From assembly GCA_963204995.1 (NCBI GenBank), contig CAUJKL010000806.1, positions 1-48,464 on the forward strand: a DNA stretch of 48,464 nucleotides, in the 5' to 3' direction. The notes under the pieces were generated by a model. The model did not search any database. It saw only the letters and a program-made list of their open reading frames with translations, and was not told where the DNA came from. Each line of letters starts with the position of its first letter. The first letter of the stretch is position 1. Shown piece after piece: positions 1 to 48,464 of the stretch. Origin of the DNA: Planctomycetota bacterium (GTDB lineage: Bacteria; Planctomycetota; Planctomycetia; Pirellulales; Pirellulaceae). Both the position numbers and the translations under genes were made by a program.

Positions 1-1
1 G

Positions 2-847
2 AACATCCGCAACGAGATGATGCAGACGATGATCGATTGCGGGCTCGATGTTGAATGTCAGCATCACGAAGTCGGAACCGCTGGCCAATCGGAAATCGAC
101 CTGCGTTTCAACGAGCTCGTGAAGATGGCCGATGACATGGCGTTGTACAAGTACATCGTCAAGAACGTCGCGGCTCGGCACAACAAGACGGCGACGTTCA
201 TGCCCAAGCCGATCTTCGGCGACAACGGCAGCGGCATGCACACGCACATGTCGTTCTGGAAAGATGACGAGCCGCTGTTCGCTGGCAGCGGGTATGCCGG
301 GCTCAGCGATATGGCGCTGCATGCCATTGGCGGATTGCTGCGGCACGCGCCCGCGCTGCTCGCCATTACGAATCCCACCACGAACAGCTACAAACGACTG
401 GTTCCCGGTTACGAAGCGCCGGTCAATCTGGCCTACTCACAGCGTAACCGTTCGGCAGCCTGCCGCATTCCAATGGCCAGCCCCAGCCCCAAGGCCAAGC
501 GAGTCGAGTTCCGCTGTCCGGATCCCAGTTGCAATCCCTATCTCGCTTTTGCGGCCATGACGATGGCCGCCATCGATGGCATTCAGAACAAGATCAGCCC
601 CGGCGATCCGCTCGACAAGAACATCTACGATCTCGAACCGGAAGAAGCGTCGAACGTAGCCCAGGCTCCCGGTTCGCTTGACGACGCGCTGAATGCTCTG
701 GCCGACGATCACGAATTCCTGCTTCGCGGCGACGTCTGCACTCGCGATGTGATTTCAACGTGGATCGCTTACAAGCGAAAGCAGGAAGTTGACGCAATCC
801 GAGTGCGGCCCCATCCGTACGAGTTCTGTTTGTATTACGATGTCTAA
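2..847 (+). CDS. glnA: Glutamine synthetase type I, C-terminal part (5' truncated by window edge)
   Basis: Frame open from window start; motifs [55 protein letters not shown]. Confidence 0.97.
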
Positions 848-879
848 CGTGTTCGCGTGATACAGGCACAGGATTGCGG

Positions 880-2091
880 ATGATCGAATCGAGTCTGTTG
901 TTCTTTGATGAACTTCGTCGAACGTTCCGCGTTGTCGACGCAGTGGACATCTTGCTCGTGTCGGTGTTCTTGTATGGCAGCCTGTTATGGTTCCAGCGAA
1001 CTGCCTCGCGAGGGGTGCTGAGCGGCGTTACGGCGCTGGCCGCTGTCTACTTCATCGCTCGCGGGCTGGATATGTACCTGACCGCGTTGGCGTTCCATAC
1101 GACGTTTGCGGTGTTGCTCTTTATTCTGGTCGTTGTCTTTCAAGAGGATCTGCGCCGCCTGTTCGAGCACGTCGCGGCGCTGCGAACTGTCCGGTTTCGG
1201 CAGAATTCAGACGTCTTCAGTGATCTGGACGAATTGGTTGAACTGCTGTTTCACATGGCACACACCAGGACCGGTGCGTTGATCGTGCTAAAGGGCAGGG
1301 AACCACTCGCCCGCCATCTGCATGGAGGCGTGGCACTGGGAGGTCGCCTTAGCAAGCCGCTGTTGTACAGCATCTTCGACTCGCATACGCCCGGCCACGA
1401 CGGCGCAGTCATCCTCGAACACGACCGGATCGAACAGTTTGCTGCTCACTTGCCCATCTCGAAGAATTCCCAAGAGATCGCGGGACGTGGCACGCGACAC
1501 AGTGCCGCACTCGGGCTGTCGGAATGCTCCGATTCGTTGACGGTCGTCGTCTCGGAAGAGCGCGGAGTCGTCAGCGTTGCTGAAGCAGGCGAGTTGACGG
1601 AGATGGCGACAGCGACCGATCTAAAGCAACGCTTAGTAGCGTTCTTCGCGGCAAAGTTCCCCAACGTGACGCAACCGTTTTGGAAGCGTTTCCTGATTCA
1701 GCATGGTCAGTTGAAGATCTTGGCCTTGTCGATTGCGGTTGTGGCTTGGTTCGTTCTCGCCTACGACCCGCACACCCTGCAGCGGACTTTCGTCGTCCCG
1801 ACCGAATACCGCAATCTACCTCGTGATTTGCTGCTCGACGAAACCGCCCCGAACGAAGCTCGCGTGACACTCTCGGGGTCCGAACGCAACTTTCGCTTTC
1901 TAGAGCCCGGCAGCCTAAAAGTCACGCTGGACCTTGCCGGCGCACACGCGGGCTATCAAGAGTTTCCCATCACAGACCGCAACATTCGGCTGCCGCTCAA
2001 CCTGATGCCGTATCGTATCGAACCGCGAATCATCCGACTTTACCTTCGCGAGCGATCCTCCGACGCGACTGCCAATCCCGCCGTAAAATGA
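880..2091 (+). CDS. Membrane diadenylate cyclase (CdaA/DisA_N-like) fused to a C-terminal YbbR/CdaR-like domain
   Basis: N-terminal TM helices; DAC motifs HDGAVIL and GTRHSAALGLSE; C-terminal TM then TFVVPTEYRNLP...VTLSG, YbbR-like. ATG at 880 preferred over TTG at 874. Confidence 0.88.
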   Translation: MIESSLLFFDELRRTFRVVDAVDILLVSVFLYGSLLWFQRTASRGVLSGVTALAAVYFIARGLDMYLTALAFHTTFAVLLFILVVVFQEDLRRLFEHVAALRTVRFRQNSDVFSDLDELVELLFHMAHTRTGALIVLKGREPLARHLHGGVALGGRLSKPLLYSIFDSHTPGHDGAVILEHDRIEQFAAHLPISKNSQEIAGRGTRHSAALGLSECSDSLTVVVSEERGVVSVAEAGELTEMATATDLKQRLVAFFAAKFPNVTQPFWKRFLIQHGQLKILALSIAVVAWFVLAYDPHTLQRTFVVPTEYRNLPRDLLLDETAPNEARVTLSGSERNFRFLEPGSLKVTLDLAGAHAGYQEFPITDRNIRLPLNLMPYRIEPRIIRLYLRERSSDATANPAVK

Positions 2092-2116
2092 AGAACGCAC
2101 AATAACAACACTCGGG

Positions 2117-2258
2117 GGGAGCGTTGCTACATGACATTTAGCCAGAGCGTAGGAGGTAGAAAGCTCCTCCGGCCCGAAGGCTCGAAACAGCCACTGCCGG
2201 GTGCCGTAAGGCCCCGGTCGACGACGTGCGAAGATTTAACCGAAGTAGCAACACTCTC
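2117..2258 (+). ncRNA. Candidate structured RNA or leader upstream of gdhA
   Basis: Closing stem GGGAG-c-GTTGCTAC (2117-2130) with GTAGCAAC-a-CTCTC (2245-2258); internal hairpins GGAGG/CCTCC and GCC-GTAA-GGC (GNRA loop). Confidence 0.35.
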
Positions 2259-2332
2259 ACCACCGGTCACTGCCTCGCGGACGCCGAACGTCTATACTGA
2301 AAGCACCTCCAATGAAGAAAGGGATTCGCAAT

Positions 2333-3631
2333 ATGTCATCCACCATTCACCCATTCGATCAAGATATCGACGACAACACGGAGTGGGACTCGCCCATGTT
2401 CCGGCTGGCTCAACAGCAGTTCTTAAAAGCCGCCGAGATCATGTCGCTCGACGAAAACGTTCGCGACCGACTGCTGTTCCCCCAGCGATCGCTAACCGTC
2501 AGCTTTCCGTGCCGACGCGATGAATACGCGGAAGTCGAGACGGTCTTCGGCTATCGTGTGCAGCATGTACTAACGATGGGACCAACCAAGGGCGGTATCC
2601 GCTATCACCAAGACGTCAACCTGGGCGAAGTATCGGCACTCGCGATGTGGATGACTTGGAAGTGCGCATTGATGGAGTTGCCGTTCGGCGGTGCGAAGGG
2701 CGGCGTGAGAATCGATCCCACGAAACTATCCCGCTCGGAACTACAGCGGCTCACGCGGCGCTATACGATGGAGATTACGGATATCATCGGGCCCGATCGC
2801 GACATACCCGCACCCGACATGGGAACTAACGAGCAGGTGATGGCCTGGATCATGGACACCTACAGCCAGCAAGTCGGTTACGCGGTTCCTGAGATCGTCA
2901 CGGGAAAGCCCGTCGTCCTGGGCGGTTCCCTCGGCCGAACGGAGGCCACCGGGCGCGGACTTGTGTATCTGATCTGCGAAGCCGCGAACCACATGGGAAT
3001 GGATCTGAAGAAATCGACTGCCGTCGTGCAAGGTTTTGGCAATGTAGGCAGCAACACGATTCGTTTTCTGGCCGAAAGCGGCGTCAAAATCATCGGCGTC
3101 AGCGACGTCTCGACTGGTCTGCACAACCCGAATGGTCTGGAAGTGAATTCGCTACTGGAACACATCGACCAGCATGGAATTCTAAAAGGCTATGCGGGCG
3201 CAAGCGAAATCTCCAACAGCGAGTTGCTGGAATTGAAGTGCGACATCCTCGCGCCCTGTGCTCTACAGAATCAGATCACATCGAAGAACGCGAGTAAGCT
3301 GAACTGCCGCATGTTGGCCGAAGGTGCCAACGGCCCGACGACACTGGAGGCAGATCAGATCTTGATCGACAAGGAAGTGTTTATCGTGCCTGATATCCTC
3401 GGGAATGCGGGCGGCGTCACCGTCTCCTATTTCGAATGGGTGCAAGACACACAGAATTTCACCTGGTCGCTGGAAGAGATCAACGATCGCCTTCACAAAA
3501 TCATGGTCGGCGCATTCAATCGCACGGTGCTCCGCAGCCAACGCGATAAGCTCGACATGCGCACCGCCGCCATGATCGAAGGCATCCAGCGCGTTGCCAA
3601 GGCCAAACTGTTGCGTGGGTTGTTCCCGTAA
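2333..3631 (+). CDS. gdhA: Glu/Leu/Phe/Val dehydrogenase (glutamate dehydrogenase)
   Basis: GPTKGGIRYHQDVNLGEVSALAMWMTWKCALMELPFGGAKGG, VQGFGNVGSN; start at 2333 favoured by upstream AAAGGGA; ORF also open from 2312. Confidence 0.93.
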   Translation: MSSTIHPFDQDIDDNTEWDSPMFRLAQQQFLKAAEIMSLDENVRDRLLFPQRSLTVSFPCRRDEYAEVETVFGYRVQHVLTMGPTKGGIRYHQDVNLGEVSALAMWMTWKCALMELPFGGAKGGVRIDPTKLSRSELQRLTRRYTMEITDIIGPDRDIPAPDMGTNEQVMAWIMDTYSQQVGYAVPEIVTGKPVVLGGSLGRTEATGRGLVYLICEAANHMGMDLKKSTAVVQGFGNVGSNTIRFLAESGVKIIGVSDVSTGLHNPNGLEVNSLLEHIDQHGILKGYAGASEISNSELLELKCDILAPCALQNQITSKNASKLNCRMLAEGANGPTTLEADQILIDKEVFIVPDILGNAGGVTVSYFEWVQDTQNFTWSLEEINDRLHKIMVGAFNRTVLRSQRDKLDMRTAAMIEGIQRVAKAKLLRGLFP

Positions 3632-3645
3632 GGACCGCCAGTCTG

Positions 3646-5430
3646 ATGCCCGACCTGATCGCACAAGGAGCTTCGCCCGAGCAGCGTTGGCGACGGCCTG
3701 TTCCACTGGGACAGGCGATTGCGGTTGGACGGTCAGCCGGTCGCTGGTCGGTGCCTTGGGACGATCGCGTTTCGCGAACGCACGTCCGCTTGTCATTCGA
3801 AGCCGGACAGCTGTCGGTGACGCGTGTTCCCGAGTCGCTGAATCCGGTCTTCTATTTGGGGACGGCTCGCGACCAATTCGAATTGCGATGCGGCGAACAT
3901 TTCGTGATCGGTAGTACGACGTTCTCGCTGGTGGAACAGCATCTTGGTGCCACGCTCGACGCACCGCCGCCGGTGACCGAAGAGACCATCTCGCACGAGT
4001 TCTTGCAGCAGCTGCGCTTTCGCGATGCGGATCGACGGATTGATGCTCTGTCGAAATTGCCGGAGATCTTCTCCGCTGCCGTGACCGAGGATGAGCAGTC
4101 GGCACAGTTAGTCGAAGTCCTGTTGGCGAGCATTCCGCAAGCCAACTTTGTGGGCATCGCTGAAGTCTCGACGTCCGGTGGCGAGATCACGACGAGGCCT
4201 TGGGAACGCCGCGATCTCCAACGCGGTGCGAATCTGCCGAGCGAGCGATTGATTCGGCAAGCTCTTGAGAGTCGGGCAAGTGTGGTTCACACTTGGAGAC
4301 AGGACTCGTCCGATTCCGAAATGAGCTTTACTCAACACGACAGCTCCGATTGGGCGTTCTGTGTGCCGTTGACGGACGGAATTGAATGTTCGCGTGCTGT
4401 TTACGTTGCAGGTAACTTTTCCCACGTCGGGCCGAAACCTACGCCGAGTCTTCTCACGGAAGACGTCAAGTTTGTCGATCTCGCGGCACGGACGCTGGGC
4501 CACCTGCGCGGCTTGCGCCGCTTCGAGCGGGAGACGGCTAACTTGAGACAATTCATCTCACCGGTCGTCATGGAGACGCTGATCGATCAAGATCCCGAGC
4601 TGGCCCTTGCTCCGCGCGAAGCCGACGTGTCGGTGCTGTTTTGCGATTTACGCGGTTTCTCGCGGCGTACAGAACAAGAGGCGGATGACTTGCTGGGGCT
4701 CTTGCATCGGGTCAGCGACGCTCTGGGCGTCATGACACGGCAGATCCTCGCTCACGGCGGCGTCGTCGGAGATTTTCATGGCGATGCGGCCATGGGATTT
4801 TGGGGTTGGCCGTTCGCGCAAGAAGACACCGCAGCCAGAGTTTGTCAGGCAGCACTCGCGATTCGCCGCGAATTTGCAGACGCTGCGATCGCCGCAGGCC
4901 ATCCGCTGTCGAATTTCCGGATGGGGATCGGTATCGCCTCGGGACGTGCGGTCGCTGGCAAGATTGGTACGATCGATCAGGTGAAGATTACGGTCTTTGG
5001 GCCCGTGGTGAATCTGGCGTCGCGATTAGAGTCGATGACCAAGACGCTCCGCGCGTCGATCCTGCTCGACGAGTCGACCGCCGCCTACATTCGCGAGCAC
5101 GTCCCGACATCTCTCGCCCGGGTCCGGCGAATCGCCAATGTGCGACCTTACGGAATGGCGACCGCCGTGGAAGTTAGCGAGTTGCTGCCGCCGGTGACGG
5201 AGTTTCCCGAACTCTCGGACAGTGCAATCGCGGTGTACGAGCAAGCCCTGGATGCATTGTCGAAAGGTGATTGGGAGCGTTCTTTCTCGCTGTTGCATCA
5301 GGTTCCCGCGACCGACCGCGTCAAAGATTTTTTGACCGTCTTCATCGCCCAGAATAACCGCACCCCGCCCCAAGACTGGGATGGTACTGTTCCGCTGGGC
5401 CATGACAGCCAGCACGGTGATCGCGCTTAA
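3646..5430 (+). CDS. FHA domain - GAF-like region - class III adenylate/guanylate cyclase
   Basis: FHA-like WDDRVSRTHVRLSFE; cyclase motifs VSVLFCDLRGFSRRTE, GDFHGDAAMGFWGWP, VFGPVVNLASRLE. Confidence 0.88.
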   Translation: MPDLIAQGASPEQRWRRPVPLGQAIAVGRSAGRWSVPWDDRVSRTHVRLSFEAGQLSVTRVPESLNPVFYLGTARDQFELRCGEHFVIGSTTFSLVEQHLGATLDAPPPVTEETISHEFLQQLRFRDADRRIDALSKLPEIFSAAVTEDEQSAQLVEVLLASIPQANFVGIAEVSTSGGEITTRPWERRDLQRGANLPSERLIRQALESRASVVHTWRQDSSDSEMSFTQHDSSDWAFCVPLTDGIECSRAVYVAGNFSHVGPKPTPSLLTEDVKFVDLAARTLGHLRGLRRFERETANLRQFISPVVMETLIDQDPELALAPREADVSVLFCDLRGFSRRTEQEADDLLGLLHRVSDALGVMTRQILAHGGVVGDFHGDAAMGFWGWPFAQEDTAARVCQAALAIRREFADAAIAAGHPLSNFRMGIGIASGRAVAGKIGTIDQVKITVFGPVVNLASRLESMTKTLRASILLDESTAAYIREHVPTSLARVRRIANVRPYGMATAVEVSELLPPVTEFPELSDSAIAVYEQALDALSKGDWERSFSLLHQVPATDRVKDFLTVFIAQNNRTPPQDWDGTVPLGHDSQHGDRA

Positions 5431-5511
5431 CCGGTTGACAACTCCGGCTGATTCACCGAAGCTCGCAACTTCCCCTTGTTAGTTTCCGCCCAGACAGAAA
5501 GTTAAGTAGCA

Positions 5512-5793
5512 ATGGCCAAAGCGAAAGCAAGACACATTTTAGTCGACACTGAAATCAAGTGCGAAGAGCTCAAGCAGGAGATCGAAAGCGGTGCGGACTT
5601 CGGAGCCGTTGCAGCACAACACTCGCAATGCCCTTCCGGTCGGCAAGGTGGTGCCTTGGGCGAGTTCGGTCCGGGCCAAATGGTCCCCGAATTCGACAAG
5701 GTGGTCTTTAGCGGCGCACTGAACAAGGTCCACGGCCCCGTGAAGACTCAGTTCGGTTACCACTTGCTCGAGATCACCAGCCGCACCGATTAG
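5512..5793 (+). CDS. Parvulin-type peptidyl-prolyl cis-trans isomerase
   Basis: ARHILV...GADFGAVAAQHSQCPSGRQGGALGEFGPGQMVPEFDKVVF..TQFGYHLLEI, PpiC-like. Confidence 0.93.
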   Translation: MAKAKARHILVDTEIKCEELKQEIESGADFGAVAAQHSQCPSGRQGGALGEFGPGQMVPEFDKVVFSGALNKVHGPVKTQFGYHLLEITSRTD

Positions 5794-5825
5794 CAGCTTC
5801 CGTTTACATGTCTTTGTGAGCGTGC

Positions 5826-7280
5826 ATGTTCAGTTCTGATTTCGACTACCGCTCGTTCTTGGGACTGACGGGCGCCCTCGTCGTCACCCTACTCGAGTTA
5901 ACGGCCCTGCTCACAGCCGTTCACGCGATCATGACATCGCGCACTTCGCAGGGAGCGATCGCTTGGGCCATCAGTCTCGTGACGCCGCCCTTGGCCTTCT
6001 TCGCACTCCCCGCGTATTGGATCTTCGGACGCAGCCGCTTCGAGGGTTACGTCAAAGCCAGGCGACAGGGCCAGACGCCCATGCATGGCGTCCTGCAGGA
6101 TGTTGGTCGCTTTGCTCGCGATCAAGGACTCGTACGGACGGATGCCACAGGGGCGGATGCGGTGTTGGAACGCCTCGCGTGGATGCCGTTCACTCTCAAG
6201 AACCGAGTTCGGTTACTGATCAATGGAAAGGCGACATTCGACGCGATTTTGGCCGCCATCGACTCGGCCGAAGACTACATTCTCGTACAGTTCTTTATCG
6301 TCAAAGATGATAAGCTGGGGCAAGAACTGAAAAACCGCCTGCTGGCGAGACGGCGAGAAGGCATACGCGTCTATTTTATTTACGACGAGATGGGCAGCCA
6401 CAAACTGTCGTCGGCTTACGTACGCGAGTTGCGAGATGCCGGCATTGAAATGCGCCCCTTCCACTCGAACCGTCGCAACCGTTTCCAACTCAACTTTCGC
6501 AACCATCGGAAGATTGTCGTCGTCGATGGCAAGATCGCCTTCGTCGGTGGTTCGAACGTCGGTGACGAGTATATGGGAAGGAGCAAGACGTTCGGCCCGT
6601 GGCGCGATACTCACGCCCAACTCGAAGGTCCGTCGGTGCATGCCGTACAGCTGTCTTTCCTCGAAGACTGGTACTGGGCGACCCATGAAGTCCCAGAATT
6701 GAACTGGATTCCCGTTGCCGCCGCTGACGGCGAGCAGGATGTTCTGGTCTTACCGACCGGGCCTGCCGATAGCCTCGAATCGTGCGGGCTGTTCTTCATC
6801 CAGATGATCAGCATGGCGACGAATCGTCTGTGGATTGCCAGTCCATACTTCGTGCCGGACATTCATGTCATCGCGGCGTTGCAACTGGCCGCGTTGCGAG
6901 GTGTTGATGTGCGAATCATGCTGCCCGAGAGGCCCGATCTGCTGCTCGTCTACCTCGCGTCGTTTTCCTACTTGCAGGAGTTGGAAGATGTTGGCGTCAA
7001 GATCTACCGCTACCAACCGGGCTTCCTGCATCAGAAGACTTTGGTAGTCGATAATCGCTGGGCCGCCGTGGGGACAGCGAATCTGGACAACCGTTCGTTT
7101 CGCTTGAACTTCGAGATTACCGTCCTCGTGGAAGATCGAGGCTTCGCCGCCGAGGCTGCCAAGATGTTCGAGGATGATTTCGCCGAGTGTCGCATCGCCG
7201 AAGCGGATGACTTGGAGCAACGTTCGCTCTGGTTCAAGGTCGGCGTCCGCATCGCGCGCCTCATGTCGCCGATCCTCTGA
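5826..7280 (+). CDS. cls: Cardiolipin synthase (phospholipase D family)
   Basis: N-terminal TM helices; two HKD motifs NHRKIVVVDGKIAFVGGSNVGDEY and HQKTLVVDNRWAAVGTANLDNRSF. Confidence 0.95.
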   Translation: MFSSDFDYRSFLGLTGALVVTLLELTALLTAVHAIMTSRTSQGAIAWAISLVTPPLAFFALPAYWIFGRSRFEGYVKARRQGQTPMHGVLQDVGRFARDQGLVRTDATGADAVLERLAWMPFTLKNRVRLLINGKATFDAILAAIDSAEDYILVQFFIVKDDKLGQELKNRLLARRREGIRVYFIYDEMGSHKLSSAYVRELRDAGIEMRPFHSNRRNRFQLNFRNHRKIVVVDGKIAFVGGSNVGDEYMGRSKTFGPWRDTHAQLEGPSVHAVQLSFLEDWYWATHEVPELNWIPVAAADGEQDVLVLPTGPADSLESCGLFFIQMISMATNRLWIASPYFVPDIHVIAALQLAALRGVDVRIMLPERPDLLLVYLASFSYLQELEDVGVKIYRYQPGFLHQKTLVVDNRWAAVGTANLDNRSFRLNFEITVLVEDRGFAAEAAKMFEDDFAECRIAEADDLEQRSLWFKVGVRIARLMSPIL

Positions 7281-8054
7281 GTGCCAATAACAGGATCGGT
7301 TCCGAATGGCGTTACGGAACACCGAGACCGATATGTCCAACTTAGCTGAACTCCGCGAGTAAACGGGCGATCCGATTACTCAGTTGCTCCCTAAAGCCAT
7401 CAGTCTCTCCTACCGGATCTTGATGGAATAGTGAAGCGGATACCTCGCTGTGTGAGACGAGATATGGCAATCGAGCAATGCGGCGATGTTGTATGGAAGC
7501 AAATCCATGTCGCGGATGAGTTTGGTCTTTGTGCGATGCTGAACGAGACATAGGACACAACACGAACTCGCTCACGGGCATGTCGTTCGTTCTGGTGGCG
7601 TATTCACGCCTTCGTTAACAACTGGACCCGTCCCCGTTTATGTCCGAGCCTTCGTCGTAATTAGACCTGGCTGTTTTATCCGTCCAATCCCCGGCGGGCA
7701 GAGGATGACCTACGTCACTGTCCCTCGTGTGCCACGGCTTGCTCGCAAGCAGTGAAGCGGCAGAGGACAGCACTACTTCTCCGAAGACCCCGAAACAGTG
7801 GCACACCCCGCATCGTTCAAAGCAGGACCACCCGGCCCTAACTCCTACACACGGGAAACGCTCCCATGCCCCCTAGCACGCTTTCAGTCCAGTTCTTTGC
7901 TCTGACAAAGCACTAGACTTTCCATGTGCTGTATGGTCAAATTTTTCTGGAAGCGCATGAAGGTTGGCAGGCACAATGTCTAGAGTCGAAAGTACTGCGT
8001 GGATGCGAGAAGCCTGACGAATACTGGTAGTCGGCGGCGCAAGGGAGACCTATC

Positions 8055-11000
8055 GTGAGCGGTAATGACTTGAGCAAGGGCCGACTTGGTGCCGTTCTTT
8101 GTACTTGCCAGAGTTGCGATACACGCTACGCTTTGGGTGTAAATTCCGTCGTCGTGACGATGGATGATGCACTCGGCCAGTTGTCGAAGATCGGAGGCTT
8201 CAATGTCGGACAACCGCCTACCGGCCTGCCAGACACAATTGGCTTGAAGTACGGTGAAGCATCTTGGCCCGACGGAATTCAACCTCCCGTCCCTTCTGAG
8301 CCGATTCCGTATGCCGTCCAGGAGGCGGAACGAACTAGTCAGGCTCGTAAATGGATTTGCGAGCAGTGCAAGCAGGAGCAAGATTACCCGTGGTGTATCG
8401 ATAGAGCGCGAACCACAACTTCAAGGGCTGCTGGAAATGCGCAGCCTACCCTGCCACAATCGGCTCCGATACCAACGAAGATCCGTTTTTCATGCCCGAG
8501 CTGCAATAAGGCGTTCCGCGTGAACCAAGAGTGGGCAGGTAAACGCGCAAAGTGCTCTGGATGTGGGCAAGCAATCGCGATCCCCACGAACGATGTTGCC
8601 CCAGATGCTGATGCCATGAGAAACGCGGCGGGTAGGGGGGATCTGGGAGAGGTGCAGGAACAGTTGGCGCGTGGTGCCGATGTAAACTCGCAGGACCATA
8701 ACGGAATGACCGCCCTGCACTTCGCCGCCGGAGAAAATCGTGCTGAGGTAGTACGGCTCCTGCTGAATCGCGGAGCCAAGCTAGAGACCAAGACGAATGG
8801 CGGTTTTACTGCGCTTGCGTGGGCTGTTAAATGGCAAGGCGGCGTTGAAGTCACGAAGACGTTGATCGAGCTGGGTGCCGATGTCAATGGTGGTGCTACA
8901 CCGGGGAATACGCCGCTCGACCTTGCGATTATCCAGGGAAAGCAAGACCTGACGGAATTGCTTCGACAGCATGGTGCGAACACGCAAGGGCAAGATTTGA
9001 TGCAAAGAATGGGGCTGTTGGCGACACAACCTGCACTGGGCGCGGCCGAACCATCAACACCACAGAGGATGGGTCTTTCTGCAGAACGAACCAACTATGT
9101 TGAGTCCGACAACCTTGGGACGCGTCAAGACAATATCCAAGCTGCAGATGCCTACTGGACGGCCCGGCAATTTCAAACCGCGAAGGAACCCTACATACTC
9201 TATTCTTTCCCAAGCGAGCAGAATGCGCGAGAGGCACTCCTAGAATTGCCGTGTATCCATGTCTCCAGGGACTCAAAGAAGCTGATTTCCACGGAAACGC
9301 TTACCTTCGGGTATTATACCTCCGGAAATGGCTCCTACGAAGCAATTGTAGCTGGCTGGGGGCTGAGTACTGACCTTTTTGAGAAGGCACGCGCGGCGTT
9401 TCGCCAGTTCGGAGGCAAGCCCTGTGGCGAAGGCGAACTCGCACCTGGCCCGGATTCAAAAGTTCGACACTCACCCCCGGCTGAAAGGTCGTTGTGGGGA
9501 GCAATGCTGGGGTCTTTCTCTGCGGGAAAGCGTAAAGCTGAATCGAATGTCCAGTTGGTGAAACAATATATACAGTTTAATGCAATCGGAATGCCCTGCA
9601 ACTATCTGGTATTCAAGGCTCCGAACAAACAAGCCGCCATGACCTTCCTTCGGAGCAAACCAACACCGCAACCACTTTGCTATTTGATCGTGGAGACGCC
9701 GGACGGTAATTGGGGCCGCGACAAGGATGGGGTATACCAAGAGGCCGTATCGTCCAAGCGAAATAAGGCTTCTGTGGATCCTATTCGTGTCACGTGGGGT
9801 GTGTGTTTAACGGTTATGGTCATTGCGGTAATACTCGGAGTTTGGGCCGTAGTCGGTGATCGGGGTTCATCGGAAATTGGAACGGAACTGGCCGGCGGCA
9901 CCTCCACGCAATCGCAGTCTGTAGAAACGCAACCTACCGCTAGCAACGGACTGGATAAATCAAGCGAGATGGTTGAGCAGGCGGCGGCTTTAGAACCGGC
10001 GATGCCGCCCGACCCGGTCACGTTGATACTGAATGATCTTCGTCGCGGCCAGTTGTCGAGACCTGCGATGCAAGACGCGCTGCAGAGGCTAACTCCCGAA
10101 GTGGTTGCCAGTTCCGTTCCGCAGTTTATCGATGCCCTTGCCGACGAAGATCCTGTCGTCGACCGATTCGTCTTCCTGGTGTTGGGTGCAACATCAGCAG
10201 ACCTTTCCGGTGGACGTCAAGCCGTCGCCAAGCTGATCGAACCTGACTCTCGTGTCGTTGATTCACGATCAACCATCAACAACGTCCCATCTTCGCGAGC
10301 CCATTTGTTGCAACTTCTTCCCAGATTCGGGTTCTCTCCGGAAGAATGCCGCCACATCCTCCGACGACTGTTAGCAGATGGTGACGTCCGCGTACGGGAT
10401 GCGGCCGCAAAGATGCTCGCTGAACTGTCGGCGGCTGAACGTGACCCAGGCGAAGATGCGGAAGCACTCTTGAGCGCGATTGGCAATTCCACAAGAGAGA
10501 GGTTTTATGATGCCGCGCTATACGAAGCATTGACAGCGATCGCTCCACGGGCGCAAACGCAATTGCTGTCCGCGTTAGCCAGCCAGAATCCCACCCTCCG
10601 CGAAGTAGCGCGCCAGGAACTGCTTCGACTTGGGGAATCGCAATTGCTCGACGTCTCGACAGCCGCAAACTTTGTTGACGATGACCGAACGTTCCCAACG
10701 GTCTATGCCGCCGCCGTTCGACTGCGTCCATTCCCCAGGGAAGGCATTCCATTGCTTCTGGCCTCCCTTACGAGGTCGGGAGACTCGCCACAGCCACGAG
10801 AGAAAATCGGGCGTGAAGTCAGCGCCGCCTTGAGTACGGTCGTGCCGGATGACCTTCGAGATTACCTGCCGCAATTCTCGGAGTTACTCGTATCGACCGA
10901 TGCCAACACCCGCAGCGCGGCAATTGGTGCTTTGCAGATGTGTGGTGCTCGTGCAATTCCGATCTTGATGGAGCACAAACTGTCGATTCAAAAGGCATGT

Positions 11001-11636
11001 ACGCTAGTCACCGCGGAGGATCAGGAGCACTTTCCACTCCTCATCAAAGCCCTCACTTCGGAAGGCGAGGACAATCTGACAACTGAGATGGCGAACTGCG
11101 CCAGCGGAGTGTTCCAGCGGCTCGGTTCTGAGAGTCCCTCCTTAGTGCCTCAGTTGGTCCGTTCGTTTGCCGGCAAGCCAATCGATTCGCGGGGTGCGAA
11201 GCGGGTATGTGCAGTTCTCCAGCAACTAGGTGACCCCGCCGTGCCGGCGCTGCTCGAAGCCGTAGGCGATGAGGATGAATCCATACGTTACTGGACCCTC
11301 GTCGCGCTTCGTTCTCCGAATCAAACGCGACGTCCAACATTTGACGCACTTGAAGAGACGCTGACCAGCCTGATCTTCGAGGATACGAGCGAACGAGTAA
11401 CGGATGCCGCTTGGGAATTGTGGCTATCCATACCACATCCGAAAGTCGCGACGACGCCTAGTGGAAGCAAGTCGAAGACCCGGAATGTAGAGACCCGGGA
11501 TTCCCGAGCGGTTAAGTCAATCTTATCGATCGCTCAGAAACACCTGAAGAGCAAAGACGACAAACGGCGGACGCGCGCAGAGGCGATATACCGTGAATTC
11601 AATGATTCACGTTTCTCTAAGTTTCTGCATCCGTGA
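8055..11636 (+). CDS. Large multidomain protein: zinc ribbons, ankyrin repeats, TM segment, HEAT-like repeats
   Basis: CxxC pairs CQSC, CEQC, and FSCPSCNKAF...AGKRAKCSGCGQAI; ankyrin DHNGMTALHFAAGENRAEVVRLLLNRGA; TM VCLTVMVIAVILGVWAVV; HEAT-like helical repeats to C-terminus. Confidence 0.85.
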   Translation: MSGNDLSKGRLGAVLCTCQSCDTRYALGVNSVVVTMDDALGQLSKIGGFNVGQPPTGLPDTIGLKYGEASWPDGIQPPVPSEPIPYAVQEAERTSQARKWICEQCKQEQDYPWCIDRARTTTSRAAGNAQPTLPQSAPIPTKIRFSCPSCNKAFRVNQEWAGKRAKCSGCGQAIAIPTNDVAPDADAMRNAAGRGDLGEVQEQLARGADVNSQDHNGMTALHFAAGENRAEVVRLLLNRGAKLETKTNGGFTALAWAVKWQGGVEVTKTLIELGADVNGGATPGNTPLDLAIIQGKQDLTELLRQHGANTQGQDLMQRMGLLATQPALGAAEPSTPQRMGLSAERTNYVESDNLGTRQDNIQAADAYWTARQFQTAKEPYILYSFPSEQNAREALLELPCIHVSRDSKKLISTETLTFGYYTSGNGSYEAIVAGWGLSTDLFEKARAAFRQFGGKPCGEGELAPGPDSKVRHSPPAERSLWGAMLGSFSAGKRKAESNVQLVKQYIQFNAIGMPCNYLVFKAPNKQAAMTFLRSKPTPQPLCYLIVETPDGNWGRDKDGVYQEAVSSKRNKASVDPIRVTWGVCLTVMVIAVILGVWAVVGDRGSSEIGTELAGGTSTQSQSVETQPTASNGLDKSSEMVEQAAALEPAMPPDPVTLILNDLRRGQLSRPAMQDALQRLTPEVVASSVPQFIDALADEDPVVDRFVFLVLGATSADLSGGRQAVAKLIEPDSRVVDSRSTINNVPSSRAHLLQLLPRFGFSPEECRHILRRLLADGDVRVRDAAAKMLAELSAAERDPGEDAEALLSAIGNSTRERFYDAALYEALTAIAPRAQTQLLSALASQNPTLREVARQELLRLGESQLLDVSTAANFVDDDRTFPTVYAAAVRLRPFPREGIPLLLASLTRSGDSPQPREKIGREVSAALSTVVPDDLRDYLPQFSELLVSTDANTRSAAIGALQMCGARAIPILMEHKLSIQKACTLVTAEDQEHFPLLIKALTSEGEDNLTTEMANCASGVFQRLGSESPSLVPQLVRSFAGKPIDSRGAKRVCAVLQQLGDPAVPALLEAVGDEDESIRYWTLVALRSPNQTRRPTFDALEETLTSLIFEDTSERVTDAAWELWLSIPHPKVATTPSGSKSKTRNVETRDSRAVKSILSIAQKHLKSKDDKRRTRAEAIYREFNDSRFSKFLHP

Positions 11637-11754
11637 TTTACCTAGCGAAAGACACGTAACAGTTTAGTCCGTTTGCCCTGTGGGAGCGGCCAGATCGGAC
11701 TTGAGTGAGTGATGGGTTTGGGATAATTGATAGGCATTCTCCCAGTCAGAATGG

Positions 11755-12081
11755 ATGCCGATGCAATTCTGCTTTTATCTCACCCACGAACATCGCTGTC
11801 CCAACGTTATCCACTGCCTGCATCTCGGTGTGGCGGCACTGGGGATTTGGGTGGTAATTGCCAATACCAATGGCGGCACCATCGATCGGCTTCTTCAAGC
11901 TGTCGACATTGAACGAAAACGCAATACCAAAATCGTCGAAGAGAATCTGCGGCTCCAAGAAGATCTCGAACAAGCCAAGCTGGAACTAAGGAGTAAAAAC
12001 GGGAGGAGTCAAAACGGGACAGGCCTAATTATCAAGAACCTGCCTTCTCTTTTTTGGAACGACCACGACGGCATGACGTAG
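11755..12081 (+). CDS. Hypothetical small membrane/coiled-coil protein; C-terminus read from repeat DNA
   Basis: Hydrophobic segment then heptad-like KIVEENLRLQEDLEQAKLELRSK; 3' end overlaps the AAAACGGGACAGG repeat. Confidence 0.35.
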   Translation: MPMQFCFYLTHEHRCPNVIHCLHLGVAALGIWVVIANTNGGTIDRLLQAVDIERKRNTKIVEENLRLQEDLEQAKLELRSKNGRSQNGTGLIIKNLPSLFWNDHDGMT

Positions 12082-12420
12082 ATTCGAGTCCGAATTGGTT
12101 CGCCTTACGCCGCATCCACCTGTCGTTGCCCTAGGGTTGACAACGCAACACGCTTCTTTGGATCGCGTTGACTTCCGCTTGGGTCTGAGGCTTGTTCACG
12201 ATGTCGGTCCACCTGTGAAGCCGAGAAAGCGGCCAAGCGCCGAGTACCGACCGCGCTTGGTGCGTGCGATTGACGCGATGGCATAGACTCGACCATAGTC
12301 GCCGTCCCGTTCGGGCCACAGTACAAAATGCCAGTGGTTCGGCATTAGGCAATAACCACAGACCCGCATGGGTCGGGTTTCCAACGTCCGCTCGATGATC
12401 CCTTACACTTGTCCCGTTTT
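12011..12420. mobile_element. REP/RAYT-type remnant bounded by inverted AAAACGGGACAGG / CTTGTCCCGTTTT
   Basis: 12011-12023 AAAACGGGACAGG and 12408-12420 CTTGTCCCGTTTT (reverse complement AAAACGGGACAAG, 12/13 identical) flank a decayed IS200-like transposase. Confidence 0.65.
12105..12384 (-). pseudogene. Decayed REP-associated (IS200-like, Y1/RAYT) transposase, frameshifted and internally deleted
   Basis: 12196..12384(-) YCLMPNHWHFVLWPERDGD is a RAYT hallmark; another minus frame carries WTDIVNKPQTQAEVNAIQRSVLRCQP (RAYT C-terminal type); central region absent. Confidence 0.8.
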
Positions 12421-12583
12421 ATCTGCTTCCCGCAGTTGCCCTTCTGGCGTCCGGCGTTTGATGAGTTGCCGGCTCAACTAGCATCGCAATTGACGAGTGG
12501 ATTCACCGACGTGCCTTTTGAGTTAGAATGGAGTCACCCATCAAAGACTAATTCCTATCTGTCGAAAGATTGGAGACCACGAC

Positions 12584-12919
12584 GTGGCAACGAAAGCTGA
12601 CGAGGCGCGAAAACTTGCGGAAGTTCATTACAATATCGAGTCAGGGATCACCGAGATCTATCGAGTCACGGGGTCGCCGGTAGATGAAGCACGGCCCGAC
12701 GAACCGATCATTTTACTCGAGGTGAACGAGAACACTATTCCTTCAGGGATTATGCCACTGTCGTTTGGGCCATCGCCGTCTATCGGACTAGAACACTCTT
12801 CGATAATCATCGAGGTGACTCCCGGCGAATTCGAGAGCATAAAAGAAAATAAAATGCTCCTTCCCAACGAGTGGCGGCTCGGAGATCTTCTCGAACGGGC
12901 GACGAGTGTTGAAAGCTAA
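12584..12919 (+). CDS. Hypothetical protein, first gene of a coupled pair
   Basis: 111 aa ORF with GTG start; stop TAA overlaps the next ATG (TAATG). Confidence 0.65.
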   Translation: MATKADEARKLAEVHYNIESGITEIYRVTGSPVDEARPDEPIILLEVNENTIPSGIMPLSFGPSPSIGLEHSSIIIEVTPGEFESIKENKMLLPNEWRLGDLLERATSVES

Positions 12920-13422
12920 TGGCGTCACCGGTCGAATGGGCAAAGGCGTTTGCGCGTCAGGCACGAGCTGATTTCGCGACTTGGCAAGCACTTCAAAGCG
13001 TGAGCGTTGTGCCACCTTGCCACGAGTTGCTATTCCTACAAATGGCGTGCGAGAAGCTCACGAAAGCCCATCTATTCCATAAGGGATCTGATTCGCCGAA
13101 AATCCTGACGAGTCACGCACATACAGCCAAGCATCTTCCCACCATCATTGGAAGATGCTTGGCTGACTTTGGCCAATCGCCGAAGGCGATTAGAAAAATC
13201 CAAAAGCACGTTAAACACATAGCCCAAGAGATCGAGCTATTGTCACCATCGGTGGACCGAAATGATCAACGCCGCGACAACTGTGAGTACCCCTGGGAGG
13301 CGCACGATGGCTCGGTCTATAGCCCGCTGGACTGGACCTTTCAACCTGTACACTTACTGACGCAACCCGCTGGAAGAACATTTCTTAAGATCGTGAAACA
13401 TGCAATCGACCAACTCGCTTGA
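12919..13422 (+). CDS. HEPN-like helical protein
   Basis: FLQMACEKLTKAHLFHKG resembles HEPN helices; DNCEYPWE segment; overlaps upstream stop by 1 nt. Confidence 0.6.
   Translation: MASPVEWAKAFARQARADFATWQALQSVSVVPPCHELLFLQMACEKLTKAHLFHKGSDSPKILTSHAHTAKHLPTIIGRCLADFGQSPKAIRKIQKHVKHIAQEIELLSPSVDRNDQRRDNCEYPWEAHDGSVYSPLDWTFQPVHLLTQPAGRTFLKIVKHAIDQLA
13124..13165. repeat. Perfect 16-bp inverted repeat, 10-nt loop, inside the HEPN-like CDS
   Basis: CAGCCAAGCATCTTCC (13124-13139), loop CACCATCATT, GGAAGATGCTTGGCTG (13150-13165). Confidence 0.95.
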
Positions 13423-13436
13423 TGGTCGTGCTCTCA

Positions 13437-14321
13437 TCAGTTCTGCATCCTGGCCGCAGCCAGTGTGTTCCACAGCAGCATCGCGATCGTCAAGGGCCCG
13501 ACGCCTCCGGGCACCGGTGTGATCGCACCGGCGACTTCGAGGGCCGCTTCGAAATCGACGTCTCCGACCAAACCACCGTCCGTACGATTGATACCGACGT
13601 CGATGACCGCCGCTCCCGGTTTGATCATGTCGGCAGTGATGAACTTGGGTTGACCGATCGCGGCGATCAGGATGTCGGCCTGCCGAGTGATCTCTGCCAA
13701 GTTAGCAGTGCGGCTATGACAGACGGTGACGGTCGCGTTGGCCGCTGACGGACCGAGGTTCGAGTTGCGTTGCACCAGCATGTTCGCCAGCGGCTTACCC
13801 ACGATTTCGCTCCGCCCAACAACGACGGCGTGCTTGCCGCTGATCTCGATACCACAGCGATGCAGGATTTGCACCACGCCATGAGGCGTACAGGGCAAGA
13901 ACCGCGGCCTGCCTTGAACGACCAGACCGACATTCTCGGGATGGAACGAATCGACATCTTTGAGCGGATGGACGGCGTCGAGGATCTTGGTTTCGGCAAT
14001 GTGCGATGGCAGAGGCAACTGGACGAGAATCCCGTTTACAGTCGTATCGCTGTTCAATCGTTGGATCAGCGCGAGCAAATCGGCCTCGGTCGTGTCTGTT
14101 GCAAGACGGTGCAGCTGGCTCGTGATGCCGACACGCTCGCAAGCTCGCTCCTTGTTCCTGACATAAACCTGGCTCGCGGGATCGTCCCCTACCAAAACGG
14201 CGGCCAGACAGGGTGTCACGCCACTTTTGTCAACAAACCCAGCGACTTCCACCTTGATTTCGGCTTGGATCTGCGTCGCAATTCCTTTTCCATCAAGTAG
14301 CCGTGCCGCCACAAGTTCCAT
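13437..14321 (-). CDS. folD: Bifunctional methylenetetrahydrofolate dehydrogenase/cyclohydrolase
   Basis: LVGDDPASQVYVRNKERACERVGI, GILVQLPLP, VVGRSEIVGKPLANML, TPVPGGVGPLTIAML. Confidence 0.97.
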   Translation of the reverse strand: MELVAARLLDGKGIATQIQAEIKVEVAGFVDKSGVTPCLAAVLVGDDPASQVYVRNKERACERVGITSQLHRLATDTTEADLLALIQRLNSDTTVNGILVQLPLPSHIAETKILDAVHPLKDVDSFHPENVGLVVQGRPRFLPCTPHGVVQILHRCGIEISGKHAVVVGRSEIVGKPLANMLVQRNSNLGPSAANATVTVCHSRTANLAEITRQADILIAAIGQPKFITADMIKPGAAVIDVGINRTDGGLVGDVDFEAALEVAGAITPVPGGVGPLTIAMLLWNTLAAARMQN

Positions 14322-14528
14322 CCTTTCGGGAAGTAACGATTCATGTTTGAACGGGCGGGCATTCTAGACCACTTCCGCTATATTGGGCAGTTGGCCCTTG
14401 CCGATCAGGGAAGTTATACTGACTTGACGATCCAGGTAAGATGCGTGCCAACGTCGTAAATCATAACAGTATCACGGTTTGCGTCGGCACACGACTCGTA
14501 GATTGCAACTCAAAAGGATACGGTTCGG

Positions 14529-16589
14529 ATGGCGAACGATCGATTTCAAGAATTACTCCGACAAATGCCTTCGATCGCGAATGCCGTCAACGGCTTCGAA
14601 TCCGAGTCGATTCAGCAGATGGCCTACAAGGAATTATTGGCAGCTCTCAGTTCGACCATGGATTCATCCAGCAGTGAGCTTCCCGCTGTAACTTCTGCGA
14701 AACCAGCTGTCGAGAAGACGAAACCAACCGCAAAAGCAGGGCTCAGCACCGCCGATATCTTAGCCATGGCGCGGGGTAAAACTCCCCAACCGGACTCCAA
14801 CGGTCAAAAAGCAAAGGCCGAACGGATCTCAAGTCCGAAAGCTGCTCCGATTGGCGAAGTGCCGCTCGGAGATCCCAACAAGCCCAGCGAAGTGGAGCAA
14901 ATCAAGGAGGCGAGTCATCAACTTCTGGGCGAGATTCCGGAAGAGCTGGTTGATGGCAATGACTTCTTTGGCAAAGGCAGCATCCAACTCCTGAAGCATC
15001 ACGGTACGTACCAGCAAGATAATCGCGATGCACGGACGCGGGGCGACGGATCGAAGTCGAAGCGAGACTATATGTTCATGGTCCGCTCGAAGATTCCGGG
15101 TGGAAAGCTCACGAGCGATCAGATGCTGGCTCAACTCGACCTCGCCGACGATGTGGGCAACGCGACCCTGCGTGTTACCAGTCGCCAAGGATTACAACTG
15201 CACGGCGTCGTCAAGAGCGACTTGAAGAGGACGATCGAACAGATCAACCGCATTCAAATGAGCACTCTAGGCGCATGCGGCGATGTGAACCGTAACGTGA
15301 TGTGTTGCCCTGCTCCTCATCGCAACGATGCCATCCACGACCAGATGCAAGCGTTGGCGGACCAGCTCGCCGCCCACTTTGCTCCCCGCACGTCGGCCTA
15401 CCACGAACTGTGGCTCCGCGATCTGGCGACGGGCGAAGACGAATTGGTGGGTGGTGGCAAGGAAGGTCACGAGATCGAACCGATCTACGGGAAGCATTAC
15501 CTGCCGCGTAAGTTCAAGATAGCGGTCGGTTTGCCGGAAGATAACTGCGTCGACTTATACACGCATGATTTAGCATTGATGGCGATCTGCAAGGACGGCA
15601 AGATTTCCGGGTACAACATGTTGGTGGGTGGCGGCCAAGGTGTGATTCCGAGCGCCGCGAAGACGTTCCCGGCCTTGGGCAAGAAGCTCGCCTTCGTCGC
15701 GCCCGACCGGGCGGTGGATCTGGCGACGGCGGTCGTGAAGGTTCAACGCGACTTCGGCAATCGTACCGATCGCAAGGTCGCTCGACTCAAGTACCTGATC
15801 CACAGCTGGGGTTTGGATCGATTCCAAGCTAAGGTCGAAGAATACTACGGGCACAAGTTGCACGAGCCCGATCCGATCGACGTCTCGGGCTTCGATGACC
15901 ACATGGGTTGGCACGAGCAAGGCGACGGCAAGTGGTTCTACGGTCTGAGTGTCGAGAACGGACGCATCAAGGACAACGACAAGTTGCAACTCAAGACGGC
16001 ACTGCGCGCGATCTGCCGTCAGCTGAAACCAGGAATCCGCTTGACGGCTCATCAGGACATCCTGTTCACCGATGTTGCTGCTAATAACATAACGACACTG
16101 GAAAGCATTCTCCGCGAACATCAAGTCGCGCTCTCCGAGGACGTCTCGACGGTCAGGAAGTGGTCGATGGCGTGCGTCGCTTGGCCGACATGCGGCCTTT
16201 CGATCACGGAAGCCGAACGGGCTCTACCTGGTGTTATCGATCAGATGGAAGTCGAACTCGCCAAGCTCGGCCTGTCGAGCGAAGCGTTTACGGTTCGCAT
16301 GACGGGCTGCCCGAACGGTTGCGCCCGACCTTACAACTCGGATATCGGTCTGATCGGAAAAGCGGCCGGGAAATATACCGTATCGGTCGGCGGTCGATTG
16401 CTGGGCAATCGTTTGAACTTCATCTACAAGGATTCGGTCCCAGAAGCCGAGGTTGTTTCCGAGCTTACTCCGCTGTTTGTCTACTTCAAGCAAGAACGCC
16501 ACAAGGGCGAGTCGTTCGGCGATTTTTGCGCCCGCAAGGGCCAGGAAAATCTGCTGGCGTGGTCCGAGAGTTTTCAAGCGACCGTGTGA
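14529..16589 (+). CDS. Siroheme-dependent sulfite/nitrite reductase with N-terminal extension
   Basis: CVAWPTC and TGCPNGC [4Fe-4S]-siroheme motifs; LRVTSRQGLQLHGV, ACGDVNRNVMCCP. Confidence 0.93.
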   Translation: MANDRFQELLRQMPSIANAVNGFESESIQQMAYKELLAALSSTMDSSSSELPAVTSAKPAVEKTKPTAKAGLSTADILAMARGKTPQPDSNGQKAKAERISSPKAAPIGEVPLGDPNKPSEVEQIKEASHQLLGEIPEELVDGNDFFGKGSIQLLKHHGTYQQDNRDARTRGDGSKSKRDYMFMVRSKIPGGKLTSDQMLAQLDLADDVGNATLRVTSRQGLQLHGVVKSDLKRTIEQINRIQMSTLGACGDVNRNVMCCPAPHRNDAIHDQMQALADQLAAHFAPRTSAYHELWLRDLATGEDELVGGGKEGHEIEPIYGKHYLPRKFKIAVGLPEDNCVDLYTHDLALMAICKDGKISGYNMLVGGGQGVIPSAAKTFPALGKKLAFVAPDRAVDLATAVVKVQRDFGNRTDRKVARLKYLIHSWGLDRFQAKVEEYYGHKLHEPDPIDVSGFDDHMGWHEQGDGKWFYGLSVENGRIKDNDKLQLKTALRAICRQLKPGIRLTAHQDILFTDVAANNITTLESILREHQVALSEDVSTVRKWSMACVAWPTCGLSITEAERALPGVIDQMEVELAKLGLSSEAFTVRMTGCPNGCARPYNSDIGLIGKAAGKYTVSVGGRLLGNRLNFIYKDSVPEAEVVSELTPLFVYFKQERHKGESFGDFCARKGQENLLAWSESFQATV

Positions 16590-16616
16590 GGTAAACCTGA
16601 CGGGGTCGTGATTCTG

Positions 16617-16640
16617 GTTCCTAGGCGGGAGCCTAGGAAC
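16617..16640. terminator. Perfect 10-bp stem-loop between convergent genes, possible terminator or short repeat
   Basis: GTTCCTAGGC-GGGA-GCCTAGGAAC; no clear poly-T tail. Confidence 0.5.
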
Positions 16641-16655
16641 GAGTGCTGATGCGAA

Positions 16656-17375
16656 CTACGAACCTGAATCGGCGCCCTTCTTCAACTTGTCCTTGAATAC
16701 CTTGCGGACTTTGTCGACCTTGGGCTTGGCCACTGCATTGCAATAGCCATCGTAGGGATTCATGGCAAAGTAGTTTTGGTGGTAATCTTCCGCCTTGTAA
16801 TAGGTACTGGCTGCGGTGATCTCGGTCACGATCGGAGTATGAAACTCGCCCGACTCGTCGAGGGCCTTCTTGTACTTCGTGGCCAGCTCCTTCTGCTCAG
16901 GTGTGTGGTAGAAGATCGCCGAGCGGTATTGTGGTCCTCGATCGGCACCTTGTTGATTGAGCGTGGTGGGATCGTGTGTTTGCCAGAAGACTTCGAGCAG
17001 CTCATCGAAGCTGATCTTGGCTGGCTGATACGTGATGCGGCAGACTTCGGCGTGCCCTGTCGTCTTACTACAAACTTCTTCATACGTCGGATTCACGACG
17101 TGACCACCCATGTACCCTGACTCGACCGACACGACACCCTCCAGTTCGTTGAAGACCGCTTCAACACACCAGAAACAGCCGGCACCAAAAGTTGCGATCT
17201 CTGTGACGTCGGCGTTATTCTCGCTGGTCGCAGCCGCAGCCTGGACGATTTCGTCGGACGGTGTTTCAGTCATCGATTCGACCTCCGCAGTTGAAACTTG
17301 TTTCGACACATCACAGCCGATTGCGAAAACGCAACCGACTAGCAACAGTACAAAGTGAAAATGTTGGTTGAACAT
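16656..17375 (-). CDS. msrA: Peptide-methionine (S)-S-oxide reductase with lipoprotein-type signal
   Basis: GAGCFWCVEAVF, GYMGGHVVNPTYEEVCSKTTGHAE, HDPTTLNQQGADRGPQYRSAIFY; N-terminal LLLVGCVFAIGC. Confidence 0.96.
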   Translation of the reverse strand: MFNQHFHFVLLLVGCVFAIGCDVSKQVSTAEVESMTETPSDEIVQAAAATSENNADVTEIATFGAGCFWCVEAVFNELEGVVSVESGYMGGHVVNPTYEEVCSKTTGHAEVCRITYQPAKISFDELLEVFWQTHDPTTLNQQGADRGPQYRSAIFYHTPEQKELATKYKKALDESGEFHTPIVTEITAASTYYKAEDYHQNYFAMNPYDGYCNAVAKPKVDKVRKVFKDKLKKGADSGS

Positions 17376-17393
17376 GGATTTCGCTCCTGAGGT

Positions 17394-18596
17394 TTAATAC
17401 TCCGCCAAGATCGGGATCACCGCTTGTTGCAGGTCGCCCCCCGTGACATGGACGTTGCCTTCATGATCGACAAACACATCGATCTCACTTCGCACCCCAA
17501 ACTCGGGCAGATAGATTCCCGGTTCAATCGAGAAACAGGTGCCGGGCAACACCAGCCGCTCGTCGCGCATTTCGAGGTTATCCATGTTGGCCCCGTTGCC
17601 ATGCGTTTCTTGGCCGATGCTGTGACCAGTCCGGTGAATGAAGAATTCGCCATATCCGGCAGCTTCGATCACGTCGCGCGTTGCCTTGTCGACTTGCCAG
17701 CCTTGCAGCGGCTCGCCATTGGCGAAAGCCTCTTTCACGATGGCGATGCCCGCGTCGCGAGCCTGCGCGACGACCTGAAACACTTCCTCGTATCGCTGCG
17801 GTACTGACTTGCCGATGTAGCCCACTCGCGTCAAGTCGCTGTAGACGCTTCGCGGCCGATCCATCTTGGCCCACAAGTCGACCAGCACGAAGTCGCCTTC
17901 CCGCATTTCGGTATCGTTCTCGGCATCCGGCTCGAAGTGCGGGTCGCCGCTGTGCGAACCAACGCCGACGATCGGCGGATGATAAGTCGTCATGCCGTGT
18001 TCGGCGAAGTGCTGCATGATCTCCTGCTGGACCATGTATTCGGTGATGCGTTGACCAGCGCGGATGCGGTTGGCGATCAACGACCACACGCGAGCATAGG
18101 CGGCGTTGGTGTGCTCAGACGCTTTGAGGTGCATCTGCCACTGCTCGTCGTCCCAGACGGCTTCGAACTGTTGGACCAAGTTCCCCGACGAGACGACGTC
18201 GCAACCGAACTGCCGTACCAGTTCGACGGTGCCGGCATCCACGCGCGACACATAGGGATTGGCGTTGTTGGGAGAATATTCCATCGCGACGCGACTCACA
18301 CCAGCGACGAGCCGCTCGACTCCGGCCTCCAACTCTTGCCACTTCAGATAGACGCTGGCCGAGCCTGGTAACCCGACCAAGGCTGCAGGTTCGATGCGAT
18401 GGACAAGCTTCATGGGCTCGCCCCGGGCAGGAATGCAATAAAACCAGCGCCGCGATCCGACGTTGTCGTCACTCATCCCAAGTACGCGACGGGCGAGCGG
18501 ATTCGTGCCGCGAAAGTCGTACAGCAACCAAGCGTCAATCTCGAACCGTCGCAACGATTCTTGGATGGCTTCGATGTTTAACATGGTTCTTTGCAA
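17394..18596 (-). CDS. M24 family metallopeptidase (Xaa-Pro peptidase-like)
   Basis: VLVDLWAKMDRPRSVYSDLTR, HRTGHSIGQETHG, GTCFSIEPGIYLPEFGVRSEID. Confidence 0.92.
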   Translation of the reverse strand: MQRTMLNIEAIQESLRRFEIDAWLLYDFRGTNPLARRVLGMSDDNVGSRRWFYCIPARGEPMKLVHRIEPAALVGLPGSASVYLKWQELEAGVERLVAGVSRVAMEYSPNNANPYVSRVDAGTVELVRQFGCDVVSSGNLVQQFEAVWDDEQWQMHLKASEHTNAAYARVWSLIANRIRAGQRITEYMVQQEIMQHFAEHGMTTYHPPIVGVGSHSGDPHFEPDAENDTEMREGDFVLVDLWAKMDRPRSVYSDLTRVGYIGKSVPQRYEEVFQVVAQARDAGIAIVKEAFANGEPLQGWQVDKATRDVIEAAGYGEFFIHRTGHSIGQETHGNGANMDNLEMRDERLVLPGTCFSIEPGIYLPEFGVRSEIDVFVDHEGNVHVTGGDLQQAVIPILAEY

Positions 18597-18611
18597 TCGT
18601 GAGTTAAACGA

Positions 18612-19700
18612 TCAGATTACACAGTCAGAATATTCCTTCGGCACGCTCGTGAGAACCTCGTGCCCGTCTTTCGTCACCAGGATATCGTCCTCGATCCGCA
18701 CGCCAAACGCTCCAGGCAGATAAATCCCCGGTTCGACGGTGACCACCATTCCCACTTCGAGCGGACGTTTCTGGTTGATCGCGAGTCGCGGTTGCTCGTG
18801 AATCTGCAGCCCGAAGCCATGTCCGAGCGAGTGACCAAACCGCTTGCCAAATCCAGCGTCGGTGATCACCTTGCGTGCCGCCGCGTCAATATCTTCCATG
18901 ATCGCACCGGGTCGAATGGCGTCGATTGCCTTCTGCTGAGCCTTCAATACGACATTGTAAACTCGCTCGAGCTTCGCCGGGGCTTTGCCTGTGACGATGA
19001 TTCGCGTGAGGTCGCTCAAGTACAGCTTCGCCTTGGCTCCCCAGTCGACCAGCACCATGAAGTTCTCTTCGATCTTGACACCGCCCGGACGATAGTGCGG
19101 CAGCGCGCCGTTTGGTCCAACGCCAACGATCGGCCAGAAGGCAGTACATGCGCCGCCGAACAAGCGGACTTGTCGTTCGAGCTCGTCACAAACCTGTTTT
19201 TCTGTCTGCTCCGGTCGCAGGCCGGCTTTGACAACGGCGAACGCCCGCTCGGCAATCGCAATCGCCTCGCGAATCTCCGTCAACTCATCCTTATCTTTTA
19301 TCTCACGCAACTGTTCGACCAAGCCGCTGGTCGTCACCAGCTCGACCTTGGGAAGCTTCTCGCCCAGCTTCTGTGAGAACTCGAGCGTTACATTAGCGGC
19401 TTCGATGGCAAGCGATCCGAGTTTCGCCTTTCCGACGACTTTGGCAACGCACTCCAGCATGGTCTTCTCGGGGCCGCGAATGTCCAAGTCGATATTCGGG
19501 CACTCCTTTTCCAGCTGAGTCGTATAACGTCGATCGCTAAAAATAAGCTGACCCTCACGAGTCAGCAGGAGATAACTCGAATCCCCCGTGAAGCCGGTCA
19601 AATACGTCACGTTGTCGTAGCTGGTCACGAGGATCGCTTCGGCATTTGCGTCGCGGACGAGTCGACGCAGTTTGTCGCGTCGCTGCTGATAGTTGGGCAT
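18612..19700 (-). CDS. Xaa-Pro aminopeptidase, M24 family
   Basis: VTYLTGFTGDSSYLLLT, VLVDWGAKAKLYLSDLTR, GHSLGHGFGLQIHE, VTVEPGIYLPGAFGVRIEDD. Confidence 0.95.
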   Translation of the reverse strand: MPNYQQRRDKLRRLVRDANAEAILVTSYDNVTYLTGFTGDSSYLLLTREGQLIFSDRRYTTQLEKECPNIDLDIRGPEKTMLECVAKVVGKAKLGSLAIEAANVTLEFSQKLGEKLPKVELVTTSGLVEQLREIKDKDELTEIREAIAIAERAFAVVKAGLRPEQTEKQVCDELERQVRLFGGACTAFWPIVGVGPNGALPHYRPGGVKIEENFMVLVDWGAKAKLYLSDLTRIIVTGKAPAKLERVYNVVLKAQQKAIDAIRPGAIMEDIDAAARKVITDAGFGKRFGHSLGHGFGLQIHEQPRLAINQKRPLEVGMVVTVEPGIYLPGAFGVRIEDDILVTKDGHEVLTSVPKEYSDCVI

Positions 19701-19738
19701 GGAGAGTTCTTGGCAGAGGTAGATGATCGTGAGAGGCG

Positions 19739-20101
19739 TCAGTCGGCTCGAGCAAGCAGTGGTCGGTTCTGGTGGTCGACGAGGATCAGGCGCGGTTCGT
19801 GTTGCTTGATCTCGCTCTCCTCGTACTCGGCGTAGCTGGCGATGATCACCAAGTCGCCGGGCTTAACGAGATGGGCCGCCGCACCATTGATACAAATCTC
19901 GCCGGCACCTGGTGTGCCGAGAATGGCGTAAGTCGCCAGCCTCGCACCGTTGGTAATGTCGTAAATCTCAACCCGCTCGTAGACGGCGATATCGGCTGCC
20001 GCAAGCAGTTCCGGGTCGATCGTGACACTTCCCTCGTAGGCCAGGTTGGCGTCGGTCACCGTCGCACGGTGAATCTTGGATTTCAATAGCGTTCGTTTCA
20101 T
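19739..20101 (-). CDS. panD: Aspartate 1-decarboxylase precursor
   Basis: [32 protein letters not shown] with GS processing site; [20 protein letters not shown]; internal ATG at 20101. Confidence 0.96.
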
Positions 20102-20293
20102 CGGGATCTTATTAACAAGGGAGAGACGAATGCGAGCCCCTTCCATAATCGGCCATTTGTCGCACTTGGACAAGGCGTCATCGCGGCCGTAACCATTTTG
20201 GTCGCGACGCAATCTGGAACCTCGGAAGTCAGATCAACAGGGTAAATCTAACGGCTTGGGACAATGTAACGGTCGATACTGGCAGCCGTTTCG

Positions 20294-22045
20294 TTACGGG
20301 GGCATGCCGAGCTCGGCGCGTAATGCGGAAGCACTCGCGGTCGTAACGTGATAGATTCGGAACGAGTACCCCGCCATGCCGACCGGCTGCCACCTGTCGT
20401 AGAAGTCGTATTGGCCGTCCTCACGAGTGAGGTGACCCACATCGACCGCGAACCAGCCCGGTTGAGGACCGTTGCGCTCGTCACTTCGCCTGTCTGGATC
20501 GTCCGTGTAGTAGGGCGGTTTCGGCGACGCTTCGATTCCGGCAGCCTCGGGTCGCACCAGCCGCAAGTACGAAGCGACTCGCAACGGTCTCGCTTCTGGA
20601 TGTCGGTCGTACCACGCTTTCAAGAACAGCAAGTCTTGCCCCCAATCAATGTTGCTGGATGTCAGATGCCGATGCCCGTTCAGCGGGCCACTAACGGATT
20701 CGTTGAAGTACGACAAGGCGTGTGGGTAAATCCACAAGCTGCTGACGATCGACCAAGTCAACGCCAGCGAAGTCAGCATTCGCCAAATCCGAGAACGACC
20801 TCGCGCAAAAACGCTGCCGACGCTAAGGAACAGAAAGGGAAACGCGGGCAGCACGTAACGGAAGTGCTTGTTCAATCCCGTCTGCGAACTGGCCAGCAGA
20901 ACGACCGCGATCATCGGCAGAGCCCACGGCAAGGCGCTGCGAATCGAGGTGTTTCGTGAAACACTCGCGACCAGTGCCATGACGATCAAACACCATGTTC
21001 CTAGTGGAATCTTGATCGCAGCGGCGTACAGGTAATAGTACCACCAGCCCTCGTCGCGCCACTGTCCGCGCAAGTACGACCAACGCGGGCGGTCAAAGTC
21101 CCACTTCTGAAGGTCGATTCCCTGAACGAAATCTTCCGGAAGCGGCACCGGAAACGCACCGAGCGAGGTTCCCGCAAACCGATTGCCGCTCCAATCCGTC
21201 GCTTCCTCGGACACAACTCGGCCCGATAACGACTTACTGACAAATTCATAATCGCCGAGTCGCTTGCATGTCCCATCGAAGCCATACGTCGCGTTCAACA
21301 CCAGAACGGCAAGCGCAAAACTGACGCAGAGTAAGACACACTCGCGCAACCACACTCGCCAATTCACTTGTGCTTCAAGTACTCGACTGAGAGCCCAGAT
21401 CAACGGCACCAGTCCGAACAGAATGATCCAACTTGCTTTGATCGCTAACGAGAATCCAATGCAACATCCCAGTACGTAGGTCAGCGACCAACTTGGATCG
21501 CGCAACCAATGCCGCAGCACATAGAAGGTTGTCACGCCCAACGCAGCAGCTGCCGCATCGCCCGTCATCATCTGTCCGTGGGCGAGCATGTTGGGCGAGA
21601 AACACCACCACGCCAGTACCGCCAGTCCTGCACTCGCACCGTGCAATTCATAAGCCCATCGATAACAAATCCATCCACCGAGCAGACTGAACGGAATGCA
21701 CATCCAGCGTGCGACCGCCAGACAGTTGAATGCGTAGGTCCCATTGGCATCGACGAAGTCTTGCCCGATCGTCCACTCAGCGCGCTGTCGTGGGTCGCTC
21801 AATATCGTAACCTCCGGCATGTTCGGCTGCATGGCCAGCACGGGGAGCGTCGCCCACATCCGCAACAACGGCGGATTCACCCGAAACGTATCGAAGCTGC
21901 CATATTTCCAATGAACCAGACCGGATGGCAACAGCCCCACCTCCGTCCAAGCAAAGCTGTGTCGCGATGCACCCCATGCCAGCAGTCCGGCGTGAATGAG
22001 TAGCGTCGCCACGATCAGTTTGCCCCGGAGTCGATGCATAATCAC
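20294..22045 (-). CDS. Multi-TM PMT/ArnT-like glycosyltransferase family protein
   Basis: Multiple TM helices; SGLVHWKYGSFDTFRVNPPLLRM; HLTSSNIDWGQDLLFLKAW; clear paralog of 24581..27448 N-terminal part. Confidence 0.8.
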   Translation of the reverse strand: MIMHRLRGKLIVATLLIHAGLLAWGASRHSFAWTEVGLLPSGLVHWKYGSFDTFRVNPPLLRMWATLPVLAMQPNMPEVTILSDPRQRAEWTIGQDFVDANGTYAFNCLAVARWMCIPFSLLGGWICYRWAYELHGASAGLAVLAWWCFSPNMLAHGQMMTGDAAAAALGVTTFYVLRHWLRDPSWSLTYVLGCCIGFSLAIKASWIILFGLVPLIWALSRVLEAQVNWRVWLRECVLLCVSFALAVLVLNATYGFDGTCKRLGDYEFVSKSLSGRVVSEEATDWSGNRFAGTSLGAFPVPLPEDFVQGIDLQKWDFDRPRWSYLRGQWRDEGWWYYYLYAAAIKIPLGTWCLIVMALVASVSRNTSIRSALPWALPMIAVVLLASSQTGLNKHFRYVLPAFPFLFLSVGSVFARGRSRIWRMLTSLALTWSIVSSLWIYPHALSYFNESVSGPLNGHRHLTSSNIDWGQDLLFLKAWYDRHPEARPLRVASYLRLVRPEAAGIEASPKPPYYTDDPDRRSDERNGPQPGWFAVDVGHLTREDGQYDFYDRWQPVGMAGYSFRIYHVTTASASALRAELGMPP

Positions 22046-22070
22046 TCGCCAGTTCGCAACTCGTACGACA

Positions 22071-22123
22071 GCTCTCCGAAGCCGTCGAACAACCCATTAG
22101 GAGCATCGACGGCTTCGGAGAGC
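22071..22123. repeat. Palindromic element, perfect 18-bp arms
   Basis: GCTCTCCGAAGCCGTCGA (22071-22088) / TCGACGGCTTCGGAGAGC (22106-22123). Confidence 0.9.
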
Positions 22124-22192
22124 CGTCGCACAAATCCCTCGCACGACAATCCCAGTAAGCTCATCCCCTACGACTCCTAATCCCAGTTGACC

Positions 22193-22204
22193 GGGGGGGG
22201 GGGG
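22193..22204 (+). repeat. 12-nt poly-G homopolymer
   Basis: gaccGGGGGGGGGGGGcgtag about 70 nt upstream of the 22273 CDS. Confidence 0.9.
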
Positions 22205-22272
22205 CGTAGCATAACATACACTCGGGCAGATAAGGGACAAGCGGACTAACGAGTTTCATTGAGGGTAGATTC

Positions 22273-22719
22273 GTGGCAGACAAGATTGGCAGGAATGGGA
22301 AGTGCATCGAACTTCTCTTCACGGTAGCGGTCTTATGGTTCCAACTCCCATGCACTGCCCAGGAGCAAACTCGCAAACCACTGCTACCCACCCGCACAGT
22401 CGAATGCCCTCACTGCGGTCGTGACGTCCCAACAACCGACAACCGTTGGCCAATTCTGCTGCTGGGCTTCGCCGGCCAAGGAGCCTTCGGTGCGCGATTC
22501 GTGATTCAATGGATTGCCTCGGAACGCGCGAAAACCAGCGTCATCCCCGAGCTGTTCTGGTGGTTCTCGATGACCGGCGGTGTGTTGTTGTTCTTTTACG
22601 GTTGGGCAATTCTCGCCTGGCCGATCGTGATCGGGCAAGGTCTCAATTGCTTGATCTATGGCAGGAACTTGTTCTTCGTGCGACGATCAGCAGTCGATCA
22701 AGAATCGAGGGCCACGTGA
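22273..22719 (+). CDS. Lipid-A-disaccharide synthase N-terminal-domain (LAB_N)-like membrane protein
   Basis: GFAGQGAFGARFVIQWIASERAKTSVIPELFWWFSMTGGVLLFFYGW..GQGLNCLIYGRNL. Confidence 0.8.
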   Translation: MADKIGRNGKCIELLFTVAVLWFQLPCTAQEQTRKPLLPTRTVECPHCGRDVPTTDNRWPILLLGFAGQGAFGARFVIQWIASERAKTSVIPELFWWFSMTGGVLLFFYGWAILAWPIVIGQGLNCLIYGRNLFFVRRSAVDQESRAT

Positions 22720-23357
22720 CAGCGGCAGATGTTTGGATCGTAAACGCCGGATACAAAACCGGCGCGGCGCAAGTCGCCAGCCTGCTGGGCGACTACCAAC
22801 TCGCCGCCGTTTCGGCGACGGAGCTTTCCTCTTTGAGCGATTGCGAAGCGCGGCCTGCGGTCTTGATCGCGGTGATCGATTCGTGGCGAAACGATGGCAA
22901 ACGGCTCCTGGATGTTCTCACGCTTCATGCGAGTGAATTGCCGATTGTCGTCATCGATCAATCGTTCAACACGCCCCTTGCGCGGCAGCTCGCGGCACAA
23001 GGCATTCAAGACTACCTTGGCCCACGTGACTTGGACTCCGAGCGTCTGACGGTCTGTGTGAGCTTCGCCGTCGTTCGGCATGGCCACCAGTCGGTGCGAA
23101 AGCTGCGTCCGCTGCTCGCCGCCCGACCGGACTTGGACGTACACGCACTCCGACAGATCGTGAACGCCTTGCGTCCGAGCGAGCGTGCGGTCTTCGACCT
23201 GTTAATCACATGCTACTCGAACGCAGAACTGGGCGTCCGGCTCGGCAAGTCTCGGCAGACCATCATTAACCAGATTGGCGGCTTAAAGCAGCATTTTGAC
23301 GTTAACTCGCGCGAAGAGTTGATCCTCATCAGCATCCTCTGCCTGCCGGAAGCGTAA
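22716..23357 (+). CDS. Response-regulator-like protein: divergent receiver + LuxR-type HTH
   Basis: GTG start overlaps upstream stop (GTGA); C-terminal LRPSERAVFDLLITCYSNAELGVRLGKSRQTIINQIGGLKQHFDVNSREELILI. Confidence 0.7.
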   Translation: MTAADVWIVNAGYKTGAAQVASLLGDYQLAAVSATELSSLSDCEARPAVLIAVIDSWRNDGKRLLDVLTLHASELPIVVIDQSFNTPLARQLAAQGIQDYLGPRDLDSERLTVCVSFAVVRHGHQSVRKLRPLLAARPDLDVHALRQIVNALRPSERAVFDLLITCYSNAELGVRLGKSRQTIINQIGGLKQHFDVNSREELILISILCLPEA

Positions 23358-23582
23358 CCATTCCACCAATGTAGCCATCACGCTCCGCCGTGATGAGCCT
23401 CACGTTCGAGTTCCACAGCAACCCGACGACATTTTGCACTTCCGACCTCCCAGTTCGGTCCACATCACGATGGGGCGCGATGCCTCCAGAAGAAACTTTG
23501 CCGAGTAGTTACGGTAACTATTGCAACTTGAGAATGCGATCCTATCTTTACGGTTATCGCGGCACTAACAAGCGAGCAGACC

Positions 23583-24584
23583 TTGAAACTGATCATCCAA
23601 ATCCCGTGCTACAACGAAGAGGCGACGCTGGCCCAGACGCTGGCCGATCTCCCAACGCACATCGCCGGGATCGACGAGCTTGAAACGCTGATCATCGACG
23701 ACGGCAGCACCGACGCCACGCTGATGGTGGCTCGCGAAGCGGGCGTCGATCACATCGTCCGTCATCGCCGCAACCGAGGGCTCGCGGCGGCCTTTGCCAC
23801 CGGCCTCGATGCGGCCCTGCAAGCCGGTGCGGATATCATCGTCAACACCGACGCCGACAATCAGTATCGCGGTGCTGACATCCAGCAATTGATCGCACCG
23901 ATCCTGGCGGATCGCGCCGACCTGGTGATCGGTGACCGGCAAACTTGGATTTGTCCTCACTTTTCATTGTCCAAACGAACTTTGCAGCGCCTTGGGAGCC
24001 GATTGGTCAGTCGGCTCGCCGGCCAGCACATTCCCGATGCGGTCAGCGGCTTCCGCGCGATCTCGCGCGAGACGGCGATCAAGCTGCACGTCGTGACCTC
24101 GTTTAGTTACACGATTGAAACCGTCCTGCAGGCGTCGCAGAAGGGGCTGGCAATTGAAAGTGTCCCGATCACAACTAACGATGCGACAAGACCATCTCGG
24201 TTGTTCAAGAGCATTTCGCACTTCGTGTTCAAATCGACAGCCACAATCGTTCGCGTGTATGTGATGTACCACTCGCTGGCAATATTTATCTGGCTTAGCA
24301 TCTTGTTGATGGTTGGGGGCGTGATTCCCATCTTTCGCTTTCTTTGGCTATTCGCCAATGGTGACGGCGACGGGCACACCCAATCGCTGGTAATCGGTGG
24401 CGTGCTGTTTCTTGCAGGATGGTTTGCAGTTGCCTTTGGTGTTATCGCCGAATTATTGTCCGGGAATTGGCGCCTATTAGGGATGGTATTGGAGCGAGCT
24501 AGACGTTCCCAGGGGCTACGATCCTCACTCTTGGATATCCATAGTTGCGATCAAGACGACACATGGGATAGGCGTGCGCCATGA
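23583..24584 (+). CDS. Glycosyltransferase family 2, polyprenyl/dolichyl-phosphate sugar synthase type
   Basis: IQIPCYNEEATLAQTLADLP, LIIDDGSTDATL, NTDADNQYRGADI; C-terminal TM helices. Confidence 0.92.
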   Translation: MKLIIQIPCYNEEATLAQTLADLPTHIAGIDELETLIIDDGSTDATLMVAREAGVDHIVRHRRNRGLAAAFATGLDAALQAGADIIVNTDADNQYRGADIQQLIAPILADRADLVIGDRQTWICPHFSLSKRTLQRLGSRLVSRLAGQHIPDAVSGFRAISRETAIKLHVVTSFSYTIETVLQASQKGLAIESVPITTNDATRPSRLFKSISHFVFKSTATIVRVYVMYHSLAIFIWLSILLMVGGVIPIFRFLWLFANGDGDGHTQSLVIGGVLFLAGWFAVAFGVIAELLSGNWRLLGMVLERARRSQGLRSSLLDIHSCDQDDTWDRRAP

Positions 24585-27448
24585 ATAGCGAAGCAGTTTC
24601 AACGCGGGGAATGAGTCGCTGCACGGTCGCGTTTTTGGTGGCCGTACTGCTGGTCCACGCTGGCATTCTTGCCTACTCGGCGACGCAGATGAGCGCCGTT
24701 ACGGATGAACCTGCGCATCTTGTTGCGGGACTCAGTCATTGGAAGTTTTTTCGCTTTGATTTGTACCGAGTCAATCCACCTCTCGTTCGCATGATCGCCG
24801 CATTGCCAGTCCTTGCGTTGCCGCACGAAGTTGAGTGGCCGGCGCATGGTGCATCGCCTAGTGATCGGATTGAGTTTCCAATTGGTACATCATTCATGAA
24901 GGAGAATGGTGCTAGGTCTATGGACTTGCTGATATGGGCTCGCTGGGCATGTATTCCATTCAGTCTCTGTGGGGCTGTGTTTTGCTTCCTTTGGTCGCGA
25001 GAAATCTGGAATTGTGACACCTGCGGAGCAGTTTCTCTTTGTCTGTGGAGTTTTGATCCAAACGTGCTTGCACACGGCACCCTGATTACCCCAGACTGTG
25101 CCGCTGCAGCATTTGGGATCGGGGCTGCGTATTTCCATTGGCGATGGATGCGTAAGCTCACGTGGAAACGTGCCTTCGTTGCCGGCGTTCTATTGGGTAT
25201 TGCTCTGCTAACTAAGTCGACTTGGATAACGCTTTTTGCGTTCTTGCCCGCCATCTATTTGGCGAGTACGATCGTGCGTCGAACTATCCGGCGGCCATTT
25301 TGCGACGGTCTCTCTGAGACTTCAGTCATACAGCTAAGTGCAATTCTGCTGATTGGCCTGTTTTGCCTCAATGTCGGTTATGGCTTCGCTGGCTCATTTC
25401 AAGCCCTAAAGGATTTTACGTTTGTCAGCCAAGTTTTAAGTGGTTCCGCCAGCGATCAGATTGACGGCAATCGCTTTCGAGGCACATGGGTGGGCACAAT
25501 CCCAGTACCGCTGCCGAAAGACTATTTAATTGGAATCGATGTTCAGAAGCATGACTTCGAAGAACATATGGGGCGATCATATCTGCGAGGTACATGGCAA
25601 ACAACGGGATGGTGGTATTACTATGTCTATGCGTTGGCGATCAAAACGCCAATCAGTTCGATACTATTGTTCGGAATGTCCTGTCTCTGGTTTTGCCGTT
25701 CTAGCAGGAACGATGTTACGATCGGGCCTCAAGGGACACCGGAGCACGTCTTTGCTGGTGTCTTATTACTTGGTTACGCAATTACGATTGTCGTCCTCGT
25801 GAGTAGTCAAGTTGGGTTTAATCGGCACGTGCGTTATGTGCTTCCAGCCCAGCCCTTTTTGTTCGTATTTAGCGGGCTATCTGGTCGCTGGCTGAAGCGT
25901 ATCCCCGAACATTGTGAGTTCACGCGGAAAGTTGGACTGCTACCTCCGTTTCGATCGACCGTAGCGAGCGGCTTTGTTATTGGCTGTCTCTGCTGCACAT
26001 GCATCTCGTCGGCAATGTCGCTTCCTCATCAGCTCGCTTACTTCAATGCAGCGGTTGGCGGTATGAATGATGGGCATCGACATCTTTTGCACAGCAACCT
26101 TGACTGGGGACAGAGCTTGTTGCAGTTGGACGCCGCGTTGGCAAGACCCGATCGTGTTGGGAAGGTCGCGATTGCGTATTCAGGGTCCTATAATCCAGAG
26201 TGGATCGGAGCACGCGTCAGAACGATTGATTGGTATCGTCGACCGACGCCCCTGAGCGGGTTTGACCGCGTCGCGATTAGCGCGAATATCTTGCAAGGGC
26301 AAGGACGCGCGTATCCGTGGTATCGTCGCCCGCTTCCCGCTGCGGCAGAGTTCGAGGAATTCTACCGAGGTCGAGAACCAATTGAGATCGTTGGCGGTAG
26401 CATTTTTATCTTCGATACCAAGCCATACATTGACTTTTGGCTATCGCACAAGGATGCCGAATCGACAGACGTGGATTCGCATGGTGATGCCGTTTCCGAG
26501 GATGAGCCAACAACGACTTCGCTAACTCTTGCCAGGATTATTGGCTCAAGGGAGCCCTCGATTTCGGAGTGCTTGCACATTCTTCTTTTGTATGGCTTCG
26601 GCGAAACAGGCATGAATTCGCCGAGGACGGGGGCGGAAGCGTTGGAGTTCCTTACCAACGAGCAAGCCGGTATGTCGGTGTTTGGGACATCCCCCCTCGT
26701 CGAGACACGCCATGGCATTCGGTTTAAGTTGTCCGAATCGGCTGCTGATAATCGAAGCAAGGTCGGGGAAGCGCACCGCGATCAATGCCTGGGTGTCTTT
26801 GCGTCGTTGAAGCTGCCTTTGACGACACCGGTGCGAACAAGTAAACGAGATTACACATTCCAGGACATGCTCAACGAATCGATTGCGAATTTCACGTACC
26901 ATCAAAGCGAGCTGCCTTGGACGATGCAGGCGTATGTGCATTATGTGTCGCCCGCGAAGCAGTGGACGAATCGCTTCGGAGTAACGACGACCTTTTCAGA
27001 TCTTACTAATGAAATTCTCGATCGTGGGCTGGCCGGCCAGAGCTGCGCTGGAACACACGTTTTGGATGCTGTTGCGAGTGTGGTTGCCGCCGATGATCAC
27101 AGTCCGATCCTGGATCGTGCAACGCGAGCTAGGGCACGTTCATTCCTTGTTGACACAATGGAACACATTCGCGCGAGCCAGCAGGACGACGGATCTTGGA
27201 CTCATCTGTTGTCAACGTCAGCGAGTACGGAAAATGAAAGCGATATTAGCCGCAAGCTTCTTGCTACCGGCCATATGGCCGAGTTCCTCCAGCATCACGC
27301 GACATCCGATACGGAACTTATCGATAACGCCAATGAATGGTTACGTCTTTTTCTGTCTTCGGACTACTCGGATACTTCGCAGTTTTCAGTTTGCCCCCTG
27401 ACGCATGCTCTACGAGCAGTTCACTATAGGTTGGAACCAATTAATTAA
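24581..27448 (+). CDS. PMT-like glycosyltransferase fused to ~330-aa soluble C-terminal domain (possible alpha/alpha toroid)
   Basis: VTDEPAHLVAGLSHWKFFRFDLYRVNPPLVRM, multiple TMs, HSNLDWGQSLLQL; C-terminal IRASQQDDGSWTHLL...RKLLATGHMAEFL; ATGA overlap with upstream GT2. Confidence 0.82.
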   Translation: MNSEAVSTRGMSRCTVAFLVAVLLVHAGILAYSATQMSAVTDEPAHLVAGLSHWKFFRFDLYRVNPPLVRMIAALPVLALPHEVEWPAHGASPSDRIEFPIGTSFMKENGARSMDLLIWARWACIPFSLCGAVFCFLWSREIWNCDTCGAVSLCLWSFDPNVLAHGTLITPDCAAAAFGIGAAYFHWRWMRKLTWKRAFVAGVLLGIALLTKSTWITLFAFLPAIYLASTIVRRTIRRPFCDGLSETSVIQLSAILLIGLFCLNVGYGFAGSFQALKDFTFVSQVLSGSASDQIDGNRFRGTWVGTIPVPLPKDYLIGIDVQKHDFEEHMGRSYLRGTWQTTGWWYYYVYALAIKTPISSILLFGMSCLWFCRSSRNDVTIGPQGTPEHVFAGVLLLGYAITIVVLVSSQVGFNRHVRYVLPAQPFLFVFSGLSGRWLKRIPEHCEFTRKVGLLPPFRSTVASGFVIGCLCCTCISSAMSLPHQLAYFNAAVGGMNDGHRHLLHSNLDWGQSLLQLDAALARPDRVGKVAIAYSGSYNPEWIGARVRTIDWYRRPTPLSGFDRVAISANILQGQGRAYPWYRRPLPAAAEFEEFYRGREPIEIVGGSIFIFDTKPYIDFWLSHKDAESTDVDSHGDAVSEDEPTTTSLTLARIIGSREPSISECLHILLLYGFGETGMNSPRTGAEALEFLTNEQAGMSVFGTSPLVETRHGIRFKLSESAADNRSKVGEAHRDQCLGVFASLKLPLTTPVRTSKRDYTFQDMLNESIANFTYHQSELPWTMQAYVHYVSPAKQWTNRFGVTTTFSDLTNEILDRGLAGQSCAGTHVLDAVASVVAADDHSPILDRATRARARSFLVDTMEHIRASQQDDGSWTHLLSTSASTENESDISRKLLATGHMAEFLQHHATSDTELIDNANEWLRLFLSSDYSDTSQFSVCPLTHALRAVHYRLEPIN

Positions 27449-27465
27449 CTCAAAGGAGATGAACG

Positions 27466-27765
27466 ATGAACAAGTTTTCACTGCTAATCAGATATGGCGT
27501 TGTAATTGTTATTGCAATCGCTGCAATCTCATTGCAACCTGTCGTGGGAAAGAGTGTTCCCGACAGCGTCGCTTACGAAGTTCGCGGAGGTTGTGTTGGC
27601 GCGACGGTAGATACCTGCACGGGCGAAGCCTGTGGAAACACTTCCTATGTTAAACCCTTGAGCAAGGGTTCGGAGCAGCCATGTGGTTCAACAATTGAGT
27701 GTGGCGGAACTGTTGAGTGTGCCGATCGTGCCAGCGGGACTGAAAGCTGTGGTGGTAGTCCGTAA
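27466..27765 (+). CDS. Small Sec-exported Cys-rich peptide with RGG-C junction
   Basis: Signal/TM RYGVVIVIAIAAISLQPVVG then AYEVRGGCVGATVDTC...; 7 Cys; preceded by AAGGAG. Confidence 0.75.
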   Translation: MNKFSLLIRYGVVIVIAIAAISLQPVVGKSVPDSVAYEVRGGCVGATVDTCTGEACGNTSYVKPLSKGSEQPCGSTIECGGTVECADRASGTESCGGSP

Positions 27766-27805
27766 GTAGGGCTCGGTACTGCATGCGTCAGGTGGGATTT
27801 TTAAG

Positions 27806-28990
27806 ATGTTGTTTGATGAAGCACAAATGCCCTATGGGCTCGTTCTTAACGTGGCGTTGATTTGCAGCATGCCGCTCAATGCTTCAGCTCAGGATCGAAA
27901 CACGAACGGACCGAGTAACCGGTGTGGGCCAAACGCGCTCCTCATGTTGCTACGGATGAATAATGTGCCGGTTACAAACGACCAGGTGTTTGCTATCGAA
28001 TGTAACGGTGCGGGTGCAAGTATTGGCGACTTGCGCGACGTGGCGGCGGCGTTTGGTCTTCCGGTGGAGGTGCGAAAGTACGAGACGGACCAGTGGCGCT
28101 CAGTCCCTCTGCCAGCGTTAGTGCATGCTCCGTCGGGCGAGGATACGTTCCACTATCACGTTTGGTACGATCGCAGCTCCGATGCCGTTCTCGCACTGGA
28201 TGGTACGACGGGCGAGCAGTTTCAAATCTTGGAGCAGCGGTTGCCGGACTTTTGGACGGGCTATGCCCTTGTGGACCCCACTCCGTCCCGACAGTACTGG
28301 CAGACCATGCTGGGGTTTGGCCAGCGATTCTCGGCTGGCATCCTGTCACTTAACATACTTTTCGTCATCGTACTCTTGAATTATTGTTTTCGTGAGTGGC
28401 AGCAGAGAATGGTCACTCGATGTCTCGCTGTTATACTTTTGTTCTCGTCATCTAGCACACTCGCGACCGATAATCAGCACGTACAAATTGCCGAGCAACC
28501 TCATGCAATTTCAGATCCGTGGCGTGATCCCGACCACGGTGGAGTGAACGCGCTCTATGTCTACTTTTCACTTCACGACCTTCGCAGCGATTACCGTGCG
28601 TTCCTGCAATCGTTACCACCTGGGAAACTTCCGTCAGAACTACCAGAGATGTTGCAGGCAGCAACCGCCTGTGGGCACCCTCTTGCGGCGCGACAGTTAA
28701 CTGCTGACGACTTTACGGATATGCCTCTGCCTGCAATCGTTCATCTTGACGGGCTCGAATATGGGAAGGGCGCTTATATTGTCGTCACTCGACGGTTTCC
28801 AAGCGACTTGGAATATGTAAACGGCCCGACTGCATCAGTCGGTTATATGCGGTATGAGGACTTCTTTCGCCGCTGGTCCGGCGTTGTATTGGTGAAATCG
28901 GATGGGCCGTCGCGTTGGCTTCTGGCCCTGTCGTTTGTCTGTGGCAGCGTGGCGGCAGCAGCCTTTGGTCTTGTCTTTAGGCGGTTATGA
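27806..28990 (+). CDS. Membrane protein with tandem C39-like peptidase domains (second degenerate)
   Basis: Domain 1 NRCGPNALLMLLRMNNV..FHYHVWYDRSSDAVLALDGTTGE; domain 2 GGVNALYVYFSLHDLRSDYRAFLQSL lacks the Cys; signal/TM segments and C-terminal TM. Confidence 0.72.
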   Translation: MLFDEAQMPYGLVLNVALICSMPLNASAQDRNTNGPSNRCGPNALLMLLRMNNVPVTNDQVFAIECNGAGASIGDLRDVAAAFGLPVEVRKYETDQWRSVPLPALVHAPSGEDTFHYHVWYDRSSDAVLALDGTTGEQFQILEQRLPDFWTGYALVDPTPSRQYWQTMLGFGQRFSAGILSLNILFVIVLLNYCFREWQQRMVTRCLAVILLFSSSSTLATDNQHVQIAEQPHAISDPWRDPDHGGVNALYVYFSLHDLRSDYRAFLQSLPPGKLPSELPEMLQAATACGHPLAARQLTADDFTDMPLPAIVHLDGLEYGKGAYIVVTRRFPSDLEYVNGPTASVGYMRYEDFFRRWSGVVLVKSDGPSRWLLALSFVCGSVAAAAFGLVFRRL

Positions 28991-30234
28991 TTATGTGGAT
29001 GTGGTCTAATAAACGATTCCCGTTGTTGGTGTTTCTACTCGGAATTGGTCAATTCACGTGCGCGCAAGAACAAACTTCCCCCGCCGCAGTTCTGCAGGAT
29101 GTTGAGTCTGCGCTGACTGCGCAAGGCGAGGCGATCTCTGTCTGTAACGTTATTACGTCAAGCGAATATCGTTATCGAAGCGGGCCGGCGCGCACCCGAA
29201 CAACTGCGGCAAAGGTGGACCTTCATATTAACAACGGTAGGTTTTATCAACTGCGTGAGTCGACGATAACGCGCAAAACCGGGGCAGTTAGTGTTCGCGA
29301 AAACGAGTACTCGTTTGACGGCAGAGTATTTTTCATCGGCCATCCAAGCAAGACAGGTGATTCGACTTTATTGACCGTCTTAGGCGAGAATCCGTCCGGT
29401 CGCGGAGTTGATGAACGACTGGTGAAGAACGAGTACTTACATGCTGCCGGATTCTTTGTTCCGGAGACACCTTTGCAATGGCGCGACGAACGTCCTGGTT
29501 CTCTCGTCGTTCGCAATATCAAGCTTGGTTTAGTAACGAAGGTATCCGTGAACGGGAACCTAGTGACGTTGGCCGTCGAGTCGCCCGACGAGCTAGTGCT
29601 GGAGAGTCGCAAGGTAGATTTGGCGGCGTTCGAGGCGGAACTGCGCTCGTTGGATTCTGACCCGAATTACATTGAGCAAGAGCTGACTGCGATCAAGTCG
29701 ACCCAGAAGGCCGAACCAATAAAATATAGTGAATTTGTCCTGGACGCATCGATCGGTTACGCCTTGGCCCAGCACAAGGAAACAACGGCTGATGGACGTC
29801 TCAGGTTCTCCGTGACGGCTAGCGAGCATCAAAAGTACGCTCTTGCGGACACTAACACCGCAATTTGGCTGCCCAAAACGTGCGCCATTCAATCCTATTT
29901 CGTCCCCGACACATTTTCCCAGCACGCGGAGACTCCGTATGTTGTTGCTACTGCTCACCTCGATTCATTTTCATTTTCACCACGAGAGAATGAGTTTGCA
30001 TTAGTTTACGAGACGGCAGGCACTCTCGTTGGTGATCGCAGTTCTGCCGAGGCTAAGAACGCTCCCGGCGGGCAGATCAACTTTACAGTGGATGCGGACG
30101 CTGACGCATTGAGGTTTGCGGCCGACAGTGCAAGATCATGGAGATCTTTGTTTATTGTTCTCAATATGCTGCTCTTCATGTTTTTGGGAATCGGCGTTTA
30201 TTTTGTACTTCAGAAACGCAAGAACGCGACCTAG
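28987..30234 (+). CDS. Exported protein with C-terminal membrane anchor, unknown function
   Basis: N-terminal signal VFLLGIGQFTCAQ; C-terminal TM LFIVLNMLLFMFLGIGVYFVLQKRKNAT; ATGA overlap with upstream gene. Confidence 0.75.
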   Translation: MIMWMWSNKRFPLLVFLLGIGQFTCAQEQTSPAAVLQDVESALTAQGEAISVCNVITSSEYRYRSGPARTRTTAAKVDLHINNGRFYQLRESTITRKTGAVSVRENEYSFDGRVFFIGHPSKTGDSTLLTVLGENPSGRGVDERLVKNEYLHAAGFFVPETPLQWRDERPGSLVVRNIKLGLVTKVSVNGNLVTLAVESPDELVLESRKVDLAAFEAELRSLDSDPNYIEQELTAIKSTQKAEPIKYSEFVLDASIGYALAQHKETTADGRLRFSVTASEHQKYALADTNTAIWLPKTCAIQSYFVPDTFSQHAETPYVVATAHLDSFSFSPRENEFALVYETAGTLVGDRSSAEAKNAPGGQINFTVDADADALRFAADSARSWRSLFIVLNMLLFMFLGIGVYFVLQKRKNAT

Positions 30235-30266
30235 GGCAGGCGTTCACTTCGACGAATGGCGATGTC

Positions 30267-31328
30267 ATGAACTTGCACACGAAATCGTTCGCCTACTTGC
30301 TTCTGCTGTGGCACGTCTCGCTTGCAAGTGACGCCGCAGAGCGGTTCGCCGCAGGCAGCTGGGAGAGCGTTGAACGGTATCACTGCGACATTGAGATTGA
30401 AATCCCGCAATTGGATGGCACGCCCGCTGAGGGCCGCAAGTACTTTCTACGGAAAAACATCGGAATGTCGGGCACGGGTAATTTCTATCATTATCTTGGG
30501 CATTACCACGAAGGCGATTCATGGAGACTTGAACCAAGGAACCAGGAAGTGATTATTACGGCGGGTTTGCGATTTCACCAATGGAAATTCAATCGGCAGT
30601 TCTCGTATCGCGAGATGAAGATCGGCGATCCGCTCCCCGGAACCTTAAGTGGCGATACCTTCTTCATGGTTTCGCCCTGCTGGACATTACGAGATTATGA
30701 GGTTCCTCGCGACCACCGAAGGGGCTCTGAGACCGTGTTCGTGCTGAGTGAAGCGATTAAGTCCCCCGACTACGTTGCGGCGGATGAATTGTCCGAGATT
30801 AACGGTTTTGTCTGTAGGCAGTACGCCGCGATAGACGGTTCCGATACGATATGGCTGGTTGCCGATCGCGAGCCGTGCTTAATGAGGAGAGAATTCCGGG
30901 AAGCCAAAACGGATGTCCTATTGCAACGTATCGATGTCCAGCGGATCAAAGAAGTTCAAGCCGGGTTATCGATGCCAATGGAGTACCAAAGTTTGGTTTT
31001 CGATCCCGTTCGGGGCGATTCCGTGTCGCCAATTCGACGAGCACATTTCCGCGTCTTGGATTTTAGTCTCGATGACGACGTGCCTGACGATATCTTTGTT
31101 GTTAGAATTCAGCCCGGAAGCATACAGACTACTGACGATGGATTTACGCAAGTTGCGGAAGGAGGTGAGGAGTTATTTTCTGAACTCGTCACTCACTTGC
31201 GCGACGTTGACCGAATTCGGCCCGCTGTTCCAAAGACACCTCGGCTCGCGCTCGCGGCGTGCTTCATTAGCGGGTTTCTTTTGGTTAGTACCGTCTCGTT
31301 CCACCGCAGGCGTTTGTTAAACAGTTGA
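30267..31328 (+). CDS. Exported protein with C-terminal membrane anchor, unknown function
   Basis: Start MNLHTKSFAYLLLLWHVSLASDA (signal); C-terminal LALAACFISGFLLVSTVSFHRRRLLNS. Confidence 0.75.
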   Translation: MNLHTKSFAYLLLLWHVSLASDAAERFAAGSWESVERYHCDIEIEIPQLDGTPAEGRKYFLRKNIGMSGTGNFYHYLGHYHEGDSWRLEPRNQEVIITAGLRFHQWKFNRQFSYREMKIGDPLPGTLSGDTFFMVSPCWTLRDYEVPRDHRRGSETVFVLSEAIKSPDYVAADELSEINGFVCRQYAAIDGSDTIWLVADREPCLMRREFREAKTDVLLQRIDVQRIKEVQAGLSMPMEYQSLVFDPVRGDSVSPIRRAHFRVLDFSLDDDVPDDIFVVRIQPGSIQTTDDGFTQVAEGGEELFSELVTHLRDVDRIRPAVPKTPRLALAACFISGFLLVSTVSFHRRRLLNS

Positions 31329-31376
31329 TTGGACGTGTGCCGCTATACGCTCCGAAACATTACGAAATGTGTTGAC

Positions 31377-32369
31377 ATGGTTTTCGCAAAACCACAACTC
31401 ACTAGGCGAAGTGATCATGCACGATCCGGCTTCACGCTCATCGAACTTCTCGTCGTGATCGCCATCATCGGCATTTTGGTGGCGTTACTCTTGCCGGCGG
31501 TTCAAGCGGCACGCGAAACGGCAAGCCGGATGGAATGTGCAAATCATCTGAAGCAGATCGGCACGGCGATCTTGCTGCATGAAAACACGTACCGCCACTT
31601 GCCCACCGGCGGTTGGGGCAAGGAGTGGGCGGCATTGCCGGAGTTAGGGGTGGATGGGCGGCAGCCGGGCGGCTGGATTTTTAATGTGTTGCCGTTCATC
31701 GAGCAGCAAAGCGTCCACGATCTGGGTGGCATCAGTCCGGCGTCGCTGACCGCGAACGGCCAGCGCCTGCAAGCAGCTCTGTCGGTCATGCACTGCCCCA
31801 GCCGACGCGGCGCGGAACTGTTTGCGAATCAACGCACCTGGCAACCGCCCTCGTATCCGCTGGTCAACGAATTGGCGCGGAACGATTACGCCATGAACGG
31901 CGGCGATCGCGTCATGCTGTATGGTATCGGTCCCGCGTCACTTGCCGCCGCCAATACGTTCGCCTGGCCGGATATGTCGCTGGCCAACGGCGTTTGTTTT
32001 CAACGCAGCACCGTTCGGCTGGCGGAGGTCACCGACGGCACCAGCAACACGTATCTCGCCGGCGAAAAACACTTGCGGCGTGACCATTATTACAACGGGC
32101 AAGATCAAGGCGACAACGAATCGCTGTACAGCGGCGACGACCGCGACTTGATCCGCTTCACGGGGACGTCGAGTATCCCAACATTAAAACCGCTGTCCGA
32201 TGCCTTCGTTGCGGGGCAAGAGGGTTTGGTGTTTGGCAGCGCCCACGGTGCGGGTTTTCAAGTGGCGTTGTGCGATGGCAGCGTGCGTTTGATCGTGTAT
32301 CAAGTCGACCATGACGTGCATGGCCGACTGGGGAATCGCCACGACGGCCAACCGGTGGAGTTGCCATGA
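31377..32369 (+). CDS. DUF1559-type protein with prepilin-like N-terminal methylation motif
   Basis: SGFTLIELLVVIAIIGILVALLLPAVQAARETASRMECANHLKQIG; C-terminal FGSAHGAGFQVALCDGSV. Confidence 0.95.
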   Translation: MVFAKPQLTRRSDHARSGFTLIELLVVIAIIGILVALLLPAVQAARETASRMECANHLKQIGTAILLHENTYRHLPTGGWGKEWAALPELGVDGRQPGGWIFNVLPFIEQQSVHDLGGISPASLTANGQRLQAALSVMHCPSRRGAELFANQRTWQPPSYPLVNELARNDYAMNGGDRVMLYGIGPASLAAANTFAWPDMSLANGVCFQRSTVRLAEVTDGTSNTYLAGEKHLRRDHYYNGQDQGDNESLYSGDDRDLIRFTGTSSIPTLKPLSDAFVAGQEGLVFGSAHGAGFQVALCDGSVRLIVYQVDHDVHGRLGNRHDGQPVELP

Positions 32370-32377
32370 TGCTGCAA

Positions 32378-32493
32378 GTAGGCCGGAACAAGTCTGCGCA
32401 GTTCCGGCATCCGCCATACGCCGCACCGCTGCCGGATATGCCGCTGCCGGAGAGACCGCTGCCGGAACTGCGCAAAGCCTTGTTCCGGCCTAC
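32378..32493. repeat. Palindromic REP-like element with ~32-nt arms and internal CCGCTGCCGGA repeats
   Basis: GTAGGCCGGAACAAG-TC-TGCGCAGTTCCGGC (32378-32408) vs GCCGGAACTGCGCAAAGCCTTGTTCCGGCCTAC (32461-32493); CCGCTGCCGGA x3 between. Confidence 0.93.
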
Positions 32494-32875
32494 AGCCACC
32501 TTGTCAGTCGCGTGTGTGCTGGCCGTCATCATGCTGGTTGGATGTGGCGGAGGCGGGCCAAGAGAAGTGTTTCCCGATGTCCATTGCCGCTCGCCCAACG
32601 GCAAACGGCCGACGAAAATCATTCCACGCTGGAAGTTTGATCGGATTCACGAGCTGATTCTCGCTCACGTTCCCGCGACGGAAGAAGGCATGGACTTCAA
32701 AGAGTTGAAAGCCAAGGTGGAAAGCGATATCGCCGACGACGAGCAGAAGCGGCTCGGCAAAATCTCGTGGCTGACCGAGACGGTTACACTCGAGTTGGAA
32801 ACTCGCGGCGACTTAACCCGAGTTCCCGACAACAACACACCTCTTCCGAAACGGATCAGACGCAATGGATCGTGA
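32480..32875 (+). CDS. Small putative lipoprotein downstream of DUF1559 gene
   Basis: SVACVLAVIMLVGCGGGG lipobox-like; ORF open from 32366 but its first ~38 codons lie in the palindromic repeat; TTG at 32480 is a possible start. Confidence 0.6.
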   Translation: MFRPTATLSVACVLAVIMLVGCGGGGPREVFPDVHCRSPNGKRPTKIIPRWKFDRIHELILAHVPATEEGMDFKELKAKVESDIADDEQKRLGKISWLTETVTLELETRGDLTRVPDNNTPLPKRIRRNGS

Positions 32876-33110
32876 GCCTCAACATCCTGATTCAGACGAC
32901 GACATTCCTGTCGCCGAAGTGTCAAGCTGGCTAGAGTTCGGAGGCTGGACGACGCTGGCGCTGATTCCGATGTTGTATTTGGTAAATGGCCCGGCCGTCT
33001 CGCAGGACCAGCTCGTGGTTCGTTGCGGGTTGATTGCTCTCGCGATCATCCTCGGTCCTGGATTCACCGTTGCTCGCAAAGTCCGAACCACACGCACAGG
33101 CAATCGTTAG
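32865..33110 (+). CDS. Small hypothetical membrane protein
   Basis: 81 aa with two hydrophobic stretches; overlaps upstream CDS end. Confidence 0.5.
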   Translation: MDREPQHPDSDDDIPVAEVSSWLEFGGWTTLALIPMLYLVNGPAVSQDQLVVRCGLIALAIILGPGFTVARKVRTTRTGNR

Positions 33111-33115
33111 CGGCG

Positions 33116-35428
33116 TTACCCGCCGATGCTGGCAACCACGATTGCCAACCCAATGATGCCGAAACAGACCACAAAGCAAACAATCACGCCGATGAAGTCC
33201 GTTTTTGTAGGGCGCTGGAATTCGAGGCTTGAACCCGGAAAAAGCTTGCGAGCTTCGAGTGCTTCGACGTTTGCTAGCGCGTCCTCCAGGTTCTTGCGAT
33301 CTTGCTCGTGGTCCGGCACCACCGGCGTCTTCATCTTGGAATAGTAGCGGTCGAGACCCGCCTTGCTGTTGCGAGGAGTGATCAAGCTGAACAGGATCAT
33401 GACCACAAATGGCATGATAATTTTAGGGGGCAGCGACAAGGTGTCGAGTGTGGCGTCCGTCATGGGACTCCAGTTAACTCCCACCCACCGATACAACAAA
33501 TAATCCACTTGAAAGTTGCCGTATCCACGCAGCTTGACGCTCTCGTCGTAGGCCAGAATCTGCTGCGTCGTCTTCTCGTTGATCTTCGTCGGCTCACCGA
33601 CCTTTTGCGGCTTCACATCGGCGAGCACATTACCGTCCGCGTCGATCGGTTTGACACCACCGGGCCAGTAGACACTTTTGCCGCCACTGGTTGTTGGTTC
33701 GAAAAACTTGTCGCCTTTGGCAAGTGGTTGTGGTTTCTCGCCAAGCCTGGCAATCGACTCTCGGGATCGGGTCAGTCGTAACGTCGCGATTTGCAACGGG
33801 AGAACGAATTCTTCTTCTGCCTCAGTCTCGGGTGCCGACTCGCGAAGTCTCGCGACGGCATCACGGTAGGCCCGCTCGGCGGAAGCAAAATCCGGCTCGA
33901 TCAACGCACTCATCTTCTCCCACTCGGCAATCTGTGCCTCTCGGCGACGTACATCACTCGGTGCTGCCTCCCGCTCCGTTGTCGTCTGCACAATTTGATT
34001 CGTCACAAGATAGTTCTTGTTGTCTTGCAATTCCGGCATCAACTTGGGCGCTAGGAACGGAATGCCAAAGAAGACAGCGACATTGAACACGACGGTCGCC
34101 CAAGCCGCTCCCGTCGTCGCTCGCCGCCAGTACAAGCCTACCCAAAACGGAGCCGCGAAGAGAACATTGAACACCCACGTCAATTGCAGTTGAGTAAACA
34201 CATCCATGTAAAACAGCGAGACGACAACCGCTCCGCCGACAACGATCACTCCGGTAATTCGCCCGATGCGAATGTATTCGGCTTCGGTTGCAGTTTGATT
34301 CAGGTAGGGAGCGTAGATATTACGCACCATCAGTGCCGAGCCGACGATCATATACGCATCGACACTGCTCATCAGCGCGGCGAGCAAGCACGCCAACATC
34401 AGACCTGTCAGCCCTGGCCCCAGCAGATTCCGCGACGCGACGCCCCAAGTCTTGTCCGGGTCGAGTACCAACTCGGGATCGTTCGCGTACAGAGCCAACG
34501 CGATCAGCGCAGTCAATACCCAGCCGACCGTACAGAATCGCTTCAGGAAATTGCCGACAACCAATCCGATCCGAGCGTCTGTCTCCGTCTTCGCCGAACC
34601 TCCGCCTGTGGCAATGAAATGCGGCTGGACCACGACGCCAATCAAATTGATGATCACAATCGCGACGATGCGATGCAGCGGGAACTCGCTGGTGCTGGTC
34701 GAACCAATCACATGAAAATGCTCTTTCGGCAATTGCTCGTGCATATATCGAAAGCCGTCCATCAGGCCATCCGTTTGCGGATCGCCGAACTGAGCGACGA
34801 GTGCATTCAATCCGTAGGGGATCAAAATGATCGACAACAGAATGATGCACAGACCTTGGATCAGGTCCGTCAGATAGGCTGCTCGCAAACCGCCCATGAT
34901 GCCGTAGACCACCACGATCACACCGATGATCGGGACCAATACGTATTCGATTCCGATCGCTTGCCCACCGAGCATCACGGTATCAGCTTCGATCAAAGGT
35001 GCCGCAACTTTGCCAATCGCCGAAAACAACATCGAGCCATAGACCATGTAAAACGACAGACCGAAGACGCAATACGCCGCGCCCAATGCTCGCGACTCGT
35101 AGCGTTCGACGAACCAATCGCCCAGCGTCAGATGTCGCATGCGTCGATACCACACACCGGCGATCCAGTAGAACGGCGTCACGAACAGCCAGTACATCAC
35201 GCTCCACATGCCGCTCATGCCGCTGGTATAGGTCGTGCGTCCTGTATTCACCGGATCGCTCGATCCCGTCCCCGCACCAAACGCGGCGAATGTTTGCAGC
35301 AGCTTGCCGAACGACCGCCCACCCATGAAGAAGTCCTCTTGCTCCTTCACCATCCGCGAGGCATAAATCCCGATGCCGATCATGACAGCGAAATATCCGG
35401 CTAGAACGAGATAATCGAGAAGTACCAT
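33116..35428 (-). CDS. Sodium:solute symporter family protein with large soluble insertion
   Basis: VLAGYFAVMIGIGIYASRMVKEQEDFFMGGRSFGKLLQTFAAFGAGTGSSD; multi-TM; start at 35428 since the upstream extension lies in a palindromic sequence. Confidence 0.88.
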   Translation of the reverse strand: MVLLDYLVLAGYFAVMIGIGIYASRMVKEQEDFFMGGRSFGKLLQTFAAFGAGTGSSDPVNTGRTTYTSGMSGMWSVMYWLFVTPFYWIAGVWYRRMRHLTLGDWFVERYESRALGAAYCVFGLSFYMVYGSMLFSAIGKVAAPLIEADTVMLGGQAIGIEYVLVPIIGVIVVVYGIMGGLRAAYLTDLIQGLCIILLSIILIPYGLNALVAQFGDPQTDGLMDGFRYMHEQLPKEHFHVIGSTSTSEFPLHRIVAIVIINLIGVVVQPHFIATGGGSAKTETDARIGLVVGNFLKRFCTVGWVLTALIALALYANDPELVLDPDKTWGVASRNLLGPGLTGLMLACLLAALMSSVDAYMIVGSALMVRNIYAPYLNQTATEAEYIRIGRITGVIVVGGAVVVSLFYMDVFTQLQLTWVFNVLFAAPFWVGLYWRRATTGAAWATVVFNVAVFFGIPFLAPKLMPELQDNKNYLVTNQIVQTTTEREAAPSDVRRREAQIAEWEKMSALIEPDFASAERAYRDAVARLRESAPETEAEEEFVLPLQIATLRLTRSRESIARLGEKPQPLAKGDKFFEPTTSGGKSVYWPGGVKPIDADGNVLADVKPQKVGEPTKINEKTTQQILAYDESVKLRGYGNFQVDYLLYRWVGVNWSPMTDATLDTLSLPPKIIMPFVVMILFSLITPRNSKAGLDRYYSKMKTPVVPDHEQDRKNLEDALANVEALEARKLFPGSSLEFQRPTKTDFIGVIVCFVVCFGIIGLAIVVASIGG

Positions 35429-35563
35429 GTTGGAGTCCTTGCAGGCGAGTCGGTGCTGTGAGCCGAACGCGTTAGCGTCGGGCACGTGCGCGGTGAGACC
35501 CGAGGTGACGAGTCAAAAGGTGTGAGCCCTATTGTAGATGGGTGAGTTCGTATCGCAACCAAG

Positions 35564-36439
35564 TCACGCCGTTCGATTCCGCCGCGCTCGCAACTTCGCA
35601 GGACTTCCTTCACCGAATGGGCTGTGAAGCGAAGGGATAGGCTTGTGAATCACAGACCGCAACGGGCCTGTCGGTGCAACCGCAGGCAGATGTTGCCACC
35701 ACGCTGCATGGGCCGAGATCGCCCGGTCCGCGAGTCGGTGAGCCAACATTGCGAGCAAGATCACATCGGATGCACAATAACGAATCAGCAACTCGCGGGC
35801 ACGTTGATCGCGATCGAGCGTCCAACGATTCCAGAGATGAATCGCCAGCTCACCGTCGGCGTCTTGCAGGTCCACGGGACGAGTGAATCCGAGTCGCGCT
35901 GTGATGCTCTTCAGGCTTCCCTTGAAACCTTTGTGATAACAGGGCCAGCGCAGGTCGAGGTGCGGACACGGCAGTTCCGGAATATGAAACGTGTCGAGCA
36001 CACGGGGCACGTCGAACGAACTGCCATTGAATGAAGCGAGTAATGTCACGTCGTCCAGCAAATGCAGAAAGTCGTCCAGGTTTTCGTGCTCGACAAATGT
36101 TTTCATTTCGCCGCGATGCCAACAGGCGATGACGGTGATCGGCGAATTGTGTTCCAGGCCCATCGTTTCGATGTCGAAGAACGAAGTCTCGTCGAGAAAT
36201 TCCGAGACGATTCGCCATTTGTCGAATGGCGAGAAGCGATCGACGAAGTAGCGAATGTCTTTTTCTCGGAGAGCTTCCAGGCAGCGCCGGGATTCTTCGA
36301 TCAGCGAATTTGAACGAGCCACGGGAAGTTGTTCGCCACAGCTAACAACGTCGTTCCACGAACGGACGCCGGCTTCGTGAAGCTGCGCGAGTCGAACGGG
36401 GCCGATCCCCGAGCAATGCAAGAGAGCTTCAGTGATCAA
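35564..36439 (-). CDS. mrfB: YprB/MrfB-like RNase H-fold 3'-5' exonuclease
   Basis: FFDIETMGLEHNSPITVIACW, LASFNGSSFDVPRVL, HLDLRWPCY, IRYCASDVILLAML (DEDD-type); 4-nt overlap with helicase gene. Confidence 0.8.
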   Translation of the reverse strand: MITEALLHCSGIGPVRLAQLHEAGVRSWNDVVSCGEQLPVARSNSLIEESRRCLEALREKDIRYFVDRFSPFDKWRIVSEFLDETSFFDIETMGLEHNSPITVIACWHRGEMKTFVEHENLDDFLHLLDDVTLLASFNGSSFDVPRVLDTFHIPELPCPHLDLRWPCYHKGFKGSLKSITARLGFTRPVDLQDADGELAIHLWNRWTLDRDQRARELLIRYCASDVILLAMLAHRLADRAISAHAAWWQHLPAVAPTGPLRSVIHKPIPSLHSPFGEGSPAKLRARRNRTA

Positions 36440-38886
36440 TGGATTCTCGCTCGTTTGTCTTGCAGGAGTTTGCTCGCTTTGCCAAGTCGCTGCTTCAATC
36501 GTTCCAACTCAGGATCAAGCTCCGGCGGCGTTACCGGAGCGCTCGCAGCCACCTCGTGATAAGCGACTTCCGGGAGCACAATATCCCCGGTGAGCAGCGC
36601 AGTGAGTAGGCTGCTAGTACAAGCCACCGACGCATTCGACTCGACCAGCAACTGCTCTAGTTCTTCGTCCGCAACGCCCGGTGGCAGCGACGTCACGCAC
36701 GAAGGGCAACCCGCCGTGCAAGAACACTCGTCGATGATCGCGCGACAGAGCTTCAATGCCGCTTCGAACACTTCAAAGATCTTTTCCGAGTAGCCGACGC
36801 CGCCTTCGATCGTATCGTACAGATACAAAGCGCTCTGCCACTTATTGCCTTCCAATTCTTTAAGCGACACATCCGTCTCGATGTTTTCCACGTCGCCCAA
36901 ACAAAGACTCGGCGCGGTTCGCTTGAGGATGTAACTCAGGCCGTACAGTGCCGCGCCGATGTGTCGCTTGTCGATCGCTTCGACCGCAAGCCGCCATGCT
37001 TCGGGCGGATGGAGACTGAAGCCTGTCGTGTCGTAGACGAATGGAGCTAACGTGATCGGACCATAGCCGATGTTCTCCAGCGTTCGCTCGCGGATTTTCT
37101 TGTAAAGCTTCGGCTGCCGGTTGACGTTGACGTAGCCGAACTCCAAGTCAGCGCCGTGCAGTGCCGAACGATCGAGCGTTTCCGTCAAGCTCACGCGGCT
37201 CTCCCAGACTGCTTCCGTATAGTAGTCGACATCTACCGGATCGACGCGACAGAGCTTTTTCTCCAGATCGAGATCCATCGACATGTAACGCTTCCCGAGA
37301 TGTTGATAGATCGCGTCTTTGTACAAAGTGCCGCGAGCACCAATCGGATCAAGCTCGCCGATCACCTCCGTGCCGCAATAAATCTCCACATTGTAATCCG
37401 TCATGCCGCGCAGATTCACGCCCTTGGCCGGATAGTCGCGCAGCGCGTATCGGTAGTTGCCGTGATACTCGGTCAAGCTGCCGTCTTCCTTCAATACTTC
37501 CATCGCGGCGGGATACGCGGGCTCGGAGAATGTCGGCTCGTCCTCGCGCAGCGGATGCTCGTGCGCGGCACAGGGTAAATGTTGCAGCAAGATGTAGGGA
37601 TTGTCGGCGTTCAACCAGGCTCGTTCGATCGGAGCCGAAGTGACGAACTCGGGATGATGGACGAAATACTGATCGATCGGCGTATCTCGCGCGACGTACA
37701 CAATGACCGCTCGCGAACCGCGACGCCCGACGCGGCCGGCTTGCTGCCAAAAGCTGGCCATCGAACCGGGATAGCCGCTCAGGATACACAGGTCGAGATC
37801 GCCGATATCGATTCCCAGTTCTAACGCATTGGTGCTGATGATCGTTGTCACACGACCACTGGCCAAGTCGCGTTCCAGCTGGCGTCGCTCGTTCGGCAGC
37901 AGTCCTCCCCGATAGGGTTTGACTTTGCCGCACAGTTCCGGATGTCCGTCGGTGACGGCCCGACATAGGCGTTCCACTTGTTGTCGTGCGCGGCAAAAGC
38001 AAATCGTCCGTACGCCACGTCGGGTCGCTTCCCGAATCATCGGAATGCTGACCGAGCCCGGTCCTTTGCGATACAGCGCGTGGCCGTGGCTTTGCACCAC
38101 TGGCGGATTGATCATGTACAAGTCACGTTGCGGGCGAGGGGCTCCGTCGCGCGTGATCACGTGGAACGGGCGTTGAAACAACGCTTCGACATGCTCGCGC
38201 GGATTGCCGATCGTCGCTGAGGAACAAACAAACGTCGGGCGGCTGCCATGCATCTCGCAGACGCGAAGCAACCGGCGCATGACGTTCGCCACGTGCGACC
38301 CGAAGGCCCCGCGATACGTATGGACCTCGTCAATGACGATGTATTTCAGTCGAGAAAGAAACGTTCGCCAGCGACGATTGTGATTGGGCAGAATTCCCGA
38401 ATGCAGCATATCGGGATTCGTGATCATGAAGTCGGCTTGCGACTGGATGCGAGTCCGCTCTTCGCGCGGCGTGTCGCCATCGAATGTGCCGAGCCTCATG
38501 TCCGCGCCGCTGGCTTCGAGCAGCTTGCCGAGCGTTCCTTCCTGATCGCGCGACAAGGCTTTCGTCGGATACAGCAGCATCACGCCAAACGGCGCATCGG
38601 CTTGCAGATAGTCGTGCAGAATCGGAAGCAGGAACGACAGCGTCTTACCGCTGGCCGTTCGTGAGACGAGGACCGTGTCCTGGCCTTGCCGGATCGTGTC
38701 GAACGCTTCCCGCTGATGCGAGTACAGTTGATTGAGGCCGCTGCGTCGTAAAGCCTCGGCCAATCGTGGATCGAGATCGTCGGGAAGTGGCTCAAATTCC
38801 CCGCCCGAAGCTTCCAGCACCGAGCGCGCGGCGATCTGCGGTGCGAACTTCCGCTCCATGAAATCCACAACGGATTGAATTCCCAT
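36436..38886 (-). CDS. mrfA: YprA/MrfA-like DEAD/DEAH helicase with DUF1998 four-Cys region
   Basis: SRTASGKTLSFLLPILHDYL, VIDEVHTYRGAFGSHVANVMRRL, QQAGRVGRRG; C-terminal CSCTAGCPSCV. Confidence 0.87.
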   Translation of the reverse strand: MGIQSVVDFMERKFAPQIAARSVLEASGGEFEPLPDDLDPRLAEALRRSGLNQLYSHQREAFDTIRQGQDTVLVSRTASGKTLSFLLPILHDYLQADAPFGVMLLYPTKALSRDQEGTLGKLLEASGADMRLGTFDGDTPREERTRIQSQADFMITNPDMLHSGILPNHNRRWRTFLSRLKYIVIDEVHTYRGAFGSHVANVMRRLLRVCEMHGSRPTFVCSSATIGNPREHVEALFQRPFHVITRDGAPRPQRDLYMINPPVVQSHGHALYRKGPGSVSIPMIREATRRGVRTICFCRARQQVERLCRAVTDGHPELCGKVKPYRGGLLPNERRQLERDLASGRVTTIISTNALELGIDIGDLDLCILSGYPGSMASFWQQAGRVGRRGSRAVIVYVARDTPIDQYFVHHPEFVTSAPIERAWLNADNPYILLQHLPCAAHEHPLREDEPTFSEPAYPAAMEVLKEDGSLTEYHGNYRYALRDYPAKGVNLRGMTDYNVEIYCGTEVIGELDPIGARGTLYKDAIYQHLGKRYMSMDLDLEKKLCRVDPVDVDYYTEAVWESRVSLTETLDRSALHGADLEFGYVNVNRQPKLYKKIRERTLENIGYGPITLAPFVYDTTGFSLHPPEAWRLAVEAIDKRHIGAALYGLSYILKRTAPSLCLGDVENIETDVSLKELEGNKWQSALYLYDTIEGGVGYSEKIFEVFEAALKLCRAIIDECSCTAGCPSCVTSLPPGVADEELEQLLVESNASVACTSSLLTALLTGDIVLPEVAYHEVAASAPVTPPELDPELERLKQRLGKASKLLQDKRARIH

Positions 38887-39008
38887 CCTTGTCTCCCGTC
38901 CTTATCGCCTCATGCTGAAGTGGTCATCCGTCCACGTAGGATATCATGCCTCGGATAAAAGTGAAACGGGAAATGGCGGAGTACCGAGGTGCTGGTGCTC
39001 AGGCGTGC

Positions 39009-39105
39009 CAACGCTCACGAAATAACTTCCGCAAATCCAATGTCGCCATCACGCTCCGTCGTGATGATTGCGAGAAAAGCGGGGGAAGTTATTTCGTGAG
39101 CGTTG
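39009..39105. repeat. Nested palindromic element: 22-bp outer arms enclosing CATCACG/CGTGATG hairpin
   Basis: CAACGCTCACGAAATAACTTCC (39009-39030) / GGAAGTTATTTCGTGAGCGTTG (39084-39105). Confidence 0.93.
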
Positions 39106-39116
39106 CTAGAAAGCGG

Positions 39117-39827
39117 CTACTTCTTCACCGCCAAGTCGAGCAGCTTGACGTTTTTGTACCACACTTTATGGCCGTGATCTTGGAATCCGAGATAGCCAGA
39201 GCGAGCAAAGTCCTTCACCGCGCGGGGCTTGCCGCCCAGCGCGAACTTGTGCTTCTCGCCATCGGGGCAAACACCCGGCTGATCGAATTTGTCGCAGTTC
39301 ATCGCAGCGACTTCCTCGCCGTTCACCTTGACGTTGATGTAGGGGCCTTGGCATTTGATCTCGATCGCGTTCCATTCGCCTGTCTCTCGCCCCGCATTTT
39401 TCGTTGTCGCCGTCAGATCATAGATCGCACCGAATTCGTGCTTGCCAACATTCGTCCCGCTCATGACTTGAATCTCGAAGCCGGTATGCACGGGGTTCTT
39501 CGGATCCTCGACGCGAAAGAAGATGCCGGAATTGCAGCGTGGGTCTTCCCAGCGGACATCACACTTCAGCACGAAATCGGCGAACGGTCGTTCATACATG
39601 ATAATGTACCCGCCCGACTTGTAGGGCACGAGCGACGCGGCTTCGATCTGCGTCGCGATGGGTTTGCCGTTGTTGCACTGCCAACCCGTCAAGTCAGTGC
39701 CATTAAACAGCAACTGCCAACCGGCCTGCTTCTCGTCGTCGGAAAGTTCGTTGTCGGCTGCGAAAGACGACGAGGCAACGAGCAGCAGGGCGACACTCGC
39801 CGCTGCGAATAGAAGTTTTTGTGCCAT
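39117..39827 (-). CDS. Secreted DUF1080 (3-keto-disaccharide hydrolase/LamG-like) protein
   Basis: Signal peptide; GWQLLFNGTDLTGWQC, DFVLKCDVRWEDPRCNSGIFFRV, GYLGFQDHGHKVWYKNVKL. Confidence 0.92.
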   Translation of the reverse strand: MAQKLLFAAASVALLLVASSSFAADNELSDDEKQAGWQLLFNGTDLTGWQCNNGKPIATQIEAASLVPYKSGGYIIMYERPFADFVLKCDVRWEDPRCNSGIFFRVEDPKNPVHTGFEIQVMSGTNVGKHEFGAIYDLTATTKNAGRETGEWNAIEIKCQGPYINVKVNGEEVAAMNCDKFDQPGVCPDGEKHKFALGGKPRAVKDFARSGYLGFQDHGHKVWYKNVKLLDLAVKK

Positions 39828-39896
39828 GAGAGTCTCCTGAATGGGATCGGTATCAACGAGTGGTCATTCTAAAACATCTTCGGCGAGTGTAACATT

Positions 39897-39975
39897 AAGG
39901 GGTCGGGAGTCTTTTTCGGCCTGAACACTTGGCGACAATCAGGTTCTATCGTCCGAAAAAGACTCCCGACCCCTT
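39897..39975. repeat. Palindromic MITE/REP-like element with perfect 23-bp terminal inverted repeats
   Basis: AAGGGGTCGGGAGTCTTTTTCGG (39897-39919) / CCGAAAAAGACTCCCGACCCCTT (39953-39975). Confidence 0.95.
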
Positions 39976-40298
39976 CACTCAACCGCAATCGAATAGAAGA
40001 CTGCGAGCCAGACGGTTGGTTCGTCGGCTGTCGTCCAATCAACGCGGTGCTTGCGATGAGCGGGGATGTTCACGAAGTCGCCCGGCTTCAATTCGACGAG
40101 TTCATCTTCGAACTGTAATCTCGCGGCTCCCCGTAGCACAACGACCCATTCATGTTCTTTCTGATCGTACCAGAATCCTTCCGGTGAAGTGTGGCCGTGC
40201 GAAACAATCCGCTCGATGCGGAGCGAGGCGGCACTCACCAGCGTTTCCGTCAGCTCTTCTTGCAGAGACGAAGGAATCTGTGCGAATAGGTTATCCAT
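39975..40298 (-). CDS. Cupin-domain protein
   Basis: GHTSPEGFWYDQKEHEWVVVLRGAARLQFEDELVELKPGDFVNIPAHRKHRV. Confidence 0.88.
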   Translation of the reverse strand: MDNLFAQIPSSLQEELTETLVSAASLRIERIVSHGHTSPEGFWYDQKEHEWVVVLRGAARLQFEDELVELKPGDFVNIPAHRKHRVDWTTADEPTVWLAVFYSIAVE

Positions 40299-40320
40299 CT
40301 CGATCTTTCCATAAAGATGT

Positions 40321-40872
40321 TCATCGGCGTTGCGCCGCGAGCCACGCCGCCAGCGCTTTCAAATCAGCAGCGTCCATGCCCAGCACCATCTCTTCGCGGT
40401 GAATCGCATGCACGGCCAGAATGTGGTCGGCGTGAAACAAGATCGTATCGCCTTCGTTCACGCCATGCAGCCTTGCTTCGTACAGCGGATTATCGACGCG
40501 AGCTGCGAAATAATCGCCCTCGCGCTGCGTAACTTGCACCCAGAAATCCTCGCCCCAACCACGCGAAGGCACAGCCTGCCGAGGCAGCGGTACGAGTGTC
40601 GCGGGATGAGCGTGGCTGAGGATCGGCTTCGTCGCCTCGCCGTTGCAAACGGGGCAAGTACACTTCACCGGAGCGTCCTCATGCACGGAGAACCGCGGCG
40701 AATCGATTCGCAATTCCACAAAGTGTCCCACGCCGACGTGTTTTTTCAGCACATCGTGTGGAATCTGAAATCGCTCGCCGTTCTCCGCGTGCATCGCGAC
40801 ACCGTTTACCCATTCGTAACCGTTGGCGAAGCGTTGCTGTTCTAGTCGCTGTTGTAAATCGGGCTCAGTCAT
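40321..40872 (-). CDS. Hypothetical protein
   Basis: Long ORF with internal MTEPDLQQRLEQQRFANGYEWVNG start; CTCPVCNG Cys pair. Confidence 0.6.
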   Translation of the reverse strand: MTEPDLQQRLEQQRFANGYEWVNGVAMHAENGERFQIPHDVLKKHVGVGHFVELRIDSPRFSVHEDAPVKCTCPVCNGEATKPILSHAHPATLVPLPRQAVPSRGWGEDFWVQVTQREGDYFAARVDNPLYEARLHGVNEGDTILFHADHILAVHAIHREEMVLGMDAADLKALAAWLAAQRR

Positions 40873-40933
40873 ACGTGACGGTCTGTTGTTATCGAATCGA
40901 TCTAAGTTCGAGTTTTGCATTTTTTTTTGGACT

Positions 40934-40951
40934 GCGGTGACTTGTCACCGC
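40934..40951. repeat. Short perfect palindrome
   Basis: GCGGTGAC-TT-GTCACCGC. Confidence 0.85.
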
Positions 40952-41196
40952 TTTGCTCTCCAGTGCGAAGCACTTTTTCAGCATCACCGCAACTTACATT
41001 GGATAGCGAATAATTAGTGCCAAGTCGAAAAATACCAAAGCGGCGATGAATCGTCGCACTCCAAAAAGTGCAAAACTGGAACTAAGATCCTTAAGCGGGC
41101 CTTAGAACCTTTCTTAGGTTCATCAAGTTCCGCGGATTGAGTCTCGCTTTGATTTGTTGCATCACATGGAACGCTTCTCCAGACACTTCGAGACAC

Positions 41197-41300
41197 CTTA
41201 AGGCGGCATGGCCGCAAAGTGGGGTAAGCTTCCAGCTTGCCACCTACCAAGAAACGCAAGCTGGAAGCTTACGCCACTTAAAAAGTCGCCGCGGAGTAAC
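41197..41300 (+). repeat. 104-bp palindromic repeat, copy 1
   Basis: Arms AAGTGGGGTAAGCTTCCAGCTTGC (41217-41240) / GCAAGCTGGAAGCTTACGCCACTT (41256-41279); second copy at 44973. Confidence 0.95.
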
Positions 41301-41384
41301 ATCAGATGCCGCCACGACTGATGTAGAATACCGTTGGCTTGCAATCGAGGCAAAACTGTCCATTGGCGATGAGGAGATAGGAAC

Positions 41385-43085
41385 ATGGGGAGTCACAACT
41401 CGGCACATGACGTTTCGTCGCCCTGGGTCGATGGCCTCACCCTCGGCCAAACGTTACGGGAAACCGCCAGGCGGCACCCAGCCAGCGACGCTTGCGTGTT
41501 CTTCGACCTCGCCGCGCGGATGACCTGGGCCGAGTTTGATCGCGAAGTCGATGTGGTAGCTCGCTCGCTGCTGGCGCTGGGCTTCGAGCCAGGCGATCAT
41601 TTCGGTGTCTGGGCAACGAACGTGCCGGAATGGGTCATACTGCAATTCGCAACCGCACGAATCGGTGTCGTGTTGGTCAACATCAACCCTTCGTACCGGA
41701 CCAGCGAACTCAAGTATGCACTTCGCCAGTCCGATGTACGCGGCTTGGCACTTATCGATACGTTTAAGTCGTCCAACTTCTTTGACATGCTCAACAAAGC
41801 CTGTCTCGAACTGGCGTCGTCCGTTCCCGGCGAGCTGAAGAGTGCGGAGTTTCCCAAGCTGCAATGGGTTGTGTCGCTGCGCGGCAACCGGCCGGCGGGG
41901 GCGCTTTCCTGGAACGATCTGCGGGCTCGGGCGGACAACGTGTCGGATGGGCGGGTCGAAGAAGTTGCTGGCAGCCTCAGCCCGTCTGATGCGGTCAACA
42001 TTCAATACACGTCGGGTACCACCGGTCAGCCGAAGGGCGCGATGCTGTCGCATCGCAATCTGTTGCTCAACGCGTTCTACGCTGGCCACTTTCAACGCAT
42101 CACATCTGCCGACCGCATTTGTATTCCGGTGCCACTGTATCACTGCTTCGGCTGCGTGCTGGGCACGCTGTGCTGCGTGGTGCATGGATCGGCCATGATC
42201 TTTCCCGCCGAGGCGTTTCAGGCCGGCGCGACGCTCGCAGCCATCGAGCAGGAACGCTGCACGGCGATCTACGGCGTGCCGACGATGTTCATCGCCCAGT
42301 TGGAACACGAGGACTATCCCGGGCGAGATCTGTCGTCGCTACGAACCGGCATCATGGCCGGCAGCCCCTGTCCGATCGAGTTGATGAAACGCGTCACTCA
42401 GGAAATGGGAGCCAGCGAGATCACGATCGGCTACGGCCAGACCGAAGCGTCGCCGCTGATCACGCAGACGCGCACGGACGATCCGATCGAACTGCGAGTT
42501 GGCACCGTCGGTCGACCAATTCCGGGATTCGAAGTAAAGATCGTCGATGTCGGGTCCGGCAACGAGCTCGGCGATGGCCAGTCGGGTGAACTCTGTGGAC
42601 GCGGACATGGCGTGATGCTGGGCTATTACAACTTGCCGGACAAAACGGCCGAAGCGATCGACGCCGAAGGCTGGCTGCATACTGGCGACATCGCGCTCCG
42701 TGAACCGAACGGCTACTATCGCATCACCGGACGGTTGCGAGACATGATCATTCGTGGCGGCGAAAACGTTTACCCACGCGAAGTCGAAGAGCGACTGCAC
42801 CAACACCCGGCGGTCGAAGACGTGCAAGTCGTCGGCATTCCGAATCTGCGGTTGAGCGAGGAGGTTCTCGCCTGGGTCAAGCTGAAGAAGGGCCAGACCG
42901 CGACAGAGGACGAACTGCGCGAGTTTTGCCGCGCGGCCTTGGCCCATTTCAAAGTGCCACGCTACTGGAAGTTTGTCGACGGATTTCCGACGACGGTTAC
43001 CGGGAAGATTCAGAAGTTCAAGATCCGCGAACAGGCAATCGACGAACTCGGATTGCAGGACGTCGCAAAGATTGAAACTGCTTGA
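41385..43085 (+). CDS. AMP-binding acyl-CoA synthetase
   Basis: IQYTSGTTGQPKGAMLSHRNLL, GYGQTEASPLITQT, YRITGRLRDMIIRGGENVYPREVEE, VTGKIQKFKIRE. Confidence 0.95.
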   Translation: MGSHNSAHDVSSPWVDGLTLGQTLRETARRHPASDACVFFDLAARMTWAEFDREVDVVARSLLALGFEPGDHFGVWATNVPEWVILQFATARIGVVLVNINPSYRTSELKYALRQSDVRGLALIDTFKSSNFFDMLNKACLELASSVPGELKSAEFPKLQWVVSLRGNRPAGALSWNDLRARADNVSDGRVEEVAGSLSPSDAVNIQYTSGTTGQPKGAMLSHRNLLLNAFYAGHFQRITSADRICIPVPLYHCFGCVLGTLCCVVHGSAMIFPAEAFQAGATLAAIEQERCTAIYGVPTMFIAQLEHEDYPGRDLSSLRTGIMAGSPCPIELMKRVTQEMGASEITIGYGQTEASPLITQTRTDDPIELRVGTVGRPIPGFEVKIVDVGSGNELGDGQSGELCGRGHGVMLGYYNLPDKTAEAIDAEGWLHTGDIALREPNGYYRITGRLRDMIIRGGENVYPREVEERLHQHPAVEDVQVVGIPNLRLSEEVLAWVKLKKGQTATEDELREFCRAALAHFKVPRYWKFVDGFPTTVTGKIQKFKIREQAIDELGLQDVAKIETA

Positions 43086-43200
43086 AGCTGCTTGACTAGG
43101 AAGAGATCGAGCGGCTTGCCAACAGCGATCATGCGTGATCGACTAGTGTGGCAAAGCGAGTTTGTCGACAGACGTCTACTTTCGGTTGGAGAGTTCAAAG

Positions 43201-44133
43201 GTGCCCCGCTATCACGTGCAACGCTCGATTCAAATCAACGCCACGCCACAAAAGGTCTTCGATACCGTGGCGGACTTTGGAACCTGGACGAAGTGGTCGC
43301 CTTGGCTGTGTTGCGAACCAGACGCGAAGGTCACCGTCACGGAAGATGCGTCGTCCGTGGGCTCGACCTACGCCTGGCAGGGCGAGATCGTCGGGCAAGG
43401 CGAGATTGAACACCGGGAACTGCAACCGGGCCGCAGGATCGACGACGAGATTCGTTTCGCGAAACCGTTCAAGTCGAAATCGAAAGTCGCTTTCGAGATG
43501 GAACCGGCTGGCCAGGGGACGAAGCTGACTTGGCACATGGACGGTTCGTTGCCTTGGTTCATGTTCTGGATGAAGTCTTTGATGGAAGTGTTCATCGGGA
43601 TGGACTACGAGCGCGGTTTGATGATGTTGAAGGACTTGATCGAAACGGGCAAAGTACTTTCTCAAACCAAGATTCGCGGAGTGGAGTCCGTTGGTCCGTT
43701 ACGAATGGCGGGAGTTCGCCGGACGTGTGCCCTCCGCGAAATTGGACCTGCAATGGACGCGTCCTTTGCCGAGGCTAAGCGGAAGTTGTCGCAGCATGGT
43801 CTGCCCACGGATGGCACGGCGATGTCGGTCTATCACACGTGCAGTTTGAAAACGCAGATGTTTGACTACACCAGCGGGTTTGTGATCCCCGCTTCGGTCA
43901 GCTCGATGCCAGCGGAACTATCGAGCTGGTCGCTTCCGGCAACCAAGGCACTGTGCGTCGAACACGTCGGCAGCTACAGCCATCTCGGCAACGCGTGGAG
44001 CGCGGCCAATCAATTCGCTCGCTATAAGAAGCTCAAGCAAAGTAAGGTCGGTACGTTCGAGATCTACAAGAACGACCCGGAAAACACGGCAGACGCCGAC
44101 TTACGGACAGAAATCTTCTTACCTTTGAAATAG
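43201..44133 (+). CDS. SRPBCC-domain protein fused to GyrI-like (AraC effector-binding) domain
   Basis: YHVQRSIQINATPQKVFDTVADFGTWTKWSPW; C-terminal LPATKALCVEHVGSYSHLGNAWSAANQFA..FEIYKNDPENT; GTG start at 43201 preceded by GGAGAG. Confidence 0.8.
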   Translation: MPRYHVQRSIQINATPQKVFDTVADFGTWTKWSPWLCCEPDAKVTVTEDASSVGSTYAWQGEIVGQGEIEHRELQPGRRIDDEIRFAKPFKSKSKVAFEMEPAGQGTKLTWHMDGSLPWFMFWMKSLMEVFIGMDYERGLMMLKDLIETGKVLSQTKIRGVESVGPLRMAGVRRTCALREIGPAMDASFAEAKRKLSQHGLPTDGTAMSVYHTCSLKTQMFDYTSGFVIPASVSSMPAELSSWSLPATKALCVEHVGSYSHLGNAWSAANQFARYKKLKQSKVGTFEIYKNDPENTADADLRTEIFLPLK

Positions 44134-44310
44134 TGATCATCGCTCTGCCATCGGACGCGCGATTCGATCTGTTGCCGGCTCGGCCCGCAGACGCCTATGT
44201 TTTCCGCAGCTCTTCGCTCCGCGCTGATTGTATCTCGGTCATGCCTGTAGTACCTTTTTACATGGGTCTTGTGGTAGTTACGTTTCGCACTTTCGTGGCG
44301 GCCGTAAAGC

Positions 44311-44904
44311 ATGTCTCATACAAGCCAGACGCTGCTGGAGCAGGCTCAGTCGGGTAAGCCGGGCGCATGGGAGCGGATCGATTCGCTGTACCGGCCGTTC
44401 CTGTTGAGCTGGTTTCAAAATCAGGGTTTCAAGCCGGACGATGCGGACGATTTGGCCCAGGATGTCCTGCTGACGGTGTCGCGCGAGCTGAAGGGTTTTG
44501 ATCATACTGGCCGGCAGGGTGCATTTCGTACCTGGCTGCGTACGATCGCGTTGCATCGTGCTCAAGGAGTCTGGCGGGCGCGAAAGTTGCGCGGCCAACC
44601 GACCGGTGGCACCGACTTTCAGCAACAGCTTGAAAGCCTGGCCGATTCGACTCCCGATCTTGAGGAATTGTGGAACCGCGAGCACGACGCGCACGTACTC
44701 CATCGATTGATGCAAATGGCAACGGAGTCGTTCGAGCCGAATACGATCGCAGCGTTTCGGCGTGTGGCCTTCGACGATGCTGCTCCGGCCGACGTGGCCG
44801 GCGAATTGAAGATGTCAGTTGCCGCCGTATACATCGCCAAGTCCCGGCTGTTGCGTTGGTTGCGCGAGCAGGCGGCGGAATTGTTGATGGAAATAGACGA
44901 CTAG
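44311..44904 (+). CDS. ECF-type RNA polymerase sigma factor
   Basis: WERIDSLYRPFLLSWFQNQGFKPDDADDLAQDVLLTVSREL..RTWLRTIALHRAQ; region 4 PADVAGELKMSVAAVYIAKSRLLRWLRE. Confidence 0.93.
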   Translation: MSHTSQTLLEQAQSGKPGAWERIDSLYRPFLLSWFQNQGFKPDDADDLAQDVLLTVSRELKGFDHTGRQGAFRTWLRTIALHRAQGVWRARKLRGQPTGGTDFQQQLESLADSTPDLEELWNREHDAHVLHRLMQMATESFEPNTIAAFRRVAFDDAAPADVAGELKMSVAAVYIAKSRLLRWLREQAAELLMEIDD

Positions 44905-44972
44905 CCTGATAGAGTCTCGCGGTTCGCGCACTTTTCTTGAAAGGCCCGTGACGGACCAGAATCGATTTTCCT

Positions 44973-45076
44973 CTTAAGGCGGCTTCGCCACAAAGTGGGG
45001 TAAGCTTCCAGCTTGCCATCTGCTGCGAAACGCAAGCTGGAAGCTTACGCCACTTAAGAAGTCTCCGCGGAATAAC
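44973..45076 (+). repeat. 104-bp palindromic repeat, copy 2
   Basis: Arms 44993-45016 / 45032-45055 identical to copy 1; only loop and edges vary. Confidence 0.95.
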
Positions 45077-45089
45077 GACGACTGAACGC

Positions 45090-48000
45090 ATGAACTCGCT
45101 ACGAGCAGATTCTCAGCATGAGCATCCAACTGCGGAAGCGTGGCGACGGTTCATCGACGGCCGGACCCAGAAAGACGAAGCGGACTCGATGGAACGTCAT
45201 CTGGCCGAATGCCAAAGTTGCGTGGCCACAGTCGCGACTTTCGCCGGCCAGGCTGACGAATTCCTCGCGCGGCTCCGTTCCCTGCACAGCGATTCACCGG
45301 TCCCACCCATCGCGGCAACCGTCACTCTCAACGAGCCGCCGGTCGCGGACGATTCAGAGCGAATCATCGGCCCGTACAAGCTGCTGCAGCAACTCGGTGA
45401 AGGCGGCATGGGTGTCGTCTACATGGCCGAGCAGACCGAGCCGGTGCGGCGGCGCGTGGCGCTCAAGATCATCAAGCCGGGCATGGACAGCGGCCAAGTC
45501 ATCGCGCGGTTCGAGGCCGAGCGGCAAGCGTTGGCCATGATGGATCACCAGAATATCGCCCGCGTGCTCGACGCTGGAACGACTGACACCGGGCGGCCGT
45601 TCTTCGTCATGGAGCTGGTCAAGGGCGTGCCGATCACTGAATACTGCGACAGCAACAAACTGACAGTCGCCGAGCGATTGGCGTTGTTCGTTCCCGTTTG
45701 CCAGGCGATTCAACATGCTCATCAGAAGGGGATCATCCACCGCGATATCAAACCGTCGAACGTGATGGTCACGCTGTACGACGGCAAGCCGGTGGCGAAG
45801 GTCATTGACTTTGGCGTAGCCAAGGCGATCGAGCAGCGGCTGACCGAGCGGACGATGTTCACGCAGTACGGACAGGTCATCGGCACGCTGGAATACATGA
45901 GCCCCGAGCAGGCCGAGATGAGCGGTCTGGACATCGACACTCGCAGCGACATCTATTCGCTCGGCGTGCTGCTGTACGAACTGCTGACTGGCTCGACGCC
46001 GATCAGCAAGGACCAGTTGGCTGAGGGCGGGCTGATGGAATTGCTGCGGATGATCCGCGAGCACGAACCGGTGCGGCCCAGCACGCGGCTGAGCGATTCG
46101 CACGAGACGCTGCCAACAATCTCGGCCCAGCGGCAGAGCGATCCGAAGAAACTCAATCTGCTGATCCGCGGCGAGCTCGATTGGATCGTGATGAAAGCGC
46201 TCGACAAAGACCGCACGCGGCGTTACGAAACGGCGAACGGTCTGGCCCGCGATATCGAAAGGTATTTGAACGACGAGCCGGTCGAAGCATGCCCACCGAG
46301 CACGCGATACCGGATGAGCAAGTTTGCGCGAAAGAACCGCGGCGTCCTGCTGACGGTGGCGGCGTTCGCAGTCCTGTTGATCGCAGGTATTGTTGTCAGT
46401 TCGCTGCTGGCTGTCCGCGCGACGCTCGCCGAACGAAGCGTCGCCAACGAGCGCAATGAAGCGATCGCCGCGCGGAACCGCGAAGCTGATCAGCGCCGCC
46501 AAGCAGATTCGCTACGGCTAAAGGCCGATCAAGCGCGGCTGGAGGCCGACGCCGCGCGGGTGCAAGCCGAAACCGACCGCGATACTGCCGTGCGAACCCT
46601 GTATTACTCGTCGATGAACCAGACCGCACAGCAAGCGAAGAACGATCCTCGTGGAGCCAGCGTGTCGCGGAGCGTCGATCAGTGGCGGCTCGCTCCGATG
46701 CGCGGCGACCCGCGCGGTTGGGAATGGCACTTGTTGAATTCGCCGCAATCGAACGAGACGTTTCTGCTGCAAGGGCACACGGTCGATTGCCGCGCGGTCG
46801 ACTGGCGGCCTGGCGGCGAGTATCTGGCTTCGGCGGGCTTCAACGACGCCATCCGAGTCTGGTGCATGCGGACGGGGAACGAAGTCGCCGCCTTCCCCGC
46901 CGGTACTGCCGTCGCGCTCGCCTGGAGCCCCGACGGAAAGACCATCGCCGCCGCGAACGCCCATCGGAAACTGCTGTTCTTCGAACCCTTCTCGAAGGCC
47001 GCCGCCCGAAGTTGGGACTTCGCGTCCTCGTTTCCCAGAACGCTCAGTTGGTCGCCCGACGGCCTGCAGATCGTCTGCGGAATGAATGACAGTACCATCG
47101 AGATCCGTAACGTGGCCACGGGCGACTTGATCGCGTCCGTTACGCAGGCGGAACCGACGCGGCTGGTTCGCTGGAGCCCCGACGGCCGGCACATCGCTGC
47201 AACCGCCGACAATTTGGTTCGAGTGTGGGACCCCATGTTGCGGCCGCTTCACGAATTGACCGGACACGCGAAGCAAGTCGTCGGGCTGCGATGGGGGAGT
47301 CGTGAATCTGAGTTATGGAGCGCCGGCGGCGACGGCTCGATCACCGTTTGGAACGCCTTCGAAGCGAAGTCGGAGCGAACGGTCACGTGCTCTGGCGTTG
47401 AAGCGTTGGGAGCCGATTGGAACCCGGACGGCACGGAGATCGCCTTCTGTTGTTGGAATCGGATCGTGCTGGCAGACACTCAGTCCGGCGGGCGGTTGGC
47501 TGACTGGTACGCTTCGCGCGGCGTCTTCGGCGGCTTCGGCGAGTTGATCAAGTGGAGCGACGACGGCGCGCGGCTGAGCATGGCGCTGACCAGCTGGTCC
47601 GCGCCAGTACCAGTTTGGGATGTCGAGACGATGAAGCGAAAGCACGGAGACGTTGCGGCCGGCGCGCCAGCGAAACCGATCCCAAGCCGGCAGCTGCCTT
47701 GGATGGATTGGAGCAAGGACGGCGATGTGATCGCCTCCTGTGCGGTCGACGAGATCAAGATTTGGGACGCGCGGCGTCAGCAGCTCCTGCGTACGATCGA
47801 CGTTCGGGATGCACCGAGCAGTTGCGGGCGAATCAGTCCCGATGGTCAGCGGTTGGCGGTCGCGTTTCGAGATGTCGCTACCAAGCACTTGCGGGTCTAT
47901 GCCTTGATGGATGGAGCCGAGATCTGGTCGGCCGACCTCCCGCAGCAAGGCTACAGCGTCGATTGGAGTGCGGACGGCGAGTGGCTGGCGGTGGCGTCGA

Positions 48001-48464
48001 ATGCCGATGCACCGAGCCCGGTTCACGTTCTCTCCGCCTCCGGCAGACAGCTCGACGTGCAGTACGGGACGTCGATGAGCTATAGCCATATTGCTTTTGA
48101 ACCGGCTGGGAAACGGCTGGCGTTAGCGGACGGTTATCGGATCATGATTCGCGAGGCCGGCGCGACCGACGGCACGCTCGTCATGCGCGGCGAGAATTAC
48201 GCGAGGAATCTTATGCGTTGGAGCCGCGATGGACGGCGGCTGGCGTGCAACATGAGCGAAGGTTTGATCCGCGTCGCGACCTTGGGACCGGAGCCGAGCG
48301 TCATCCGCCTGGAAGGACATTCGACGCATGTGACCTGTTTGAGCTGGAGTTGGAATGACCAGCGACTGGCGTCGCTCGACGAGACCGGAACGCTGAAGGT
48401 GTGGGACGTTGCCGAAGGACGCGAGATTCTGTCGCTGCCGAATCAAGCCATCTCGCTCGCCTGG
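45090..48464 (+). CDS. Zinc-finger (anti-sigma-like) - Ser/Thr kinase - TM - WD40-repeat protein, truncated by window end
   Basis: Open from ATG 45090 to edge; [11 protein letters not shown] (HxxxCxxC); [62 protein letters not shown]40-like repeats. Confidence 0.92.

Follow-up and report, generated by a model that had tools for sequence, protein, structure and literature searches.

A small Cys-rich peptide encoded immediately upstream of a C39-type peptidase that is not part of an ABC exporter raises the question of how, and in which compartment, such a peptide could be matured. We addressed this question for a locus on contig C806 of G000, a draft planctomycete genome of 9.7 Mb; the contig was analysed over its whole length of 48,464 nucleotides and is referred to here as the window. 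Eight genes, all on the forward strand, occupy positions 23583–32875. The first (23583..24584) encodes a GT2 glycosyltransferase that resembles polyprenyl-phosphate-sugar synthases (Pfam/NCBIfam) and possibly makes the donor for the GT39 enzyme encoded next to it. This enzyme, a GT39 (PMT_2) membrane glycosyltransferase, forms residues ~1–610 of a 955-aa fusion (24581..27448), the remainder being a toroid domain (26420..27448). There follow the precursor of the exported Cys-rich peptide (27466..27765, 99 aa), an anchored periplasmic C39 protein with two C39 domains (27806..28990, 394 aa), two exported proteins with a C-terminal membrane helix, P415 (28987..30234) and P353 (30267..31328), a DUF1559 pseudopilin (31377..32369) and a putative DUF6958 lipoprotein (32366..32875) whose membership in the system is uncertain. 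The probable starts of P353 and of the DUF1559 gene are 30267 and 31377, the former reducing a 396-aa ORF to 353 aa. A preliminary description of the sequence had reported this gene set with ATGA overlaps at 24581/24584 and 28987/28990 and the small RGG-C peptide directly before the C39 gene; all of this held, and we add a third overlap at 32366/32369. Pfam and NCBIfam labelled the GT2, GT39 (PMT_2), C39 and DUF6958 proteins and the DUF1559 protein with its prepilin start, and gave no match for the peptide, P415, P353 or the last third of the 955-aa protein.

Upstream on the same strand lie genes for a small LAB_N membrane protein (22273..22719; PF07578, 85 bits) and a response-regulator-like protein with a LuxR-type helix-turn-helix (22716..23357), a paralogue of which (27% identity) precedes the second C39 locus of the genome (L119). 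LAB_N proteins are frequently found with GT2/GT39 glycan-modification genes. A divergent gene on the reverse strand (20294..22045) encodes a GT39-like (PMT-type) membrane glycosyltransferase, paralogous to the fused GT39, whose own membership in the system is uncertain. The operon showed no promoter or terminator signal beyond chance, and the window contained no tRNA.

The strongest companion of C39 across genomes was a ~400-aa protein homologous to the C-terminal end of the 955-aa ORF, which we therefore read as a GT39–toroid fusion; both the toroid and the glycosyltransferase part of this gene had been missed previously. Toroid-profile searches with neighbourhood extraction yielded 70 toroid loci in two mutually exclusive contexts, 27 of C39 type and 43 of pilus type; these two groups took in every full-length toroid locus examined. 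In the C39-type group, 26/27 loci had C39 and 26/27 had P353; GT39 was present in 10/27, Pfam adding one further locus, and the pilus-type partner never occurred. Toroid, C39 and LolA-like anchored protein stood together in 26 of the 27, most of them beside an exported Cys-rich peptide, and the expectation that homologues should co-occur in other genomes was met. Presence of C39 or P353 was the criterion for assigning a locus to this group. C39 itself led us to nine of these loci, and the toroid alone to most of the rest. Planctomycetes of several families, among them Singulisphaera acidiphila DSM 18658 (L097), carry C39-type loci, and in a phylum-wide sample all matches lay inside the class to which the window belongs. 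The order toroid, peptide, C39, degenerate C39, P415, P353 was shared by the window (with its toroid fused to GT39), S. acidiphila and two loci from another family of the class (L132 and L135, Planctomycetaceae-type).

The 43 pilus-type loci contained no C39, P353 or GT39. Their hallmark was GTC2, a long membrane protein adjacent to the toroid gene in nearly all and nearby in 43/43, with Flp pilins near in 25/43. This sister clade (L058, L060–L062, L064–L073, L075, L077–L085, L089, L090, L092, L093, L121–L126, L128–L131, L133, L134, L136–L138) sits beside the polytopic, ~550-aa GTC2, often near Flp pilins or other Tad-pilus genes, with GT2 close in several. That it acts in pilin glycosylation is no more than a guess, its function not being established. 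We considered GTC2 itself as a glycosyltransferase and could not substantiate the idea, having found no Pfam/NCBIfam match, no hhalign match to GT39 and no convincing PDB match.

The C39 protein of the window scored 64.6 bits against PF03412 (Pfam cut-off 22). By inspection it has its own signal peptide and a C-terminal membrane helix, and it stands alone, without ABC transmembrane or ATPase domains, as had been proposed. Its description as a tandem C39-like protein needed correction: domain 1 (residues 33–167) has the Cys/His/Asp triad, whereas domain 2 (residues 203–390) is degenerate, with Cys replaced by Gly, His by Ala and Asp by Asn. Every one of the 24 first or single C39 domains in the comparison retained the triad, two of them with Glu in place of Asp. 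In second domains, Cys was lost in 8/8, His lost or shifted in 8/8 and Asp lost in 7/8; for L019 the alignment of the second domain cuts at the Cys column, and its His occupies a shifted position. With first domains intact and second domains degenerate, the active/inactive pair is conserved across families. PF03412 matched just two stand-alone loci in the genome, the present one and one other, and no ABC-type C39. An ABC-type reading of the system was rejected, as both ABC-type relatives found (L023, L024) lacked the rest of the gene set. A C39 search of 60 relatives gave distant matches in eight genomes, and wider stretches around these matches revealed the gene set to be the common element; one scan of genome contigs with the C39 protein gave no match.

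The peptide gene of the window has a strong ribosome-binding site (AAAGGAG). Its first part (27466..27591) is inferred from the sequence to encode a Sec signal (residues ~1–28) and a double-glycine leader ending in VPDSVAYEVRGG. The C39 cut is predicted, on sequence grounds only, after residue 42, between VPDSVAYEVRGG and CVGA. The predicted mature peptide (27592..27762) would have 57 aa, beginning with Cys; all seven Cys of the precursor lie C-terminal of RGG. Small ORFs adjoining C39 and toroid genes elsewhere were built to the same plan, in which a short spacer separates a Sec-type signal from a stretch with many Cys; signal peptides were called by eye and hydropathy, without a trained predictor. 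Aligned on the glycine motif, the family gave V/L(-12) S(-11) x x [ED](-8) A(-7) x x [LIV](-4) x G(-2) [GA](-1), or in short V-S-x-x-[ED]-A-x-x-[LIV]-x-G-[GA]. The classic double-glycine leader consensus is LSxxELxxIxGG. The family consensus fits the double-glycine criteria (hydrophobic at -12 and -4, acidic at -8, G at -2, G/A at -1) and differs at -7, where classic leaders have Leu/Met and the planctomycete peptides Ala.

A strict form of the motif, [DE]x3[LIVM]xG[GA], was present in 15 of the 21 peptides, where shuffling predicted 0.43. The window peptide, with V instead of D/E at -8, is a looser member and is not among these 15. We also scanned all small ORFs blind to position, requiring a signal, the strict leader and ≥4 Cys. 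Positives came from 15/27 C39-type toroid loci, 0/43 C39-less, pilus-type toroid loci (716 kb) and 0/9 other stretches. Three loci encode two similar precursors each, L057 (3738–4160, 7137–7604), L076 (6294–6620, 7081–7518) and L120 (5311–5712, 7215–7616). Signal and leader are near-identical within all three pairs, whereas the mature parts diverge in L057 and L120. The association has exceptions. L095 has C39, and no peptide was found. L096 (10004–10400) has a peptide with CAELRGG before and ARGS after the putative cut, its Cys-rich part carrying on in another frame; this locus has a GT39–toroid fusion and a GG peptide, yet no C39 was found within 19 kb, and it is perhaps decaying or mis-assembled.

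Two sister loci in the same genome bear on the link between leader and peptidase. L119 (contig C132) has the order regulator, DUF1573, Cys-rich peptide, LolA-like protein, C39, GT39, DUF1559; L163 (contig C918) has DUF1573, LolA-like protein, Cys-rich peptide, GT39, DUF1559, and no C39. The exported L163 peptide (2738–3154) has 11 Cys, which come immediately after the signal peptide, and no double-glycine leader, so that leader and C39 are missing together. In L119, where C39 is present, the peptide leader is unclear, which weakens the correlation without reversing it. L163 also starts with a truncated ORF that has a CPHC thioredoxin-like motif. DUF1573 proteins (exported, Ig-like) recur in these variants and in L018 (L018:7633–8433, L119:7443–8666, L163:530–1630) and may be an optional partner.

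Within the 955-aa protein, PMT_2 scored 32.3 bits over the N-terminal part (cut-off 26.1). The same GT39–toroid fusion occurs in L096 (41% identity over 971 aa), making two genomes in all. Across 14 toroid sequences with 22–31% identity to the window, one Cys and five His were invariant; the full set is H53, H119, C209, H213, Q254, G258, W260, H285 and H329 (numbering of window 26420–27445). The structural model of the domain was helical (pLDDT 77, pTM 0.77), and its best fold matches had TM-scores of only ~0.42–0.47, none with E below 1e-3. We predict from this model an uncatalogued alpha/alpha-toroid family, its fold matches being weak and its chemistry not established. Weak fold and sequence matches and a QxxDGxW motif point to the fold class of terpenoid cyclases, prenyltransferases and complement thioester domains; any relationship to these toroids is distant, and the domain has its own invariant Cys and five His, is exported and has no family model. 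A third toroid family (G000:C878, L074:4764–6218; L087:6277–8181; L088:6447–8582) forms the C-terminal part of exported proteins of ~480–710 aa, at about one copy per genome across the order; these proteins had no Pfam match over cut-off.

An hhalign comparison (95.7%) showed P353 and P415 to be homologues. The P353 model, of low confidence (pLDDT 44), suggested a LolA-like beta-sheet, its top Foldseek match being PDB 3bk5 (probability 1.00, E 6e-3), an outer-membrane lipoprotein-sorting (LolA-type) domain. In contrast to that superfamily, P353 has a C-terminal membrane anchor and is fused to C39 in several genomes. Fusions joined C39 to P353, or a degenerate C39 to P415, and P353/P415-type domains fused to C39 or C39-like domains occurred in L014, L016, L020, L057 and L098. 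The claim that the anchored proteins are partners is supported by co-occurrence. The pseudopilin was confirmed as such (SBP_bac_10 domain 138 bits, prepilin N-terminus 35 bits), but its partnership is supported only in part. It belongs to a DUF1559 subfamily that accompanies GT39 genes, grouping with the DUF1559 proteins of L119, L163 and L018; because each of these lies directly behind GT39, the subfamily tracks GT39 more than C39. GT39 is rare in the genome (13 PMT_2 matches in 9.7 Mb) and lies within several kilobases of 10–11 of the 27 systems and of both C39 loci of the genome; GT2 genes occur in 6/27. Such proximity hints that some systems may involve glycosylation, on the evidence of gene linkage and fusions only. 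Neither GT39 nor GT2 was seen near the S. acidiphila system or near most others, so glycosylation is not essential to all systems.

Taken as a full model, a planctomycete cell-envelope peptide-maturation system is the likely reading of the locus; cleavage is inferred from sequence, and no cleavage, transcript or product was observed. Sec would export the small Cys-rich precursor and its signal peptide would be removed. The remaining double-glycine leader would then be cut after GG/GA by the membrane-anchored periplasmic C39, and the dead C39 domain often paired with it may bind or position the leader. The freed peptide of ~50–115 aa, mostly with 6–12 Cys, would fold in the periplasm, presumably with disulfides. 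The anchored LolA-like P353 and P415 may receive or escort it. GT39, sometimes with GT2, would act on the same substrate in ~40% of loci, the toroid domain being a putative periplasmic partner or enzyme of this glycosylation step. Export and leader removal rest on strong sequence evidence, folding on composition, and the last two steps on gene linkage and fusions only. The preliminary description had inferred Sec export and periplasmic maturation; this is supported by co-occurrence, the leader behind a Sec signal, the conserved triad and the joint absence in L163. The odd number of Cys in the window peptide (seven) and its deviation from the leader consensus at -8 count against the model. A secreted accessory peptide for competition or for the cell surface is the most likely product, its role not being established. 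A bolder reading, of a new class of envelope peptide system, combines two serial leaders (Sec, then double-glycine), an anchored active/dead C39 pair that cuts in the periplasm, and later modification by a novel family of toroid enzymes together with GT-C-type glycosyltransferases, an association that would be common to Tad-pilus loci; as one joint claim we hold it to be less likely than not.

What the peptide does can be read in two ways, neither of which quite persuades us. It may be antimicrobial, bacteriocin- or microcin-like, with P353/P415 or the pseudo-C39 serving self-protection or export. Class II bacteriocins and microcins typically carry double-glycine leaders; the processing genes are conserved while the small, Cys-rich peptides vary widely, the distribution is patchy and island-like, and some loci (L057, L076, L120) have two similar peptide copies. 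However, we recognised no immunity gene and no ABC exporter with C39, and the three related loci of this genome, in the window, L119 and L163, could equally well encode surface components. Conversely, the peptide could serve a structural or adhesive purpose on the envelope, as a disulfide-linked and perhaps glycosylated component placed there with the DUF1559 pseudopilin, a view on which we are similarly hesitant. It is favoured by GT39, GT2, LAB_N and the GT39-linked DUF1559 subfamily nearby and by the sister toroid clade in pilus-type loci with a polytopic membrane protein near in 43/43; planctomycete cell walls have also been described as rich in protein and cysteine. Against it, the distribution is patchy, neither same-genus relative has the system, and the fast divergence of the peptides is unlike a core wall part.

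It is unlikely that C39 leaves the peptide uncut, acting as a leader-binding chaperone or cutting another envelope protein such as the pseudopilin. Dead C39-like domains are chaperones in some type I secretion systems, and the targets of FapD, the C39 peptidase of the Pseudomonas functional amyloid (Fap) system, are still unclear (PMC5557850). But the triad is kept in 24/24 first or single domains, the leader occurs with C39 and is absent without it, and pseudopilins come with a prepilin leader of their own. That unrelated envelope genes were merely packed together by chance can be all but excluded: planctomycete genomes do have many genes for exported and DUF1559 proteins (76 DUF1559 matches in this genome), but the recurrent co-occurrence, common order, fusions and leader/C39 correlation contradict it. 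Anti-phage defence was rejected for want of a PADLOC match.

Among known systems, the preferred maturation model is closest to two. FapD is a C39 peptidase located in the periplasm, and secretion depends on its active Cys; the authors noted the lack of canonical C39 sequences in Fap proteins and described the periplasmic C39 class as uncharacterised (PMC5557850). Both systems, the planctomycete one by inference from sequence, have a periplasmic, Sec-exported C39 peptidase for Sec-exported substrates (PMC5557850). Fap, however, has the outer-membrane pore FapF and non-canonical substrates, whereas the planctomycete system has a canonical leader on short Cys-rich peptides, an anchored C39, often with a dead domain, and toroid and LolA-like partners that Fap lacks. 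On the window C39, the FapD model of NCBIfam scored 16.1 bits (cut-off 330), and ten locus proteins scanned gave no match to the FapF pore or amyloid-repeat subunits, so Fap membership was rejected. Double-glycine bacteriocin/microcin export (PCAT, type I secretion) is alike in leader consensus and C39 family. There, in contrast, an ABC exporter carries C39 at its N-terminus, where it acts on the side of the cytosol, and the leader itself serves as export signal; in the planctomycete precursors the leader comes after a Sec signal, and no ABC-type C39 was found in the genome. The system thus resembles double-glycine maturation but fails its defining feature, leader export by a C39–ABC transporter, and it may well be that the whole deserves a class of its own. 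In the literature searched (titles and abstracts, with few subscription journals covered), FapD was the only periplasmic C39 peptidase found described, and we found nothing on a planctomycete C39 or Sec-exported double-glycine system, nor any family model.

Because double-glycine leaders are normally sought next to ABC exporters, standard genome mining would miss this Sec-first version; a motif and gene signature are now available for finding such systems. The peptides stand out as candidates for the substrates of periplasmic C39 peptidases, which have been called uncharacterised as a class (PMC5557850), and the analysis exposes an uncatalogued exported toroid family with an invariant Cys/His set, found also in Tad-pilus loci. 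A full copy is present in S. acidiphila DSM 18658, a cultured strain whose genome is complete, which opens the idea to direct testing.

The locus had been judged AT-rich by eye and possibly acquired horizontally. Computation bore out the first point: 24581–31328, at 52.3% GC, is as low as any 6.75-kb stretch of the window, and GC3 is 0.53–0.58 there against 0.62–0.71 in the neighbouring genes measured, DUF1559 included. The AT-rich part spans ~24.1–31.3 kb and leaves out DUF1559 and the left-hand genes, as if a cassette from GT39–toroid to P353 had been set inside a host-like GT2-to-DUF1559 unit, which remains a possibility. The unit given earlier as 24581–32369 is part of a larger segment of ~12.9 kb (about 20186..33097), present in the window only and absent from both same-genus genomes. 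It is flanked by panD and a sodium:solute symporter gene, and these two genes are adjacent in L139 and L140, 58 and ~80 nt apart. Composition and these two empty sites support horizontal acquisition, with loss in both relatives not excluded. No direct repeats of ≥8 bases were found at the segment ends.

Two kinds of dispersed repeat were observed in the window. One pair lies at 32376–32494, inside the 5' end of the DUF6958 ORF, and has many copies in same-genus genomes; since the 5' part of the ORF is repeat, the true start of DUF6958 is probably downstream of the first start codon. The other, palindromic repeat, CATCACGCTCCGCCGTGATG, occurs at 23376–23395 and 39047–39066; short matches to its region number dozens in same-genus genomes, on both strands, and we class it as a REP-like element.
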